This document shows, piece after piece, positions 1-64,000 of a stretch of DNA of 64,000 nucleotides. Under the pieces are notes generated by a model. The model saw nothing but the letters and a program-made list of their open reading frames with translations, was not told the origin of the DNA and made no database searches. Both the position numbers and the translations under genes were made by a program. Source of the DNA: an uncultured Dehalococcoidales bacterium. GTDB taxonomy: Bacteria; Chloroflexota; Dehalococcoidia; UBA1151; UBA1328. Every line of letters begins with the position of its first letter. The first letter of the stretch is position 1. The stretch covers positions 6,340 to 70,339 of the forward strand of contig CAJQSP010000003.1 in the NCBI GenBank assembly GCA_905614375.1, in the 5' to 3' direction.

Positions 1-1062
1 GAATTCGCCGGGATTTTCTTTTGGTGCGAGATCAGTGCCCATGATGAGTACGAACCCACTGGATAGGCCGTTACCGAGTCCTGCAATTAGTCCGACAGCC
101 ATAAGCGCTCCAAACGAACCCGTCAAAGGAATCAGTGCGATGGCTGTGCCCAGCATTATGAATGCCGGTATCCCGGTCGACTTACGACCCCATTTGTCCA
201 TCGAGTAGCCGACAAGTGGAAATAGCATTGAGTCGACGGCAAATGAAGCGGCAGCGATGGAACCGATCTGGTCTTTACCAAGTCCGAGTTCTCCACCCCA
301 AACCGGTATCAAAAATTCCCGTCCAGCACGAACGAACTGCAGAGCGACAGCGGCGACACCAGCAGTTGCAAAATCTCGTCGGTGTCGAGTTACCACGGTT
401 CCGAGTTCAGCAAATACATTGTGGCGGCTCACTGAGCGACTTGGTTCGATCATGTTATGGGTCGTTATAAGCACCATACCGAGAGTGAGTACGGCAACGC
501 CAGCCTGGGCGTAGAACGGTACTCGGATGCCTACACTTTCGGCCAGGATTCCACCCATTAGCGGACCGAGTATTGTGGCGATGCGGGATATTCCGCCGAA
601 CAATGAAAGTGCTCTTCCTCGAACGTCCATCGGAACTGCCGTTGCGATATAGGAATGTCGAGAAATACTCCAAAGAGCGAAACTGGCACCGGCTAACATT
701 CTTGACGCCATAAGCGATGAAAAGTTGGGGGATAAGCCGGCCCAAACGGCTGATATTCCGAAAAGTATCACGCCAGCGATCATCGTTTTGCGAAGTCCGA
801 GTCGACCGACAAGAATTCCTGCCGGTACATCGAATATCATCGTGCCAATGTAGCGTGCTGCTATTACTAGACCGACGAGTCCGATAGTCGCTGCCATTTC
901 CTCTTTAGCGAACCCCGGTAGAACTGGGATGAGGATGCCCTGACCCATCGAAAGCAGGAAAGAGGGCGCGTAAACAGACCACACGAGTGAGCGAATGGTT
1001 GAACGAACTGAACTATGGACTATCGGGGTCTGAGGTGTTGGTGGCGCCTTGGGCGATGACAT
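1..1062 (-). CDS. MFS permease, 3' end beyond left edge
   Basis: The first 354 codons are visible, with no stop before the window edge, so the C-terminus is missing. The protein is a major facilitator superfamily secondary transporter of the inner membrane. Seen: a hydrophilic N-terminal tail of about 25 residues, then regularly spaced hydrophobic helices; the loop between TM2 and TM3 reads GILVGRLGLRKT, a good match to the MFS motif A (G-x3-D/G-R-x-G-R-K/R), and the equivalent loop after TM8 reads GYSMDKWGRKS. The ATG at 1060-1062 is the first start of the open frame. It is transcribed divergently from the CoxG-like gene. The substrate cannot be told from the sequence; resemblance is to the multidrug/sugar-efflux type with DxxxGRxGR loops. 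The family is certain, the function is not. Confidence 0.85.
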   Translation of the reverse strand, partial: MSSPKAPPTPQTPIVHSSVRSTIRSLVWSVYAPSFLLSMGQGILIPVLPGFAKEEMAATIGLVGLVIAARYIGTMIFDVPAGILVGRLGLRKTMIAGVILFGISAVWAGLSPNFSSLMASRMLAGASFALWSISRHSYIATAVPMDVRGRALSLFGGISRIATILGPLMGGILAESVGIRVPFYAQAGVAVLTLGMVLITTHNMIEPSRSVSRHNVFAELGTVVTRHRRDFATAGVAAVALQFVRAGREFLIPVWGGELGLGKDQIGSIAAASFAVDSMLFPLVGYSMDKWGRKSTGIPAFIMLGTAIALIPLTGSFGALMAVGLIAGLGNGLSSGFVLIMGTDLAPKENPGEF

Positions 1063-1188
1063 ATGCGCTCAATCCTAGTCCAGCGTCGTGATGTAAGAGA
1101 GGATTTGCTGGATAGAATTGACCGTCTTGAACATGTTTTTAGAAATCCAGTTGTTCCGACCGCTTCAGAGCGGTCGAAAGGCATCCCA

Positions 1189-1638
1189 TTGAAATTTGAT
1201 TACGACCGAACGGTTGAAGCTTCACTGTCGACTGTTTGGAGTGTGTTGACTGATCCAGCGGCCATGAAACCTCACTTGCCCGGAACAGCGACAGTGGTTT
1301 CGACCGGATCGGACAGCTATCGAGTTTCGATCAAGATTCGGATGGGATTTTTACGTCCAACAGTGAACGCTAATGTTCATTTGTCAAACATCGATGAACT
1401 TCGTGGTTTCACGATCGAACTTTCAGGGAAGTCGATGGGCGCTGGGGTTTCGACAAACGCCAAAATGACTCTGACTGGTACTGGCGGCGATTCAGGAGGC
1501 ACGGCCGTTCAAATGGTGGGATCGGTCGAAACGTCAGGGATCTTGAAGAAGGTTGCCGACTCGAAAATTGAAACGGCTGCAGTTGGTTTTCTAGAGTCGT
1601 ATTTCGCAAGTATTGAGAGTGCCGGATCGCCGAACTAA
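1189..1638 (+). CDS. CoxG/SRPBCC-family protein
   Basis: This is a 149-residue protein of the SRPBCC (START/Bet v1-like) fold, closest in pattern to carbon monoxide dehydrogenase subunit G (CoxG): it opens KFDYDRTVEAS, continues VWSVLTDPAAMKPHLPG (the conserved helix and 'P-x-L-P-G' loop) and carries the late helix ending in FLESYFAS. I chose TTG at 1189 because AAAGG at 1177-1181 sits 7 bases ahead of it and the fold begins there; the frame stays open to an ATG at 1063, but that stretch has no similarity to the fold and abuts the divergent MFS start. In CO dehydrogenases CoxG-like proteins help in membrane attachment, but no coxSML genes are visible here, so binding of a small hydrophobic ligand is only a family-level expectation. 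Confidence 0.75.
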   Translation: MKFDYDRTVEASLSTVWSVLTDPAAMKPHLPGTATVVSTGSDSYRVSIKIRMGFLRPTVNANVHLSNIDELRGFTIELSGKSMGAGVSTNAKMTLTGTGGDSGGTAVQMVGSVETSGILKKVADSKIETAAVGFLESYFASIESAGSPN

Positions 1639-1686
1639 GTAACCTACGAACCCGCGTCTCAGAAAGCTTCGGCGGCTAGTTCTCTT

Positions 1687-2577
1687 CTATAGCATCACAC
1701 CATTTTCGCTTGTGTATCCGTTTTCATCGGCAGTGCGAGGTGTGTTCGAGTGATCGCCACGTGTCGCTAGTTCGATGCGATTGCCGTCGGGGTCATAGAT
1801 GAACAGGAACTGCTGACCGTCGTGTCGCGTTCCGATTCCTTCGACGATTTCGACGTTGGCTTCGACTAGAGCTTCAGCAGTCGCTTCAAGATCGGCGACC
1901 TCGAACGCTACGTGCTGACGACCATCGCCGCGCGATCCTACCGACTGTGGAGGGTCGATAACGTGAACCATTGATCCATCGGGCATTTCTGTCCAGCTAA
2001 GCGTATTGCCGTCGATCTGGTGGGGAATTACATTGATGTTGAGTAGATCGCGGTACATGCCCATGCACTCAGCACGATCGCTCACAGCTAAACCAGCGTG
2101 GTTGATCGTAAGTATTTTGATTTTGGACGGGGAGTCGACTGTGACGTTAGTTCCCGATTCGGTTGTGTAGCCAAGAGCGTCGGTGACACGAGTCGATGAG
2201 CGAAGATTGCTTGCGGTAGCGAATTCCAGGCGGTTGCCATCGTTGTCGTCGATGAAGATGCACTTCTGTCCGTCGTGCCGTTCGCCCGTGTCGCTAATGT
2301 TCGGGTAGCTAGAAGCTCTTAATGCCTCAACTGAGGAGCCGAAATCGTCTACCTCAAAAGCAATGTGGGGATCACCAAGATTTTCACCGTCGGATGGCTC
2401 GATCAAGTGAACCATTGTCCCATCTAGAGTTTTGGTCCAGACGATGTTGGGCGAATCAACCATTGAAGGGATCACTTGAAGGCCGAGAATATCTCGGTAG
2501 AACTTCAGCGCAACGCGGCGGTCCCATATTGGAATTCCAACGTGGTTGATGGTTTTGATGCTGATTGTTCCGGGCAA
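1687..2577 (-). CDS. Two-domain VOC (glyoxalase/dioxygenase fold) protein
   Basis: The 296-residue protein is made of two tandem vicinal-oxygen-chelate domains, about residues 7-125 and 155-280. Both halves share the same landmarks: INHVGIPIWDR / INHAGLAVSDR at the start (metal-ligand His), FYRDILGL / MYRDLLNI, and GNRLEFA / GNRIELA at the end (ligand Glu). Two modules suffice to build a full metal site, as in extradiol dioxygenases and some glyoxalase-like isomerases. The substrate is unknown. Its stop lies 48 bases from the convergent CoxG-like gene, and ridA sits upstream on the same strand with a gap of about 50 bases, so the two may be co-transcribed. Confidence 0.8.
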   Translation of the reverse strand: MPGTISIKTINHVGIPIWDRRVALKFYRDILGLQVIPSMVDSPNIVWTKTLDGTMVHLIEPSDGENLGDPHIAFEVDDFGSSVEALRASSYPNISDTGERHDGQKCIFIDDNDGNRLEFATASNLRSSTRVTDALGYTTESGTNVTVDSPSKIKILTINHAGLAVSDRAECMGMYRDLLNINVIPHQIDGNTLSWTEMPDGSMVHVIDPPQSVGSRGDGRQHVAFEVADLEATAEALVEANVEIVEGIGTRHDGQQFLFIYDPDGNRIELATRGDHSNTPRTADENGYTSENGVML

Positions 2578-2628
2578 TTGGCGATCCGTTCCGTTGGGGT
2601 GGTCCGATTTAGCGAAAGTATCTGGACA

Positions 2629-3087
2629 TTACTTTAGTTCGACAATCATCTCTATTTCAACAGTGATTTGACCTGGGAGGCTGCCCATGCCAACTGCTGA
2701 ACGGGCGTGTTTGCCGTCCTCGCCAAAAATCGAGACGAGCAGATCGGAACATCCATTGATGACTTTGGGCTGATCGGCAAAATCAGGGGTGGCGTTGACC
2801 ATACCTAGCAGTTTGACGACACGTTTTACCTTGTCGAGGCTTCCAACATGCTCTTTCAATGCTGAGAGAAGCTGGATGCCGCAGAGTCGGGCAGCATCGT
2901 ACGATTCGTCGACAGTGCATTCTGATCCAGCCTTGCCAGTAACCTGCGATCCATCGGGGCGATTAGGGCCTTTCCCCGAAAGATAAACTAGTTTGCCAAC
3001 GGTTACGGCAGGTACGTAATTGGCAACGGGGCCTGATGGGTGAGTTAGATCAAGTCCGAGTTCTTTTACTTTAGCTTCGGCGCTCAT
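2629..3087 (-). CDS. ridA: RidA (YjgF/UK114) family imine deaminase
   Basis: 152 residues, about 20 longer than a minimal RidA. The family hydrolyses reactive 2-aminoacrylate/enamine intermediates in the cytoplasm. Seen: LVYLSGKGPNRPDG near residue 35, and the catalytic-Arg segment GKHARSAVGMGSLPG near residue 125, followed by the strand VEIEMIVEL that ends the fold. The shape 'VPAVTVGKLVYLSGKGP' marks the subgroup with an extra N-terminal segment, so a substrate other than the classic one is possible. GGGAG lies upstream of the ATG. It follows fumC on the same strand, separated by a hairpin. Confidence 0.85.
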   Translation of the reverse strand: MSAEAKVKELGLDLTHPSGPVANYVPAVTVGKLVYLSGKGPNRPDGSQVTGKAGSECTVDESYDAARLCGIQLLSALKEHVGSLDKVKRVVKLLGMVNATPDFADQPKVINGCSDLLVSIFGEDGKHARSAVGMGSLPGQITVEIEMIVELK

Positions 3088-3123
3088 TCACGAAATCTCC
3101 CTATTACTACCGGTGTGTTAAAT

Positions 3124-3161
3124 ACACCGAGACCGGCGACAGTATGCACCGGTCTCGTGTG
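3124..3161 (-). terminator. Hairpin between fumC and ridA
   Basis: CGAGACCGG at 3128-3136 pairs with CCGGTCTCG at 3149-3157 (9 bp, 12-base loop), and ACAC/GTGT outside extends it with one bulged base. On the minus strand it follows the fumC stop and is trailed by only a weak T-rich stretch (ATTT). It may be an attenuating terminator or a processing hairpin rather than a full stop. Confidence 0.45.
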
Positions 3162-3204
3162 ATTTTCTATTCGATTATCCCTTTTAGGAGGATTTTTCTT
3201 AAGG

Positions 3205-4602
3205 CTATGCCTTCGGTTCGGTCATTGACAGTGGCTCAAGGACTTCATCGAGTTTTTCGCTGGTTAGATTGGTTTCTCGTAGGGCGACCTGTTTGATTGT
3301 TTCGCCGCTTTCGGACGCTACATGTGCAAGACGGGCGGCCTCGTCGTATCCGATGATTGGTGCCAACGCAGTGCAGATCGCTAGACCCTGCATGACCATT
3401 TCTGGCCCCTTGTTGGTTGCTACGAGATCGTTGATGCACTGTCGGGCGAAGTTGCGGGCTGCAGCAGCTAGCAGATCAATCGACTCAAGCAGGTTGTGGG
3501 CTGCCACTGGCATCATCACGTTTAGCTCGAAGTTTCCTGACTGACCAGCGATCGTAATCGTTGCGTCATTTCCGATTACCTGAGCCGAAACCATCGCAAC
3601 AGACTCAGCTATAACTGGGTTGACCTTGCCCGGCATGATTGATGATCCGGGCTGGACTTCTGGCAATGAGATTTCGCCGACGCCAGCACGAGGTCCGGAG
3701 CCGAGCCATCGAATGTCGTTGGCGATCTTGAGCATGCCGACGGCGATAGATTTGAGTTGACCAGACGCGGATACCGCGGCGTCGAGAGTGCTCTGAGCTT
3801 GGAAGTGGTTGGTGGTTTCCGAAAGATCGAGACCAGTGAGATCGCGCAATCGTGAAATAACTCGTGTTGCGAACTCGGGATGCATGCCAATGCCTGTTCC
3901 AACGGCTGTTCCACCTAGGGCGAGAACTGACAGTTCGGCAAGTGCTTTTTCGGCTCGCTTGCCGGCGAATTCGAGCTGACCCGCGTAGCCAAGGAATTCC
4001 TGACCGAGTCGGATCGGTGTAGCGTCCTGAAGGTGGGTACGTCCTGTCTTCACAACTCCCCATAACTCTTCTGATTTGGCTCGAAGTGAGTCTTCGAGTT
4101 CTTTCAATGAAGGAAGCAGATTGTCCTTGATCGCCCCGGCAGCTGCCAAGTGGATCGTGGACGGGAAGACATCGTTCGACGACTGACCTTTGTTTACGTG
4201 ATCGTTTGGGTGAACTGGGTTTCGCGATCCAAGTTCGCCGCCGAGTGATTCGATTGCGACGTTCGAGATGACTTCGTTGGTGTTCATGTTGGTCGACGTG
4301 CCAGAGCCTGTCTGAAATATGTCGACAACAAACGAACTGTCGAATTCACCATTTATAATTCGTTCGGCAGAAGCGATGATCGCGTTTGCGATATCTTCGT
4401 CGAGAGCATTGAGTTCGAGATTTACGACGGCTGCTGACTGCTTGATTTGCCCAATTGCTTTGATGAATGAACGTCCAAGTCGCAGATTGCTAATCGGGAA
4501 GTTTAATTCAGCGCGCCGGGCGTTTCCGCCGTAGTAAGCGTTTGCTGGAACTTCTAGTTCACCCATCGAATCACGTTCGAGCCGCATGTCCTGCGAAGCC
4601 AT
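3205..4602 (-). CDS. fumC: Fumarate hydratase, class II
   Basis: 465 residues, the normal length of homotetrameric class II fumarase, which interconverts fumarate and L-malate in the TCA cycle. Seen: GSGTSTNMNTNEV near residue 97 and the superfamily signature GSSIMPGKVNP near residue 318, plus the HPNDHVNKGQSSND active-site segment near residue 133. The N-terminus (MRLERDSMGELEVP) matches fumarases closely. The related aspartase and argininosuccinate lyase are less likely because the substrate loops match FumC throughout. ridA follows it. Confidence 0.95.
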   Translation of the reverse strand: MASQDMRLERDSMGELEVPANAYYGGNARRAELNFPISNLRLGRSFIKAIGQIKQSAAVVNLELNALDEDIANAIIASAERIINGEFDSSFVVDIFQTGSGTSTNMNTNEVISNVAIESLGGELGSRNPVHPNDHVNKGQSSNDVFPSTIHLAAAGAIKDNLLPSLKELEDSLRAKSEELWGVVKTGRTHLQDATPIRLGQEFLGYAGQLEFAGKRAEKALAELSVLALGGTAVGTGIGMHPEFATRVISRLRDLTGLDLSETTNHFQAQSTLDAAVSASGQLKSIAVGMLKIANDIRWLGSGPRAGVGEISLPEVQPGSSIMPGKVNPVIAESVAMVSAQVIGNDATITIAGQSGNFELNVMMPVAAHNLLESIDLLAAAARNFARQCINDLVATNKGPEMVMQGLAICTALAPIIGYDEAARLAHVASESGETIKQVALRETNLTSEKLDEVLEPLSMTEPKA

Positions 4603-4742
4603 CGTTTACTCCTGTTTTAGTGGATATCTCATTCGATCATATAAATCTTCAGCGTCAGTTCTCGCTGCGTAAACCGAAACTAATCATAATCCCGAGATGA
4701 CGAGTTGAGTTATTTTCGTGGCAGCGGTTTTATAACAACCAT

Positions 4743-4780
4743 CGCTCCGCCAATAACGGCGTGAGCGTCTCTTCTTTTTA
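4743..4780. terminator. GC-rich hairpin in the fumC upstream gap
   Basis: The 292-base gap between fumC and the DinB-like gene holds CGCTCCGCC at 4743-4751 and GGCG-T-GAGCG at 4758-4767, which pair around AATAAC with one bulged T. On the plus strand a T-rich tract (TCTCTTCTTTTT) follows; on the minus strand the trailing sequence is less T-rich. The hairpin is clear but the direction of termination is uncertain. I see no gene in the rest of the gap. Confidence 0.4.
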
Positions 4781-4894
4781 GAAATCTTATGCGTTTTGGT
4801 CGTTCGTCACGTCGGAACTGACTAGCGTTATCGGAGTAAGAATACCGCCAGTTCGGGTTGGGGAAGCCAGTTAGTTCGCCGGTGAATGCGCTAA

Positions 4895-5491
4895 CTAAAC
4901 GGTTACTGAGCCGTTTTTACCGAGAATTCCAGACAGAGCTTCGAGCATTCCCAGATGGCGATTGGCGTGAGCGATGTAGCCGACCATAGCGTCGCCGACG
5001 CTCGTATCGTTATCGTGCCAGTCCGTGAACTGCGCATTGAACGATTCGTCATCGATCTTGACGACACGTTTTTCGAGCAGATCGAATGCTTCTTTTGCGT
5101 ATGATCTGACGTTCGTAACAACTGGAATCGGTAGTGATTGACCGGTTTCGTTTCCGAGCCCTGAGCCTGCGCCCCACATGCCGAGGTCTACACCTTCAAA
5201 TCCCCATTCTTCTGCAACACCAGCAAACACCCAGAGTTCAGGTGTTTTCGTGTCGACGATGGGTGAGAGTAACCCTTGAACGTAGTCGGCCCAACGACCC
5301 ATGTGCCAGAGGTGCCACTTGCATGAAGGCGCAGTGGATGCGGGCCATGTGGAAGCCTCTTCCTCGGTTAAAGCATCGACAGCTTGGAGAATCTGGGTAT
5401 CGAGCTTGTTGAGGCGAGTTGAGATTATTTCTGCAGGGGAAGGAATTGGCATTTTTTGAAACGGGCTGCTGAGTAGTGGTAGTTTAGGCAT
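4895..5491 (-). CDS. DinB-superfamily protein
   Basis: A four-helix-bundle DinB/YfiT-type protein of about 198 residues. The His-ligand pattern of the family is visible: HLWHMGRW in helix 2 and HANRHLGMLEAL in the last helix. Such proteins are putative metal-dependent thiol transferases or hydrolases in the cytoplasm, with few activities known. I placed the start at the ATG at 5489-5491, which overlaps the stop of the upstream dehydratase by 8 bases and suggests translational coupling; an ATG at 5452 would also leave the domain whole, and the frame is open to 5536. Coupling hints at a shared role with the dehydratase, but the function is unknown. Confidence 0.7.
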   Translation of the reverse strand: MPKLPLLSSPFQKMPIPSPAEIISTRLNKLDTQILQAVDALTEEEASTWPASTAPSCKWHLWHMGRWADYVQGLLSPIVDTKTPELWVFAGVAEEWGFEGVDLGMWGAGSGLGNETGQSLPIPVVTNVRSYAKEAFDLLEKRVVKIDDESFNAQFTDWHDNDTSVGDAMVGYIAHANRHLGMLEALSGILGKNGSVTV

Positions 5492-6659
5492 GAAGTCTCG
5501 CCCATTCAGGATCGGGATGCGAGGCGATGAAGTCATGGTCTAGTTCGTAACCGAGTCCGGGCTTATCGGGCAAGTGAAGGTGACCATCTCGAACGTCGAG
5601 TGGTTCCATGATTACGGAATTATAGTTTTTCAAAGAGTGATCCGACATCTCAAGTCGGTAGATATTTGGCACGTTCATCAACACATGTGCGCCCGTAATT
5701 ACGTTGAACGCACCTGAGGCATCGTGTGGACTAATCGGAACGTAGTAGGTCTCGGCGAGGATGGCGATGCGTTTCATCTCGGAGATTCCGCCGGTCCAGC
5801 AGATGTCGGGCATTATGTAGTTCACTAAGCCTTCTTGCAGATACGGTGCGAAGTCCCAACGGGTGTACTTGCGTTCGCCGATACAGAGGTTGATGTCAGT
5901 GTTTTGACGGAGTTGTCGGTGTGCGTCGATGCTCTCTGGTTGGAGCGGTTCTTCGAACCATGTGAGATGGTGCTTCATCATGCGATTACAAAGTTCGGTC
6001 GCAGTTGAGACATCGAAATTGCCGTGGGCATCGATCATGAGTTCGATGTTGGGTCCAATCGCCTCTCTGAGTGCCGTTATAAGATCATCGGCGTTCTCGG
6101 CACCTGCGGGAGAGATTTTGCCGTCGATGTATCGACGGTGGTGCTTACCCATTTCTGGACTGAATGGATCGAGCTTGAGAGCTTGATAGCCGAGTGCGAT
6201 TTGTCGTTTGGCGTCGGCGACGCAGGCGTCGATATTGTCGATAGAGTCCACGTGGGAGTAGACGGGGACTGATTCACGCATCTTCCCACCGAGAAGATCC
6301 CAAACTGGGCGACCAAGCGCCTTCCCCTTGATGTCCCAGAGCGCCATGTCGATTCCACTGGCGAGAGTAGTTCCGAAGCCTCGGGAGCCAAGAGTGCCGA
6401 ACCGCCGGTAGATTCGATGCCAGATTGCATCGATGTCGTAGGGATCTTGCCCAACAAGTCCTTCAGAGAAGTCCTGCCCTTCAAGATCGTTCTTGAGCAT
6501 CTCGTAGGCTCGCCCGACAACTAGCGCGCCGCCGCCGCCAGAGTTGGTCGACTCGCCGACGCCCGTGATGCCTTCGTCTGTGTCAACCTCAACGAACAGC
6601 CATGATCGATTGCTGCCTTCGGGTCGGGTGAGGTAGACGCGTAGATCGGTGATTTTCAT
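5484..6659 (-). CDS. Enolase-superfamily (mandelate racemase type) sugar-acid dehydratase
   Basis: 391 residues with an N-terminal capping domain and a C-terminal TIM barrel. Metal ligands are at the ends of strands 3, 4 and 5: IDAHGNF, WFEEPL and IGERKY. The strand-2 Lys is in YQALKLDPF, the strand-6 Asp in PDICWTGGI, and the strand-7 His in SPHDASG. This layout belongs to the galactonate/gluconate/rhamnonate dehydratase branch, which abstracts the C2 proton of a sugar acid and yields a 2-keto-3-deoxy acid. I chose the ATG of MKITDLRVYLT at 6657-6659 because the family starts there; the frame is open to 6701. A TIM-barrel isomerase is divergent, and an MFS permease and HpaI-type aldolase lie 2-4 kb away. 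The exact substrate is not decidable. Confidence 0.85.
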   Translation of the reverse strand: MKITDLRVYLTRPEGSNRSWLFVEVDTDEGITGVGESTNSGGGGALVVGRAYEMLKNDLEGQDFSEGLVGQDPYDIDAIWHRIYRRFGTLGSRGFGTTLASGIDMALWDIKGKALGRPVWDLLGGKMRESVPVYSHVDSIDNIDACVADAKRQIALGYQALKLDPFSPEMGKHHRRYIDGKISPAGAENADDLITALREAIGPNIELMIDAHGNFDVSTATELCNRMMKHHLTWFEEPLQPESIDAHRQLRQNTDINLCIGERKYTRWDFAPYLQEGLVNYIMPDICWTGGISEMKRIAILAETYYVPISPHDASGAFNVITGAHVLMNVPNIYRLEMSDHSLKNYNSVIMEPLDVRDGHLHLPDKPGLGYELDHDFIASHPDPEWARLHA

Positions 6660-6857
6660 AATCAAGCCATCCCTGAAGTTTCGCTGATTAGTTTTATACA
6701 CAAGCGACGAAATAACCCCAGACTCGATTGACGTTCGGGTGAGGCCACCGGATAGTACACCTGTTGCGGTGTTAGACTCCGCCCGATCATTGAAAATTGC
6801 TGGAAATGCTGGCGATGTTCAGGAAACTTCAACCGAGTATTTCAGGAACCAAACGAC

Positions 6858-7775
6858 ATGAGATTTTGTTACGCACACCGTCGATTCGCTTTGTACCCGC
6901 AATCGGTCGATAGCTGGAACCTCTCGCCCGACAATTACACCAGTGACTTTCTAAAAAAGACCAAGAGCCTCGGCTTCGACGCGATTGAGGTTGGACTCGA
7001 AGTCATGAGCCAGTTGAGAACCGAGCAGAGGGTCAAAGATTTCACCAAAAATTTCAGTGACCACGGCCTAGAAGTTGGCTGTGTACGAGCTGGTGGCACG
7101 TTGCACGATGCAAAGAATGGTCCGCAAAACCGAGCCAGACTTGATGAAGCGATCAAATACGCAGGTTGGAGTGGAGCAGAGGCAGTCAATGGCGCTATGA
7201 GTGCTCCAACTCGTCATCCGGATCTATTTCCCGGAGCAGGAAGTGGTTATTCAGAATCTCAAGATGCTTCACGGGACACTATGCTGTGGGTCTACGAAGA
7301 TCTTGCACCCGTATTCCAGGACGCTTGTGTGAAGGCTTCGGACGCAAATACGAATATCACAGTTGAAATTCACCAGAACTCGCCTGTGGACAGCTCATGG
7401 TCGGCATTGCTTTTGCACGGCTTGGTTGATCGCCCGAACTTCGGTATCAACCCCGATATTGGAAACATACTGTGGACGTACGACGTGCCGGAAGAAGATT
7501 TCGATTCCGCAATCGATGCCGTTGCTCCAGCAGCCAAGTACTGGCACTGCAAGAACCTTCACACTGTGCATCACCCTGAGAACAATCGATCTGTATTTGT
7601 TCGAGTTCCACTGCCTGATGGTGAAATAGACTACCGGTACGCAATCTCCGCAATGCACGCCGCGGGCTACTCGGGTTACATGACTATTGAAGGCGCGTCG
7701 GCTGGTGATCAGTGGGCGCAGGATGAGAAGTCGATCAAGTACGCCAAAGCGATTTGGGATGAACTAGAAGCGTAG
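6858..7775 (+). CDS. Sugar phosphate isomerase/epimerase-like TIM-barrel protein
   Basis: 305 residues of the xylose isomerase-like/AP-endonuclease-2 TIM-barrel family. Seen: LGFDAIEVGLEVM on strand 2, ITVEIHQNSP (metal-ligand Glu) near residue 170, FGINPDIGN (ligand Asp) near residue 200, YWHCKNLH (ligand His) near residue 235 and MTIEGASAGDQW (last ligand Glu) near residue 275. All four metal-ligand positions are therefore present and an active metal-dependent isomerase/epimerase or dehydratase is likely. It is divergent from the enolase-superfamily dehydratase across a 198-base gap that must hold both promoters. A strong terminator follows it. Confidence 0.8.
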   Translation: MRFCYAHRRFALYPQSVDSWNLSPDNYTSDFLKKTKSLGFDAIEVGLEVMSQLRTEQRVKDFTKNFSDHGLEVGCVRAGGTLHDAKNGPQNRARLDEAIKYAGWSGAEAVNGAMSAPTRHPDLFPGAGSGYSESQDASRDTMLWVYEDLAPVFQDACVKASDANTNITVEIHQNSPVDSSWSALLLHGLVDRPNFGINPDIGNILWTYDVPEEDFDSAIDAVAPAAKYWHCKNLHTVHHPENNRSVFVRVPLPDGEIDYRYAISAMHAAGYSGYMTIEGASAGDQWAQDEKSIKYAKAIWDELEA

Positions 7776-7800
7776 TTCACCCGTTATAAATTAGAAAAAA

Positions 7801-7824
7801 CCCCGGTCAAACGACCGGGGTTTT
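7801..7824 (+). terminator. Rho-independent terminator after the isomerase
   Basis: CCCCGGTC (7801-7808) pairs with GACCGGGG (7813-7820) around AAAC, followed by TTTT. An A-run precedes the stem, so it may also work in the opposite direction. Confidence 0.9.
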
Positions 7825-7878
7825 AGTCAATTACAGATTTTGCTATCCGATGGTCCAGTAGATTGGAGGAAAGCACGC

Positions 7879-7986
7879 ATGACACATCCACGTCCAGAAC
7901 TGATGATTGGAGTTAGAGTTACAGATTCAATTCAGTGGGGTAACTCAAGTGAAAATGACATATTCCAACATCGAGACACAAGTTAG
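7879..7986 (+). CDS. Possible 35-residue ORF or gene remnant
   Basis: This lies in the 341-base gap between the isomerase terminator and the MFS gene. GGAGGA at 7865-7870 stands 8 bases before ATG 7879, a better ribosome site than most genes here have. The peptide starts MTHPRPELMIGVRVTDS and stops at TAG 7984-7986. I recognise no family. It could be a true small protein, a leader peptide, or the surviving 5' end of a lost gene. No other gene is visible in the gap. Confidence 0.3.
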   Translation: MTHPRPELMIGVRVTDSIQWGNSSENDIFQHRDTS

Positions 7987-8116
7987 ATCTGTGATCAGAC
8001 CTGTATTTGTCGCTGAATTTCCCCAATAGTTCTATTTACGGCTCTGGTAACCGTTCTGGCATTCGTCGACTAAATCGTTATTTGGCGTCCTGTCAGGTGC
8101 TGGTTGCTATTGAAGA

Positions 8117-9364
8117 CTAGATAGTTTCTTGCTCCGGATGCTTGACGGGTCTTGCTAATGACAGAGCGACGATTCCGACGATAAAGATCGCTACTACGAT
8201 CAAGAACGAGTTATTGAATGAGTCGGTTGAGTCGTGAATCGCCCCGGCGATAAGTGGTGCTCCCGTACCCGACGCGATCATTCCGACCTGCATCAGACCC
8301 ATGATTCCGCCGAATTCCTTCATGCCGAACGCCTCTTGAACGACGAGGACGATCAGTGCACCGAGTCCTCCAAATCCAGTTCCGAATACTACGATCCCGA
8401 CCCACATGATGGCGTCGGTGTTCGCTTGGGCAATCATGAACACACCTACGGCTTGAAGAGATACCGAAATTATCGTGGCGATTCGAGCGGTGATCTTTTC
8501 GCTGGCTCGACCGAACGCCAGCTTCGATCCAATGCCCATACCCGCTATGATGCTGACCGCTGTCGTGGCTAGGCCTGGAGCAAATCCGCTTTCTTCAAAG
8601 TGCTGACGAAGTTGAGTTAAAACTCCCTGATAAGTGAATGTCGCTGCGACAAGCCCTATCATGATTAGCCAGAAGTTACGGTTCGCCAGCGCCTGCTTCA
8701 CTGTTATTCCGGCGCGTGCGGCATATCGGGCCACGTGAGCCTGATCTCCACGGCCTGTTCGTTTCATCTCATCTTCGATTTTGTTCTCATCTTCCATGAT
8801 GATGAACAACGCTACGAGTCCAAGGACGACCATGATGACACCGAATGTCACGTACGCCATCTGCCAACTGAGCACTCCGATGATCCCTGCTGCTAGGGGC
8901 GGCATGGTTACCCCACCAAAGTTATTACCAGCGACAACCGCTCCCATCACTCGCCCACGAGTTTTAGGGAACCAGAGACCGACCATCTTGCCGGCGGGCA
9001 TGATCGTTGCACCGGGGAAGCCGGCGTAGACGAGCCCGCTGAACAGGTACCAGTGCCAAAGTTCGGAGATTAATGGTCGAAGTAGGAAACCTGAAGCTAT
9101 CAACAGTAGCGAGGCGAACATTACGGGACGTATACCGATGCGGTCGCTCAAGTTTCCTACGAACGGTGCAAGGAGTCCGGAGATGAACGAAAATGCCAGT
9201 GAGAGATTTAATTGGGTTTGCGACCAGCCAAACTGCTCTTTTAGAGGTCCGGCGAATTCGCCGAATGCGTACTGTCCCATTCCGACTGAAAGTCCGGTCG
9301 ATAGGAAGACAACGAATGCTATTGGATAACCGCGGTAAATATGCCCAAAGAATGGAACCGTCAT
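8117..9364 (-). CDS. MFS permease, monocarboxylate/oxalate-formate antiporter-like
   Basis: 415 residues with about twelve hydrophobic segments. The motif-A loop after TM2 reads GNLSDRIGIRP and an RxxGR-type turn (KTRGRVMGAVVAGNN) follows TM4; the central loop (residues 185-215) is charged, as in 12-TM MFS proteins. The pattern 'FSFISGLLAPFVGNLSDRIG...' is that of the MCT/OxlT-like group that moves monocarboxylates or dicarboxylates. I took the ATG at 9362-9364 (MTVPFFGHIYRG); upstream codons to 9463 are Arg/His-rich and unlike a permease N-terminus. Its position between the dehydratase/isomerase pair and the HpaI-like aldolase makes a sugar-acid or organic-acid substrate plausible. Confidence 0.8.
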   Translation of the reverse strand: MTVPFFGHIYRGYPIAFVVFLSTGLSVGMGQYAFGEFAGPLKEQFGWSQTQLNLSLAFSFISGLLAPFVGNLSDRIGIRPVMFASLLLIASGFLLRPLISELWHWYLFSGLVYAGFPGATIMPAGKMVGLWFPKTRGRVMGAVVAGNNFGGVTMPPLAAGIIGVLSWQMAYVTFGVIMVVLGLVALFIIMEDENKIEDEMKRTGRGDQAHVARYAARAGITVKQALANRNFWLIMIGLVAATFTYQGVLTQLRQHFEESGFAPGLATTAVSIIAGMGIGSKLAFGRASEKITARIATIISVSLQAVGVFMIAQANTDAIMWVGIVVFGTGFGGLGALIVLVVQEAFGMKEFGGIMGLMQVGMIASGTGAPLIAGAIHDSTDSFNNSFLIVVAIFIVGIVALSLARPVKHPEQETI

Positions 9365-9630
9365 TAGTCGGTGTTGCCTTTGTCGATGTCGGATGCGCCG
9401 CGCCCGTCCGGCGCACAAGAGCAGCTGAAGAATCTGTGAGTGGAAACAGGCGGTAACTCGCACAGTTCGGTGAGGGTAACGATCTCTAAATTGTCCAAGC
9501 TGACTGTATACTCCGCCCGCGTTCCAAATCTGAAAGGGGCGCTAGTTCGAATAGGCGTCAGTCACGGTAGCACCTGTGCGTGTGCTTTGGGTTTTGTGGG
9601 ACTTGTGACTTGCCGTTAGTGGAGATTGTT

Positions 9631-10353
9631 TTGAGACAAAGTAATGTTCGTGCCGCAATCAATCATGGCACAGTTTCACACAGCTTAACGCTGACCTTCC
9701 CTGAGCCGACTATCGCCGAATGGGCGGGCTACGCGGGTTTCGATGGCCTTCATCTTGATATGGAGCACGGGGTTTTTAACTGGGAATCGGCAGAGATGAT
9801 GTGCCGGGTCGCCGATATGCACGGAATGACCTGCACAGCTCGAATTCCTAACACTGAAAATGACACCATACTGCGGGCATTTGATCGTGGTTTGATGGGT
9901 ATTCTGTGCCCACACGTCGACAATGCCGAGCAGGCTCAACGAATCGCAATGGCTTCACGATTTGGACCCGAAGGCGAACGTTCGTTTGGCACTTCCCGTG
10001 GTCGTGATTATGGGATGACCGTTAGAACACCCGCTGAGTACATGGCGGACTTTAACCGAGAAGTGACAGTCGCTATTCAGATAGAGACTAAGAACGCAGT
10101 CGACACTATCGAAGACATTTTGGATGTTGAAGGTATCGATATGATCGCTTTTGGTCCCCAGGATCTGGCGCAGTCACTTGGCCACCCTGGGCATGCAGAT
10201 CACCCAGAGGTACTAGAGGCGATGGAGTATGTTGTCGCAGCAGTTCATGCACGCGGTCGGCTAATGTCTTCAGACGTTGAAAAGGGCATAAATCTGGTTC
10301 AATGGTTGCCCGCACAACTCAAAGACTGGCTCGATAGCTCACGATCTAACTAG
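9631..10353 (+). CDS. HpcH/HpaI-family 2-keto-3-deoxy acid aldolase
   Basis: About 240 residues of the metal-dependent class II pyruvate aldolases (HpaI, 2-keto-3-deoxy-L-rhamnonate aldolase, tartronate-semialdehyde-type aldolases), cleaving a 2-keto-3-deoxy acid to pyruvate plus an aldehyde. Seen: GFDGLHLDMEHG near residue 35, TARIPNTEND (substrate Arg) near residue 70, QIETKNAVD (metal Glu) near residue 150 and FGPQDLAQSLG (metal Asp) near residue 180. I chose TTG 9631 because GGAG at 9621-9624 sits 6 bases ahead; the frame is open to a GTG at 9580. Along with the nearby dehydratase it would complete a sugar-acid route (inference). Confidence 0.8.
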   Translation: MRQSNVRAAINHGTVSHSLTLTFPEPTIAEWAGYAGFDGLHLDMEHGVFNWESAEMMCRVADMHGMTCTARIPNTENDTILRAFDRGLMGILCPHVDNAEQAQRIAMASRFGPEGERSFGTSRGRDYGMTVRTPAEYMADFNREVTVAIQIETKNAVDTIEDILDVEGIDMIAFGPQDLAQSLGHPGHADHPEVLEAMEYVVAAVHARGRLMSSDVEKGINLVQWLPAQLKDWLDSSRSN

Positions 10354-10405
10354 ACGCTAACTATCTTTCTAAATTCAAGTAAAAATTGATTCGGCAAATA
10401 GATAA

Positions 10406-11368
10406 ATGACTTCAGCTACTTTAAATACCAAATTCGAGCCAGTCGCAGGCTGGGCGAAGCTTCCGATGGGTGTGACGTTCCGAGGGGACGCTACTTCTAT
10501 CGCTGTTGACTCGAAAGACAATGTTTACGTCTTTAACCGCGGTACTGAACCGATTGCGGTGTTCGACACCGATGGCAATTTTGTTAAAGGAATGGGCCAC
10601 GGCGAGTTTGTGCGTCCGCACGGCATTGAGATCGACTCGGACGACAACTTATATTTGGTCGATGATGATGGTCACATCGTGCAGAAGCGAACCAATGACG
10701 GAGAAGTTATCTTCACGCTCGGCAAGAAAGGCGAACCCTGTGAATGGCAGAGCGGTGGAATGTTCAATCGTCCAACCGACATCGCCATTCATCCGGTGAC
10801 CGGGGAACTATTCGTATCGGATGGATACGGTAACTCCCGAATTCACAAATTTGATCCCGACGGCAAGCACATCACGTCTTGGGGTGAATCGGGAACTGAT
10901 CCAGGCCAGTTTAGCCTGCCGCACAACATCAGCATGCTCGGAACCGACAAAGTTATTGTCGCCGATCGTGAGAACTTTCGATTACAGATATTCACTACTG
11001 AAGGCGAATTCATGGAGCAGATTCACATTCATCACCCGATGTCAGTAACCCAAGGCAAGGGGGGAGACACGGCTTTGTACGTTGGAGAGATGATTCCGCC
11101 TCCGGTGCAGCAAGGAGTGTCGAATCTGGGCGCAATGATCGCTGTTCTGTCGGCTGAAGGAGAATTCTTGCAGCATCTCGGTGGTCCGTTGCCGGGTGAA
11201 GGCGTTGGGCAGTTTACTGCACCGCACGGTGTATCGACTGATTCGCAGGGTTCTGTTTATGCGGCAGAAGTTGCGTGGACGAACTATTTCTCAAGTCCAG
11301 AAAACTCAGGAACAGACACAAAGCCATTGGGCGAAGTAGTGAGTCTTCGCAAGTGGAGACGGGTTTAG
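10406..11368 (+). CDS. NHL-repeat beta-propeller protein, paralogue 1
   Basis: 320 residues with no obvious signal peptide. About six NHL-type blades are visible, each with a G-x-F/I ... D-x-x-G-x-I/V-Y-V pattern: VDSKDNVYVFNRG, RPHGIEIDSDDNLYLVD, RPTDIAIHPVTGELFVSDG, LPHNISMLGTDKVIVADREN and APHGVSTDSQGSVYAAEV. The architecture is that of the six-bladed propellers related to the amidating lyase PAL. The conserved blade-tip residues (RPHG, SDGYGNSRIHKF, ADRENFRLQIF) recur in the next gene and in the one at 13581. The function is not known; such propellers bind proteins or small molecules or act as lyases/lactonases. The next paralogue begins 77 bases later. Confidence 0.8.
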   Translation: MTSATLNTKFEPVAGWAKLPMGVTFRGDATSIAVDSKDNVYVFNRGTEPIAVFDTDGNFVKGMGHGEFVRPHGIEIDSDDNLYLVDDDGHIVQKRTNDGEVIFTLGKKGEPCEWQSGGMFNRPTDIAIHPVTGELFVSDGYGNSRIHKFDPDGKHITSWGESGTDPGQFSLPHNISMLGTDKVIVADRENFRLQIFTTEGEFMEQIHIHHPMSVTQGKGGDTALYVGEMIPPPVQQGVSNLGAMIAVLSAEGEFLQHLGGPLPGEGVGQFTAPHGVSTDSQGSVYAAEVAWTNYFSSPENSGTDTKPLGEVVSLRKWRRV

Positions 11369-11445
11369 AGAGCACGCAAATCAACTTCTGTAATGACTCA
11401 CGCACACGATCTCTTATCAATTCGGTCAAGTAACGAGGAATAATC

Positions 11446-12393
11446 ATGGTCAACGCAGCTACTTCAGCAACGGTTTACGAGCCAGTTCCGTACTGGGCAA
11501 AACTTCCGCACCCTATGTTCTTCAAGGAAGCGACATCTGTGGCGGTCGACTCGAATGACAACGTATATGTGTTCAACCGGGGCGACCACCCGGTCATTGT
11601 TTTCGACAAGAACGGAAACTTCCTTGAGACATGGGGAGCGGGCGAGTTCGTACGCCCTCACGGTATTACGATCGATGCTGACGACAATCTTTACCTCGCC
11701 GACGACGACGCTCACATGGTTGAGAAACGCACAAAAGAAGGTAAGCTCGTCTACCGATTGGGTGAGAAAGGTAAAGCAGCTGCATGGCAGGAGGGCGATC
11801 CGTTTAATCGTCCTACTCACGTTGCAATTCACCCAGAATCGGGAGATCTGTTCATTTCGGATGGCTACGGCAACTCTCGGGTTCACAAATTCGATTCTGA
11901 TGGAAAACACATCACCTCTTGGGGTTCGCCGGGTTCGCTACAGGGTCAGTTCTCTCTTCCACACAATATTGCGATGAACGGCACCGACAAAATCACGGTT
12001 GCTGATCGAGAAAACTTCCGCCTTCAGACATTTACGACCGATGGTGGATTCGTGAAGCAGATTCACTCGCATCGTCCGATTGCCATTACCAATGGCAAAG
12101 GCGACGACACTAACTTGTATGTTGCCGAGGCAGGACCTCCTCCAGTTCAGGAAGGCGTGCGACGCCTTGGACGTCGGGTCGTCGTAATGGATCGAGAAGG
12201 CAACGAAGTTACTCGGTTCGGGAATGAACTTGGTGGTGAGGGACCCGATCAGTTCATCGCACCGCATGCAATGGCGGTCGACTCTGAAGGATCTGTTTAT
12301 GTAGCCGAAGTTTCGTATACGGCGTTCGGATCGTTGCAGGACCCTGTGCGAGAAGTCACAAGCCTGCGTAAATGGGCACGGGTGAGCGGATAG
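11446..12393 (+). CDS. NHL-repeat beta-propeller protein, paralogue 2
   Basis: 315 residues, clearly a tandem duplicate of the preceding gene: the same blades appear in the same order (VDSNDNVYVFNRGDHP, FVRPHGITIDADDNLYLAD, LPHNIAMNGTDKITVADREN, APHAMAVDSEGSVYVAEV) and the ending is nearly the same (SLRKWARV versus SLRKWRRV). Both lack a secretion signal that I can see, so a cytoplasmic place is likely. The PPOX-fold gene follows after 28 bases, so the three probably form one transcript. Relative to paralogue 1, differences concentrate in loops and in the segment around residues 215-235 (PPPVQEGVRRLGRR). Confidence 0.8.
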   Translation: MVNAATSATVYEPVPYWAKLPHPMFFKEATSVAVDSNDNVYVFNRGDHPVIVFDKNGNFLETWGAGEFVRPHGITIDADDNLYLADDDAHMVEKRTKEGKLVYRLGEKGKAAAWQEGDPFNRPTHVAIHPESGDLFISDGYGNSRVHKFDSDGKHITSWGSPGSLQGQFSLPHNIAMNGTDKITVADRENFRLQTFTTDGGFVKQIHSHRPIAITNGKGDDTNLYVAEAGPPPVQEGVRRLGRRVVVMDREGNEVTRFGNELGGEGPDQFIAPHAMAVDSEGSVYVAEVSYTAFGSLQDPVREVTSLRKWARVSG

Positions 12394-12421
12394 TTTCTGA
12401 ACGTTTTCGTATTAGGAGTGA

Positions 12422-12898
12422 ATGATGAGCCCTGCAGCCGGAAAAATGTCGACTGAAGAGATCAATGAATTTTTGTCGCTACCGATCATCGCTCGTATTG
12501 GAACTGTAAAACCTGATGGCTCCCCTCACGTCGCTGCAATGTGGCAGCAGTGGGATGGCGAGTCGATGTGGGTTATTTCTCGTAGTAAGTCGAGTTGGTA
12601 CGAAAACCTAAGTCAGGAACCTCGTGTGTGCATTCTGTGCGCGGATGACGTTGATCCAGCACACACGCGGGTGACTGTTGAGGGTGTTGCCGAAGTGGTT
12701 GAAGGACCAGTTTCTCTGGTAGGGCGCACGAAAGAAATCGCTGACGAGATGGCTATTCGATATATGGGGTCTGATGGTCCGACCTACGCGGCGAAGACGG
12801 CTGATCGACTGAGGTATCTCGTGAAGGTGATGCCGACGAAAATTACTTCGTGGCGTGGCGAATGGCATCCTCGGTACATAGTTACCGAAAGCGACTAA
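12422..12898 (+). CDS. Pyridoxamine 5'-phosphate oxidase-fold (PPOX/FDR) protein
   Basis: 158 residues with the split beta-barrel flavin-binding fold. Seen: IARIGTVKPDGSPHVAAMW (the first strands of the fold), MWVISRSKSSWYENL and VCILCADDVDP. It resembles the F420/FMN-binding 'TIGR03618-like' proteins more than true PdxH, which is longer and has an Arg-rich C-terminal signature absent here. AGGAG at 12414-12418 is 6 bases before the second ATG (12425), which may be the real start. It lies between NHL paralogues 2 and 3; a flavin- or F420-linked reductase acting with the propeller proteins is possible but only inferred from neighbourhood. Confidence 0.75.
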   Translation: MMSPAAGKMSTEEINEFLSLPIIARIGTVKPDGSPHVAAMWQQWDGESMWVISRSKSSWYENLSQEPRVCILCADDVDPAHTRVTVEGVAEVVEGPVSLVGRTKEIADEMAIRYMGSDGPTYAAKTADRLRYLVKVMPTKITSWRGEWHPRYIVTESD

Positions 12899-12902
12899 TT
12901 GC

Positions 12903-13358
12903 CTAATTACTGGAGGCGTGTGATTTTTTCGAGGCCCATATTCTGATCTGCGTGCCGTGTTCCTGATAGTGAAGTACGGTGCAGGAATCGATCAATTCGC
13001 GAAACGGGTCAAACGGTTCGAAGTATGCACTTGGTGCTTTCGTTAGTTGATCACGTAGCGAACGATGCACCTCTTCCATCTGCTCAAGAGTTTGGCGAGG
13101 AGTGTTGTCTTTTTTTCGCAATGACTCTTGAGCGTTGAATCGATCAACATCGGCGACGGGTTCGATCGTTTTCCTGTCCAAAGAATTAACCAGCTCCCAC
13201 TCCCAACTGGTTACGTGACCGACGATGTCGTTCAGCGACATTCCGTCGTGAACACCCGTGATTGACATGTCTTCACTGAGAAGTCGGTCAAGTGAATTTC
13301 TGAACTGTCGCCAGTTATCGTCTATGGCAGCCAAAATAGTGTTTTTACGATCTTTCAT
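12903..13358 (-). CDS. DinB-like (ClbS/DfsB type) helical-bundle protein
   Basis: About 151 residues when started at MKDRKNTILAAI (ATG at 13356-13358); the frame is open to 13403 but the extra residues are not helical-bundle-like. Seen: the amphipathic first helix NWRQFRNSLDRL, MSLNDIVGHVTSWEWELV (the ClbS/DfsB-type helix 2 with His) and VLHYQEHGTQIRIWA at the end (His of helix 4). The family includes ClbS, a cyclopropane hydrolase that protects against colibactin, but most members have no known role. Convergent with the PPOX-fold gene, 4 bases apart. Confidence 0.65.
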   Translation of the reverse strand: MKDRKNTILAAIDDNWRQFRNSLDRLLSEDMSITGVHDGMSLNDIVGHVTSWEWELVNSLDRKTIEPVADVDRFNAQESLRKKDNTPRQTLEQMEEVHRSLRDQLTKAPSAYFEPFDPFRELIDSCTVLHYQEHGTQIRIWASKKSHASSN

Positions 13359-13580
13359 ATTGAAGCTCCGGGTGTCGTCAGGCGACTTGGTCGTGCGTCG
13401 CAATTCTCCTATCCTACCCTTTCCGTCCAGAACCAGAAAAGGACTAATTGGTGGTTATGGACGTGTTGCTGGCAGGAATTATTGGGAGATTGCGTTGACA
13501 GGATTCCTTGGGAGGGCTAGCGTGGCGAACCCGTGTGGATGCACACGTTTCGATCTTTGTAATCTGATGGTGGCGAAAAT

Positions 13581-14474
13581 ATGACGACGGTTGGTGAAGG
13601 CAAATTTCAATATGAAGTAGACCGAGATTGGCTACGACACAAACCAGCATTTTGGGAACTTGGGCAATGTGCGGACGTAGGAGTCGATTCGCAAGATCGT
13701 GTGTGGCTGTTCAGCCGTTCAAAACACCCTGTCACTTGCTGGACCGCTGACGGTCAGTTCATCGGCTCATGGGGCGATCTTGGTCAGGACGAAGGAGAGT
13801 TCAGGGTTCCACACGGAGTGTTTGTCGACAAGGACGATCACATCTGGCTCGCCGATCACCAGACTCACCAGGTAACGAAGCATAACGAGAATGGCGATGT
13901 GCTGATGGAGCTCGGGACTCATGGTTACGCTAACATCACTGTTACTTCGACGAACGAGCAGGGCGCACCTTTCAATATGCCAACAGGTCTTGCGACCGCG
14001 ACGGATGGTCGCTTGTTCGTAACAGACGGATACGCCAATCGTCGAGTGCACCGATTCAGTTCCGATGGTCAGCTCGAACATTCTTGGGGTGAGGCTGGTA
14101 AAGGACCCGGACAATTTTCGATTCTTCACAAAGTCGGAGTCGATAAGAACAACAAGGTTTACATTTGCGATAGAGAGAACAACCGAATTCAGATATTCGA
14201 CGAAAATGGTAACTACCTGACCGAATGGAACGATGTTGTTGGTCCAGGCGATATTTTCTTCGATGACGAGATTGTTTACGTCGTAGAGCAGGGCGGCGGT
14301 AATGGCGTTTCGATTTGGACTCTTGAGGGCGAACTAATTACTCGCTGGCGCGGAAATCCTGAAGCGAGTCAGGCTGCGCACGGTGGTTGGTTCGATTCAA
14401 AGGGCAACATTTACGTTGCAGAGATCGGCGAGCCGGGGCAGGGCCAAAGAGTTACCAAGTTCAGCTTGATTTAG
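13581..14474 (+). CDS. NHL-repeat beta-propeller protein, paralogue 3
   Basis: 297 residues. A third propeller, more distant from the tandem pair: it keeps VDSQDRVWLFSRSKHP, RVPHGVFVDKDDHIWLAD, MPTGLATATDGRLFVTDGYANRR split over blades, and ICDRENNRIQIFDENG. It has W-G-x-x-G-x-x-x-G-x-F blade starters (SWGEAGKGPGQFSI). Length and blade count match the amidating-lyase-like propellers. There is no signal peptide. A separate promoter is likely because a minus-strand gene separates it from the other two. It is followed by 22 bases and then the convergent Fur-family gene. Confidence 0.8.
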   Translation: MTTVGEGKFQYEVDRDWLRHKPAFWELGQCADVGVDSQDRVWLFSRSKHPVTCWTADGQFIGSWGDLGQDEGEFRVPHGVFVDKDDHIWLADHQTHQVTKHNENGDVLMELGTHGYANITVTSTNEQGAPFNMPTGLATATDGRLFVTDGYANRRVHRFSSDGQLEHSWGEAGKGPGQFSILHKVGVDKNNKVYICDRENNRIQIFDENGNYLTEWNDVVGPGDIFFDDEIVYVVEQGGGNGVSIWTLEGELITRWRGNPEASQAAHGGWFDSKGNIYVAEIGEPGQGQRVTKFSLI

Positions 14475-14496
14475 TGCCAGTATTGATGCATACCCG

Positions 14497-14976
14497 CTAC
14501 CCCTCAGGGCAGTCGTGTTCTATGCCTGACAAAACTAGGTGAGTTGCGTTCACGTGGAAGCCGTGTCGTTCGTGGACTCTGTTGATAAACTCTTGCACGA
14601 GTTCGTCGTCAAGCGGGAGCGTACGTCCGCAGCTGGTGCATTGAAGATGGTGATGATTTGACTGGCTGATCCATTCGAACACGGTGTCGCCCGGACTGAG
14701 GCGGGATTCTGCGACTAGGCCGACCCCGCCGAGATCACTCAGCACTCGATAAACGGTCGATTGATCGAATTTTGCCCCAAGAGTCGCAAGTGCTTCGATT
14801 ACTTCGGCGACCGTTACGTGTCCATGGGTGGTTAGCAGCACATCGATCACCGCAAGACGCGCTGGAGTAGCTCGGAGGCCTGAACCGCGCAGAACGTCGG
14901 ACGGCGATTGATTAAGCTGTGTCATTCGAATCGATTGGTTCTCTATGGTTGAAGGGTTAGTCGATGAGTCTGACAT
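14497..14976 (-). CDS. Fur-family metal-responsive transcriptional repressor
   Basis: About 159 residues from ATG 14974-14976. The winged helix is seen in LRATPARLAVIDVLLTTHG and STVYRVLSDLGGVGL (recognition helix); the metal-binding C-terminal domain carries SNHHHLQCTSCGRTLPLDD, with the regulatory His cluster and a CxxC zinc pair, and ends with HDCPEG, which supplies only one Cys of the usual second pair. Family members sense Fe, Zn, Mn or peroxide; the site residues do not let me choose, though Zur or Fur are the best guesses. The frame is open to 15168, but a start beyond about 15027 would overlap the divergent SRPBCC gene, so I prefer the ATG at 14976. Confidence 0.85.
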   Translation of the reverse strand: MSDSSTNPSTIENQSIRMTQLNQSPSDVLRGSGLRATPARLAVIDVLLTTHGHVTVAEVIEALATLGAKFDQSTVYRVLSDLGGVGLVAESRLSPGDTVFEWISQSNHHHLQCTSCGRTLPLDDELVQEFINRVHERHGFHVNATHLVLSGIEHDCPEG

Positions 14977-15027
14977 GGTCGCATATGAATCGGATGTTAT
15001 TTGTCGTTTTCGCCATTTAGGTTTCAA

Positions 15028-15456
15028 ATGTCTTCCAGTGTCTTGATCGCCGCTCCGTCGGAACGCGTGTGGATGCTGGTCGACGATGCCAGTCACTGGA
15101 GTGAATGGTCGGGTGTCGTAGATGAAGTTTGGAAGACTCCGAATTGCCTCGATTGGCAATTTGGGCACAAGTGAATTTTTCGTCTTTTGATGACCCGTAA
15201 GAAAGTTTCGTTCAACGTGACGGTCACTCTATACGAGATGGACAAGACGATCGAATGGAGTTCGAAGAAATTCTCGATCACGGCGGTGTCTTCGATTTCT
15301 ATAGAGCCTGAAGGAACTGGTTGTCGAGTGGTAGATCAGAAAGTTTTTTCTAGTCCGTTGCTGCCGATTCGTCTTGCTCATCCTCGTTGGCTGATACGCG
15401 TGATGACCGAACGTTGGCTTGGCGACATGAAGAAAACCGCAGCGATGTCTTCGTGA
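15028..15456 (+). pseudogene. SRPBCC-family protein gene with in-frame TGA
   Basis: The frame from ATG 15028 reads MSSSVLIAAPSERVWMLV... then DWQFGHK, a TGA at 15172-15174 (codon 49), and continues in the same frame with IFRLLMTRKKVSFNVTV and IEWSS through EGTGCRVVDQKVF to the stop at 15454-15456. The two halves together make one SRPBCC domain: N-terminal helix after 'APSERVW', the W-x-x-W-S dipeptide, the 'W-x-x-G' turn, then the strands and C-terminal helix. A Trp codon (TGG) is the likely ancestral codon, so this looks like a single nonsense mutation. I see no Sec context. It sits divergently from the Fur-family gene, 51 bases apart, and directly ahead of a second broken gene. Confidence 0.7.
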
Positions 15457-15458
15457 CC

Positions 15459-16256
15459 GTGCTAGATCGAAGCAATTAACGGGTGATGATGGTGTTCGCT
15501 CACGCCGATGACGAGACATTGCTCGCCGGGGCGCTGATTTCCAAGCTGGTTTCGGATGGACACGAAGTTAGGGTGCTGTGTCTTGCTCCCGGTGACGGTG
15601 ATCGAGTCAGGCGTCTACGGGGCGCCTGCGCTGATCTGGGCGTGAGTGAAGTAGAGACATTGCGCTTCGTTGAGAGTCGAATGTGGCCAAACGACGCTGG
15701 TACTCCCAGTGAATCACCCACAGCACGTCTTAATCTTCAAATATCGCTCGTTCCTAGTACTGAACTGGCGCGCAAGATAGCTGGAAGGATTTCGGAGAGC
15801 GCTCCTGATATTGTTTTGACTCATTCTTCCTATGGTGACTACGGAAATTCCGATCCTGCTGCCGCTTTTCAGGCGACTAGGTTGGCTGTTGAGTCTGTAG
15901 ACGGCGAGTCGATTAGCTTCTGTTCACTTGAATGGTCACGTTGGGTGGTACGGATCAATGTACGACTGATGCGTGTTGGCGGGAGGAGTATCCGAAAGAT
16001 GGGTCCCGACGGTTCGTTTGATCTAGCGCTGGCTTTAAATCGTCCGAATTAGCCGACTATATCTATCGATGTTTCTTCGGAGCTAGGCGTTAGACGGAAG
16101 GCTTCTCGTTTGTACCGAACTGAGATTGCAAAAAGACCACTTCCTATGCGATTGCTTGAGTGGGTACCGCTGATCTTGCAACGATCATTTCTCGGTAAGG
16201 CGAAACTGAGAGTTGAGTTGACACCCGAGAGATTCGATCAGACATCTGGTTTTTGA
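15459..16256 (+). pseudogene. PIG-L-family deacetylase gene with in-frame stops
   Basis: The central open part (15483-16052) has the LmbE/PIG-L zinc site FAHADDETLL (family AHPDDE) and THSSYGDYGN (third ligand His). After TAG at 16050-16052 the same frame goes on for 67 codons, PTISIDVSSELGVRRKASRLY and onwards, which is the family's C-terminal 'ID-x-S ... K-x-x-A-x-x-x-h-x-S/T-Q' segment, ending TGA 16254-16256. Upstream, GTG 15459 gives VLDRSN, then TAA (15477-15479), then RVMMVFAHADDE. So two stops interrupt an otherwise full-length 266-codon frame. The family hydrolyses N-acetyl groups of GlcNAc-type or mycothiol-type substrates. Decay is more likely than two overlapping genes because no frameshift is needed to restore it. 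Confidence 0.7.
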
Positions 16257-16299
16257 ATCGGGAACGATTGTTCGGCGTTAGTTGTTATTAAACAAAAAA

Positions 16300-16334
16300 A
16301 CACCCCAGACTGATTACAGTCCGGGGTGTTTTAG
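16300..16334. terminator. Bidirectional terminator between PIG-L remnant and rpoD
   Basis: ACACCCCAGACT (16300-16311) pairs with AGTCCGGGGTGT (16318-16329) with one G-U pair and a 6-base loop; an A-run precedes and a T-run follows, so it can end transcription from both sides. Confidence 0.9.
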
Positions 16335-16352
16335 TTTTTGACTTAGTGTTGG

Positions 16353-17873
<1,521 letters not shown>

Positions 17874-17885
17874 CGGTTTTCCTTT

Positions 17886-17902
17886 CGGGCATTTTGTGCC
17901 CG
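17886..17902 (-). promoter_or_regulatory. Hairpin in the rpoD leader
   Basis: CGGGCA (17886-17891) and TGCCCG (17897-17902) pair around TTTTG immediately upstream of the AAAGGA ribosome site (17880-17885 region). It would be part of the mRNA if translation starts at the TTG at 17873 and inside the coding region if it starts at the ATG at 17915. Confidence 0.55.
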
Positions 17903-17918
17903 TACCTAGACTCATCAA

Positions 17919-18270
17919 ATATCCGGACAGATATTTAACTTCAGGTCATTCGTACTACTGCCTATCGCGCGGCATTCCCTACTAATCTCGCAGGGTTCAC
18001 CACTAGTTGATAATCGTGGTAATCACTCAAGTTTTAGATACAACCAAAACAATTTGCGATACCGGACGAGCAAGTTTGGGGGTCCCCCAAACTTAGCCGC
18101 GTTCATTTACCAATCCAACCGACCTTTTATTATACGCCTTTTGGTATGTGTTCTAAAAGGGGGGTAGGTCGAAATTGGTTACGAATTACGTCGTTTTGCA
18201 TCCCGATATCTGTCGGGAAATGGCCTTCTTATCGTTGCGATAGATATGGTTTCTGAGGAATAAATTCGAC
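17919..18270. other. Intergenic region upstream of rpoD with palindromes
   Basis: This 352-base stretch has no gene that I can support. It must carry the rpoD promoter. It holds a perfect 23-base palindrome at 18072-18094, a second hairpin TCCCGA/TCGGGA at 18201-18206 and 18213-18218, and the near-inverted pair CGACCTTTT / AAAAGG...GGTCG around 18119-18171. None has a clear terminator T-run. Confidence 0.6.
18072..18094. repeat. Perfect 11-bp inverted repeat with 1-base spacer
   Basis: AAGTTTGGGGG and CCCCCAAACTT flank a single T. The absence of a usable loop makes an RNA terminator unlikely; an operator, a cruciform-forming site or a dispersed palindromic element are the alternatives. Only this copy is present in the window. 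Confidence 0.8.
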
Positions 18271-19302
18271 TTAATCCCAGTTGATGACGAACTTACCGGG
18301 CGCTCCTGACGAGAACTCTTCGTAGGCCTGTGCAGCTTCCTCGATGTTCGATCGAGAAGTGATGACTGAACCCAAGGGGACGTTTCTCTCGGCCGTGAAT
18401 CGAGCTGCTTCCGCAAGACCGAATGTAGAGAATGTCCATGAGCCCATGAGTGTGAGATGTCGGTGGATGATATGCGGAGTCGGCTGATAAGTTACTTCCC
18501 CGCCTTCACCGACCAAGCAAGTTCGACCGAATATACGCGTTGATTCAACTGCTGCTACTCGAGTAACTGCAAGTCCGGCTGCTTCTAGGCTAGCGTCTGC
18601 ACCATCGCCGCGAGTCAGTTCTTTGATTTGCTCTGGCGCGTCGTCGTTAGATGCGTCGACAGTCGCCCAAGCACCGGAATCGGCAGCCATTTTGAGTCGT
18701 TCAGTTGAAACATCTACCGCGATAATTCTCGCGCCCATTTCGGCTCCGAACATGGTGGCAGCAAGCCCAACCGGACCCTGACCAAATACGGCAAGTACAT
18801 CGCGTCCTGATACTTCGAGCTTCTTTAAAGCTTGAAACGCCGTGCTCGCACCGCATGCCAAGTATGCCCCAACTTCGTAATCGACTTCGTCGGGGAGTGT
18901 TACGCATGTCGATTCGTGGGCGACCATGTAATCGCCGTGTCCGCCATGCATCGAACCACCGTAGTAAATCTTTTTTTCAGTTACTTCGCACAATTGTTGC
19001 CAACCGGTTAGGCAGTATTCGCACTGGCGGCAACCTTCGTAGTGATGCTGGATGATTCGGTCACCGACTTTGAGTCCTTTCACATTTGGCCCAAGTGCAA
19101 CTACTTCGCCACAGGGTTCGTGCCCGGGTCGTATTAATTGTCCTTCGTGTTCGTTCGGCGAAGCGGTGCGGTATCGGGAGAAGTCGGATCCACACAATCC
19201 TGAAGATCGTAGCTTGACTAGGACTTGCTCGGATACGGGTTCAACGTCTGGAAAATCGATAACCTCTGCCACGCTGTTTCCGTGAAATGCAACTCCACGC
19301 AT
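18271..19302 (-). CDS. Zinc-dependent medium-chain alcohol dehydrogenase
   Basis: 343 residues of the MDR superfamily. The catalytic zinc ligands are in SGLCGSDFS and RPGHEPCGEV; the structural zinc site is GCRQCEYCLTGWQQLC (four Cys); the Rossmann segment is VFGQGPVGLAATMFGAEMGA with IAVD ending strand 2, where Asp points to NAD rather than NADP. This is the threonine/sorbitol dehydrogenase-like branch, oxidising a polyol or amino alcohol. It precedes rpoD by about 350 bases on the same strand and is divergent from the PLP aminotransferase. The substrate is not known. Confidence 0.85.
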   Translation of the reverse strand: MRGVAFHGNSVAEVIDFPDVEPVSEQVLVKLRSSGLCGSDFSRYRTASPNEHEGQLIRPGHEPCGEVVALGPNVKGLKVGDRIIQHHYEGCRQCEYCLTGWQQLCEVTEKKIYYGGSMHGGHGDYMVAHESTCVTLPDEVDYEVGAYLACGASTAFQALKKLEVSGRDVLAVFGQGPVGLAATMFGAEMGARIIAVDVSTERLKMAADSGAWATVDASNDDAPEQIKELTRGDGADASLEAAGLAVTRVAAVESTRIFGRTCLVGEGGEVTYQPTPHIIHRHLTLMGSWTFSTFGLAEAARFTAERNVPLGSVITSRSNIEEAAQAYEEFSSGAPGKFVINWD

Positions 19303-19442
19303 GTTCGATTCTCCTTGCTTAGGTGCCGAGATTCAGCATCTGTTTTTGAAAGTTGGAGCAATGTATATCAGCGAAACAGGGGAAATTGGCTTTGCAGTCG
19401 GCTCAAAGCGGAAGTAAGCTTGCCCCGCCTGACTAATAAGAC

Positions 19443-20690
19443 ATGACGGCGGCGATGCCGCGATTGGGATCTGCAAATATGGTGGACACGTTCAGTTACG
19501 AAACTCTTTATTCGGAAAAATCGGTTGATACGCCGCTGAATCCGGGGTTACATGCAAAGTACGATTTTGCCGTTGCATACCCGGCTCCAGAGACACTTCC
19601 GCTCGATGGATTGATTCAGTCACTTCAGTCGGCAGTCGATTCTGACAGCACGAAAGTGCTCGCCGAACTGGCGTACTACCCTCATCAGTTGGGTGCGCTT
19701 GAACTTCGTGAGTACACCGCTAAGAAGCTCTCCACGGACCGTGGATTTACCGTAAACCCAGATGAAATTGCTCTTACCAACGGTTCAAGTGAGGCTCTGG
19801 CTCTGGTTATTCAGGCTCTCACGAATCCTGGTGACGTAGTCCTTGCCGAAGAGTTCGTGTACATGGGAACTGCCGCCCAGCTTCGACGCTTCGGTGCTGA
19901 CATTCGTGGTATGGCTATGGACGCGGGCGGGATTATTCCTGAAGCTCTCGATAAGCAGATTACTGCGTTGACCGCTGCCGGTGACAAGCCCAAGTACGTA
20001 TATGTAATCCCTGAACACCAGAATCCCATGGGTTCAACTCTGTCGGCCGAGCGACGCAAGGAAATTCTTGAGATTTGTCACAAGCATGGCCTGCCGATTT
20101 TGGAAGACGACTGCTACGTAGATCTTCGATTCAAAGGTGACGTTCAGCCTGCGTTCAGGGCTCTTGATGACTCAGGAATCGTCGTATACGTTGCTTCCTA
20201 CTCGAAATTGCTTGCGCCAGGACTTCGACTTGGCTACTTCACTGCTTCGCCTGAACTGATGCGACGTGCGTTGAGCTTCAAGCTCGGAAGTGGTCCTAAC
20301 CAATTCGCTGCGATAGCAATTGAGGGTTACCTACGAAATAACCTCGACTCTCACAAAGACAATTTCAACCCGATACTTCAGGCGAAGTGCGACTCGATGA
20401 CTGTTGCGCTTGAGGAGCATTTTGGTTCTTCAGGAGCGACGTGGTCTGCGCCTGAGGGTGGTTGCTACGTTTGGCTCACGATGCCAGAGGGTTCCGATAT
20501 CGCAAGCATTCGTGATGAAGTGTTCCAGCAGGGCGTTGGATACGTTGCCGGTGTTAATTTCGAAGCGGACGGTACAGGGCGAATCGGTCACAACTCTGCA
20601 CGGCTTTGTTTCGCATTCGAATCGGTTGAAAAGAACGCCGAAGGAATCGCTTTACTGGCTCAGCTGTTCAAGCAGCACGGAGCGATGTAA
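19443..20690 (+). CDS. PLP-dependent aminotransferase (class I/II, LysN/2-aminoadipate type)
   Basis: 415 residues, fold type I. Seen: YYPHQLGALELREYTA near residue 80, LTNGSSEALALVIQ near residue 110, EHQNPMGSTLSAERR near residue 200, EDDCYVDLRF near residue 222 (Asp/Tyr holding PLP) and the Schiff-base Lys in YSKLLAPGLRLGY near residue 255. The RLGY-type substrate Arg is present. This layout is that of the MocR-less 2-aminoadipate/aromatic/valine-pyruvate group. There are no linked pathway genes; a terminator follows immediately, so it is probably expressed alone. Confidence 0.85.
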   Translation: MTAAMPRLGSANMVDTFSYETLYSEKSVDTPLNPGLHAKYDFAVAYPAPETLPLDGLIQSLQSAVDSDSTKVLAELAYYPHQLGALELREYTAKKLSTDRGFTVNPDEIALTNGSSEALALVIQALTNPGDVVLAEEFVYMGTAAQLRRFGADIRGMAMDAGGIIPEALDKQITALTAAGDKPKYVYVIPEHQNPMGSTLSAERRKEILEICHKHGLPILEDDCYVDLRFKGDVQPAFRALDDSGIVVYVASYSKLLAPGLRLGYFTASPELMRRALSFKLGSGPNQFAAIAIEGYLRNNLDSHKDNFNPILQAKCDSMTVALEEHFGSSGATWSAPEGGCYVWLTMPEGSDIASIRDEVFQQGVGYVAGVNFEADGTGRIGHNSARLCFAFESVEKNAEGIALLAQLFKQHGAM

Positions 20691-20734
20691 TTATTCTTGT
20701 ATTGCACGGAATTGTAATTCGATTGTTAACCAAG

Positions 20735-20767
20735 AAAAGACCGACTTTAGCGAGCCGGTCTTTTTTG
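20735..20767 (+). terminator. Rho-independent terminator after the aminotransferase
   Basis: AAAAGACCG (20735-20743) pairs with CGGTCTTTT (20756-20764) and a run of Ts follows. Confidence 0.85.
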
Positions 20768-20897
20768 TTGCCTACGTGATTCGGCGAATATGGCAGGAGT
20801 ATTACAGACCGTTAACCGAATTTCGTTGCTGAATCTGCGGTTCGGAGATAAATTCAATTAAGACTCATTTTTGATTGGAACAAAAGGAACGCCTTTC

Positions 20898-21908
20898 ATG
20901 GCATCTGCTGAACTGAACTTGATCGCACTGAAGATGGTTGCTCGCAAGAAGGGCATTCTCGCTGCTGATGAAAGCACTGGGACAATGACCAAACGACTCG
21001 ATAGCATTAATGTCGAGTCGACATCGGAATCACGTCGACAGTGGCGTCAGCTCTTGTTCCAGACTCCCGACATCAGCGATTACATCTCAGGCGTAATCAT
21101 GTACGACGAGACGCTTCGTCAGTCTGATGATTCAGGGAAAACGCTTGTGGAGCTACTTGCTGACAAAGATATTCTCTCTGGCATCAAGGTCGATAACTCG
21201 ACTCACGATCTGGCAGGCGCTCCGGGCGAATTCATCACCGAAGGTCTTGATGGCCTTCGTGGCCGACTCGCTGAGTACTACAAGCTCGGTGCTCGATTTA
21301 CTAAGTGGCGTGCACTGATCACTATTGGCGAAGGTCGACCTTCTGACTATGCCATCAATACGAATATGCACGCTTTGGCACGCTATTCGGCGTTGTGTCA
21401 GGAACAAGGACTTGTTCCAATTGTTGAGCCTGAAATTCTCATGGACGGAACTCATAGCATCGACGATTGCCGATCAGCTACAACTCGTTCGTTGATTAAG
21501 GTATTTGAAGACCTCGACGCACAGAACGTCGATCTTGAAGGCATCGTTCTCAAGCCAAACATGGTTATTTCTGGTTCTGACGCCCCTAACCGAGCGTCGT
21601 CGGCCGAAGTTGCTCGACAGACCATTGATTGCTTCCTCGAAACTGTTCCTGCGAACGTTCCGGGTATCGCATTCCTCTCGGGTGGACAGGGCGACGAAGA
21701 GTCGGTTGTGAACCTCGATGAGATCAGCAAGATTGCTAACACCAAAGAGCTACCTTGGGAACTGACCTACTCATACGGTCGTGGTCTCCAGGCTGCCCCG
21801 CTCGCTGCGTGGTTGGGTAAAGCCGAGAACATTCCTGCTGCTCAGGCTGCGTTCCGGAAGCGTGGACTCGACTCGAGCGCTGCTCGTGAAGGCCTTTACG
21901 CTTCGTAA
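20898..21908 (+). CDS. Fructose-bisphosphate aldolase, class I
   Basis: 336 residues of the Schiff-base (metal-independent) aldolase family that cleaves fructose 1,6-bisphosphate to DHAP and GAP. Seen: KKGILAADESTGTMTKR at the start, RFTKWRA (active-site Lys), IVEPEILMDGTHSIDDC, the Schiff-base Lys of GIVLKPNMV at residue 219, FLSGGQGDEES, and YGRGLQAAPLAAW at the C-terminus. I took ATG 20898, preceded by AAAGGA at 20883-20888; an in-frame start at 20871 has no ribosome site. Class I enzymes are the less common type in bacteria but well known. Strong terminators stand on both sides. Confidence 0.93.
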   Translation: MASAELNLIALKMVARKKGILAADESTGTMTKRLDSINVESTSESRRQWRQLLFQTPDISDYISGVIMYDETLRQSDDSGKTLVELLADKDILSGIKVDNSTHDLAGAPGEFITEGLDGLRGRLAEYYKLGARFTKWRALITIGEGRPSDYAINTNMHALARYSALCQEQGLVPIVEPEILMDGTHSIDDCRSATTRSLIKVFEDLDAQNVDLEGIVLKPNMVISGSDAPNRASSAEVARQTIDCFLETVPANVPGIAFLSGGQGDEESVVNLDEISKIANTKELPWELTYSYGRGLQAAPLAAWLGKAENIPAAQAAFRKRGLDSSAAREGLYAS

Positions 21909-21931
21909 TCGGGTTCGAATTGATGTGGCTG

Positions 21932-21966
21932 ATACCCTCTCCCACTCCGGGACAGGGTATTTTTTT
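21932..21966 (+). terminator. Rho-independent terminator after the aldolase
   Basis: ATACCCT (21932-21938) pairs with AGGGTAT (21954-21960), followed directly by six Ts. Confidence 0.8.
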
Positions 21967-22074
21967 GTCTCTTACTATCTGACGGGCAGCAATCCGCGGA
22001 ATCAACCGGTAAAGTTGCTGTGCCTGTCCTGATTCGAAGGACGGGCGGCAACCGATCCGGAGTGAATATAAACG

Positions 22075-23262
22075 ATGGCCCCAGACGCAATTTCCGATCT
22101 CATAGCAGCCCGATCTGCGCAAATTATCGAAACTCGACGCTTTTTTCACGGTATTCCTGAACTTGGATTCGAGGAGAACGAAACCAGTCAAGCTATTGCC
22201 GATCGTCTTACAGCGGCTGGTCTTGCGGTCGAGAGAGGCATCGGCAAAACGGGGTTAGTAGCGGTTCTCGAAGGAGCAAAGGCCGGTCCACGTCTGATGA
22301 TTCGCGCCGACATCGACGGACTACCTGTTGATGAACTTACCGGACTTGATTTTGCCTCGACCAACGGTCGAATGCACGCCTGTGGCCATGACGGGCACAT
22401 CACAATGACTGTGACCGCTGCTGAAATCCTCGCTGGGATAAAAGATCAGTTGGCGGGTACGTTGATATTCGTGTTCCAGCCTGCTGAAGAAGTCGTTATG
22501 GGCGCTCTGGCGATGATCGATGACGGACTCTTCGAAAAATATCCTGCAGATCGAGTCATCGGAACGCACTTGTGGAACCAGATTCCAACCGGAACGATTG
22601 GCGTGAACAGAGCAACTGTTTTCGCCAGCGCCGACCAGTTCCGTCTCACCGTTCATGGCAAGGGTGGTCATGGCGCAATGCCTCACAAGACCATCGACCC
22701 GGTAGCTGCTATCGCCGAGATAATTACGACGGCTCAGACAGTCGTGAGTCGTGAAGTGCCCCCGAATGATATGGGGGTTCTCACGTTTGGTCAGATTCAT
22801 GGAGGATCAGCACCAAACGTAATTGCCGACAGCGTAACCGTCGAAGGGACTGTGCGTGCGTACACGGCTGAAACTCGAATTCTAATTATGCGGTCCCTTG
22901 AACGAATTGCTAGCAACGTCGCTTCAGCAATGAGGGCAACGACATCGTTTGAAAGAATTCACGGTGCGCCTCCGGTCATCAATGATCCTGAGGTAGCTGC
23001 TTGGGTCACCCAGCAGGCGAGCTTGGTTGTTGGCGAAGGCAATGCCAAGGAATGGGAGCCTGTGAGTGTCGGCGACGACATGGCAGAGTTCAACGATCGT
23101 GTGCCGGGCGTGTACTTCTTGCTCGGAGCGGCACACGACGATGCGAGGGTGGCTGAGCGGGGCATCGAAGGTCACCACAACGCCAAGTTCGACTGGAACG
23201 AAGACTGCTTGCCGCTTGGCATCGAGGTGTTCGTGCGGTCTGCAGTGGACTATTTATCGTAA
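22075..23262 (+). CDS. M20-family amidohydrolase (hippurate/indole-acetyl-amino-acid hydrolase type)
   Basis: 395 residues. Metallo-amidase removing an N-acyl group from amino acids or related amides in the cytoplasm. Seen: RADIDGLPVDE near residue 75, MHACGHDGHITM near residue 100 (metal Cys and His), VFQPAEEVVMGA near residue 135 (Glu pair), KGGHGAMPHKTIDP of the lid domain near residue 200, and HHNAKFDWNEDCLPLG at the end (last His ligand). All M20D ligands are present. The lid domain begins near residue 190 and ends near residue 300. It stands alone between the aldolase terminator and a frameshifted membrane gene. Confidence 0.9.
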   Translation: MAPDAISDLIAARSAQIIETRRFFHGIPELGFEENETSQAIADRLTAAGLAVERGIGKTGLVAVLEGAKAGPRLMIRADIDGLPVDELTGLDFASTNGRMHACGHDGHITMTVTAAEILAGIKDQLAGTLIFVFQPAEEVVMGALAMIDDGLFEKYPADRVIGTHLWNQIPTGTIGVNRATVFASADQFRLTVHGKGGHGAMPHKTIDPVAAIAEIITTAQTVVSREVPPNDMGVLTFGQIHGGSAPNVIADSVTVEGTVRAYTAETRILIMRSLERIASNVASAMRATTSFERIHGAPPVINDPEVAAWVTQQASLVVGEGNAKEWEPVSVGDDMAEFNDRVPGVYFLLGAAHDDARVAERGIEGHHNAKFDWNEDCLPLGIEVFVRSAVDYLS

Positions 23263-23336
23263 TACTGTTGGTTTGAGTACTGATTTGTTGCCTGTGGAAG
23301 CAACAAATTGTCCGAGCTCTTCGTCAATAGTAAGAC

Positions 23337-23715
23337 ATGAAAATAACAGCTTTGGCTAGCGTAATTGAACTCGTCGGTGCGCTCTGGCAGATATTCATTG
23401 AGGTTGAAACCTCGCTTCGTACGATCTATATGCCTACTTTGGTTGTAGGAATCGGCGTTGCTGCTCTCGCACTATTCAGCAAAAAGCGCTGGCTGCTTTG
23501 GGCCTCATTTGTTGTTTGGCCAAGCACGATAATTGGCGGACTAGTGTTTACTGGGATTGCTCTACTTACCATCGGCTACAACACTACGGGCTTGGGAAGG
23601 CATTGTAGCGATGATCATCGTCATTCTCGGCATATTCATTGGTTCCAGTGCCGGATTGATCACAGGCGGAGTGCTCGGCGCGCGTAAGACACGCCGAGCT
23701 GGTTCGCCTGATTAG
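23337..23715 (+). pseudogene. Small membrane protein gene with a probable 1-base frameshift
   Basis: The frame from ATG 23337 gives about 83 residues with three hydrophobic segments (ASVIELVGALWQIFI, LVVGIGVAALALF, LLWASFVVWPSTIIGG and on to ALLTIGYNTTG). At about 23590 it changes to a His/Arg-rich, membrane-unlike tail. In the +1 frame the sequence continues WEGIVAMIIVILGIFIGSSAG, again hydrophobic, and ends with RKTRRAGSPD and TAG at 23713-23715. Joining the two frames gives a four-segment membrane protein of about 125 residues. A one-base insertion near GGGCTTGGG explains it. It may be a true mutation or a sequence error. I recognise no family. Confidence 0.5.
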
Positions 23716-23725
23716 TTCTTTTGGT

Positions 23726-24517
23726 CTAAACGACTGGCGCAGAGCCACCGTCTACGTTGATGGCTGTGCCGGTTACGTAGCTGGCGCGTCCGGATGCTAG
23801 GAAGCAGATCACATCACCGGCTTCTTTTGCTTCGCCGATTCGTCCAAGAGGGACGCCACCGCCGAAGGTTGCCCAATGATCGTCGAGCGAGTAGCTCGGG
23901 TCCTTGGCGTTGATGCCTTCCCAGCGGGTTCGGTGCTGGCCTGACTTCAATACACCTACACAGATTGTATTCACACGTATGTTGTGCTCGGCGAGTTCAC
24001 CAGCCCATGATTTCGTGAGTGAGATGCCGGCCGATCGGGACAGGGAAGTCGGTTGCGAACCGGGTCGAGCAGCCTTGCCGCCGGGAGTGGTCGTATTGAT
24101 GATCGCACCGGTACCAGACGCTTTGAGGTGAGGCAGTGCGGCTCGTGCGCAGTAGATCGCACCGTAAATCTTGATTCCGAAATCGGTTTCCAAATCGGCG
24201 TCTGTCATCTTCTCGAGTGTTGTCGCCGAAGAAGTGCCTGCGTTGTTGACCAAGATGTCGACACCGCCGAACTCGCTTACCACTTTGGCTACCATCGTTT
24301 GAACGCTGGATTCGACAGATACGTCGGCTGAGACACCGATAACTTCTCCACCTGATTCCGCTTTAATCTCGGCAATAGCGGCGTCGAGCTTAGATTGTGT
24401 TCGTCCTACGATGGCGACTTTCGTACCTTCGCTTGCAAGTGACGTGGCTGCTGCTTTTCCTATACCGTCGCTGCCGCCTGTGACAATCGCGACTTTGCCG
24501 GTTAATCCTAGATCCAT
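23726..24517 (-). CDS. SDR-family protein with an altered catalytic site
   Basis: 263 residues. The Rossmann dinucleotide motif TGGSDGIGKAAATSL and the NNAG motif (VNNAGTSSATT) are normal. The YxxxK active site is replaced: after GGKAARPGSQ the sequence is PTSLSRSAGISLTKS, so Thr and Arg stand where Tyr and Lys are expected. The PTSxSRxAG version is a recurring variant I know from SDR sequences of unknown activity. It ends INVDGGSAPVV, as usual. Convergent with the membrane gene and divergent from the alanine-glyoxylate-type aminotransferase. It may bind NAD(P) without normal reductase chemistry. Confidence 0.8.
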   Translation of the reverse strand: MDLGLTGKVAIVTGGSDGIGKAAATSLASEGTKVAIVGRTQSKLDAAIAEIKAESGGEVIGVSADVSVESSVQTMVAKVVSEFGGVDILVNNAGTSSATTLEKMTDADLETDFGIKIYGAIYCARAALPHLKASGTGAIINTTTPGGKAARPGSQPTSLSRSAGISLTKSWAGELAEHNIRVNTICVGVLKSGQHRTRWEGINAKDPSYSLDDHWATFGGGVPLGRIGEAKEAGDVICFLASGRASYVTGTAINVDGGSAPVV

Positions 24518-24811
24518 CGTGTCGGTTCCATTCTTTAGCCCTTTTTCATATCAATCGGTGTGACGATTCCAACGGTTCTGTCGTTCCAGAGCTCATTGGC
24601 GATCGTCACGACCATTGTTGCGACGGATTATAAACACGAAAATCGGAAAATTATTTAGAACTGCGTTTTTGTGCGTGCGAGTTGTACTGTTAAGCCTTGT
24701 GTGATTTTTCCGTTGCCATTGCCGGTTGTAGACATAGTGAACGAACATGGCATCCGATGAGTCACACAGTCGATATATCAAGTTTAAGTAAACATTAGAT
24801 AGGTAAAAGAA

Positions 24812-26020
24812 GTGAAGAACGGACAGCGTTTCGAACCACTTACAGTGCCGCGCAGAGTCATTTTGGGACCCGGGCCTAGCTCGGCGACCCCACGAGTTCT
24901 TCGTGCGATGTCGCTACCTATCATCGGTTATCTTGACCCCGCGTTCTTCGAACTTCTCGATGAACTGACCGGAATGCTTGGGGAGATCTTCAAGACCAAG
25001 CAACGAGCATTCGCTGTTGCTGGTGCTGGATCGGCCGGGATGGAGGCCGGACTTGTGAGTCTGGCTTCGCCTGGCGACACAGTAATTATTTGTTCTTACG
25101 GTTATTTCTGTGAACGGCAGATCATCATGGCCGAGCGACTCGGGTTCAACGTCGTTCCACTCCGAACAGAGTGGGGCAAGTCGATGGATCCCCAGGTGCT
25201 TGCCGAAGCTTTGAAAAAGCATCCTGAAACTCAACTCGTTCTGGGTATTCACGCCGAGACTTCCGTTGGAACCATTCAACCGATTGCCGAGTTTGCTCGC
25301 CTTGCTCATAAGGCAGGTGCGCTATTCATGACCGACGTTGTGACCTCGCTGGCTGGGTGTGAGCTTAAATTCGACGAGTGGGAACTGGACTTTGCTTACT
25401 CAGGTTCGCAGAAGTGTCTGGCGGCTCCTCCTGGAATTTCTCCGGTGGCTATTTCGGATCGTGCGCTTGAGTACATTCGCAATCGGCCTAAACCGCCAAC
25501 ATCGTGGTATTTGGATCTTTCGTTGATCGCTGATTACTGGGGTTCGGAGCACATAGCTCACCACACGGCGCCAGTAAGCATGATTTACGGTCTGCGTGAA
25601 GCGGTCGGTATGGCGTTGAACGAGACGCTTGAGGTTCGTTGGAAGCGTCACGAGGCGAACGCTGCTGCTTTGCGGGCTGGATTGGCTGCTTTGGGATTGG
25701 AATTGCCAATTTCTGAAGACGAGCGTTTAGATCAGCTGACGATCGTGAAGCTTCCGAAGGGGATCGACGATGTGAAGCTGCGCACCCAACTTCTTGAAGA
25801 ATATTCAATTGAGGTTGGTCGTGGGCTAGGCAAGTTCGCTGGCGAAGTAATTCGGATCGGACTGATGGGCGAGTCGTGCGTGCCAGCAAACGTGTTCGCA
25901 CTACTAAACGCTCTTGAGAAGATTCTCCCCGAGCACGGATACGAGGTTGCTAAGGGAGTTGCAGCAGCGGCTGCAAGTGCACAGTTGGCTGAAAACCCTT
26001 CACCTGTATACACGTCTTAG
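24812..26020 (+). CDS. Alanine-glyoxylate / serine-pyruvate type aminotransferase
   Basis: 402 residues, class V PLP aminotransferase. Seen: LGPGPSSATPRVLRAM at the start, AVAGAGSAGMEAGLVSLASPG (PLP phosphate loop) near residue 70, HAETSVGTIQPI near residue 150, TDVVTSLAGCELKFDEW near residue 180, and the PLP Lys in YSGSQKCLAAPPG near residue 204. The C-terminal domain ends RIGLMGESCVPANV, a family landmark for substrate carboxylate binding. It starts with GTG. The likely reaction is glyoxylate + alanine (or serine) to glycine, and the gene converges on glcF, so it fits downstream of glycolate oxidase (inference). A 294-base gap precedes it with no gene I can see. Confidence 0.88.
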   Translation: MKNGQRFEPLTVPRRVILGPGPSSATPRVLRAMSLPIIGYLDPAFFELLDELTGMLGEIFKTKQRAFAVAGAGSAGMEAGLVSLASPGDTVIICSYGYFCERQIIMAERLGFNVVPLRTEWGKSMDPQVLAEALKKHPETQLVLGIHAETSVGTIQPIAEFARLAHKAGALFMTDVVTSLAGCELKFDEWELDFAYSGSQKCLAAPPGISPVAISDRALEYIRNRPKPPTSWYLDLSLIADYWGSEHIAHHTAPVSMIYGLREAVGMALNETLEVRWKRHEANAAALRAGLAALGLELPISEDERLDQLTIVKLPKGIDDVKLRTQLLEEYSIEVGRGLGKFAGEVIRIGLMGESCVPANVFALLNALEKILPEHGYEVAKGVAAAAASAQLAENPSPVYTS

Positions 26021-26055
26021 GCATTCGACGTAGGTTTTAGGCTGATTAGCCAGTA

Positions 26056-27408
26056 CTAACGTTCGAGTCCGTATGCCTGATCGAGTAGGTCAACTACGTA
26101 TCTGACCTTTGTCGATCGTGTGTTCGAATCTTCTTTGGCGACCTCTGTAAGAGCGAAATCCAATTGCATTGCGCAGCCGGGATTACCCGTTGCGACGATT
26201 TCGGCTCCAGTAGCGACAATGTTCCGTGCTTTGCGTTTACCTAGCTGAGCGGACATCTCACGCTGGGTTAGGGAGTAGGTTCCGGCCGATCCACAGCAAA
26301 CCGCTGCTTCGCCAAGCTCGATCAACTCTAGTCCAGTAATCGAGTTGAGTATTGCTCGTGGTGCGTCGGTGATTCGCTGAACGTTCAATAGGTGGCACGG
26401 ATCTTGATATGTGACCTTCACGTTTAGCGTCTTGGTAGGCGCCTCGAATTCGTATTCGACCAGTAATTCATGAATATCTTTGGTTAGCTCGGCGACCTTT
26501 TTTGCCTTATCGACATAGTCAGGTTCGTTGGCGAGTAGCTCTCCGTAGTCCTTCATTGCTGCCCCGCAACCGGCTGAAGCAGAGACAATTGCGTCAGGGT
26601 TTGCTGACAAGAACGAATCGATGTTCTGCTTTGCCATCTCAATGGCTGAGTCTGGTTCGCCTGAGTGGGTGTTCAGCGCGCCGCAGCAGCCCTGTTCCGC
26701 TGTTAGGTGTACTTCGATACCGTTGCGGGTTAGTACACGTACTGTAGCTTCAAGCGTTTCGGCGTGAGTTAATGCCATTACGCATCCTGCCAACATCGCT
26801 ACTTTCGCCTTGCGAATACCCTGAGCCGGGTGAACTTGACCTTTGGCTACGAAGAAATTATCTGAGAGTTCAGGCAAATATGCGTCGGCGAGTTCGGCGT
26901 CACCAGGAAGGAGTTTCAGCAGACCAGTACCGCGTGCGATTGTTCGCATTCCTGATTTTTTGTATAACTTGAGCGCGTTTCCCGCCATTCTCAGTTTTAC
27001 GGGCGATGGCAACATCGTGTTGTAGCCAATTGAACGGGCTGTGCGTTCCGTGAACGATCGTTTGGTGTGCTGTTCGACTTGCGCTCGTGTCGCTTCCATC
27101 AGCTTGCCGTACTCGACGCCTGAAGGGCAGGCCAGTTCGCAAGCGCGGCATTGCAGGCACAAATCCCAGTGTCCAATCACGGAAGGAACCATGTCGAGAC
27201 GGCCTTCGTTGACCGCTTTCATCAGTGCGATTCGGCCACGGGGAGATTCAGATTCGAGTCCGGTTTCAATATAGGTAGGGCATGCCTGAAGGCAGAATCC
27301 ACAGTGGACACACTTGTACAAATCTGACTCTTGCGGTGCGTGAGGTCCTGAGAATCCTGGGAATGTGCCGGCTGGTCCTACTGACACTGTTGGCTTATCT
27401 ATCGACAT
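26056..27408 (-). CDS. glcF: Glycolate oxidase iron-sulfur subunit
   Basis: 450 residues. Two [4Fe-4S] clusters are bound by CVHCGFCLQACPTY near residue 35 and CLQCRACELACPSG near residue 88. The C-terminal half has two CCG (cysteine-rich) domains: GCVMALTHAETL ... EQGCCGALNTHSGE and YQDPCHLLN ... EAAVCCGSAGTYS. GlcF passes electrons from the GlcD/E flavoproteins at the membrane to quinone. It follows glcE after 8 bases and is the last gene of a long minus-strand run. The length is somewhat greater than E. coli GlcF (407). Confidence 0.93.
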   Translation of the reverse strand: MSIDKPTVSVGPAGTFPGFSGPHAPQESDLYKCVHCGFCLQACPTYIETGLESESPRGRIALMKAVNEGRLDMVPSVIGHWDLCLQCRACELACPSGVEYGKLMEATRAQVEQHTKRSFTERTARSIGYNTMLPSPVKLRMAGNALKLYKKSGMRTIARGTGLLKLLPGDAELADAYLPELSDNFFVAKGQVHPAQGIRKAKVAMLAGCVMALTHAETLEATVRVLTRNGIEVHLTAEQGCCGALNTHSGEPDSAIEMAKQNIDSFLSANPDAIVSASAGCGAAMKDYGELLANEPDYVDKAKKVAELTKDIHELLVEYEFEAPTKTLNVKVTYQDPCHLLNVQRITDAPRAILNSITGLELIELGEAAVCCGSAGTYSLTQREMSAQLGKRKARNIVATGAEIVATGNPGCAMQLDFALTEVAKEDSNTRSTKVRYVVDLLDQAYGLER

Positions 27409-27416
27409 CGAAGCGG

Positions 27417-28676
27417 TTATATCTTTCCTGCGAATCGCCCGGGGTTGAGTGTGTTTGTGGGGTCGTATTGCGCCTTAATTCGACGCATTAGATCGATCGA
27501 ACTTCCGACGTCACTGAATACGTCCCTGCTTTGTTTCACGTGCAACGGGCATCGTTCGATTACGTAGGATCCCGAGTTCTTTGAAATCTCATCGACGATT
27601 ATCGTGGTGTGGGCGGAAGCATCTTCGTTATTTTCAGGGTTAGATAGCATTGTCGAAGCTCCGAACCCGATATCAGATATTGTTGAAATATCGTGACTGT
27701 GCAAGTTCATAACCTTGGAGCGAGTGGCTGTGGAGGCTGCGAGAGTTGTGAGAGGGCGAGATGTCATTCGCACTGCCAATGTAGAATTTGATTCGGCTTC
27801 TTCGAGTTTAGCCCATGCTGACCTTTCGGCAACATCGTTGAGCACAGCGTAGCCTGTCGCACCGGCGGCACCAGCTGCACCAACAACCTCGTTGACTTGT
27901 CGTTCAATGGAACGAACACCACCGCCGAGTTTTATGAGGAGGGTGGTCACATCGTCAGTGGATACCACTTCGCCGGCTGCCTCTACAGTTTGCGTCGCTA
28001 ACGGACCAGATATTGCGGAGATTGATTCTGGGAGAAAAAGTCCGTTAACCAGCTTCATTCCAACTTCGTTAGCTGTGATCTCATCATCAAACCAAGCAAC
28101 GATGGTTTGCTGCTCGGGCGGTAGTGGAAGCAATTTGAACGCCGCCTGCGATACTATTCCAAGCGTGCCGTAGGCTCCGGTGTGAAGACGGTGCAATTCA
28201 TAGCCTTGCACGTTTTTCACGACTCGTCCGCCGGTTTTGGTAACTGTGCCATCAGCAAGAACGATCTGCATGCCGATCACCCAGTCTCGAATTCCGCCGG
28301 TCGAAGACTGACGGCGTCCGGGAGCATTGGAAGCGACCGAACCGCCGACCGTTGCCTTTTCGGGATTACGTACTTCAAAGGCTAATCGTTGGCCTTCTTT
28401 GGCGAGCAGAGTGTTCAGCGTGCCGATAGTCACACCGGCGTTTGCCACGACTGTCATATCACCGGACTCGTGTTCGGTCTCCCCGATGAATTCAGAGAGA
28501 TCAATAGCAGTGTCGTAACTCGATGGGATATTACCCACGCCGATACGGGTTCCTCCGCCCCACGGCGTGGCAGATCGACCAGATGTCGTTATTGAGGACA
28601 GCGTGTTGGAAAGCTCATCCAGGGTTTCTGGACGCTCGATTGATGCGGGAGTGATTCCGTCTAGCGAATGGCTCAA
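27417..28676 (-). CDS. glcE: Glycolate oxidase FAD-binding subunit
   Basis: 419 residues with the PCMH-type FAD domain: PWGGGTRIGVGN near residue 38, VANAGVTIGTLNTLL near residue 77, and ATVGGSVASNAPGRRQSSTGG near residue 108 split by the pyrophosphate loop, followed by GRVVKNVQGYELHRLHTGAYGTLG (in two parts), the GlcE fingerprint. The C-terminus RIKAQYDPTNTLNPGRF is the typical end of FAD-oxidase family 4. A role as the second flavoprotein of glycolate dehydrogenase, with GlcD and GlcF, follows from family and context. Between it and glcD stand three other oxidoreductase genes, which is unusual. Confidence 0.9.
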   Translation of the reverse strand: MSHSLDGITPASIERPETLDELSNTLSSITTSGRSATPWGGGTRIGVGNIPSSYDTAIDLSEFIGETEHESGDMTVVANAGVTIGTLNTLLAKEGQRLAFEVRNPEKATVGGSVASNAPGRRQSSTGGIRDWVIGMQIVLADGTVTKTGGRVVKNVQGYELHRLHTGAYGTLGIVSQAAFKLLPLPPEQQTIVAWFDDEITANEVGMKLVNGLFLPESISAISGPLATQTVEAAGEVVSTDDVTTLLIKLGGGVRSIERQVNEVVGAAGAAGATGYAVLNDVAERSAWAKLEEAESNSTLAVRMTSRPLTTLAASTATRSKVMNLHSHDISTISDIGFGASTMLSNPENNEDASAHTTIIVDEISKNSGSYVIERCPLHVKQSRDVFSDVGSSIDLMRRIKAQYDPTNTLNPGRFAGKI

Positions 28677-28691
28677 TGTCGTTTTCTTAAC

Positions 28692-29717
28692 CTATGCCTT
28701 CGCCGCGACGGCAGACGTTCGCGGTGCTGAATGCATCTGTGGCTTCCAAGGGGCGGTGTCCCAGAGGTGATCGCTGATAGCTGTAGCATCGTTGATCGCT
28801 TCATTTGGAACATCTTCTTCCCACGCAACAAGATTCTGTTGGAGTTGCTCTAGAGTTCGAGCCCCGACGATGCACGCGGATACAGCTGGGTGTGTTCTCG
28901 CCCACTTCAGCGCAAGAGCCATCGGAGAAACTCCGTACTTTTCGGTGACCGCTATGAATTTTTCCATTGCATCGAAAGTTGCTTCGTTCCAGTAGGTATT
29001 TTTATAGAAATTGGCGGCTCGAAAGTCGCTAGAGAAACGACCTCCACTTGAGGATTCTTCTTTGAAATTGCGATGTTTACCGAGCAGGAATCCGCCAGCC
29101 TGAGGGGAGTAGACCATCGCTCCGACGCCTTCTTCTTGGCAGAGAGGGAACAACTCTCGTTCAGCCTCTCTATATAGCAAGTTATAACGAGGTTGGACGG
29201 AATTGAACTTGCTGAAACCATTCTTGTCTTGCGCCCAAAGTGCTTCCGCGAGCTGCGGACCTGAGAAGTTTGAAACGCCGATGTAGCGCGCCTTGCCGGA
29301 ACGAACAACATCGTTGTACGCCTCGACTGTTTCTTCAATAGGCGTTGTTAGATCCGGGGCGTGAATTTGGTAGAGGTCTACATAGTCGGTGCCGAGTCGT
29401 TTTAACGAATCGTCGATCGCTTGCATCACGTACTTTTTGTTCACACCTACATCGTTCGGATTTGGTCCGACTTGGCTTTTGCCCTTAGTCGCTAGAACTA
29501 CTTCCGAGCGTCGTGTTTTAGTGAATCGTCCGACGTTCTCTTCCGAGAGTCCATCGGTGTATGAATTTGCAGTGTCAATAAAATTCACTCCACCGTCGAA
29601 TGCTGCGGACATAATGCGGAGAGAATCTTCAGCATTTGTCTGTCCGCCGAAATTATCGGCACCGATGCAGTATTCAGAGATTTTCAGCCCAGTTTTTCCG
29701 AGGTTTACGTATTCCAT
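28692..29717 (-). CDS. Aldo/keto reductase, copy 1 of a tandem pair
   Basis: 341 residues. N-terminus MEYVNLGKTGLKISEYCIG as in the AKR11/12 (YghZ, Kv-beta-like) branch. The catalytic tetrad is Asp of FIDTANSYTDG (about residue 50), Tyr in the same loop, Lys of ATKGKSQVG (about residue 78) and His of YQIHAPD (about residue 120). VGARTLEQLQQNLVAW at the end holds the NADPH-binding region. It oxidises or reduces an aldehyde/ketone, substrate unknown. It ends 15 bases before glcE and begins 12 bases after the second AKR, so it is one transcript. Confidence 0.88.
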   Translation of the reverse strand: MEYVNLGKTGLKISEYCIGADNFGGQTNAEDSLRIMSAAFDGGVNFIDTANSYTDGLSEENVGRFTKTRRSEVVLATKGKSQVGPNPNDVGVNKKYVMQAIDDSLKRLGTDYVDLYQIHAPDLTTPIEETVEAYNDVVRSGKARYIGVSNFSGPQLAEALWAQDKNGFSKFNSVQPRYNLLYREAERELFPLCQEEGVGAMVYSPQAGGFLLGKHRNFKEESSSGGRFSSDFRAANFYKNTYWNEATFDAMEKFIAVTEKYGVSPMALALKWARTHPAVSACIVGARTLEQLQQNLVAWEEDVPNEAINDATAISDHLWDTAPWKPQMHSAPRTSAVAAKA

Positions 29718-29729
29718 ATTGATCGCTTC

Positions 29730-30782
29730 TTATTTCGCTGCCGAAGATGTGGGTAGAGTGCCGAAGGCTTGTCCGGCATTAGGTGGGTAAGCCATTGGAG
29801 CTTGCGCTTCAAACTCGTCAGCTACCGCTCTTACTTCCGCCATAACTTCGTCGGGAACTGATTCTGACCACGCTTCGAGTATGCCCTTCACGTGCTCGAC
29901 TTTACGAGCTCCAAAAATCGGGGCAGTAACGCCAGGGAATTCTGAAACCCACTGAAGAGCCAATCGAATTGCTGGCTGCCCGTGTTTTTCAGCGATTGCC
30001 GTGAATTTTTCAACTGCCGTGAATGTTGCGTCGTTGAAGTAGCGAGATTTCAGACCGCCGCCCTTTGAGTCGTCTCGAAGATCGAACTTAGAACCGGCTA
30101 CTGCTTTGCCAGATTTGCCGTGCTGGCCTGTCAGCATTCCGCTAGCGAGAGGGGAGTAAGGGATCACCGCGACGTCATGCTTTTCGGCGAACGGAACCAT
30201 TTCTCGGCCGAGTCCTGGCTGGAGAATGTTGAAAACACTCTGGATTGCCTCGAAGCGGTAGAGATTACGGACGTCAGAAGTCCAGAGTCCTTTTGCAAGC
30301 AGCCACGTTGGAAAGTTTGATGCAGCGGCGTATACGATCTTGCCTTGGTGGATCAGATCATCGACCGCACGAAGCGTTTCTTCGATTGGAGTTTCTGCGT
30401 CCCACGAGTGGCAGTAAAGCAGGTCGATTCGATCAGTGCGGAGGCGTCGAAGAGATTCTTCAACTGCTCGCACGATGTGATATCGAGAGGCACCTTGATC
30501 ATTTACCCCGGGTCCTACGACTGAACGATACTTTGTTGCCAGAACAACCTGATCTCGTCGATTGGAGTCGGCGAGGTAATTACCGATCATCGACTCAGAA
30601 CGACCTTCGTTGTACGAGTCTGACGTATCGACGAAATTTATACCGCCGTCGAGGGCTGTACTGAGAATTTCATGAGCTTTAGGCTCATCACATCCGTACG
30701 GATTTCCGTAGTTGTCGGTTCCCAAACAGATATTCGAAACCTTGGTTCCGGTACGGCCTAGCTTTACATATTCGATAGGAAT
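29730..30782 (-). CDS. Aldo/keto reductase, copy 2, apparent ATT start
   Basis: About 350 residues. Tetrad residues: FVDTSDSYNEG (Asp, Tyr), LATKYRSVVG (Lys) and YCHSWD (His); FGARKVEHVKGILEAW binds the cofactor. Related to copy 1. The first ATG/GTG/TTG is a TTG at 30725, which would cut off the first beta strand. The same frame runs upstream as IPIEYVKLGRTGTKVSNIC, matching copy 1 (EYVNLGKTGLKIS). No ATG, GTG or TTG exists there, but AGGAG sits exactly 7 bases before an ATT at 30780-30782. I therefore annotate that ATT as the start. It may be a rare start or a mutated ATG. Confidence 0.7.
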   Translation of the reverse strand: MPIEYVKLGRTGTKVSNICLGTDNYGNPYGCDEPKAHEILSTALDGGINFVDTSDSYNEGRSESMIGNYLADSNRRDQVVLATKYRSVVGPGVNDQGASRYHIVRAVEESLRRLRTDRIDLLYCHSWDAETPIEETLRAVDDLIHQGKIVYAAASNFPTWLLAKGLWTSDVRNLYRFEAIQSVFNILQPGLGREMVPFAEKHDVAVIPYSPLASGMLTGQHGKSGKAVAGSKFDLRDDSKGGGLKSRYFNDATFTAVEKFTAIAEKHGQPAIRLALQWVSEFPGVTAPIFGARKVEHVKGILEAWSESVPDEVMAEVRAVADEFEAQAPMAYPPNAGQAFGTLPTSSAAK

Positions 30783-30829
30783 TGGATGACTCCTGGTGTA
30801 ATGGTTATTTAGCGTACTGTTTAGGTGGT

Positions 30830-31876
30830 TTAGAGATCAATCCAGCGAGATTCTTTGACGGATTTATAAGCAGCATCGACTATTTCAGCTGCCTTCAAAC
30901 CATCGTAAAAACTGGTTTCAACAATTGATTGATCGCCCGCGATGATCGCATCGGCGAATAGTTTGTAAGGCTGAGGGTATTCAGGGCCGGGATCAAGCTG
31001 TGCTACTGGGTCGTTAGGCCCGGTTACTCCCAGCATTCCATGTCGACCATCGGTAGTGATTCGCCCTTTTTCTCCGGAGATTTCCACACGTGGTGAAGTC
31101 TTGCCGTCTGGGTCGGTTCCGCGTGATGCGAACGACGTGTGGACGACCGCCATGCCGCCGTTCTCCCATTCACACAGGAGACCCGACACGTCAGGCACAT
31201 CTACATCAACGCCTTCTGGGTTATCGGCGGTTGGTCGGTGCGGATTCGTGGTGTCGAATGACGCTACAACTCGTTTCACCTCGCCGTTGATGAACCGTAG
31301 CATGTCGAACACGTGGATGAGTTCGTACATTGACCCTCCACCGTTCTCAGATCGGAATCGCCAAGTCAGAGTCTCGGGTTGAGCGTCGTACTGGTGTGAC
31401 ATGCCCCACCAAAGGTTCGCGTGGTAAATGCGCCCGACGAAATCGTTATCTAGGTATCGCTTGATTCGACCCATCATAGTGTTACCACGCTGGTTAAAGT
31501 TGGTCGAATGAATTACTCCGGCTTTTTCAGCCGCATCGAGCATTTCTTTAGAATCGGTCGCGGTAAGTGCGAGAGGTTTGTCGCAAAGAACGTGCTTGCC
31601 AGCAGCGATGGCGTCGAGAGCAAGTTCTTTATGGGAACCGGTTGGAGTTATGATGTCGACAGCGTCGATATCATCCATCTTCAACATCTCGTGATGATCA
31701 GTGAAGCCGTTCGGAATGTCCCATTTTTCCTGAAACTCGGCTAAAGCTTCGGAATTACGGCGTACGGCCGCGACCACCTCAACATTTTCGAGCTTTGAGA
31801 ACTGTTCCATGTGGGTGTTGGCGAATCCACCGACACCGATGATTCCAATACGAACTTTTCCGGATGCTGAAGGCAC
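30830..31876 (-). CDS. Gfo/Idh/MocA-family NAD(P)-dependent oxidoreductase
   Basis: 348 residues. N-terminal Rossmann domain RIGIIGVGGFANTHMEQF; EKP-type active-site loop reads AGKHVLCDKPLALTATDSKEM near residue 92 (Lys-Pro conserved, Glu replaced by Asp), and STNFNQRGNTMMG near residue 125. The C-terminal sheet domain begins near residue 135. Starts with GTG 31876, with AAGGA 6 bases upstream. Such enzymes oxidise or reduce sugars, inositols or their derivatives. It lies between glcD and the AKR pair on the same strand. Substrate unknown. Confidence 0.87.
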   Translation of the reverse strand: MPSASGKVRIGIIGVGGFANTHMEQFSKLENVEVVAAVRRNSEALAEFQEKWDIPNGFTDHHEMLKMDDIDAVDIITPTGSHKELALDAIAAGKHVLCDKPLALTATDSKEMLDAAEKAGVIHSTNFNQRGNTMMGRIKRYLDNDFVGRIYHANLWWGMSHQYDAQPETLTWRFRSENGGGSMYELIHVFDMLRFINGEVKRVVASFDTTNPHRPTADNPEGVDVDVPDVSGLLCEWENGGMAVVHTSFASRGTDPDGKTSPRVEISGEKGRITTDGRHGMLGVTGPNDPVAQLDPGPEYPQPYKLFADAIIAGDQSIVETSFYDGLKAAEIVDAAYKSVKESRWIDL

Positions 31877-32029
31877 AATCGATCCTTAATGAGCGATAGA
31901 GAGCGTTAGGTAACGGCTTGTTGTTTCGAGGTTCTGCGGACGGTTTTTCAACGTTGTGACGAAGGTCAGGTCGTTGAGGCAATCAGTTTAGCTAAATCCG
32001 ACGGACTAAATTCGTTCAGGGCTTTGTAT

Positions 32030-33532
32030 TTATTGCCAGTCTTGAGTACCAGTGGGGCGGAATGACTCAGCTGTGATTCCGTACGCCTCGCCATGAACTG
32101 CGCCACCCGGGAACACTTTACCGGGATTGAAGCGTTCAGCGAGAGACGGTACATCTATCGGGGCGTCCTTTGGAGATTCACCGATAAATGCCGTGCGAAG
32201 CCTCGACATAGATTCGAGATCATTTTCAGTGAACACGAGCGGCATGTAAGCCTGTTTTTCGATGCCGATGCCGTGTTCTCCAGAGAGCGCCCCCCCGGCA
32301 GCGACACAGGCTTCTAATATCTTAGCTCCGGCGAGAATTGCCTGCTTTACTTCCGCAGGATTGCGTTCGTTGAAGAGAATCGCTGGGTGAATATTTCCAT
32401 CGCCGGCGTGGAATACGTTTGCGACGGTGACTTCTAGCTCGGCAGCGATCTGATCGACTTGCTGTAAGACCTCTCGAAGCTTCGTGCGAGGAACCACACC
32501 ATCAACGAGGTAGTAAGTTGGAGCGATGGTTCCGTATGCGCCGATAGCGCCTTTACGGGTCTCCCAAAGTTTGGCTCGAGTCGCTTCGTCATCGGCTTCA
32601 CGAATTTCCATGGCGCCGTTTTTGTTGCATATGGCGAGAACGGTTTCGGTTTGTTCTTCGACTGATTCAATTAGCCCATCGACCTCTACGATCAGTACAG
32701 CTTGAGCTTCCTTTGGGTAGCCGGGGTGATAGAACGGCTCAACGGCGTCGATTGTGTTGCGGTCCATCATTTCGAGGGCGGCTGGAACCATTCCTGCGGC
32801 GATGATCTCCGAAACGGTGTCCGAAGCAGCATCCATAGTGGTGAATGCCGCGAGCATGCTGTGTATCGTCTCTGGCTTCGGCAGAAGCCGTACTGCGATC
32901 TTGGTGACGATCCCGAGTGTGCCTTCCGATCCAACAAATGCTCCACGGAGGTCGTACCCAGAAGATTCGCGTTGCGTACCACCGAACCACGTTCGCGATC
33001 CATCGGCAAGAACAACTTCGAGCCCGAGTACGTGATTTGTCGTTACGCCGAGGGCAAGACAGTGAGGTCCACCGGCGTTTTCACCGATATTTCCGCCAAT
33101 AGTGCAGGTCTTTTGGCTGGCAGGATCGGGGGCGTAGAAAAGTCCGAGGTGGCTGACTTTTTGCGATAGGTGGAGATTTATCATCCCCGGTTCGACGATA
33201 GCGATCCGGTTTTCGGCGTCTACTTCTATTAGCTTCGTGAGTCGGGTCAGAGCGATTACCACTGAGTTGCGAAGGGGCACCGCACCGCCAGAAAGACTCG
33301 TTCCAGCTCCACGAGCGACGATGTATGCTCCGTGCCTATTGGCGATTTTTACGATGGCAGCGACTTCTTCAGATGTTGAAGGGAGTACAACCGCTTGGGG
33401 CGATGCTTTGTCGATTGATCCGTCGTATTCGTAGACCAATAGGTCTTCGGCTTTCCAGATGACATAAGAATCGCCAACTACGTGGGAAAGCTCTGAGATC
33501 ATCGTCGAACTGACTGAAGTTTCAGTGGGCAT
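32030..33532 (-). CDS. glcD: Glycolate oxidase FAD subunit GlcD (or D-lactate dehydrogenase type)
   Basis: 500 residues of the FAD-linked oxidase family. FAD domain: IVARGAGTSLSGGAVPL near residue 80, TCTIGGNIGENAGGPHC near residue 143, FVGSEGTLGIVTKIAVRLLP near residue 215. C-terminal domain: NVFHAGDGNIHPAILFNE near residue 370 (metal-ligand His residues) and GGALSGEHGIGIEK near residue 415. This is the complete GlcD signature set. With GlcE and GlcF it should oxidise glycolate to glyoxylate; D-lactate is an alternative substrate in the family. It begins the row of redox genes that ends at glcF; the sulfatase lies 38 bases upstream. Confidence 0.92.
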   Translation of the reverse strand: MPTETSVSSTMISELSHVVGDSYVIWKAEDLLVYEYDGSIDKASPQAVVLPSTSEEVAAIVKIANRHGAYIVARGAGTSLSGGAVPLRNSVVIALTRLTKLIEVDAENRIAIVEPGMINLHLSQKVSHLGLFYAPDPASQKTCTIGGNIGENAGGPHCLALGVTTNHVLGLEVVLADGSRTWFGGTQRESSGYDLRGAFVGSEGTLGIVTKIAVRLLPKPETIHSMLAAFTTMDAASDTVSEIIAAGMVPAALEMMDRNTIDAVEPFYHPGYPKEAQAVLIVEVDGLIESVEEQTETVLAICNKNGAMEIREADDEATRAKLWETRKGAIGAYGTIAPTYYLVDGVVPRTKLREVLQQVDQIAAELEVTVANVFHAGDGNIHPAILFNERNPAEVKQAILAGAKILEACVAAGGALSGEHGIGIEKQAYMPLVFTENDLESMSRLRTAFIGESPKDAPIDVPSLAERFNPGKVFPGGAVHGEAYGITAESFRPTGTQDWQ

Positions 33533-33570
33533 GGGTTAATTGTTGCACGGGGTTGACCTGTTACCAAGCC

Positions 33571-34986
33571 CTAGAAAATAGTTCCTACGCCAGTTACGTT
33601 TCGGATTATTTCACGATCTTCCTGATCACGAATGATCTTTGCGGTCAATTCGTCAGGGTCACCCCATTGGTCGAGTAAGATCTTGAGTAGGCGCACTTGA
33701 ATTTCTGAGTGCTCTGGAATCCCGGCGAGGTTCTTGAACTCTTTTGGATCGGATTTCAGATTGTAGAGTTCGAGTTCGACCGGGTCGCCGTGCCCGTAAC
33801 AGAGCTTCCAGTCGCCTGATCTGACCATTCCGAGAGCACGATCGGTACCGTGAGCGAAGTGCTCGGAGATCGCAACGTCGTTTAGGGTTGAGGTATCGCC
33901 CTTGAGCGCGGGAACAAGAGTTTGTCCATCAAGATCCCATTTACCGAGTTCGATTCCGGCCAGATCCAGAATCGTTGCAACCGCATCGACGTTCGATACT
34001 GCCTCTCCGACTCGTTGGTCACCTTCGAATTTACCCGGCCACGAAATCTGGAGAGGAACGTTCGCCGATTGCTCGTAGAAGCACATTTTTCGCCAGAGAC
34101 CGTGTTCACCGAGCATGTCGCCGTGATCGGAAGTGTGAACGATCACAGTGTTCTCTGCGAGTCCTTGTTCTTCGAGCACGTCCATCAAGCGGCCAATCTT
34201 GTCATCGAGGTACGTGCAAAGACCGTAGTAGGCGGCTCTTGCACGGGCGATTTCGTCGTCCGTCCAGTTCCCATCGAGACCAAACATCTGCCTTAGTCGA
34301 TTCGCTGACTCTGGAAGCTCATCGAGATGGCCTTCGGGTATATCCGGCATATCGACGTTATCGGGGTAGTATTTCGAAAAGTACGGTTCAGGAACGATGA
34401 ACGGGAAGTGTGGTGCAATAAAACCGACGCACATGGCGAAGGGCTTATCTTGCCTAGCAGGGTCGGAAAGATATTCGACGGCTGCCTTTTCCATAGCATC
34501 GTCAGCTTCGATCATAGGGCTAACTCCTGGGTTGGCCTCACGAACGCCGTACCAGTCTTCACCGGATGTTGGAATGCCGTCCGACCAACGGTAGTGGTCG
34601 AGCGGTGCCTCGATATGTGGATCACGGGAGAGTTGCTTCTCAAATCCATGAAGAGGGTCAGGGCCCACTAGGTGCATTTTACCGTTTAGAGCTGTGTCGT
34701 AGCCCTCATTTCGCAATAGGTATGGCCAGGTGAGCTTGTCGACTGCCATCGGCTTCGTATTGTCCCAAACTTCGTTAGTCGAAACGTACTGACCCGTCAT
34801 AAACGATGCCCGAGATGGGATGCATAACGGCGAATTGCAGTAGTTTGCCTCGAAGGTCACACCTTGCTCTGCAAGGCGATTCATGTTCGGTGTTTCGATG
34901 ATCGGGTGACCATATGTAGACGAGAACTGAGCTCCGTGTTCATCGGACATGATTACGAGGAAGTTTGGTTTCGAATTCGTGGCTAT
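33571..34986 (-). CDS. Type I sulfatase (choline-sulfatase-like), start uncertain
   Basis: About 471 residues. The formylglycine motif CIPSRASFMTGQ follows NSPL near residue 55; metal ligands are visible in IMSDEHG at the N-terminus and in HTSDHGDMLGEHGLWRK near residue 285. It hydrolyses a sulfate ester after Cys is converted by an FGE or anSME maturase; none is visible here. The first ATG (34950) starts at the metal-ligand Asp and would remove the strand KPNFLVI that carries it, so the true start is upstream. No ATG/GTG/TTG lies in the frame between that point and stops at about 35033; ATA at 34984-34986 gives a natural-looking MATNSKPNFLVIMSDEH but has only a weak GAGA ribosome site. Confidence 0.82.
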   Translation of the reverse strand: MATNSKPNFLVIMSDEHGAQFSSTYGHPIIETPNMNRLAEQGVTFEANYCNSPLCIPSRASFMTGQYVSTNEVWDNTKPMAVDKLTWPYLLRNEGYDTALNGKMHLVGPDPLHGFEKQLSRDPHIEAPLDHYRWSDGIPTSGEDWYGVREANPGVSPMIEADDAMEKAAVEYLSDPARQDKPFAMCVGFIAPHFPFIVPEPYFSKYYPDNVDMPDIPEGHLDELPESANRLRQMFGLDGNWTDDEIARARAAYYGLCTYLDDKIGRLMDVLEEQGLAENTVIVHTSDHGDMLGEHGLWRKMCFYEQSANVPLQISWPGKFEGDQRVGEAVSNVDAVATILDLAGIELGKWDLDGQTLVPALKGDTSTLNDVAISEHFAHGTDRALGMVRSGDWKLCYGHGDPVELELYNLKSDPKEFKNLAGIPEHSEIQVRLLKILLDQWGDPDELTAKIIRDQEDREIIRNVTGVGTIF

Positions 34987-35034
34987 CGGATTTCTCTTTT
35001 GATCTCTAATGACTGCTGTGAAGAACGGTATTCA

Positions 35035-36156
35035 CTATGGCGTGATTACGGCGCGGGTTACTTCGCTGCCCTTTTGTGAGCCGAGCCACTCGGCTGTTTC
35101 GAACGCCTTGCCGATCTGATCGAGCGGGAATTCGTGGGAAATCACACTCGTGAGTGGGTACTTATCGGCGGTTCGTTCTAGGAAGTCGATAGAGTTCGGA
35201 ATGATCCATGGATCGTAGTGCTGGATACCGTAGAAACGCACTTGGTTCGCAACCATCGTCGATACGTCGATGGTTGCGAATGAATTCGGTGAAATGTGTC
35301 CAACTTCGAGGTATATTCCTCGCATTCGGACCATTTTGAGTCCTTCTTCGACAACGGCAGGGAAACCAACAACTTCGATCACCTTATCGGCACCGATGCC
35401 GTTGGTCAGCTCCATCACGCGGTCGATACGGGATTCCGGAGTGTCATACTCGTTCATATCGATCGTGTGGGTGGCTCCGCACTGCATGGCAAGATCGAGA
35501 CGCGGTTTCTGACTATCGATCACGATTACCTTCGAAGCACCGAGTTCGGCCGCTACCGCTGTAGCGTTCACGCCAAGGCCACCAGCGCCTTGAACAACAA
35601 TGTTGTCGCCGAGTCGGACACCACCCAGGTGCAGCGCTTCGTATACCTGAGCTAGAGCGCAGTTGATTGGTGCAGCCGCGGCGTTACTGATCGAGTCGGG
35701 GAGTTTGAATATGTAGTTTGGGCTTCGCAGGTAGTAATACTGGGCGAAACCGCCGTTGCACACTGGCCATTCGTCGAGCGGCTTGCGACCGAGTCGGAAC
35801 TTGCAGGCACCGAATTCGCCTCGTAAACAGTTGTAGCAGCGTGCGCAAGGGAAGAAGTAGGAATATGCGACTCTATCGCCCTCTTTGAGCGGTCGACGCA
35901 TTGAGTCGGTGGTGACCTTGTCACCCATTGCGGCAACTTCGCCCATCATCTCGTGTCCAAATACAAACGGATCACGTGGTGGTGCGCCTTCTGGGATGCC
36001 GTCACCACGCCAAATGTGGAGATCAGATCCGCAGACACTTGTTGCTTTTACCCGAATTTGAATAGCATCTCGTTCAAGCTCAGGGAGTGGAAGCTCCCGC
36101 ATCTCCCAGCTTTTGTCTGCGTCGTGCCAAACTGCTGAAGTACCCATCTGTGCCAT
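35035..36156 (-). CDS. Zinc-dependent medium-chain dehydrogenase
   Basis: 373 residues. Catalytic zinc ligands in TSVCGSDLHIW and VFGHEMMGEV; structural zinc Cys set in CARCYNCLRGEFGAC; Rossmann loop GAGGLGVNATAVAAELGA followed by VIVIDSQ (Asp: NAD preference). The middle (ICYSYFFP, YYLRSPN) resembles the glutathione-independent alcohol/threonine dehydrogenase branch. AGGAG lies 5 bases ahead of the ATG. It is the first gene of the minus-strand run towards glcF and is divergent from ggt across 217 bases without another gene. Confidence 0.87.
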   Translation of the reverse strand: MAQMGTSAVWHDADKSWEMRELPLPELERDAIQIRVKATSVCGSDLHIWRGDGIPEGAPPRDPFVFGHEMMGEVAAMGDKVTTDSMRRPLKEGDRVAYSYFFPCARCYNCLRGEFGACKFRLGRKPLDEWPVCNGGFAQYYYLRSPNYIFKLPDSISNAAAAPINCALAQVYEALHLGGVRLGDNIVVQGAGGLGVNATAVAAELGASKVIVIDSQKPRLDLAMQCGATHTIDMNEYDTPESRIDRVMELTNGIGADKVIEVVGFPAVVEEGLKMVRMRGIYLEVGHISPNSFATIDVSTMVANQVRFYGIQHYDPWIIPNSIDFLERTADKYPLTSVISHEFPLDQIGKAFETAEWLGSQKGSEVTRAVITP

Positions 36157-36373
36157 AGTGATCTCCTGAATGATTGCCTGAAATATTAACTGTGCGTCTG
36201 GTGAATTTCTCGCAACGAACTCGATGGCAACAATCTATTCCCGTTTGCACGAAGTCACAATAAGTGGGAAGACCAATATTTCGTTCGCCCGATTGGCAAT
36301 TTCAGAGAATAGAATTTCGCTGCCGGCATTCGTGAACATGGATTTCGGCTCTTTGAGTGTTGCGTATTAACGC

Positions 36374-38194
36374 ATGGACAATAAGCAGGACCGAATGACA
36401 ATAACGAACTGGCGATCGCGAGCAGGCACAACTTTCCAAACTGAAAAACGCCCTGCTGCGGGATCGAAAGGTGTGGTCGTTACCAATCACCCGTTGGGAT
36501 CTGCCGCAGGGTCTGAGATGCTTTTGGCTGGTGGAAACGCTGTAGACGCCGCCATCGCCTCACTTTTCGCTCTGACCGTTGTCGAACCGATGATGGTCGG
36601 CATCTTCGGGGGCGGTCACATGAACGTTCGGTTGGCGAATGGCGAGAACCACGTCATCGATGGATACACCACGGCACCTGCCGCTTCAACTGAAGACATG
36701 TACACGCCGATAGCTGATTCAGGTCCCGACTATTTGAAGAGCGTCGACGACCTGAGTTCGATCGGATATCTGTCGATTGGTGTTCCCGGCAATTTGAAGG
36801 CTTGGACCGAGGCGTTGGCAGCGTGGGGGACGATGTCGCTTGCAGAGGTTATGGAACCGGCCATTCGGTTTGCGTCTCGAGGGCTCAAAGCCAGCGAGTA
36901 TCTGCATGACACGATCGTGCAGATGGAAGATGTCATTAGGAGATTTCCCGAAACGGCAGCTACTTACATGCCGAACGGGAAGCCACTGGAGACTGGTGAT
37001 CGCGTTGATAGATCTGACTATGCTCGAACATTGCGGGCAATATCTGAGAACGGACCGGATCATTTGTACAAGGGTGTGCTTGGAGAAATCGTTTGCGACT
37101 ATCTAAGTCGAAACGGCGGAATTATTACTACGCAGGACCTGGCCGACTACAAGACAGTTCAGCGAAAGCCAATCAAGGGTGAGTACCGAGGGTACGAACT
37201 CTTTGGTCCGCCACCACCGTCGTCTGCTGGTGTTCACATCGCCGAAATGCTGAACATTTTGGAAGAGTTTGACGTTGCTGAACTGGGATTCGGGACGGCT
37301 GATTCGATTCATCTGTTAGCAGAATCGATGAAGAAGGCGTTTGCTGATCGAAATCGATACACGGGTGATCCTGAATTTGTCGAAGTGCCTGTTGATCGTC
37401 TGATTTCGAAGCACCATGTCGAAGATTTCATCGACAGTATCGACATGGATAAAGCATCACCTGAGATTGAACCGGGTTCGAACGAGCCAGATCACACTAC
37501 TCATCTCACTGTTGCCGACTCAGACGGAAATATTGTTTCGGCGACGCAGACGATCAACGAGTTGTTTGGTTCTAAGGTCACAGTTCCGGGTACTGGAATG
37601 CTGTTGAACAACACCCAGCAGATGTTCGATCCTCATCCGGGGAATGTTCGCTCTGTTCTTCCTGGGAAGCGGGTTACAAGCAGCATGGCTCCTATGATCG
37701 TCATGAAAGAGGGGTTGCCAGAATTTGCAGTTGGTCTTCCCGGTGGCGTGAGGATTTTTACTTCGGTTCTACAGGCGATTGTGAATCTGATCGACCACCG
37801 GATGTCTGCTCAGGAGGCAGTCGAGGCTCCGCGTATGTGGACTCAGGGGCAGGATGTTGAGATTGAGGTGGAGATACCTGCGTCTGTTCGATCGGCTGTG
37901 GCTGCAAAAGGACATCGAGTGACGCCTGTGAACGCTGTCGGCGGCGGTATGAACATTGTGCGATTTGAACCGGGTGGCATTATTTCGGGGTCTGCTTGCT
38001 GGAGGGCAGATGGTCACGCCGTTGGTATTGGCGGAGGATTCGCTCGACCGGGCGTGAGATTCCGTCCTCTCGCTGGGGATGAAGAAGTAGTTGCAGATGA
38101 TGCTGTGAGTTCGCAAGTCGATGATGATCCCGTTGCAACTCCTATAGGACCAGACAGTACGAACGAAACCAAGAGCGACGGAGACAAAGTTTAA
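36374..38194 (+). CDS. ggt: Gamma-glutamyltransferase (GGT family)
   Basis: 606 residues, an N-terminal nucleophile hydrolase made as a precursor that cuts itself. The new N-terminal Thr is in EPDHTTHLTVADSDGN near residue 375; NELFGSKVTVPGTGMLLNN and VLPGKRVTSSMAPM follow, as in all GGTs. N-terminal part: SAAGSEMLLAGGNAVDAA and GIFGGGHMNV. I see no signal peptide, so it is cytoplasmic or exported in an unrecognised way. The C-terminal 45 residues are acidic and disordered (VADDAVSSQVDDDP...), beyond the usual end. ATG 36395 (after AGGA) is a possible alternative start. The threonine-synthase-like gene follows after one base. Confidence 0.9.
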   Translation: MDNKQDRMTITNWRSRAGTTFQTEKRPAAGSKGVVVTNHPLGSAAGSEMLLAGGNAVDAAIASLFALTVVEPMMVGIFGGGHMNVRLANGENHVIDGYTTAPAASTEDMYTPIADSGPDYLKSVDDLSSIGYLSIGVPGNLKAWTEALAAWGTMSLAEVMEPAIRFASRGLKASEYLHDTIVQMEDVIRRFPETAATYMPNGKPLETGDRVDRSDYARTLRAISENGPDHLYKGVLGEIVCDYLSRNGGIITTQDLADYKTVQRKPIKGEYRGYELFGPPPPSSAGVHIAEMLNILEEFDVAELGFGTADSIHLLAESMKKAFADRNRYTGDPEFVEVPVDRLISKHHVEDFIDSIDMDKASPEIEPGSNEPDHTTHLTVADSDGNIVSATQTINELFGSKVTVPGTGMLLNNTQQMFDPHPGNVRSVLPGKRVTSSMAPMIVMKEGLPEFAVGLPGGVRIFTSVLQAIVNLIDHRMSAQEAVEAPRMWTQGQDVEIEVEIPASVRSAVAAKGHRVTPVNAVGGGMNIVRFEPGGIISGSACWRADGHAVGIGGGFARPGVRFRPLAGDEEVVADDAVSSQVDDDPVATPIGPDSTNETKSDGDKV

Positions 38195-38195
38195 A

Positions 38196-39293
38196 TTGCC
38201 GAATCACCAGCTAATTTGTGTGGATTGCTCGTCGAAGCAAGATGCGTCTGTAATCGATTTGTATTGCTCTGAGTGTGGGGGGCTGTTCGCGGTTGAATAT
38301 CTCGCAGCTCCGGACGGGACGATGCCTCGTTTACCGATGGACGAGCCGTTAAATTCAAATTCGCTGGGTGAAGGCGATACACCGCTAGTCTTTCTCGATA
38401 AAACTTGTTATGAATTGGGGTTAGGTTCGCTTTGGGCGAAGCTTGAATTCATGGCTCCGACCGGTTCGTTTAAAGACCGTGGTTCAGCGGTTCTGACGAC
38501 GATGGCGCGCGATTTCGGGGTGGCCGAGTTCATCGAGGATTCATCTGGTAATGCTGGAGCTTCGCTTTCTGCTTACGCAGCAGCTGTGGGTTTGAAGGCA
38601 CATGTGTTTGCTCCGGCTACTGCTGCCAGCGGTAAACTCAATCAAATTCAGATCTTTGGTGCGAGGTTGCATAAGATCGAAGGCCCGCGACAGGCAGCAA
38701 CAGAAGCTGCGGAAAGGTTCGTCAAAGACCGCGGGTTAGTCTACATGTCGCATAATCTTAGTCCATATTTTTCAGAAGGAATGAAGGCAGCCAGCTACGA
38801 AATAGTGGAAGTGTTGGACGACGGCATAGACCATATTGTTCTGCCTGTGGGGAATGGCTCGCTATTGATTGGCATGGTGCGGGGGTATCAAGAACTTCTC
38901 GAAACAGGAATTATCAAAAGAATTCCCAGATTTCACAGTGTTCAAGCCCACGCTGTGCGCCCCGTGGTGGCCGCATTGAACGGGGAACAGTGGTCGCATG
39001 ACGATGTGCAGCCGACCAACGCATCGGGAATTGCGGTGTCGAAGCCACCACGACTCAAAGAGATGGTCGAAGCGATTAGGGCAACGGACGGTTCAGGAGT
39101 TACTGTTTCAGAAGAATCGTTGACTGACTGGCAGGTTAGATTGGCTTCGTCAGAAGGCGTGTTCGCAGAGATGACGTCTGCCGGCGCGTTCGCTGGGTTG
39201 GCGCAGTTGATCGATTCTGGTGTGATCGAAAGAGACTCGAATGTTTGCGTACCGATCACCGGAAGCGGTCTCAAAGAGCCGCTCAAGAAGTAA
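38196..39293 (+). CDS. Threonine synthase-like PLP enzyme
   Basis: 365 residues, fold type II. N-terminal zinc-ribbon-like part CVDCSSKQDAS ... LYCSECGGLF (two CxxC pairs), then GDTPLVFLDKTC, PTGSFKDRGSAVL (Schiff-base Lys, near residue 95), SSGNAGASLSAYAAAVG (phosphate loop) and PVGNGSLLIGM; SGSGLKEP near the end (TGSGLK). It resembles ThrC and threonine deaminase/cysteate synthase-like enzymes. The zinc ribbon is typical for threonine synthase of Chloroflexota and archaea. Starts with TTG one base after the ggt stop, without its own good ribosome site, so translation is probably coupled. Linking GGT with this enzyme suggests handling of a gamma-glutamyl-type compound (inference). Confidence 0.8.
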   Translation: MPNHQLICVDCSSKQDASVIDLYCSECGGLFAVEYLAAPDGTMPRLPMDEPLNSNSLGEGDTPLVFLDKTCYELGLGSLWAKLEFMAPTGSFKDRGSAVLTTMARDFGVAEFIEDSSGNAGASLSAYAAAVGLKAHVFAPATAASGKLNQIQIFGARLHKIEGPRQAATEAAERFVKDRGLVYMSHNLSPYFSEGMKAASYEIVEVLDDGIDHIVLPVGNGSLLIGMVRGYQELLETGIIKRIPRFHSVQAHAVRPVVAALNGEQWSHDDVQPTNASGIAVSKPPRLKEMVEAIRATDGSGVTVSEESLTDWQVRLASSEGVFAEMTSAGAFAGLAQLIDSGVIERDSNVCVPITGSGLKEPLKK

Positions 39294-39304
39294 CGGCGAC
39301 GACG

Positions 39305-40489
39305 CTAGCTGTTGAGCTGGGCGAACACCTTTTCGAAGCCGTCAGCAGCGCCTTCGATGACCCAATCGTCGACGCAGTAGGACGCTCGGAAGTATCCGGG
39401 TGTGCCAAATCCAACACCGGGAACTGCTAGAACGAGTTGCTTTTGCAGCTCGGCGACAAACTCGGTGTCATTAGGAATTGGCGATTTTGGGAATACAAAG
39501 AAGGCGCCGTCGGGTTGTACGCACTCGTAGCCGATTTTTGTGAGTATGCCGTAGAGCAGGTCTCGCTTCTTGCGGTAGATATCGACATCTACAGTGGCCC
39601 GCTGGAGACCGGCAACGACGCGCTGCATTAGCGCAGGGGCGTTCACGAACCCGAGGGTACGGAGCGAGAAGTTTAGGGCGTCGAGTAGATCTGTCTTGCC
39701 ATGATCATTCGGGTTCACAGCTACGTAGCCGATGCGTTCACCGGCGAGCCCGAGGTCTTTGGAATGGGACGTTGCCACAATTGATCGTGGGTGGTGTTCG
39801 AAGATGAACGGGTAGATGGCGTCTGTGTAGATAAGTTTTCGGTACGGCTCGTCTGAGATCAGATAAATCTCGGTTCCGTACTTCTTTTCCGCCCGTTGTA
39901 TTGCTGCTGCAATCGCGGCTATCGAATCCGCTGGGTAGATCACACCGGTGGGATTATTGGGTGAGTTGATAATTACGGCGCGGGTTCGAGGACCAATGGT
40001 TGCTTCCAGCGATGTGATGTCGGGAAGCCAGTTTTCATCGCATGTGGCGATTTTCGATACGCCGGTCTGGTGTTCGACGTAGAACACGTATTCACCGAAG
40101 AACGGGGCTATGAGGACGACTTCGTCGTCTTCGTCGAGGATCGATCGAAGGATGGTATTGATTGCACCTGCGGCCCCGACCGTCATCAGAATTTCAGCTC
40201 CAGTGAACGCGGTTCCGGACTCTTCGGTCAGCACTTCTGCGACTTTGGCGCGCACTTCAGGAAATCCGCTTTGGGGCATGTAGCGGTGAGTACCGGGGGC
40301 TTCATCGTCGATCAGGCGTTGTAGTTCGGTTTTGAATTCGGGTGGCGGCTCTAACAGTGGGTTTCCTAGGGAAAGATCGAATACGTTCTGTTCTCCGTGA
40401 ATTCTGCGCAGTTCTATGCCTTGTTCGAACATCTTGCGAATCCACGAGCTGTTATTCATCTGTTCTCGAACTTTTAGCGAGATCGCCAT
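39305..40489 (-). CDS. Class I/II PLP aminotransferase
   Basis: 394 residues. Seen: LSLGNPLLEPPPEF near residue 38, MTVGAAGAINTILRSIL (PLP phosphate) near residue 105, INSPNNPTGVIYP near residue 172, SDEPYRKLIYTD near residue 207, PLP Lys in SHSKDLGLAGERIGY near residue 243. This aspartate/alanine-like aminotransferase has no linked pathway genes. It converges on the threonine-synthase-like gene with 11 bases between, and the RDD protein lies upstream on the same strand. Confidence 0.88.
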   Translation of the reverse strand: MAISLKVREQMNNSSWIRKMFEQGIELRRIHGEQNVFDLSLGNPLLEPPPEFKTELQRLIDDEAPGTHRYMPQSGFPEVRAKVAEVLTEESGTAFTGAEILMTVGAAGAINTILRSILDEDDEVVLIAPFFGEYVFYVEHQTGVSKIATCDENWLPDITSLEATIGPRTRAVIINSPNNPTGVIYPADSIAAIAAAIQRAEKKYGTEIYLISDEPYRKLIYTDAIYPFIFEHHPRSIVATSHSKDLGLAGERIGYVAVNPNDHGKTDLLDALNFSLRTLGFVNAPALMQRVVAGLQRATVDVDIYRKKRDLLYGILTKIGYECVQPDGAFFVFPKSPIPNDTEFVAELQKQLVLAVPGVGFGTPGYFRASYCVDDWVIEGAADGFEKVFAQLNS

Positions 40490-40536
40490 TCGGGCTTCCT
40501 TAGGTTTTGTGATCTTACTGAGTAGCGGCTATTAAC

Positions 40537-41175
40537 TTAGCTGGATTTCTCATTATCGGAGTCATCCTCGTCTGGGTCGGGGTTATCTTCTTCTTTCTTC
40601 TCGCCGATCTTGAAGAAATCTTTCATGAACTGAGGACCACCAGAGTACGGGTTATCGACAACATACGTGTTGGCGATTTTGTCGTGCCAACCTTGGCGTT
40701 TAGGATCGAATATCAGCCAGAAGATTCCGACACCTGCAGCAAGGAATGACACTAATTTGCCGATCATTTCCCTTGGAATAGCGGCTGGGCCCGGCGTTCT
40801 GCCATCTTCGTCGACTACAACGATTCCCGCTACCCATTTGCCGGGAGTTCGTCCCCAGAGAATAGTTGGGATGATGAAGTAGCCGAAGAAGAATATGAGG
40901 TCGGGTGCGACTGCTTCTTGGCTGAAGATGTTTCCGTTTGCGACGGGTGCGACTGTGTAGATGATCATCATGATCAACCCAAAGTCGATAGTGAACGCGT
41001 AGAGCCGACGCATTGGGCCAGCAAAAATCATTGGGTAGATCGTTGGTCCATCGGGCTTTTGGGGCGTCTTCTTAGCGTTCGCCTTTTTGTCGGTCTTAGC
41101 TTGTACATCGGCTTTGTAGCGAGAGGTGGTCGGTCGGTTGCGCGGATTACCGCGTTTCTTTGTTCCAGAAGGCAT
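40537..41175 (-). CDS. RDD-family membrane protein
   Basis: 212 residues. A basic, Lys/Arg-rich N-terminal tail of about 50 residues, then the RDD domain: RRLYAFTIDFGLIMMII (first TM with the R...D pair), FFFGYFIIPTILWGRTPGKWVAG, and a third TM VSFLAAGVGIFWLIF ending RQGWHDKIANTYVV. The C-terminus is acidic (EEDNPDPDEDDSDNEKSS). The family's role is poorly defined (some act in Na+/H+ transport or in stress). The RDD signature is clear. Confidence 0.8.
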   Translation of the reverse strand: MPSGTKKRGNPRNRPTTSRYKADVQAKTDKKANAKKTPQKPDGPTIYPMIFAGPMRRLYAFTIDFGLIMMIIYTVAPVANGNIFSQEAVAPDLIFFFGYFIIPTILWGRTPGKWVAGIVVVDEDGRTPGPAAIPREMIGKLVSFLAAGVGIFWLIFDPKRQGWHDKIANTYVVDNPYSGGPQFMKDFFKIGEKKEEDNPDPDEDDSDNEKSS

Positions 41176-41301
41176 ATATAGCCAATATTACGGCTCAGTT
41201 GCTTCCACGGCACTAGGAACTGGAATTAGAATCGGCGGCAGAATCATTATTTTCGATATTCGTTCGTTGGACTCTAACGAGCGATCTCTAGGAGATCCCA
41301 C

Positions 41302-42075
41302 ATGGTAGGCAGGCTCGAAGGCAAGATTGCGCACATCACTGGCGGAGGTTCTGGACTTGGCGATGCGATGGCGCACCTGTTCGCTCAAGAAGGCGCTCGG
41401 GTCGTTGTTTCCGATCTGAAATTTGAGGAGGCGCAGCGTGTCGCCGACTCGGTGATTGCTGCTGGTGGAGATGCGATTGCTTTGGCTGGTGATGTATCGA
41501 AGCGTGAAGACTGCGAGCGAATGATCACCGATACGATTTCGAAACTAGGTGGGATCGATGTTTTGGTAAACAGCGCGGGAGTCACCCCTCGCTACGCTCC
41601 TAAGGAGTGGGATTTCGAAAAGACGTGGGATTGGGTCGTGAGTGTCAATCTTAAAGGCACGATGATGATGTCTCGGTTTGCTGTCGATCACATGAAGACT
41701 CAGAATTCGGGATCCATTGTCAACTTGGCGTCGATTATTGGTCTTGTCGGCTATGCGCAGGGTATTAGTGACGGATTTAATCCGTATCCGCACACCAAAG
41801 GCGGAGTTGTGCAGATGACTCGAGACATGAGCATTGCGTTGGCAAAACAAGGCATACGAGTGAACTCGCTGTGTCCTGGCTTTACCTACACGCCGCTTAT
41901 CAGCACTTTGGTTGAAGACGCAGATATGCACGAGCGCCTGAAGTCACTTCATCCGATGGGGCGACTTGGCGAACCAAAAGAAATCGCCAATGCCGCGTTG
42001 TTCTTAGCCTCAGACGAGGCATCGTTCATCACTGGTGTGAACTTGCCAGTCGATGGTGGCTACACCGCTCAATAG
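41302..42075 (+). CDS. Short-chain dehydrogenase/reductase
   Basis: 257 residues, classical SDR. NAD-binding TGGGSGLGDAMAHLF, Asp at the end of strand 2 (VVVSDLKF: NAD preference), NSAGVTPRY in place of NNAG, catalytic Ser in VNLASIIGLVG, Tyr/Lys in NPYPHTKGGVVQM (YxxxK kept). Ends TGVNLPVDGGYTAQ. It oxidises or reduces an alcohol/ketone pair, substrate unknown. Contrast with the SDR at 23726, where the same site is altered. Confidence 0.88.
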   Translation: MVGRLEGKIAHITGGGSGLGDAMAHLFAQEGARVVVSDLKFEEAQRVADSVIAAGGDAIALAGDVSKREDCERMITDTISKLGGIDVLVNSAGVTPRYAPKEWDFEKTWDWVVSVNLKGTMMMSRFAVDHMKTQNSGSIVNLASIIGLVGYAQGISDGFNPYPHTKGGVVQMTRDMSIALAKQGIRVNSLCPGFTYTPLISTLVEDADMHERLKSLHPMGRLGEPKEIANAALFLASDEASFITGVNLPVDGGYTAQ

Positions 42076-42152
42076 GGGCCATAGGCACGTCTTCTCCGGC
42101 AAGGTGAGAGAGGGCTAATACGGTAGATAAAGCCGGGGCAAACTCAGAAAAT

Positions 42153-43142
42153 CTAAAAGATCGACGCTGTGTCAACTACCGAGAGTAGCTTTCTGTCTTC
42201 GACCAGCCGCTCTAGGTTGCTCAGTGCGAATACGACCGCTCGTTCGTTGCCTTCACCGGTTCCGCCTGCCCAGTGCGGCGTGACGATCGAAGTTGGCATG
42301 TGGAGCAGCGGGTTGTTCGGGTCGGTTGGCTCTTCTTCGAGAACATCGAGTCCGGTACCAGCGATTTCGCCATCTTGGAGAGCTTTGATCAAGTCGGCTT
42401 CATTGTGGACTGGACCTCGGCAGGTATTGATGAATATGGCGGTTTTCTTCATGAGACCAAACTCGCGTGCGCCCATCATTCCTCGAGTTGAACTGTTCAG
42501 TGGAACGTGTACTGTCACTATATCGCTGACTCGCAACAGGTGATCCAAATCTACGGCCTGAGCACCTAATTCTTGATCTCGCCCGGGCATCAGTTCGAGT
42601 ACATCGTGATAGAGCACTTCGCAGTCGAAGCCGGAGAGTCGTCGAGCGACCTGTCGTCCGATGTTGCCGAATCCTATGATTCCGACCGTCTTGCCGTTGA
42701 TTTCAGTGCGGACCGGTAGCTGATCGACACCGTCACGCCAATTGCCGTCTTTCGTGTTGGTCCATGACTCCATCATTCGCCTGTATACGCTGAGCATGAG
42801 AGTCATGGCGTGCTCAGACACCGAGATAGCATTAGAGCCGCCGTTGTTTGCGGTGCTGATACCGAGTTTGCTCAGCCCAACTACGTCTACAGAGTCGTAA
42901 CCGGCCGTTAGAAGTTGAACTAGCTTCAATTTAGGTAGTTGTTCGGCAACGTCGAGCGGAATCGAAGCGAGCCACGGAACTGCCGCGTCGGCATCCTTGA
43001 GCGCCTCGATCAGTTCACCTGGTGATCCGGTCGGATCGGCGATCACCACGTTTACGCCGTCGGGAGCATGTTCGTTCAGTAAATCCCAACGTCGTTTGTG
43101 TTCGGCAGTGGCTAGATTGGCGAGAAAAGCGATAGTGGGCAT
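42153..43142 (-). CDS. D-isomer-specific 2-hydroxyacid dehydrogenase
   Basis: 329 residues. Rossmann loop VGIIGFGNIGRQVARRL near residue 152; catalytic Arg in FINTCRGPVHNEADLI near residue 238, Glu in GLDVLEEEPTDP near residue 265, His in SIVTPHWAGGTGEG near residue 288: the full triad is present. The family reduces 2-keto acids (glyoxylate, hydroxypyruvate, phosphonate or phosphoglycerate types) with NAD(P)H. Gap to the SDR is about 80 bases, convergent. Upstream is the amidohydrolase. Confidence 0.88.
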   Translation of the reverse strand: MPTIAFLANLATAEHKRRWDLLNEHAPDGVNVVIADPTGSPGELIEALKDADAAVPWLASIPLDVAEQLPKLKLVQLLTAGYDSVDVVGLSKLGISTANNGGSNAISVSEHAMTLMLSVYRRMMESWTNTKDGNWRDGVDQLPVRTEINGKTVGIIGFGNIGRQVARRLSGFDCEVLYHDVLELMPGRDQELGAQAVDLDHLLRVSDIVTVHVPLNSSTRGMMGAREFGLMKKTAIFINTCRGPVHNEADLIKALQDGEIAGTGLDVLEEEPTDPNNPLLHMPTSIVTPHWAGGTGEGNERAVVFALSNLERLVEDRKLLSVVDTASIF

Positions 43143-43232
43143 TGAGAGATTGAATCCGTGAGGTCTAAGTGCAGTAAATGAAATCGCCGGAAGTGTACTG
43201 GCGATGATGGGCGGTTGGTTGAGATGTTGAAG

Positions 43233-44498
43233 CTAAACTGGGCGAGCTACGCGTAATCCTGATTTGTAAACGTCTTTTACGTTCCAGAGCGCATTGAGAT
43301 CGGCAGTGGGGTCACCGGCTACTACGAGAACGTCGCCCGGACGACCAGTCGTCAGCGTTCCTGCACGATCGCCAACGGCGATCGATTCTGCGGCATGGCT
43401 GAGTCCTGTCACCAAGGCTTCGGTCGTTGTAAGACCAGCTTTGGTCAGCGCAATCATTTCTTTTACGAATTCGCCCGGTGGGTACGATCCCCACGGCGAG
43501 TCGCTGCCAGCGATCATCCGTACTCCCATGTTTACTAGCTTATTCACCGAATCGACCCGAGTTTCTAGTGTCTGTTTTGAAGCGTCGATGCTGGCTTGTT
43601 CTTCTTTTGTCAGCCAGCCGCGGTCGTATCCGATCCGCTCGGTTAGATCGATGGCAGCTTGGACAACGTGGAGGGTCGGATTAACCCACGCTTTGGCTGC
43701 TGCCAATTGCTCAGCTAGCGGCTCATTGAACTCGTACATTCCGGTTTCGTCTTCGAACACGCAATGAATGATCATGTCGACACCGGCGTCTAAGGCGTTC
43801 TTGATGCCCTGCATCGACGCACAGTGCGCTGCGGTTAGTTTTCCGAAGCGGTGAGCCTCTTCAACAATTACTGCCATCTCCTCGACTGTGTAGGAAGCTT
43901 GATGAGGGTTCGACGACCACGTCGACCCACCGGTAGCCATGATCTTGATGAAATCGGCACCTTCTTTGATTAGCTTTCGAACTTCGGCTCGAACGCCTTC
44001 GACCCCATCGGCTTCGGAACCGCAATACCAGAAGTGACCGCCTGTGATCGTGATTGGTCGACCTGAAACGACCATTTCAGGTCCTTCGGACAGACCATGT
44101 TGGATTCCTTCTTTTAGTGAGAATCCGACTTTGTTCTTGGCTCCGTTTTCTCGCGCTGTAGTTACTCCGGCGTGAAGGAAGGTACGGGCGTTTTGAAGCG
44201 CTCGCATGAGCAGAACGTCATCTTGTTCATTTCCAGTGATATCGCCGTGTGTACCATCGCCGGGAGCCATCATATGGGTGTGCCCATCGACGAGTCCAGG
44301 AAGGATCGTCGAGTCACCGTAATCCGTGACTGTGAGGTTTGCACCGTCTGGTGCGGAAAGTTCATCGACGGAACCTATTGACGATATTTGGCCGTTGTTG
44401 AGAAGGATTGCCTTTCCCGCAGTAGTAGGCGATCCGGTGCCGTCGAAAATTCGTGCGGCTTTGATTAGGGTGAAATCGTTAGATGGATTTGCTGCCAA
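43233..44498 (-). CDS. Metal-dependent amidohydrolase (imidazolonepropionase/prolidase-like)
   Basis: 421 residues. GLVDGHTHMMAPGDG near residue 70 (HxH ligands), DFIKIMATGG near residue 185 (Lys), KLTAAHCASMQGIKNALDAG near residue 220 (ligand His), IIHCVFEDE near residue 240 (ligand His), MIAGSDSPWGSYPPG near residue 335 (Asp). It ends with a small beta domain (TLTTGRPGDVLVVAGDPTADL). The pattern is that of the Xaa-Pro/Xaa-Arg dipeptidase and hydantoinase-like amidohydrolase group. Substrate unknown. Confidence 0.85.
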   Translation of the reverse strand: MAANPSNDFTLIKAARIFDGTGSPTTAGKAILLNNGQISSIGSVDELSAPDGANLTVTDYGDSTILPGLVDGHTHMMAPGDGTHGDITGNEQDDVLLMRALQNARTFLHAGVTTARENGAKNKVGFSLKEGIQHGLSEGPEMVVSGRPITITGGHFWYCGSEADGVEGVRAEVRKLIKEGADFIKIMATGGSTWSSNPHQASYTVEEMAVIVEEAHRFGKLTAAHCASMQGIKNALDAGVDMIIHCVFEDETGMYEFNEPLAEQLAAAKAWVNPTLHVVQAAIDLTERIGYDRGWLTKEEQASIDASKQTLETRVDSVNKLVNMGVRMIAGSDSPWGSYPPGEFVKEMIALTKAGLTTTEALVTGLSHAAESIAVGDRAGTLTTGRPGDVLVVAGDPTADLNALWNVKDVYKSGLRVARPV

Positions 44499-44588
44499 GT
44501 GCTCTCTCCTTGGGGCAATACGTGTGTATTACGCAAAGTTATCTCACATCGAAACGTTTACCGCAATTGGAGAGGGGCAGTCGAATCG

Positions 44589-45197
44589 TTAGATAACGCC
44601 CAGATCGGCGAGGACTTTTTCCAGCGCGTTCTGCGAAGTGAACTGGTGACCGATCATTCCAGAGTCTTGAGCGGCTTCGATGTTTACAGCTAGGTCATCG
44701 ATGAAGAGAATTTCTTCTTTTGGAACCTTTGATTTGGTTAGCAGTGAATCGTAAAATGCTGGCTCAGGTTTCATAGAACTGATTTCGTAGGAGACGATCA
44801 CTGGATCGAGTTTGGAACTGAACGGCAGAAATCTTTCTGCTGATTTCCAGTGCGGTTCGCTTGTGTTCGATACGAGGGCGATTCGATGATTTTCAGCTAT
44901 TCGGGCGACAAGTGGAAACAGACTTTCGCTTGGAATGAGAACGCTATCGTAGATCTGAGTAAATTCATCGAGAGGCATATCGATGCCGAGGGCGGCTAAG
45001 GCTCCTACTGCGTGTTCGTCGAAGGTGACAGCGCTGCGTTCAAACTGTTGCTTTTGATCCGGACCGAATACGATCTCGTGAACATCTTCCCATCGTTTGT
45101 CGCAGAGTTCAGCAAGTTGTTTGGATGCTGGCGTTTCGTCGACAGTGCATAAGACGTTGCCGAGATCGAATGCTACTAAGTTGATCGTTGGATTCAT
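44589..45197 (-). CDS. HAD-superfamily phosphatase (YihX-like)
   Basis: 202 residues from ATG 45195-45197. Motif I is VAFDLGNVL (the nucleophile Asp with G-N, as in the glucose-1-phosphatase YihX), motif II IALVSNTSEPHW, motif III SSMKPEPAFY, motif IV LFIDDLAVNIEAA. It probably removes phosphate from a small sugar phosphate. The frame is open to 45314 but the added 39 residues are basic and unlike the family; no clear ribosome site is seen at the chosen ATG. Confidence 0.8.
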   Translation of the reverse strand: MNPTINLVAFDLGNVLCTVDETPASKQLAELCDKRWEDVHEIVFGPDQKQQFERSAVTFDEHAVGALAALGIDMPLDEFTQIYDSVLIPSESLFPLVARIAENHRIALVSNTSEPHWKSAERFLPFSSKLDPVIVSYEISSMKPEPAFYDSLLTKSKVPKEEILFIDDLAVNIEAAQDSGMIGHQFTSQNALEKVLADLGVI

Positions 45198-45310
45198 TGC
45201 TATTTTGACGTTGTGTTCATCTTGTTTGAACCGTGTGCGAGCATGTCTGGAAGTTGCTTTGTCGTTGCGTCTGCGGGCGAATTGGGACCTATTTTTATTA
45301 TCATAGCTCG

Positions 45311-45490
45311 TCAATATTCAGAGTCATCAGAAGTTTTACCCGTGTTCATGATCTGGTTCGTAGAATCGGGATTCAGGATGGCTTCGGCCTTCTCAGGGAA
45401 AATCTCAGCGAACTCTTCATTATGAAGGGATTTGAGCAGTTCGATGGGAAGAGTTCGTTCTGGATCTGATTGCCCGTCGCTGGCAGCCAC
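45311..45490 (-). CDS. Possible small acidic protein (59 residues)
   Basis: This lies in the 355-base gap between the histidine kinase and the HAD gene. From GTG 45488-45490 the frame reads VAASDGQSDPERTLPIELL, then a stretch rich in Glu/Ala (EEFAEIFPEKAEAIL) and a polar tail to TGA at 45311-45313. Codon use resembles neighbouring genes (GAA, CTT, GAT). No Shine-Dalgarno is visible and I know no family, so it may be a real short protein or a gene remnant. Confidence 0.3.
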   Translation of the reverse strand: MAASDGQSDPERTLPIELLKSLHNEEFAEIFPEKAEAILNPDSTNQIMNTGKTSDDSEY

Positions 45491-45552
45491 AGTCGATTTA
45501 GGAGTTGTAATTGGAATTTCGATTTATCCGTTAGTAGGTAAAAGAACTGAGA

Positions 45553-47073
45553 TTAGGTTCGACTTGCTGGAAGGTGGACTCGGAATATTGTTCCTGAATC
45601 CGCGTCACTTGTGACCGAAATTTCTCCGCCGTGAGCTTCAACAAGTTGCTTGACGATCGTTAGCCCTAACCCAGCTCCGCCGGTTGCCCTGTTCCTGCTT
45701 TGATCTGCACGGTAAAACTGATCGAATATTCGTGGTAAATCAACTTTTGAAATACCGATTCCGGAGTCGGTAACAATTATTTTGACATCGTCGTGGTCGC
45801 CAATAATGTCGACACTGATCGAACCGCCATTTGGCGTGTGGGTTAACGCGTTTTCAACAAGGTTAGAAATGATTTGCCGTATTCGGGTTTCATCGAAATC
45901 TACCGCGGTGTCATTGCCGGTCACTGATGTGTTGAGGCATATTTCACGGTCTCGAGCGCGCTGACTGAAGTGGGCGACTGAATCTTTAATCACTGGCACT
46001 GGTGAGCCATGTGATTTGTTAAGAGCAAGGGCTCCTGCATCAGCGATTGCAAGAATGCGGAGATCCTCGATTAGTTTCGAAAGATGGATGGTTTGACTGT
46101 GGAGTGTGTCGATAGTTTCGTCGTTGGGTTCGACCACTCCGTCTTTGATCGCTTCGAGGTAGCCCTGAATATTCGTCAGCGGTGTGCGAAGCTCATGGGC
46201 GACATCAGCTGTCAATTGGCGTCGTTGGCCAACTGCATGTTGAAGATCGCCGGCCATAGTGTTGAACGTATTGGCGAGTTTGCCGATTTCGTCAGTTCCA
46301 CTTTCCGGTACTCTCTGGCTAAGATTTCCAGCTCCCAAACTGCTCGCAGCTGCCGTTAGATTACGCACTGGAGCCAGTGCTTGGCGAGTCAGAAGCATGA
46401 CGATCAGCAGGCCGGCAAATCCGGCTGCTATTCCTGCGATCAGTAGTGAGCGTTGGAACGATCCTTGTAGATTGCTCAACGGTGGATCGACGAATTCGAG
46501 TACTTCGGAGACGAGGTCACCAGTCGCTTGAGAGGGTACTTGGGTAGGTGGAGAGGCTTGTCGCGGTGGTTGTGCGTTGAGGAGGCGTGATAGAGGAGAT
46601 GCGTAGAACTCTTGCATTGAAAGCGGGCGTTCTTTTCGACTGGGTTGCTCATCTACCAACATGTAACCGATCAACTCGCCATTAACTATCACTGGGCGCT
46701 TGGTGAAGCGGGCAGGGCTGGTATATCTCTCAGCGAATGTTTCTAAAAGACCTTGAGCATTTCGTACCAGTTCGTGGGAGTCGGCAACGATTAATCCGGA
46801 GTCAGATTCGAACGCCACTCGCCAACCGAACAAGTTGCCTACCTGTTGAACGGCGTATTGGACTTCGTCCCAGTCTTGATTCGCTTCGAACGTGTCTTTC
46901 ACTAGCTGTTGGGCACGTTCTGTACGAGCGAGCTCGATCTCAGCGGTGAACCGGTCGGTCTCGACTTGGGTAGCGTAAGCCGAGTAGGCGCTGACAGCAG
47001 TGATCGACAGCGCAAGCACGAGCGCGAATCCTAGAGTGAGCCTTCCTTGAAGACTGAATATCCATCTAAACAT
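45553..47073 (-). CDS. Two-component sensor histidine kinase
   Basis: About 506 residues. TM1 near residues 8-32, an extracytoplasmic sensor part to about residue 205, TM2 (LLIAGIAAGFAGLLIVMLL) near residue 215, then HAMP (LTRQALAPVRNLTAAA), HisKA with DVAHELRTPLTNIQGYLE (phospho-acceptor His near residue 300) and HATPase_c with N box LVENALTHTPNG, G1 VTDSGIGI and G2 RATGGAGLGLTIV. I took ATG 47071-47073, which overlaps the response regulator stop by 8 bases; a TTG at 47088 is possible. The sensor has no recognisable ligand domain. A BaeS/PhoR-like kinase paired with the next gene. Confidence 0.9.
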   Translation of the reverse strand: MFRWIFSLQGRLTLGFALVLALSITAVSAYSAYATQVETDRFTAEIELARTERAQQLVKDTFEANQDWDEVQYAVQQVGNLFGWRVAFESDSGLIVADSHELVRNAQGLLETFAERYTSPARFTKRPVIVNGELIGYMLVDEQPSRKERPLSMQEFYASPLSRLLNAQPPRQASPPTQVPSQATGDLVSEVLEFVDPPLSNLQGSFQRSLLIAGIAAGFAGLLIVMLLTRQALAPVRNLTAAASSLGAGNLSQRVPESGTDEIGKLANTFNTMAGDLQHAVGQRRQLTADVAHELRTPLTNIQGYLEAIKDGVVEPNDETIDTLHSQTIHLSKLIEDLRILAIADAGALALNKSHGSPVPVIKDSVAHFSQRARDREICLNTSVTGNDTAVDFDETRIRQIISNLVENALTHTPNGGSISVDIIGDHDDVKIIVTDSGIGISKVDLPRIFDQFYRADQSRNRATGGAGLGLTIVKQLVEAHGGEISVTSDADSGTIFRVHLPASRT

Positions 47074-47779
47074 CGAACCTGTATCCAACTCCGTACATAG
47101 TTTTCAGATGTTGCTTGTTTGGGTTGGCTACTTCTAGTTTCTTTCTGAGATTAGAAACATGTGTGTCGACCGTTCGGTCATATCCTGAGAAATCGTAACC
47201 AAAGACTTGTTCAATTATTTGTTCACGGGATACAGTTCGCCCAGAACCTTCGATGAAGTACGCCAACAGTCGGAATTCTGTTGGAGTGAGTTCAATTTCA
47301 TCGCCAAGTACGGTTGTGGATCGACGGTCGAGATCAATAGCCACATCTCCCGCGGTCACGGTACTGCCGGTTTCTTGCCGCTTCACAGTCGCCTTTGATG
47401 CTCGCCTCAACACTGCATTGACGCGTGCGACCAGTTCTCGTGGGCTAAAGGGCTTTGAAACGTAGTCATCGGCTCCGAGATCAAGTCCGGAGAGTCGATC
47501 ATCTTCTTCAACTCTCGCAGTCACCATGATTATTGGGACTTCAGACTTTTTTCGAACGTTTTTACAAACCGTAATACCGTCCATGCCGGGGAGGTTGAGA
47601 TCTAGAAGCACGATATCGGGTGCTTCTTCGAGAGCCATATGAAGCCCTGAGAGACCGTCTTCAGCAGCGATCACTCTGTACCCAGCTTGCACTAGATACA
47701 GCCTGATGAGCTGTGATACTGACTTGTCGTCTTCGATGACTAAGGCGACTTTTTCAATGTGTTGCTCGTTAGTAATCAT
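47066..47779 (-). CDS. OmpR/PhoB-family response regulator
   Basis: 237 residues. Receiver domain with acidic pair EDDKSV near residue 17, phospho-acceptor Asp in VLLDLNLPGMDG near residue 58, Thr in MVTARVEED, Lys in YVSKPFSPRELVARV near residue 110. C-terminal winged helix from residue 135: LTPTEFRLLAYFIEG ... TVDTHVSNLRKKLE ... GVGYRFDV. First gene of a two-gene operon with the kinase. The target genes are unknown; the adjoining region upstream (47780-47861) has no gene. Confidence 0.92.
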   Translation of the reverse strand: MITNEQHIEKVALVIEDDKSVSQLIRLYLVQAGYRVIAAEDGLSGLHMALEEAPDIVLLDLNLPGMDGITVCKNVRKKSEVPIIMVTARVEEDDRLSGLDLGADDYVSKPFSPRELVARVNAVLRRASKATVKRQETGSTVTAGDVAIDLDRRSTTVLGDEIELTPTEFRLLAYFIEGSGRTVSREQIIEQVFGYDFSGYDRTVDTHVSNLRKKLEVANPNKQHLKTMYGVGYRFDV

Positions 47780-47861
47780 ATTGGTAAATGCTGAGTTGCT
47801 TGAGTCGTGGTCACATACACGGGTAGCTTATTTATATTCTATTGATGTCAAGATTTTGTGA

Positions 47862-47999
47862 AGACGCGGAGAAATAGTCCCGCCAATAGCTATAATCGGC
47901 GGCCTCGGCGCTGCATTGTTAATCGGAGGGGTCGCCGGTTTGTACCCGGCGACTAGAGCTGCGAGGCTGTCCCCGACCGAAGCCCTTCGTACTACCTGA
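47862..47999 (+). pseudogene. 3' remnant of an ABC-transporter permease (MacB/FtsX type)
   Basis: After an in-frame TGA at 47859-47861 the frame reads RRGEIVPPIAIIGGLGAALL, then GGVAGLYPATRAARLSPTEA and LRTT, stop at 47997-47999. The ending G-L-Y-P-A-x-R-A-A-R-L-x-P-x-E-A-L-R is the well-known C-terminus of MacB/FtsX-fold permeases, with the last TM before it. The rest of the gene is absent: upstream is AT-rich, non-coding and then the response regulator start. I see no promoter or start codon for it. A relic of a deletion, next to the tRNA-Arg gene. Confidence 0.7.
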
Positions 48000-48118
48000 T
48001 CGTACTGATAGGTACCGCGCTCTTGTGGAAAATAGATAACTACTGGCACACGAAATGGCACATCTGCACAACTTAGCCCCGCCCCAGAGCAGGAAAGGGC
48101 TTGGCAATAAAAAATTGG

Positions 48119-48192
48119 TACCCCCGGAGGGACTCGAACCCACAACCTACAGGGTAGAAACCTGTTGCTCTGTCCAGTTGAGCTACGGGGGC
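48119..48192 (-). tRNA. tRNA-Arg (anticodon TCT)
   Basis: Reading the minus strand from 48192: GCCCCCG acceptor, AGCTCAACTGGACAGAGC D-arm, ACAGG-TTTCTAC-CCTGT anticodon arm (TCT), GTGGG-TTCGAGT-CCCTC-type T-arm, and CGGGGGU with A as discriminator. The first pair is G-U; the other six acceptor pairs are regular. CCA is not encoded. A convergent remnant of a permease gene lies about 120 bases away. Confidence 0.93.
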
Positions 48193-48249
48193 ACTCACAC
48201 TATTCTAAGGGCAACTATGCCGGAGAGAGTAATGCTGTTTAGTGGAAAA

Positions 48250-49461
48250 TTAGCCAATGGCACCGCTATTGCGGAGTCCTTGAACTTCTTTCGGCTCTAA
48301 AAAAAGCAGGTTTGCGAGTATCTCGTCCGTATGTTCGCCCAGCGATGGTCCAGGTGAAACGACTTGATTGGAACCTTCCGTCGATATTGCCGAACTCACT
48401 TGTTTGATCGTTCCGTAAACCGGGTGTTCAATCTCGACGATCAGGCCGCGTGCCTTGATTTGTTCGTCTTCGAATGCTTGTTCGATCGAATTAACTGGTC
48501 CAGACGGTACGATTCCCCTGAAACGATCTAGCCATTCGGCGTTATTTTTTTCCAATAGTCGCTCGGAAAGTATCGGAATCAGAATTTTCCGATTGTCATA
48601 GCGCAACGCGAAATTAGCGAATTTTTCATCAGAAATTAGTTCGGGCAATTCGATGAGTTCAGCGAATTTGCGCCAAAAATGTTCTTTAGCACAAAACACA
48701 TTAATCCATCCATCACTTGTCTGGAAGTTTTGAGCAGGTACCAACATCTGGTGCGATGAACTGGGCGTTCTTGCCGGTTGCCAGTCGGAATTCATTTGCC
48801 AAGATCCAAAATAGGTGAGCATCGAGACCGCGGTGTCGAGCAAGCTGACATCGACGTCTCTGCCAACACCCGTTGTGTTGGCCTCGAGCAGAGCAGCTAC
48901 TAAACCAAGAGCGGCTGCATAGCCTCCGGCGAAGTCGATTATCGATACCCCGGCTTTTCCTGGAGGTCCATCCGGTTCGCCCGTAATCGACATGTAACCG
49001 GCCATCGCTTGCATTATCGGATCGTACCCGGGTTCTGAGGCTCTAGGGCCTGTACGTCCAAACCCTGAAAGTGAGCATGTGACTATCGATGGATTTAGCG
49101 AACGTAGCGTTTCGTAGGTTAGGCCAAGCTTTTTTGGTAGATCGCCACGTAGGTTGTTGAAGACTGCATCTGACTTTTCGACAAGCTGGTGAAATATATT
49201 CACGCCTTCTGGCTTGCGAAGATCAATCGCTATCGATTTCTTACCGCGGTTGAAAGATTGGAAATATAGGGAATCGGCGTCGCTGGTCGCGGGTGGGACA
49301 TAACGCGCTACGTCTCCACCTGTTGTGGGATCTTCTATTTTTATTACTTCGGCACCAAGATCAGCAAGATTCATCGTAGCGAATGGTCCAGCACCGAACT
49401 GCGAGATGGCGAGGATACGGATGCCGTGCAGGGGGCCTTTTCGCTGTGGCTGTTCGGTCAA
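48250..49461 (-). CDS. CaiB/BaiF-family (class III) CoA-transferase
   Basis: 403 residues. The family moves CoA between carboxylic acids. Seen: GIRILAISQFGAGPFATMNLADLGAEVIKIE (in parts) at the N-terminus, NRGKKSIAIDLRKPEG near residue 70, and the catalytic Asp in EPGYDPIMQAMAG near residue 145. It begins with TTG two bases after the MaoC stop, so translation is coupled. Together with the MaoC hydratase and CitE-like lyase upstream it forms an activation-hydration-lysis triad. Itaconate, mesaconate or citramalate are likely acid partners (inference). Confidence 0.87.
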   Translation of the reverse strand: MTEQPQRKGPLHGIRILAISQFGAGPFATMNLADLGAEVIKIEDPTTGGDVARYVPPATSDADSLYFQSFNRGKKSIAIDLRKPEGVNIFHQLVEKSDAVFNNLRGDLPKKLGLTYETLRSLNPSIVTCSLSGFGRTGPRASEPGYDPIMQAMAGYMSITGEPDGPPGKAGVSIIDFAGGYAAALGLVAALLEANTTGVGRDVDVSLLDTAVSMLTYFGSWQMNSDWQPARTPSSSHQMLVPAQNFQTSDGWINVFCAKEHFWRKFAELIELPELISDEKFANFALRYDNRKILIPILSERLLEKNNAEWLDRFRGIVPSGPVNSIEQAFEDEQIKARGLIVEIEHPVYGTIKQVSSAISTEGSNQVVSPGPSLGEHTDEILANLLFLEPKEVQGLRNSGAIG

Positions 49462-49463
49462 GT

Positions 49464-49955
49464 TCAGGATTCCGAATCGTGGGCAATTTTGCCCTTGCCC
49501 AGAGTTGGGTGGTTCTTTTTAGGAATAAGCACGTGTCTTCGAACGACCATTACGCGCTCTTCACGTTGGTTCGTTACTTCGGTTTCGAGGTAAACGACGC
49601 CTCGATCGCCTTTGGACGTTACTCGTAGTTCAAGGATGGTCGACGTTGTATAGATGGAGTCACCGTGAAAAGTCGGACCTTCGTGTTGTACCGATTCGTA
49701 ATCTAAGTTTGCAATTGCCCGGAGTGAAATATCGTTAACCGTTTGTCCGATAGCAACAGCGAGTACTAGGAGCCCGTTTACAAGATTTTGTCCGTGCTGG
49801 GTGCTCTTGGCGTAGTGGGCATCAATGTGAACGGGGTGTTGGTTTTGTGTCAGAAGTGAAAACCATGAATTATCGGTCTCAGAGATAGTTCTACCAGGCC
49901 AGTGCTTAATTACCTGACCAACTTCGAATTCTTCGAAATAGCGTCCGTTACTCAT
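49464..49955 (-). CDS. MaoC-family (R)-hydratase/dehydratase
   Basis: 163 residues, one hot-dog domain. The hydratase-2 motif is HPVHIDAHYAKSTQHG near residue 42 (Asp and His of the catalytic pair), with FEEFEVGQVIKH at the start. It would hydrate an enoyl-CoA; related single-domain proteins include itaconyl-CoA/mesaconyl-CoA hydratase. It lies between the CitE-like lyase (gap 45 bases) and the CoA-transferase (gap 2). Confidence 0.85.
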   Translation of the reverse strand: MSNGRYFEEFEVGQVIKHWPGRTISETDNSWFSLLTQNQHPVHIDAHYAKSTQHGQNLVNGLLVLAVAIGQTVNDISLRAIANLDYESVQHEGPTFHGDSIYTTSTILELRVTSKGDRGVVYLETEVTNQREERVMVVRRHVLIPKKNHPTLGKGKIAHDSES

Positions 49956-50000
49956 TTTTATATTCTGTTCCTGATAGCACGAGTTGGTTAGTTTGAATTG

Positions 50001-50906
50001 TCATGAAATTCCGGCATTTCGGAGTACGTTTTGGGCCCTCAGAATAACCGGCATGTCGATCATCTCTCCATCGAGTGATACTGAACCTCGACCGTCTGCT
50101 TCAGCTTCAGCCGCTATTGCGAGTACTCGGTGAGCGCGATCAATTTCCGCGCTGGTAGGCATAAATATCAATTCAATCACTTCTACTTGGGCAGGGTGAA
50201 TGGCGAGCTTACCTTTGTAACCTATGGATTTGGAGAGCAGAGCTTCGTCGCGCAGCCCTTGGGAATCTCGGAATTTCGTAAATGGCGTGTCAAGAGCATG
50301 TACGCCGGCGGCCCTTGCGGCCATGGCTACAGCCGAGCGAGGGTAGGCGAGTCCTGGTTCAAGCGATGTTTGGGTGCTTGCTTCCGTTTCATCGACGGTG
50401 CGGCTAATTCCCATGTCGGCTGAAAAATCTTCGGCGCCGAAAGCTGCCCACCGAATACGATCGCTGGATTTGCAGATCGAATAGGCGTTAATTACTGCTT
50501 CTGCACTCTCGAGAAACGGGAGGATGGTTGTACGTCCAATTGACACTCCAGCTCGACGTTCAGCGTTGACAAGTATTGCTTCTAGTTCGGCTACTTCATT
50601 TGTGTTACCGATTTTACCGATGGATATTCCGATGATGTCATTTGAAATAACTGCATTAATGTCGTCTTCTACAAGACCTGATGCCATCGAATTGACTCGG
50701 GGGATAAGCAATTTTTCAGCTTTTGCGAGATGAGTAATGTGCTCTGCCACGATTCGCCGGGCTGCCCGCTTTTCGCCCGAAGGGACCGAATCTTCGAGGT
50801 CAGGGATCAACCATTTCGTATCGAATCCAACGGCTTTTTCCAGCATTTTGGGTTGGTTACCGGGTACGAACAGGAGGGTTCGAGGATTTGAGATTGTTTC
50901 GTGCAA
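50001..50906 (-). CDS. CitE-like (citramalyl/malyl-CoA) lyase
   Basis: 301 residues of the HpcH/HpaI aldolase/citrate lyase-beta family. Seen: TLLFVPGNQPKMLEKA at the start, LIPDLEDSVPSGEKRAAR near residue 38 (LEDxV and K/R), LIPRVNSMASG near residue 73 (R), FLESAEAVINAYSI near residue 140 (metal Glu), AAFGAEDFSADMG near residue 163 (metal Asp) and KLAIHPAQVEVI near residue 245. It cleaves malyl-CoA-like thioesters into acetyl-CoA plus glyoxylate, or citramalyl-CoA into acetyl-CoA plus pyruvate. The start is TTG, with no clear ribosome site. The first gene of the triad. Confidence 0.87.
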   Translation of the reverse strand: MHETISNPRTLLFVPGNQPKMLEKAVGFDTKWLIPDLEDSVPSGEKRAARRIVAEHITHLAKAEKLLIPRVNSMASGLVEDDINAVISNDIIGISIGKIGNTNEVAELEAILVNAERRAGVSIGRTTILPFLESAEAVINAYSICKSSDRIRWAAFGAEDFSADMGISRTVDETEASTQTSLEPGLAYPRSAVAMAARAAGVHALDTPFTKFRDSQGLRDEALLSKSIGYKGKLAIHPAQVEVIELIFMPTSAEIDRAHRVLAIAAEAEADGRGSVSLDGEMIDMPVILRAQNVLRNAGIS

Positions 50907-51084
50907 GAGTGTGATTCTTTTACTGTCGCTGAGTTGGTGGCGCTGAAATTATGGTGAATCATATAAGCGATGAAGCGATGTTAGGGTGGTCGTAATCCCA
51001 GTTGATGGTCTTATAGGATTGAATTATTCTCATTTAGAGGCTTGATTTGGTGCTCAACGGGTGCCGGAATGACATTGTGAATCT

Positions 51085-52035
51085 ATGAATATGTTCCTGC
51101 TAGCTGCCGATACCGACCCTGTCGCAAAGGCTGTCGAATCGCTTCTCTCCAACATTTCCGGCGTTTATCGTGTGACGGCTCAAGAATTCGCTGGTATTGA
51201 TTTTGGCTCTGAGGATGTTCTTCTCCTCGGTGAGAATGGTACATCGAACGAATTGATCTCCGAAGCTGAATTACCTCCAGTGGGGATGATCCAGCACCTT
51301 GGTTGCATGCCTTCACCTGCACTTCTTTCGATCGCCTCAGGATCTGATTCGCAGGTAATTGTCGCCGGGATTTCACCGAACATTGCTCCGAGAGTCGCTA
51401 ATCGAGTGATTGGTTTTACTGGCCCGCTAACTGTTCGTCCGCTGCCGGATTGGGGCGTGATTGGTGTCGGAGAAGTTGGAGTTGAAGTCGTAAAAAAAGC
51501 ACTTGCTACTCGGTCTTCAGTTGGGATTGCTGAGATCCGGACGCCAAGATCAGGATTGTTGACCGAACTGGGCGTACGTCGACATTCACTGGATCTTCTG
51601 GTCGCAGGTTCGGATGTGGTTACGATTCACGTTCACGCCGGTTCCACAACCTCGCCATTAATTTCCGACCGCGAATTGGGATTGATGAAGTCAGATGCGG
51701 TTCTGATCAATACTTCAAACTCTTCAGTCGTACATGAGAGTGCTGTTATTGAGGCGCTGGAATGCGGCGAAATCGCCGGTTACGCCACAGACTGCCCCGG
51801 TGATGCTATTTCCACCGCCGATGAATCTTTGGCTGCATCGGGAAAGTTGATCGTCACTACTAATCCTCTGACGAATCAAATTGGTGCACCTCAACAGCTC
51901 GCCAAGTATGTTTTAGCAAATGCAGAAGCGTTCAAAAGCAAATCGACCGTTCGTGGAATATACGAACCGATTGATTTTCCTACGATTGGCGACCCGAGCT
52001 TTTGGTCATCACGGATGAGTCCACGTCAGGACTGA
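51085..52035 (+). CDS. Degenerate 2-hydroxyacid dehydrogenase-like protein
   Basis: 316 residues with the D-2-hydroxyacid dehydrogenase fold: Rossmann loop WGVIGVGEVGVEVVKKAL near residue 130 and helix KSDAVLINTSNSSVVHESAVI near residue 220 in two parts. The three catalytic residues are not where the family has them: the Arg of TxRG is replaced (INTSNSSV), the Glu region reads YATDCPGDAI, and the His of TPH is replaced (VTTNPLTNQIG). The N-terminal half is short and weakly conserved. It may bind NAD(H) without dehydrogenase activity or have a new role. It converges on the formate dehydrogenase stop, 2 bases apart. Confidence 0.75.
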   Translation: MNMFLLAADTDPVAKAVESLLSNISGVYRVTAQEFAGIDFGSEDVLLLGENGTSNELISEAELPPVGMIQHLGCMPSPALLSIASGSDSQVIVAGISPNIAPRVANRVIGFTGPLTVRPLPDWGVIGVGEVGVEVVKKALATRSSVGIAEIRTPRSGLLTELGVRRHSLDLLVAGSDVVTIHVHAGSTTSPLISDRELGLMKSDAVLINTSNSSVVHESAVIEALECGEIAGYATDCPGDAISTADESLAASGKLIVTTNPLTNQIGAPQQLAKYVLANAEAFKSKSTVRGIYEPIDFPTIGDPSFWSSRMSPRQD

Positions 52036-52037
52036 GC

Positions 52038-54785
52038 CTAATCGGCTGCCGGTGATGATGCTTCGATCTTGTCGATTCGAATCGCACACGCCTTAAATTC
52101 AGGCGTTTCGGTGATGAAATCGTAGGCATCCGAAGTAAGCCGGTTGGTCTGCGTAAGTTCTGGGAACGCAAAACTCATGAACACAGTTCCGTGGGGCGAT
52201 CGATCTGTTACTTTGATCGGTACCTCGACTGTTCCTCTTCTTGAGCTAACGGTTACTTTCTGACCGTCGACGAGTTCCATTTGCTCCGCATCGAACGGAT
52301 TGATCTCAGCAAGCTCCGACGGAACTAGTAGTTCAAACCCTGTAGCGCGGCCAGTTTGAGTGCCCGTGTGATAGGTCGAACGGCGCCTACCGGTAGTTAG
52401 TACCAATGGATATTCGGAGTCGGTTGGCTCTGCTGGTGGAATGTGATCCACAGGGGCAAAGTAGCCGGGCATTCCGGACTCCATCTCGTCTTCGTGTAGG
52501 AACTGAGTCCCGGGATGGTCTTCAGTCGGGCAAGGCCACTGAATTCCATCTTCGGAATCCAAACGGTCGTAAGTGATACCGGTGAATATCGGTGCCAGCT
52601 TTCTCATCTCATCCCAAACGTCAGAGGGTGAGTGCAGGTTTTGGACCACCCCGAATCGTTCCATAAGGTCTAACAAAATGTCGACATCTGTGCGCGATTC
52701 GCCAACCGGTTTTATCGCCGGCCGAACCCGCTGAACGCGCCGCTCACTGTTGGCGAAAGTACCGTCAGATTCTGCAAATGATCCAGCCGGCAAAACGACG
52801 TCGGCAAGCTTTGCAGTGTCGGTCATGAATATGTCTTGAACCACGATGAAGTCGGTGGCTTCGAGCGCCGCTTGAGCATGGTTGGTATTAGGATCGGAAA
52901 TGACAGTATTTTCGCCCATAATATAGGCCGCTTTAACCTTGCCTTTAAGCATCTGGTCCATCGCTGTAATTTTCGTAATTCCGCGACGTTTTGGAAGGTC
53001 CGCACCCCACGCTTTTTCGAACTTTTCACGTACACCAGGTCGTTCGACTTTTTGGTAGCCCGGAAGGTCGGTAGGCAGTGCTCCTGAATCGGACGCACCC
53101 TGCACGTTATTTTGACCTCGAAGCGGGTTCACACCTGCGTTTGGTTTCCCAAAGTTCCCACCGAGCATGCCTAGATTCGCAATTGATTGAACGTTGTGCG
53201 ATCCGCAAGAGTGCTCGGTAATTCCGAGCGTGTAGCAAATAGCCGCTTTTCCAGACGCAGTTGCGTATTCTCGGGCCGTAGCGATAATGTCTTCGGCGGG
53301 AACCCCGCAGATTTCGGCTGCATATTCGGGCGTGTAGAACTCGACATGCTTAGCGAGTTCATCGAATCCTTCCGTGCGGTTTTCGACGTACTCTCGATCG
53401 AAGAGCCCTTCTTTGATCATCACATGTGCGAAGGCGTTGAACAGCGGAATGTCGGTGCCAATGTTGATCTGTAAATATCGAGTCGCCCATTTGGTGAGTT
53501 CGATCTTGCGCGGGTCGATTACGATGAGTTTTGCACCGTTTTTGACAGCGCGTTTCATTCGCAGTGAGATTACCGGGTGTGCCTCAGTCGTGTTTGATCC
53601 TACGACCAACAGAAGATCGGTTTCTGCTAACTCTTCAATCGAGTTAGTCATGGCACCTTTGCCAACCATGACCGCCATACCGGCGACCGTTGGAGCGTGT
53701 CAGGTACGGGAACAGTTATCGATATTGTTAGTACCGAAACCTATCCGGGCGAATTTCTGCATCAGATAGTTAGCTTCTGTGACCGTTCGTGCTGACGACC
53801 AGCAAACGAGAGAATCGGGACCTGAATCATCTCGAATGGTGGTGAATCGTTTTGTGACGAGGTTGAGAGCTTCGTCCCACGACGCACGCCTGAACGAACC
53901 ATTCTCCTTGATGAGAGGGTATTTGAGTCGTTCGTCGCTTTTAACGAACTCCCACGATGCGAACTGACCTTTTACGCAAAGAGAGCCGCGGCTTGGAGCA
54001 TCGAAATCTGGCTCAGTTCCCTTTAGTTGACCGTCTTCAGTGAGCAGATGAATACCACAGCCGACTCCGCAATACGGACAGATCGTTTTTGTGCGTTCAA
54101 GATTTTCGGCCTTCGTAGTGCCGACGATCTTTTTGTCTGTAAGTGCTCCGGTAGGGCAGGTGTTGATGCACTGACCACAGAACGTGCAAGGCGATTCGAG
54201 AAGTTTATTGTTGAAGAACGAGGCGATTGTATTTTCTTGCCCACGCCCTTTAACTGCGATTGCTCCGGCTTGCTCCCAATCGTTACAGATGTTTGTGCAG
54301 CGGAAGCACGAGATGCAGTAGTCGTAGTCACGCTGGATGAACGGATTGTCATCCTTAGCTTTCTCTCGAACAACCAATGAAGGAAATGCGTCCCATTTCG
54401 CATCGTATTCTTCAGCGGCAGTGTGCAGTTCACATTTCTTGAATGAAATGCATTTTGGACAGTTGGCAGGAGATGACGTTTCAGAGAGCAACATTTCAAG
54501 AATCGTCTTGCGATAGTCGGTGATCGAATCGGAGTGTGTTTCAACCCGCATTTCTTCTGAAGCAAAGGCAGTGCATGCGGCGATCTGCTGTATTTGACCG
54601 TTTACCTCGACATCCACTAAGCACATGCGGCAAGTGCCCTGAGGACCGGTTCGTTCGTCGTAGCACAATGTTGGCACGTCGAAGCCGGCAGATCTGATGG
54701 CGTCTAGGACCCGAGCGTCGGTACCGCAATCAATTGTGATTCCGTTCACTTCTACGTTCAGTCTATTTTTGACTTGTGTTGTCAT
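52038..54785 (-). CDS. fdhA: Selenocysteine-containing formate dehydrogenase, alpha subunit
   Basis: One 915-residue protein if UGA at 53700-53702 is read as Sec (residue 362). N-terminal NuoG-like part: [2Fe-2S] (CYDERTGPQGTCRMC, AAC), His-Cys [4Fe-4S] (CPKCISFKKC), two [4Fe-4S] (CISCFRCTNIC, CTFCGQCINTC); molybdopterin oxidoreductase part with the [4Fe-4S] CPYCGVGCGIH and then NIDNCSRT-U-HAPTVAGM, exactly where FdhF/FdsA enzymes have Cys or Sec, the molybdenum/tungsten ligand. The second part goes on with VVGSNTTEAHPV and ends with the C-terminal molybdopterin domain (GHRRSTYHTGTQTGR-like segment TGRRRSTYHTGTQT). It oxidises formate to CO2. No beta/flavin subunit is adjacent. Terminal reading would otherwise give a 361-residue stump. 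Confidence 0.9.
53670..53702 (-). promoter_or_regulatory. Bacterial SECIS hairpin following the fdhA UGA
   Basis: In mRNA sense: UGA, 11 bases, GGUCGCC (53688-53682), loop GGUAU (53681-53677), GGCGGUC (53676-53670). The 7-base stem has two wobble pairs at its base and the loop contains GGU. E. coli fdhF has UGA, 11 bases, GGUUGCA, GGUC, UGCACC: the same spacing and the same GGU in the loop, which SelB contacts. Confidence 0.85.
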
Positions 54786-54880
54786 CGGATGAACTGTTGC
54801 TCTATTCGTTAGCCAATACGATCAATCTGTGGCGGCAGTCAATATAGCTTAGCTCCTATGCGCAATTGACATGAGATGAG

Positions 54881-55555
54881 TTATGACTTGCTGTTAGATG
54901 AACTTGAAGCTGAAGACTCGCCTTGAACTTCTTTGATGCGGCGCCAAACGATCCAAATTGCGATTACCGAGATTGAGCCGATAATCGGAATATCGAACGG
55001 CTTCGAGACGTCTCGAATCGAATCGTAGTTCTCACCAAGCAGGAATCCACCCCATGCTAGACCGACTGTCCAGGGTAGGGCGCCTATAAACGTGAAAATG
55101 GCGAATCGGGTCACGTTCATTCTGGCGATTCCGGCAGGTATCGAGATGAATCCTCGAACGCCAGGAATCATTCTCGCGACGAACACAGTGAGCTCTCCTC
55201 GAGTTTGGAACCACCGATCAGCTCGCTCAAGGTCTTTCTGGGTGATTAGGACGTACTTGCCGTACTTCTCGATGAAAGGACGCCCTCCCGCACGCGCTAC
55301 GTAATATTCGGCTAGTGATCCGATCAAGCTTCCGACTGCTCCCCAGAAACCTGCAAGGAATACGTAGGTGATTCCGTGACCGCGGTCTAGGACGAGTCGC
55401 CAGCCCGCCATCGGCATGATCACTTCGCTTGGTAGGGGAATGGCTGTGCTTTCGATCGACATCAAGACGACAACTCCAAACCATCCCATGAAGTCGTACA
55501 CGTCAGTGGAGAACGTCAGAACCAATGTCTCGAGCGCGTGAATGAGTTCGGTCAT
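54881..55555 (-). CDS. DedA/SNARE-associated family membrane protein
   Basis: 224 residues from ATG 55553-55555. Seen: IESTAIPLPSEVIMPMAG (the E-x3-P-x-P-x-E-x3-P motif of DedA), GAVGSLIGSLAEYYVARAGGRP, and FVARMIPGVRGFISIPAGIARMN (R-x-x-P-x-x-R) followed by FTFIGALPWTVGLAWGGFLLG. Ends with a TM and a Ser-rich tail. DedA proteins flip lipids/undecaprenyl phosphate at the inner membrane. The frame is open to 55660, but those residues lack the DedA features and the ATG starts MTELIHALETL, usual for the family. Downstream of fdhA's promoter side. Confidence 0.88.
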   Translation of the reverse strand: MTELIHALETLVLTFSTDVYDFMGWFGVVVLMSIESTAIPLPSEVIMPMAGWRLVLDRGHGITYVFLAGFWGAVGSLIGSLAEYYVARAGGRPFIEKYGKYVLITQKDLERADRWFQTRGELTVFVARMIPGVRGFISIPAGIARMNVTRFAIFTFIGALPWTVGLAWGGFLLGENYDSIRDVSKPFDIPIIGSISVIAIWIVWRRIKEVQGESSASSSSNSKS

Positions 55556-55764
55556 CGGATCTATGGGAGTTTCTCCAAAAGGTATCTGAAGGCAGAAGGG
55601 CAGAAGTACTGAGCCGTAGGAGTAGCCGCACTTTAATGTGACACCGTGCTCTCGAAGCAATATTCGTAATTCTAACAGCGCTCCTGTTTTATTAACGACT
55701 GAATTCTTTACCAGCAGCCCGCACTGGCTTGAAGTCTGTTTTGAACTGGAAGGTCGACGGAGAC

Positions 55765-55849
55765 GTCGCTCGGTTAGGAATCATGGGGAATTCCTCAAGT
55801 AAAGCCCTCGTAATGGGCGGTACGCGAGTCTTTACCGAGCGACTTGAGG
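55765..55849. ncRNA. Candidate structured RNA (riboswitch- or sRNA-like)
   Basis: GTCGCTCGGT (55765-55774) is a perfect 10-bp complement of ACCGAGCGAC (55834-55843). CCTCAAGT (55793-55800) is a perfect 8-bp complement of ACTTGAGG (55842-55849). The two right arms overlap by 2 bases and the pairs cross, so they are alternatives or a pseudoknot. Between them TAAAG/CTTTA plus CTCGTA/TACG-CGAG form a nested hairpin (55800-55834). Such an arrangement suggests an RNA switch, but the transcribed strand and any ligand are unknown. Confidence 0.35.
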
Positions 55850-55867
55850 TTTGAGCGCTTGCTGACT

Positions 55868-56012
55868 GACACGACTACGTGTCCAGAGCATCTGCCATGT
55901 GGCATTCAATGCGCATGCAATGCAGTGTTGAATGACAGTCGTTAGTTGTATTTGTGCGTAATAACACCACCTGAGACGCATGCGTGATGTAACTAGTGTG
56001 CGCTTTACGCAC
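55868..56012. repeat. Cluster of short palindromes
   Basis: GACACG-ACTA-CGTGTC (55868-55883), TGCCA-TG-TGGCA (55893-55904), ATTCAA...TTGAAT around 55905-55933, ACGCATGCGT (55976-55985) and GTGCG-CTTTA-CGCAC (55998-56012). Five palindromes in about 145 bases is far denser than elsewhere in the window. It may be a multi-operator or a structured RNA continuing from the preceding element. Confidence 0.55.
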
Positions 56013-56034
56013 CAACTACTATCAAGAACAGAAC

Positions 56035-56091
56035 ATACTTATATAATCGTATAAAAATAATGAATGTTCCTAATTAGTTTTATATAAGTAT
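56035..56091. repeat. AT-rich 12-bp inverted repeat
   Basis: ATACTTATATAA (56035-56046) and TTATATAAGTAT (56080-56091) are perfect complements 33 bases apart; nested inside and beside them GAACAT (56031-56036) pairs with ATGTTC (56064-56069). The DNA is nearly all A/T. It lies just upstream of a promoter that would serve the small HTH protein, so autoregulation is possible. Confidence 0.6.
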
Positions 56092-56124
56092 AAAACAAGT
56101 CATAAATAAAAAAGGAACAAGTTC

Positions 56125-56154
56125 TTGACTGGTCTGGGTTTATTTTTGTAGTCT
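56125..56154 (+). promoter_or_regulatory. Sigma-70-type promoter candidate for the HTH gene
   Basis: TTGACT (56125-56130) and TAGTCT (56149-56154) are 18 bases apart, giving transcription from about 56161 and a leader of about 140 bases. The -35 is near consensus, the -10 is modest. Confidence 0.45.
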
Positions 56155-56303
56155 GTAACGGCGTTGTTTGCGATAGTTAAAGTCAAATTGTTTTCGGTAT
56201 CAGGTCTGAAAACGCTTGTAATCCGTCGCCAATTCATACGGTGTTTGGATCGTCAGGTAACTACATTCAAGTCAGATACTGGACTGAACTACAGGGGAGA
56301 AGA

Positions 56304-56534
56304 ATGCAAGGGTCAAAAACTAAGAAAATGGTTCTCGCTGAACGGAAGCTGAGGCGTCCTCTTGAGCGTGCATTGCCTGAAATGGTGAATGAGGTCGGCC
56401 TCACCGGCGCTGCGAAACGCATTGGGGTCAGTAAAGCCACGTTGAGCTATTGGCTACTGAAATTGGGTATCGAAATCCGCCGGGTCGCTCTTGCTCCCGG
56501 TGAAGAAATCGAGATCAGGCGCATCTCTGGATGA
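56304..56534 (+). CDS. Small helix-turn-helix DNA-binding protein
   Basis: 76 residues from ATG 56304, with GGGGAG at 56294-56299 five bases ahead (frame open to 56241 but without a ribosome site there). Basic N-terminus (KTKKMVLAERKLRRP), then the helix-turn-helix TGAAKRIGVSKATLSYW, and a short beta-like tail ending EIEIRRISG. The Fis/Resolvase-type HTH pattern 'G-x-x-x-A-A-x-x-x-G-V-S-x-x-T-L-x-Y-W' is clear. It is small enough to be a dimerising repressor; the palindromes upstream are natural candidate operators (inference). Confidence 0.7.
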   Translation: MQGSKTKKMVLAERKLRRPLERALPEMVNEVGLTGAAKRIGVSKATLSYWLLKLGIEIRRVALAPGEEIEIRRISG

Positions 56535-56691
56535 TGAACCGAATTCGCTATTTGTTCTTATCAAATTCAGCCTGGAATTCTCTCCAGTTGTAGATTGACC
56601 CTGTTTAGGGCTGTTGCTAACGTGGATTGACGAATGATTTTTCCGGCTGATTTTCATTACTAACAAGTCAGCTCAATCAAAGGAGGGAACA

Positions 56692-57156
56692 GTGCCGGGC
56701 AAACGCGTATATCTAATGTTAGTGGCTTCGATTGCAACTCTTTTTGTGATCTCAGCATGCTCTGAACAGGTAATTCCTACTCAAGAGCCAGTTGAATTCC
56801 AGCCAACAGCGGCTGGAGAGATCGATCGACCTGACAGTTCGGGTGAAGACGACGAGCCAGTCGTTGAAGCTCCTGTGACAGGTGCTGGTGATGCCGACGC
56901 AGGTCGAAACCTGTTCGTGAGCTGTAGTGCCTGCCACGCAACCGATGACAAGAAGGTTGTTGGTCCTGGTCTCGGCGGAGTTTACGCACGAGCAGGGGAT
57001 CGAACGTCGCTCGACGCAGACGCCTACATTAAACAGTCAATTCGAGAGCCTAATGCTTTCGTTGTTGACAGCTTCTCTCCACTCATGCCATCGTTCGATT
57101 ACCTCAGCGAATCCGATGTCTTGAACTTGATTGCCTACTTGAAGACTCTCGACTAA
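56692..57156 (+). CDS. Lipoprotein c-type cytochrome
   Basis: 154 residues, GTG start with AGGAGG ahead. Signal peptide with lipobox LFVISACSEQ (lipid-modified Cys near residue 23), a flexible acidic linker to residue about 65, then a class I cytochrome domain: haem motif CSACH near residue 80 (CxxCH), GPGLGGVYARAG, and the axial Met in SPLMPSFDYLSES near residue 137, ending LNLIAYLKTLD. A single-haem electron carrier anchored outside the membrane. Downstream is a strong terminator, so it is expressed alone. Confidence 0.9.
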   Translation: MPGKRVYLMLVASIATLFVISACSEQVIPTQEPVEFQPTAAGEIDRPDSSGEDDEPVVEAPVTGAGDADAGRNLFVSCSACHATDDKKVVGPGLGGVYARAGDRTSLDADAYIKQSIREPNAFVVDSFSPLMPSFDYLSESDVLNLIAYLKTLD

Positions 57157-57183
57157 CCAGTCGAAGCCTATCTTTATAATTGA

Positions 57184-57213
57184 AAACGCCCCGAGATTTA
57201 CTCGGGGCGTTTT
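57184..57213 (+). terminator. Rho-independent terminator after cytochrome c
   Basis: AAACGCCCCGAG (57184-57195) pairs with CTCGGGGCGTTT (57201-57212) around ATTTA and more Ts follow. Confidence 0.93.
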
Positions 57214-57268
57214 TGCGTTGACGATCCTGCCGTTTTCTTGAATTGCGCGGCAGTTGGTTTATAGGCGG

Positions 57269-58027
57269 CTACGACCAAGTGGCTCCTGCGATTGAGGCGG
57301 CCTGATACCCGGCACCGAAGCCGTTATCGATGTTTACGACCGATACACCAGGCGCACACGAGTTCATCATGGCTAAGAGTGCTGCAACTCCACCGAGGCT
57401 GACGCCGTAGCCAACGGAGGTCGGTAGGGCGATCACAGGTGCTTTGACGAGTCCACCAACAACGCTAGGCAGTGCGCCTTCCATTCCAGCGACCACAATC
57501 ACCACTCGAGCGTTGCTTAGTTCGTCGATCCGCCCTGAAAGTCTATGAAGGCCAGCAACACCGACATCGGTGATCATTTTTACGTCGCAGCCCATGAGCG
57601 AAGCCGTCAGAACCGCTTCACGCGCTATAGGTAAATCGGATGTTCCTGCTGCGACAACGACTACGCCTTTGAGCAGATCTTTTTTATTTCGTCGATCTGC
57701 CCAAATTGCCCGTGGCCCCTCTTCCCAAACGGCATCAGGTACGGCTTTTTGAAATAATGCGAACGCTTCTTCCGAAGATTTAGTGACTAAAACGACATCG
57801 GAATTTGTATAGATTTTCTCGGCTATTGCCGCAGTGTCTTTTGGTGTTTTACTTAGTCCATATACAACTTCAGGAAAGCCGGTTCTTTCACCACGATCAT
57901 GGTCTATGTTAGCGAAATCTAGGTCGGAAGTGGGCGCCGTTAGGCTCAGTTCGGAGGTGGCTCGTTCTGCCGACATTTTGCCGTCGGCTACCAGTTGCAT
58001 GATTTCGCTGATTTGAGATTTATTCAT
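57269..58027 (-). CDS. larB: LarB, nickel-pincer cofactor biosynthesis (AIR-carboxylase-like)
   Basis: 252 residues. LarB carboxylates and hydrolyses nicotinic acid adenine dinucleotide in the first step of nickel-pincer cofactor synthesis. Seen: DRGERTGFPEVVYG near residue 44, VVVVAAGTSDLPIAREA near residue 122, GVAGLHRLSGRID near residue 157, VVAGMEGALPSVVGGLV near residue 177, LPTSVGYGVSLGG and VVNIDNGFGAGYQA near residue 235. This order is specific to LarB as opposed to PurE. larC, larE and a LarA-type racemase are not in the window. Convergent with the cytochrome gene. Confidence 0.9.
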   Translation of the reverse strand: MNKSQISEIMQLVADGKMSAERATSELSLTAPTSDLDFANIDHDRGERTGFPEVVYGLSKTPKDTAAIAEKIYTNSDVVLVTKSSEEAFALFQKAVPDAVWEEGPRAIWADRRNKKDLLKGVVVVAAGTSDLPIAREAVLTASLMGCDVKMITDVGVAGLHRLSGRIDELSNARVVIVVAGMEGALPSVVGGLVKAPVIALPTSVGYGVSLGGVAALLAMMNSCAPGVSVVNIDNGFGAGYQAASIAGATWS

Positions 58028-58096
58028 GGACGATCGAGCAGTTGTCGGATAGTGAACTGTTTAGAGAGCCGTTGAGTATTTGCGTTACGCATCTTA

Positions 58097-58136
58097 TCTG
58101 GGCGGGAACTTACATGTCTGGGCGGGAACTTACATG
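58097..58136 (+). repeat. Perfect 20-bp tandem repeat upstream of dnaN
   Basis: TCTGGGCGGGAACTTACATG is at 58097-58116 and again at 58117-58136 with no spacer and no mismatch, about 70 bases before the dnaN promoter candidate. It may be a recent slip duplication or a two-site operator. Confidence 0.9.
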
Positions 58137-58207
58137 AAATGTCTCACAAACCACGCCACGCTAAATTGCCAACCCTTGTGGTCGTACCTATACTTCGAGC
58201 GCCTATA

Positions 58208-58237
58208 TTGTGGAATTATGTGTGCGCGAACTATGAT
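58208..58237 (+). promoter_or_regulatory. Sigma-70-type promoter candidate for dnaN
   Basis: TTGTGG (58208-58213) and TATGAT (58232-58237) are 18 bases apart; transcription near 58244 would give a very short leader to AGAGGA (58245-58250) and ATG 58256. Confidence 0.5.
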
Positions 58238-58255
58238 AACGACAAGAGGATTAGC

Positions 58256-59422
58256 ATGCAGGTAACTTGCCTTCGAGAAAATCTAAGCCGTGGATTAGCA
58301 AATGTCAGCCGGGCCGTAGCGTCCAGAGCTACGTTGCCTGTAACTCAAAATGTGCTTCTTGAAGGTGACAACGGTCAACTCAAACTGACCGCGACGAACA
58401 CCGAGATATCCATTAGTACGTGGATCTTTGCGCAGATCGAAGGCGAGGGGAGCATCACTGTTCCCGCCAGAATGTTGACCGACTTTGTGAACTCACTCCC
58501 CGGGCAGGAAGTAAAAATCGATTTCCAGAACAACCCGGTAGGCGTAATCGTCACTTGCGATAAGTTCAATGGCACTATAAATGGCATAGCGGCTGAAGAA
58601 TTCCCACCGATTCCTACAGTTGATGGCGGATCTTCGGTGACAATTCCTGCAGACACATTCCGTGGAGCGCTTGAGCGAGTCGTATTTGCTGCTGCTACTG
58701 ATGATTCTCGTCCCGTTCTAACTGGTGTGAAGGTTGAACTAGCAGACGATTCGTTCACGTTAGCTGCGGCCGACGGATTCCGCCTTGCAGTTGAGAGCGG
58801 GAAGCTCGGAACTTCCGTTGAAACTGAAGTTGGCGTGATCGTTCCTGCCAAAACTCTTGCCGAGGTTGCACGATTGCTAGGCGAGGGATCTTCAAGCGTG
58901 GAGTTGTCCATTGATGCCAACGGCCGATCTGCCAAGTTCCGTTTGGATACCTCTGAAACAGCTACTAACTCTGGCGTGAGCGCGGTAGAAGTAGTGACTG
59001 CGCTGGTGCAGGGCACCTTCCCTGACTACGAAAAGCTGATTCCGACTAGCTACGGCACCAAAGCGACTGTTGATCTTTCAAGCATGGTTCAGGCGACACG
59101 TGCAGCTTCGATTTTCGCCAGAGATGGAAGCGGAATCATCAGGGTCATCGTAAGTCCGGGTGAAGACGATGGTGGAGGAGCAGTGAAGATCATCTCACGA
59201 GCAGAAGAAGTTGGTTCAAACGAGAACGAACTCGACGCAAAGGTAGAGGGGGATGAAACTAAGGTTGCGTTCAATAGTAAGTTCCTAATGGACGTTCTGA
59301 ACGTGATGAACGGCGATGACGTCGATTTGGAAACCACTACTCCATCGAGTCCCGGAGTATTCAGGTCTGAGAAGCATGAAGGCTACACGCACGTCGTGAT
59401 GCCAATGTTTGTTCAATGGTGA
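58256..59422 (+). CDS. dnaN: DNA polymerase III beta subunit (sliding clamp)
   Basis: 388 residues. Ring-shaped dimer holding the replicative polymerase on DNA. Three similar domains (about residues 1-120, 121-250, 251-388). Seen: MQVTCLRENLSRGLANVSRAVASR at the start in two parts, ATNTEISIS, FAAATDDSRPVLTGV (domain-2 start), LAAADGFRLAV (groove that binds the clamp motif), IFARDGSGIIRV, FNSKFLMDVL, and the end HVVMPMFVQW. I chose ATG 58256 because AGAGGA lies 5 bases ahead; the frame is open to 58139, which would add 39 non-homologous residues. dnaA is not next to it. Confidence 0.93.
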   Translation: MQVTCLRENLSRGLANVSRAVASRATLPVTQNVLLEGDNGQLKLTATNTEISISTWIFAQIEGEGSITVPARMLTDFVNSLPGQEVKIDFQNNPVGVIVTCDKFNGTINGIAAEEFPPIPTVDGGSSVTIPADTFRGALERVVFAAATDDSRPVLTGVKVELADDSFTLAAADGFRLAVESGKLGTSVETEVGVIVPAKTLAEVARLLGEGSSSVELSIDANGRSAKFRLDTSETATNSGVSAVEVVTALVQGTFPDYEKLIPTSYGTKATVDLSSMVQATRAASIFARDGSGIIRVIVSPGEDDGGGAVKIISRAEEVGSNENELDAKVEGDETKVAFNSKFLMDVLNVMNGDDVDLETTTPSSPGVFRSEKHEGYTHVVMPMFVQW

Positions 59423-59464
59423 TCTGAGTAGTGGGAACCAGCGGTTGTTAACCTAAGGTTTTGT

Positions 59465-59520
59465 TGAGCATCGGACTTTTAATCCGCAGGTCTTGGGTTC
59501 GATCCCCACAAGGCCCACCA
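59465..59520 (+). repeat. tRNA-Lys(TTT) 3' half, left copy (att-like)
   Basis: From GAGCATCGGA to the encoded CCA: the anticodon arm CGGA-CTTTTAA-TCCG, the T-arm (T-stem TTGGG/CCCAC with one T-C mismatch) and ACCA end. The 5' half (59431-59464) is not tRNA-like, so it is not a working gene. It begins 42 bases after the dnaN stop. The right copy is at 61247. Confidence 0.8.
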
Positions 59521-59719
59521 AACTCGCACCACTCTCAGTGACTTGCGTGCTTTTTCTTCGCGATTTCCTGATCCTGCTGCAAACCTGCTCGAACCATGAA
59601 AAATCGACGGAAGAAATTAGCGATCTGGGCGGAGTACACGCGGTGCGCTGACACTCTTGGTATGGTCATCAAGCCGCCTAATGCGTATGTTGGCTGAAGA
59701 ATCGAAAGAACAGGCACCG

Positions 59720-61180
59720 ATGAGCGATATGACCCTCAACTACCATCTCATGCATCCCGGCGGCGACAGTGGTCCCGGTGACCCCAATGCTGCCTTCTAT
59801 CTCGATGGTGTCTATCACCTGCATTACATTCTTGCCCACCTGTGGAAGGACGAGCGGTCCTATTCCTTCATCCATGTCACCAGCACGGACATGCTCCATT
59901 GGACATGGCAGACAACCAAGCTGCAGCCTTCTTTCACTGGCCACGGCATGTTCAGCGGCACAGGCTTTATCACCAAAGAGGGAAAGCCAGCTGCCATCTA
60001 CGCGGGGCTATCGGAGCCGAGAAACACATTCATTGCCATTGCCAAAGACAACGACCTGGACAGTTGGGAGAAGCCGTGGCCTGTGCAGCCAAAGGGCGGA
60101 CCCGATGGGAAAGACATGAGTCTGCTGGGGGACCCTGATTGCTTCCGTATCGGCGAAACCTATTACGCCTTCTCAGCGCCGGACGGCGTGTTGTTGTGCA
60201 AGTCCACCGATCTCATCAACTGGACGTACGTCGGCCCTTTCATGCAGCACGAAATGCCGGACGTCGCGCTTGGCGAAGACATCTCCTGCGCGAACTTCTT
60301 TCAGCTTGGCAACAAATGGATGTTGCTGTGCATCAGCCACTCGCTCGGCTGCCGCTACTACATCGGTGATTGGGACGCAGAGGCCGAACAGTTCGTGCCG
60401 GAAGCGCACGGTCGCATGAACTTCCGCCGAGAGGGACAGGCAGTTTACGGTCTCGGACACCGCACCGATTTCTTCGCACCGGAAAGCGTTCTCACGCCGG
60501 ACGGGCGTCGTGTGATGTGGGCCTGGCTGCACTCCGCCGGACCGGACGCTGCATTATCACAGAAGACCATTCAGTCATTGCCGCGCGAGTTGAGCCTGTC
60601 TAACGACGGGACCCTGCGCATCCAACCGCTGCGCGAGATCGAAGGACTTCGACACGATTCAGTTTCACTTAGCAACATCGCTCTTTCAACGCCGATAACA
60701 CGGCTCCAAGGCCCTGTCCCACCTGCTTCGGGTGAAGCGCTCCAGCGAGTCGCTGAACTCGATAGTGACTCATGTGAAATCCGTATTGTCATCCCGCGCG
60801 AAGAAGGCTTGCGCAAACTCTTCGGCTTCGTCCTGTTCGCTGACGAAGAGGGGAATGGCTTGCCGATCATGCTGCGACCGGAAACGGGCACGCTGCGCGT
60901 CGGCACAATCGAAGCGCCCTTCGCTGTTGCCGATCTTCCCGAGGACGAGGACGTGGAGCTGCGGATCTTCATCGACAAATACCTCGTCGAGGTCTTTGCC
61001 AATTCGCGCCAGGCCGTGCTGGCAGCTCATATGGACTATGCCGGGAAGACCGGGCTCGACGCATTCACCGTCGGCGCCCCTACCACTATCAAGAGCCTGG
61101 ATATCTGGAAGTTGAAGCCGACAAATCAGGGCTTTCTCGAGGCCCGTGAGAACCGGATCTGGGAGCCCAGCACACAGTAA
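59720..61180 (+). CDS. GH32-like glycoside hydrolase (beta-fructosidase fold)
   Basis: About 486 residues: a five-bladed propeller (to about residue 330) and a C-terminal beta sandwich. Seen: DPNAAFYLDGVYHLHY with the nucleophile Asp near residue 22, HGMFSGTGFI (FSG), LGDPDCFRIG (RDP motif with Gly for Arg; Asp kept) near residue 145, and DISCANFFQLGNKWML where GH32 has W-E-C-P-x-F: the acid/base Glu is replaced by Ser. GH32 enzymes cut sucrose, levan or inulin. Activity on fructans is unsure because of these changes. Starts at 59681 or 59657 are possible. No signal peptide. GC-rich codon use points to transfer. Confidence 0.8.
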   Translation: MSDMTLNYHLMHPGGDSGPGDPNAAFYLDGVYHLHYILAHLWKDERSYSFIHVTSTDMLHWTWQTTKLQPSFTGHGMFSGTGFITKEGKPAAIYAGLSEPRNTFIAIAKDNDLDSWEKPWPVQPKGGPDGKDMSLLGDPDCFRIGETYYAFSAPDGVLLCKSTDLINWTYVGPFMQHEMPDVALGEDISCANFFQLGNKWMLLCISHSLGCRYYIGDWDAEAEQFVPEAHGRMNFRREGQAVYGLGHRTDFFAPESVLTPDGRRVMWAWLHSAGPDAALSQKTIQSLPRELSLSNDGTLRIQPLREIEGLRHDSVSLSNIALSTPITRLQGPVPPASGEALQRVAELDSDSCEIRIVIPREEGLRKLFGFVLFADEEGNGLPIMLRPETGTLRVGTIEAPFAVADLPEDEDVELRIFIDKYLVEVFANSRQAVLAAHMDYAGKTGLDAFTVGAPTTIKSLDIWKLKPTNQGFLEARENRIWEPSTQ

Positions 61181-61246
61181 TGACGAGAGGACAGCAACGA
61201 AGCGTTGCATAGCGACGCGGTAAACCGCTTAGGGGGCGCACGCTGC

Positions 61247-61290
61247 CTTTTAATCCGCAGGTCGTGGGTTCGATCCCCACAGGCCTACCA
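61247..61290 (+). repeat. tRNA-Lys(TTT) 3' part, right copy (att-like)
   Basis: CTTTTAATCCGCAGGTCGTGGGTT and on through CGATCCCCAC-AGGCC-T-ACCA. The T-arm is perfect (GTGGG/CCCAC), unlike in the left copy, but one acceptor base is missing. Upstream of 61247 there is no tRNA 5' half. The following AACTCG is also shared with the left copy. Confidence 0.8.
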
Positions 61291-61388
61291 AACTCGATCT
61301 TCAGTTAGCTGCTGTTGGGTTCAGCGTCGACCGCTGAATCGACATTCGAAACGGGGCCGCCAGTATAGGTGGATGTGGGACGTTCATC

Positions 61389-61409
61389 CCGATGTTCGTC
61401 CAATGGTGA
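61389..61409 (+). pseudogene. Echo of the dnaN 3' end
   Basis: The 21 bases encode PMFVQW-stop, like the end of dnaN at 59402-59422. Eighteen of 21 bases match and the three differences are all third codon positions (P, F, V), as in a diverged coding copy. Upstream in this frame the sequence (TFI, then non-DnaN residues) is not clearly dnaN. A fragment brought by exchange with a related genome is possible; chance cannot be excluded. Confidence 0.35.
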
Positions 61410-61429
61410 GATAATTCTCAACCCTAAAA

Positions 61430-62458
61430 TCAAGTTTCTTGAACATTATTCATCTCATGCAGCTTTTCAAGGGTCTGATGAATATCGGGCGGTAGCGGAC
61501 CTGCCTGCGCAGCCACGATGCTCTCCTCGATTTCTCCGGGTGTGGATGCCCCCACCAGGATAGTCGAAGTCCTCGATTGGCTATCAAGAAACGAACTGTC
61601 AATGCTGCGATCGAAATGCCGGTATCCTTGGCGAATTTGATGAGGCGCTCATCTGAGAATATGGCTCCAGTTTGCGCCAGAGGACCTTTGCGGGCCAATT
61701 GAAACGGAGAGGGTTCATTTGGTACGCCAAAATCCCGTTTGGCGAAGATCCCTCCTACGACATAGGCGATTCGCTGCTCACGAACGACCGGCTGCACCAT
61801 CTGCGATGAACGGTGATTCAGTAGCGAATACTCTCCGGCCGACAAGCACATATCTAGCTCTACTCGGCGTAGGACATGAGCCAAAGCTGCAGATCGGTTG
61901 AAACTGAGACCTATGTAGCTGCACAGGCCTAGCCCTTTTGCTTCATTAAGCGCCCGAATAATGGCTGTGTTTGCGTAGGCATGCTCCTTAGTCAAGGTCG
62001 AGAAGTTCCTCGTCATCCCGCGCGTCGGGTAGCCATGCCTTCGCCTTTTCCATGTCGTGACCCTGAAGTACATCGACCCTATCGCGTCGCAGGGCTCGCA
62101 GGTTGTCTTGTAACTGTCTGTGGCAGTCATCTAGCGTGCGATAGCCCAGTGGATTTGTCCCACCTACAGTCGTGTAGCTAACCAGTTTCGTTGCCAGTAG
62201 ATGCGGTTTCTTGGTTCCTTCCAGCGCTTCACCCATGATTAGCTGTGACTGACCTCTCTCAACCCAACGGCCATCCGCACCAGCTTTACCGTAAGCGGGC
62301 GATGTGTCGAAATAGGTGACACCCAGATTAAGCGCATGTTTGACGGTTGCTAATCCTTCTTCATAGGAGTGTTTATACAACCCCGCACCGCCGAGACCGA
62401 TAACGCTGACTTTCTTACCCGTAAGTCCGAAGGAGCGCTGTTCGAGTGGGCTTGACAT
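61430..62458 (-). pseudogene. Aldo/keto reductase pseudogene with two frameshifts
   Basis: ATG 62458 gives MSSPLEQRSFGLTGKKVSVI, YFDTSPAYG (Asp, Tyr of the tetrad), LATKLVSYTT (Lys) and VLQGHD (His) up to LLDLD and TAA at 61988. The next part is in another frame (61988-62000 region): TKEHAYANTAIIRALNEAKG, LCSYIGLSFN. A second shift near 61570-61575 changes frame again to TSTILVGASTPGEIEESIVA and ends NVQET, TGA at 61430. Joined, the three pieces form a complete AKR of about 340 residues. It is a decayed gene, beside the tRNA-Lys islet; codon use is mixed. Confidence 0.8.
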
Positions 62459-62555
62459 CCAATCTCCGATTAACTAACTCGTTAGTCATGTAGCGTATAT
62501 AGCGTCAAAAATAATATGAATTCCACATATTTAGAGCGCTGGAACTTTATGTTAT

Positions 62556-64000
62556 CTATCCGATTCGAATACGTTCGCTGGCGTAGCGAATCGAGTCTTG
62601 GCGTTCACGACCCGCCATGAACAGTGCGATCGTGATTGGACCAAATCTGCCGGCAAACATTGTGATCGACAAAACGATCTGCGCACCTTCGTTCAGATGT
62701 GACGTAGCGCCTGCAGACCAGCCCACCGTACCGAACGCCGAAATGATCTCAAAGACGCCTGTACGGAAGTCTAGGCCCGGTTGAACGATGAACAGAGCAA
62801 CCACCAGCACAAGGACTGCGGCTGCTGCGGTCGCTCCGACAGCCATAGCTCGGTGAATGTTGACGCGTGGAATCTCTCGTCCGAAGACTGTTGTTCGTTG
62901 TTTACCACTGAAAATTGCGAACGAGGCGATAATAATCACCATAAACGTGTTCACTTTGATTCCGCCCGCTGTTGATGCCGACGCACCGCCGACAAACATG
63001 AGTCCTTCAGTGACGGTTAGGTTCGCTGTATGTAGTTTGCTGTAATCGAGAGTGGTGAATCCCGCGGTTCGGTTGACTGTGTGGAACACACTCTGGGTGA
63101 CTTTGCTTCGGGCAGATTCGTTTCCGATGGTATCGGCGTTGTTCCATTCAAGAGAAATGAACGAAACGAACCCAATAAGCAGCATTATTCCGATTCCGAC
63201 CAATACGAGCTTCGTATCTAGCGTCAGATGTCGCCATCTCCGAATTCTGATTAAATAAGCGAAGGCGGAGTAGGATGCCGACAAAGTAAGCACGATAAGC
63301 CCAAATATGCGGAGCAACTGCAAATCTCGATTAAAGCCAATTGCCGTGATGAACACGCCGAGTCCGATAAGAGCGAGCGCACCAGTTCCGACGAGTACGT
63401 TCTTTGAACCGAGGGACCTGCGGTGCCAGCCACGAATTTCTACCACATTGCCCAACGTTGCGTAGCTAGTCGATCCGATAATAATCATCGCACCAATGAT
63501 CAAGAGCGTTGGGATGTCTCTACCAAGTCCAATAAGACTAGCCCCTCCGACAAGTTCATCTGGCAGGATTTCGAATCCGGCATTGTTAAATGCTGATATC
63601 GAAGTGAACACGCTTTGCCACACGCCTTGGCTCAATGGTATGCCTTCCCAAATTGGTGCGACCAAATACCAACGGATGAATATGAATATTGCCCCGATAA
63701 TCTGCACGATAATCGCCATCAGGATGATATTCCGCGCCAGCGTTGCGATAGTTCCCAGACGGTTATCATCGAGGCCTGCTCCTACTACTAATCGGCCTTC
63801 AAGGCTTGAACGTCGACCCGTGATAAGAAGAAGAAATGCTGCACCGGTCATGAATCCTAGGCCGCCAATAAATATCAATCCTGCAATTACAAATTGGCCA
63901 AAACCGGTCCAGTGATCTCTGGTGTCGACTAGTGTTAATCCAGTTCCAGTCATGGCGGACACTGATGTGAAGAACGTCGTGATCAGCGAAATAAATTCAG
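62556..64000 (-). CDS. trkH: TrkH-family potassium transporter subunit, 5' end beyond right edge
   Basis: At least 481 residues; the frame continues to the edge, so the start is missing. It begins visibly with SLITTFFTSVSAMTGTGL, the first selectivity-filter loop, and goes on with further M-P-M units: TSISAFNNAGFEILPD (second filter region), VFHTVNRTAGFTTLDY (third) and FEIISAFGTVGWSAGAT (fourth). The end FGPITIALFMAGRER is the usual TrkH C-terminus. It imports K+ with a TrkA regulatory subunit. TrkA is not in view and may lie downstream or upstream outside the window. Confidence 0.92.
   Translation of the reverse strand, partial: EFISLITTFFTSVSAMTGTGLTLVDTRDHWTGFGQFVIAGLIFIGGLGFMTGAAFLLLITGRRSSLEGRLVVGAGLDDNRLGTIATLARNIILMAIIVQIIGAIFIFIRWYLVAPIWEGIPLSQGVWQSVFTSISAFNNAGFEILPDELVGGASLIGLGRDIPTLLIIGAMIIIGSTSYATLGNVVEIRGWHRRSLGSKNVLVGTGALALIGLGVFITAIGFNRDLQLLRIFGLIVLTLSASYSAFAYLIRIRRWRHLTLDTKLVLVGIGIMLLIGFVSFISLEWNNADTIGNESARSKVTQSVFHTVNRTAGFTTLDYSKLHTANLTVTEGLMFVGGASASTAGGIKVNTFMVIIIASFAIFSGKQRTTVFGREIPRVNIHRAMAVGATAAAAVLVLVVALFIVQPGLDFRTGVFEIISAFGTVGWSAGATSHLNEGAQIVLSITMFAGRFGPITIALFMAGRERQDSIRYASERIRIG

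Follow-up and report, generated by a model that had tools for sequence, protein, structure and literature searches.

Several described systems can be compared with the locus studied here. In Dehalogenimonas alkenigignens IP3-3, a member of the class Dehalococcoidia, a selenocysteine (Sec)-containing formate dehydrogenase (FDH) and a Sec-containing SelD, with in-frame UGA and putative SECIS, have been reported together with Sec synthesis genes, selB and selC (PMC4918011, accessible text). Sec genes are likewise present in relatives of the organism analyzed here, and the original prediction that Sec use would be notable in this Chloroflexota proved less novel than stated because the Dehalogenimonas proteins, from the same class, precede it. 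The two cases differ in lifestyle: Dehalogenimonas is a strict anaerobe and organohalide respirer, whereas the present lineage is marine (SAR202) and has an aerobic cultured member. The FdhA proteins of the Dehalococcoidia single cells DscP3 and An-B22 share the 2Fe-2S, 4Fe-4S and molybdopterin domains of the enzyme described below, with Sec in An-B22; an FdhB partner gene accompanies FdhA in DscP3, whereas none was matched among the ten neighbouring ORFs scanned here (PMC5736913, accessible text). Selenoprotein families from the GOS metagenome, namely SelW-like (CxxU), peroxiredoxin (TxxU), peroxiredoxin-like and thioredoxin-like (UxxC), SelD and FdhA, resemble those found in this study, a likeness judged by motif and Pfam family and not by alignment to the GOS sequences (PMC2398784, accessible text). 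The GOS families are metagenome sequences, whereas those reported here reside in SAR202 genomes, and the main text of PMC2398784 holds no word beginning with 'Chloroflex'. Lucifugimonas has been described as aerobic, oligotrophic and isolated in the dark; the main text of that paper, its supplement aside, contains no word beginning with 'selen' or 'formate' (PMC10444878). No description of SAR202 selenoproteins was found in the literature searched, which had most subscription papers and all bioRxiv preprints outside its scope.

The window, the whole stretch of 64,000 nucleotides that was analyzed, carries on its minus strand a gene for the FDH alpha subunit (54785-52038), 915 codons long when read through one UGA. 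This TGA at codon 362 (53702-53700) is the sole internal stop of the frame, and the reading as Sec is based on the frame and its conservation. It separates an N-terminal open stretch of 361 amino acids (53700-54785, minus strand), at whose end a gene caller would stop, from a C-terminal open stretch of 546 amino acids starting at an ATG (52038-53678, minus strand), which is the fragment type found in databases. The plus-strand reading of the region was rejected since it is full of stops, which places the gene on the minus strand. The full-length protein passes the TIGR01591 equivalog model for FDH alpha with 789.1 bits against a curated cut-off of 666.25. It comprises a [2Fe-2S] domain (residues 7-85), a 4Fe-4S ferredoxin-like domain (148-216), a Molybdop_Fe4S4 domain (231-276), the molybdopterin oxidoreductase core (286-710) and a molydopterin-binding (dinucleotide-binding) domain (794-901). 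E. coli FdhH (1aa6) matches at 5.5e-167; the window protein differs from it by the fused N-terminal [2Fe-2S]/4Fe-4S extension.

Around codon 362 the sequence reads NIDNCSRT-U-HAPTV. The segment SRT-U-HAPTV aligns with ARLCHAPTV in 7qv7, a solved FdhF, and with ARLXHSATV in 9t1s, an F420-linked FDH, so that U stands opposite Cys in the former and a non-standard residue X in the latter. The FDH of the window thus shows the pattern of Cys or Sec followed by His, which we take to be the metal-ligand position of FDH alpha. Two claims of the original prediction, that the adjacent open stretches are one frame split only by the TGA and that this TGA occupies the active-site Cys/Sec position, are borne out by these data. 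The window FDH is predicted with high confidence to be a selenoprotein, and as such it is one more example of an already known type of Sec FDH.

The genomic surroundings were scanned against NCBIfam. Among ten neighbouring ORFs between 48 and 64 kb, two of which match no NCBIfam family, there is no NuoE/NuoF-like diaphorase, the kind of partner that NAD-dependent FDH complexes (FdhAB and FdsABG) have. The FDH gene adjoins a VTT/DedA-type protein gene (54881-55660, minus strand), and a gene for LarB, of nickel-pincer cofactor biosynthesis, lies farther away (57269-58027, minus strand). Three adjacent genes at 48250-50906 (minus strand) resemble a CaiB-type CoA-transferase, a RipB/Ich-type hydratase and a RipC/CitE-type lyase, all below the curated cut-offs, and look like a set for itaconate or mesaconate degradation.

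The 7-bp hairpin with GGU in the loop that had been predicted 11 bases past the TGA is present. This SECIS-like element (GGUCGCC-GGUAU-GGCGGUC; 53670-53688, minus strand) starts 11 nt after the UGA, and its stem is formed by five Watson-Crick and two G-U pairs closed by the apical loop GGUAU (53681-53677, minus strand). The E. coli fdhF SECIS presumably has a similar UGA-hairpin spacing and a GGU loop; the loop of the window continues as GGUAU, and the bulged U that we take to be part of the fdhF hairpin is lacking. Within the Chloroflexota, all seven pairs of the stem are formed in 33 of 34 sequences (the window and 33 loci, among the matches listed; the locus L029, without coverage of the site, was left out), with the loops GGUAU in 14, GGUCU in 14 and GGGAU in 6 of them.

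Synonymous variation provided the decisive test of this element. The window was compared with 13 loci that are 84-96% identical to it in amino acids and 73-89% in nucleotides. Across the whole gene only 8 of 221 four-fold-degenerate columns (those at which the 14 sequences agree on one residue, V, T, A, G or P) have an invariant third base, and 6 of these 8 lie inside the hairpin, whose four-fold codons are all invariant (6 of 6; hypergeometric P 1.9e-10, a value that treats columns as independent). A broader count of degenerate columns gave 26 invariant out of 674, again with 6 of 6 in the hairpin, which is the longest run in the gene. The synonymous freeze is confined to the hairpin. The downstream hairpin is thus under selection, although it misses the Rfam gathering score: the SECIS_3 model matches with 32.2 bits (E 1e-5 for a search of 251 bases) against a gathering score of 63, and at gathering scores the whole window yields only a tRNA and no SECIS match. 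Folding energy was rejected as proof of a SECIS, because z-scores of -0.3 (46-nt piece), -0.3 (48 nt) and -1.8 (66 nt) are ordinary and not clearly better than those of shuffled sequences, and hence give no evidence for one. In a scoring of hairpins with GG in the loop, the FDH site came out on top with 9.5, a narrow lead over the runner-up at 9.0, among the 123 in-frame TGAs of the window that have an open frame on both sides. None of these 123 candidates pointed convincingly to a further selenoprotein in the window.

Conservation of the TGA was followed in a scan for FDH loci with one genome per species, which gave at least 80 loci, 79 of them covering the site. Among the matches listed, TGA is found in all 33 Chloroflexota loci that cover the site and, over all phyla, in 76 of the 79, the other three having the Cys codons TGT or TGC. 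A position at which UGA stands for the Cys of homologues is evident from those three loci and from six full-length proteins within the best 120 database hits. Every one of the 13 close genomes, those of the 13 loci compared above, has an FDH alpha gene with one TGA, and their 14 further FDH-like matches are without internal stop. A sample of 294 genomes from the class of the close genome G001, with up to three candidates scored per genome, contained 172 with an FDH match at 1e-100. The ten best of these matches (55-89% identity) all have one TGA, in one case with an additional TAG, and the other matches listed (38-52% identity) are mixed, some with TGA, many stop-free and some with TAA or TAG. 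These data also bear on another idea, in which a decaying gene for a Cys-FDH acquired the TGA lately by nonsense mutation, or a sequencing error put it there. Either an error or a young pseudogene would indeed present one in-frame stop, and Cys homologues do exist further away; yet TGA recurs in every Chloroflexota locus listed that covers the site, the gene has no other stop and the six four-fold codons of the hairpin are frozen, which makes such an origin extremely improbable.

In protein databases the enzyme appears mostly in pieces. Among the best 120 hits, 114 are 506-558 amino acids long; none of these extends further towards the N terminus than residue 370 of the complete enzyme, and in 100 of them residue 370 is the first. 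They include the entry of Candidatus Lucifugimonas marina, which has 545 amino acids and is named molybdopterin-dependent oxidoreductase; the other six hits are the full-length proteins with Cys, which are 48-50% identical. The expectation that annotation would report broken genes thus holds for the C-terminal half, N-terminal fragments being outside the length range of the database search. One might read the same entries as a split enzyme, in which a first polypeptide ends with the UGA as its stop and a second one is started from the ATG at 53678. This ATG follows the UGA as the eighth codon and is the very start of those 100 fragments, and partial termination is usual at Sec codons. However, no Cys or Sec ligand would remain in such an enzyme, the frozen synonymous sites of the hairpin would be left unexplained, and nothing would account for the constant choice of TGA as the stop among the TGA-bearing relatives. 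We consider a split enzyme very unlikely and continue with Sec insertion into one polypeptide.

Sec insertion requires a dedicated machinery, and the original prediction of selA, selB, selD and tRNA-Sec was followed up in the 13 close genomes (G001-G013), chosen because their loci are full-length or nearly so and at least 84% identical; L029, 89% identical and partial, was left out of this set as well. One of them, G001, is a complete genome, the chromosome of Ca. Lucifugimonas marina JH1073, which belongs to the SAR202 cluster (group I) of the Dehalococcoidia. SelB, SelA and SelD exceed their curated cut-offs in all 13 genomes, with one SelA partial and each SelD gene having its own single in-frame TGA. 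A tRNA-Sec of at least 65 bits is present in 12 of the 13, G005 having only a 53-bit match, and ARAGORN confirmed a tRNA-Sec with UCA anticodon in all six genomes checked. Because the Rfam tRNA-Sec model is unspecific at its gathering score, which 5 of 14 control genomes pass, lower matches mean little. Those of 48-54 bits probably do not represent additional tRNA-Sec genes; ARAGORN, applied to two of them from genomes other than G005 (L100 and L106), called tRNA-Ser with anticodon GCT. In L. marina, the region G001:C1:1570745-1573373 (L099) has the tRNA-Sec gene next to a gene for a thioredoxin and to a partial match of FDH/NuoG type. Of 20 further genomes, 19 have a SelD gene, always with one TGA, and 17 have SelB; among the 14 controls, only E. 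coli and Methanocaldococcus jannaschii pass for SelB and SelD. The predicted machinery is thus present in close relatives, and by this token we infer it for the organism of the window itself.

The SelD genes of the relatives provide a second case. The protein reads CAG-U-AGKLS around the TGA, and a hairpin follows whose loop starts 32 nt after the UGA, with GGU at the loop start, at a fixed place, in 30 of 32 sequences. Its 8-bp stem has changed on both sides at three pairs (3, 4 and 6), and at least one pair is broken in 11 of the 32 sequences, notably in L132, L134 and six small-assembly relatives. Two unrelated genes of the same genomes thus have loops that resemble each other. In the SelD genes L128 (G012) and L144 (G319), the loop begins with UGU instead of GGU and two stem pairs are broken in each. 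A separate observation concerns six FDH loci from assemblies of 1.3-1.5 Mb (L017, L018, L022, L023, L024 and L026), which have the loop GGGAU and not GGUNU. SelB reaches 265-292 bits in four of these genomes and has no match at 1e-60 in the other two (G312 and G314). That this clade has exchanged GGU for GGG in its SECIS loops throughout is not supported, because the loop position in SelD of the same six genomes is still GGU, with a weaker stem that is mismatched at pairs 5 and 7; in the SelD stem L147, pair 6 is mismatched besides 5 and 7.

Beyond FDH and SelD, four families (AhpC-TSA, Rdx, Thioredoxin and AhpD) were covered in the 13 genomes. Exactly one in-frame TGA occurs in 57 of 149 matches to Pfam AhpC-TSA, none of which has TAA or TAG, and 11 of 24 matches to Rdx (SelW-like) have one TGA and no other stop. 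The Thioredoxin family (PF00085) gave no TGA within 54 matches, two weak ones having TAG, and there was no match for AhpD (CMD, PF02627). The SelW-like genes form close neighbouring pairs in 11 of these genomes, one copy with TGA and one without, for example at G001:C1:1276429-1276982. In all 30 cases inspected (24 of the 57 AhpC-TSA and 6 of the 11 SelW-like matches), the TGA lies in what looks like a redox motif: FTGG-U, F[SAT]RG-U, W-U-xxC-type, YC-U-INC, W-U-AC or YCV[PT]-U. Comparison with solved structures covered three of these families. In one, U aligns with the Cys of a mycobacterial peroxiredoxin, which we take to be AhpE; in another, it corresponds to a Ser at the equivalent position in the entry of a Bcp-type peroxiredoxin; and in the third, it aligns with the second Cys of CC-INC in SOQ1, with NHLRC2 matching too. 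In each of three hairpins of the peroxiredoxin family, one pair has changed in a compensatory manner, as judged over 6, 5 and 3 sequences. Of the 24 inspected AhpC-TSA genes, L181 and L183 are without a hairpin of five or more pairs; only five-pair hairpins were seen in L169 and L171, both from L. marina, and in L174, L184 and L195.

The AhpE-like protein is also mostly truncated in the database, as is FDH, these being the two that were looked up: 62 of its 87 hits are shorter than 135 amino acids. Among the remaining 25, the site is occupied by Cys in 23 and by Trp in one (P0122), and the motif is not visible in the last (P0149). P0122, a metagenome entry, is probably a gene call under genetic code 4. 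Read literally, its Trp would fit an altered code in which UGA is translated throughout as Trp or Cys, as would the fact that TGA is the rarest terminator of the window, ending 6 of 48 open frames of at least 200 codons when the Sec codon is excluded. Yet TGA does terminate those six frames, including that of the neighbour gene at 51085-52035, the 30 inspected genes of relatives have their in-frame TGA in a redox motif, and SelA, SelB, SelD and tRNA-Sec are present in those relatives. A general reassignment of UGA is accordingly scarcely credible, which leads back to Sec.

When each match to FDH, SelD, AhpC/TSA or SelW-like proteins that has one TGA is taken as a candidate selenoprotein gene, the count for L. 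marina is at least 8, all 8 sites having been inspected, and at least 6 are found in 10 of the 13 genomes, with part of the sites inspected outside L. marina; G005, G007 and G011 have 5. The term 'selenoprotein-rich' has been used for organisms with at least six selenoprotein genes (PMC5029168, accessible text). By this sequence-based tally of candidates, 10 of the 13 relatives, L. marina among them, would reach that mark. The new part of the analysis is this apparently selenoprotein-rich SAR202 lineage, which is partly hidden by annotation.

With the frame, its UGA, the constrained hairpin, their conservation and the Sec machinery of close relatives all observed, it is nearly certain that the locus is a single gene of a SAR202 group I (Lucifugimonadales-like) bacterium for a Sec-containing Mo/W bis-MGD FDH alpha, in which Sec would be inserted at residue 362 via SelB and the hairpin. 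SelD would supply selenophosphate and SelA would make Sec-tRNA(UCA), with which SelB would bind the hairpin 11 nt after the UGA. Once inserted at residue 362, Sec would act as a ligand of the metal and participate in the oxidation of formate, and electrons would exit via the N-terminal iron-sulphur domains to an acceptor that is not among the neighbouring genes scanned.

The wider proposal, to which we give an even chance, is that SAR202 group I, a widespread oceanic group with an aerobic cultured member, is selenoprotein-rich and bases much of its peroxide and thiol defence on Sec. This set would include AhpE-like, PrxQ-like and redoxin peroxidases, a SOQ1/NHLRC2-like thioredoxin protein and TlpA-like and SelW-like proteins. 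Selenium supply may then limit growth and help to explain why these bacteria are hard to cultivate. A widespread marine group would thus use Sec while annotation hides the usage: because most predicted proteins lack the active-site residue in the case of FDH and at least one peroxiredoxin, metabolic models of SAR202 and proteomics searches can miss these enzymes. The genomes would also assign named hosts to selenoprotein families that have hitherto been seen mainly in marine metagenomes (PMC2398784, accessible text). They predict a selenium requirement that is testable in the existing culture, and they would extend a mostly anaerobic trait to a lineage whose cultured member is aerobic, 78.3% of selenoprotein-rich organisms being anaerobic (PMC5029168, accessible text).
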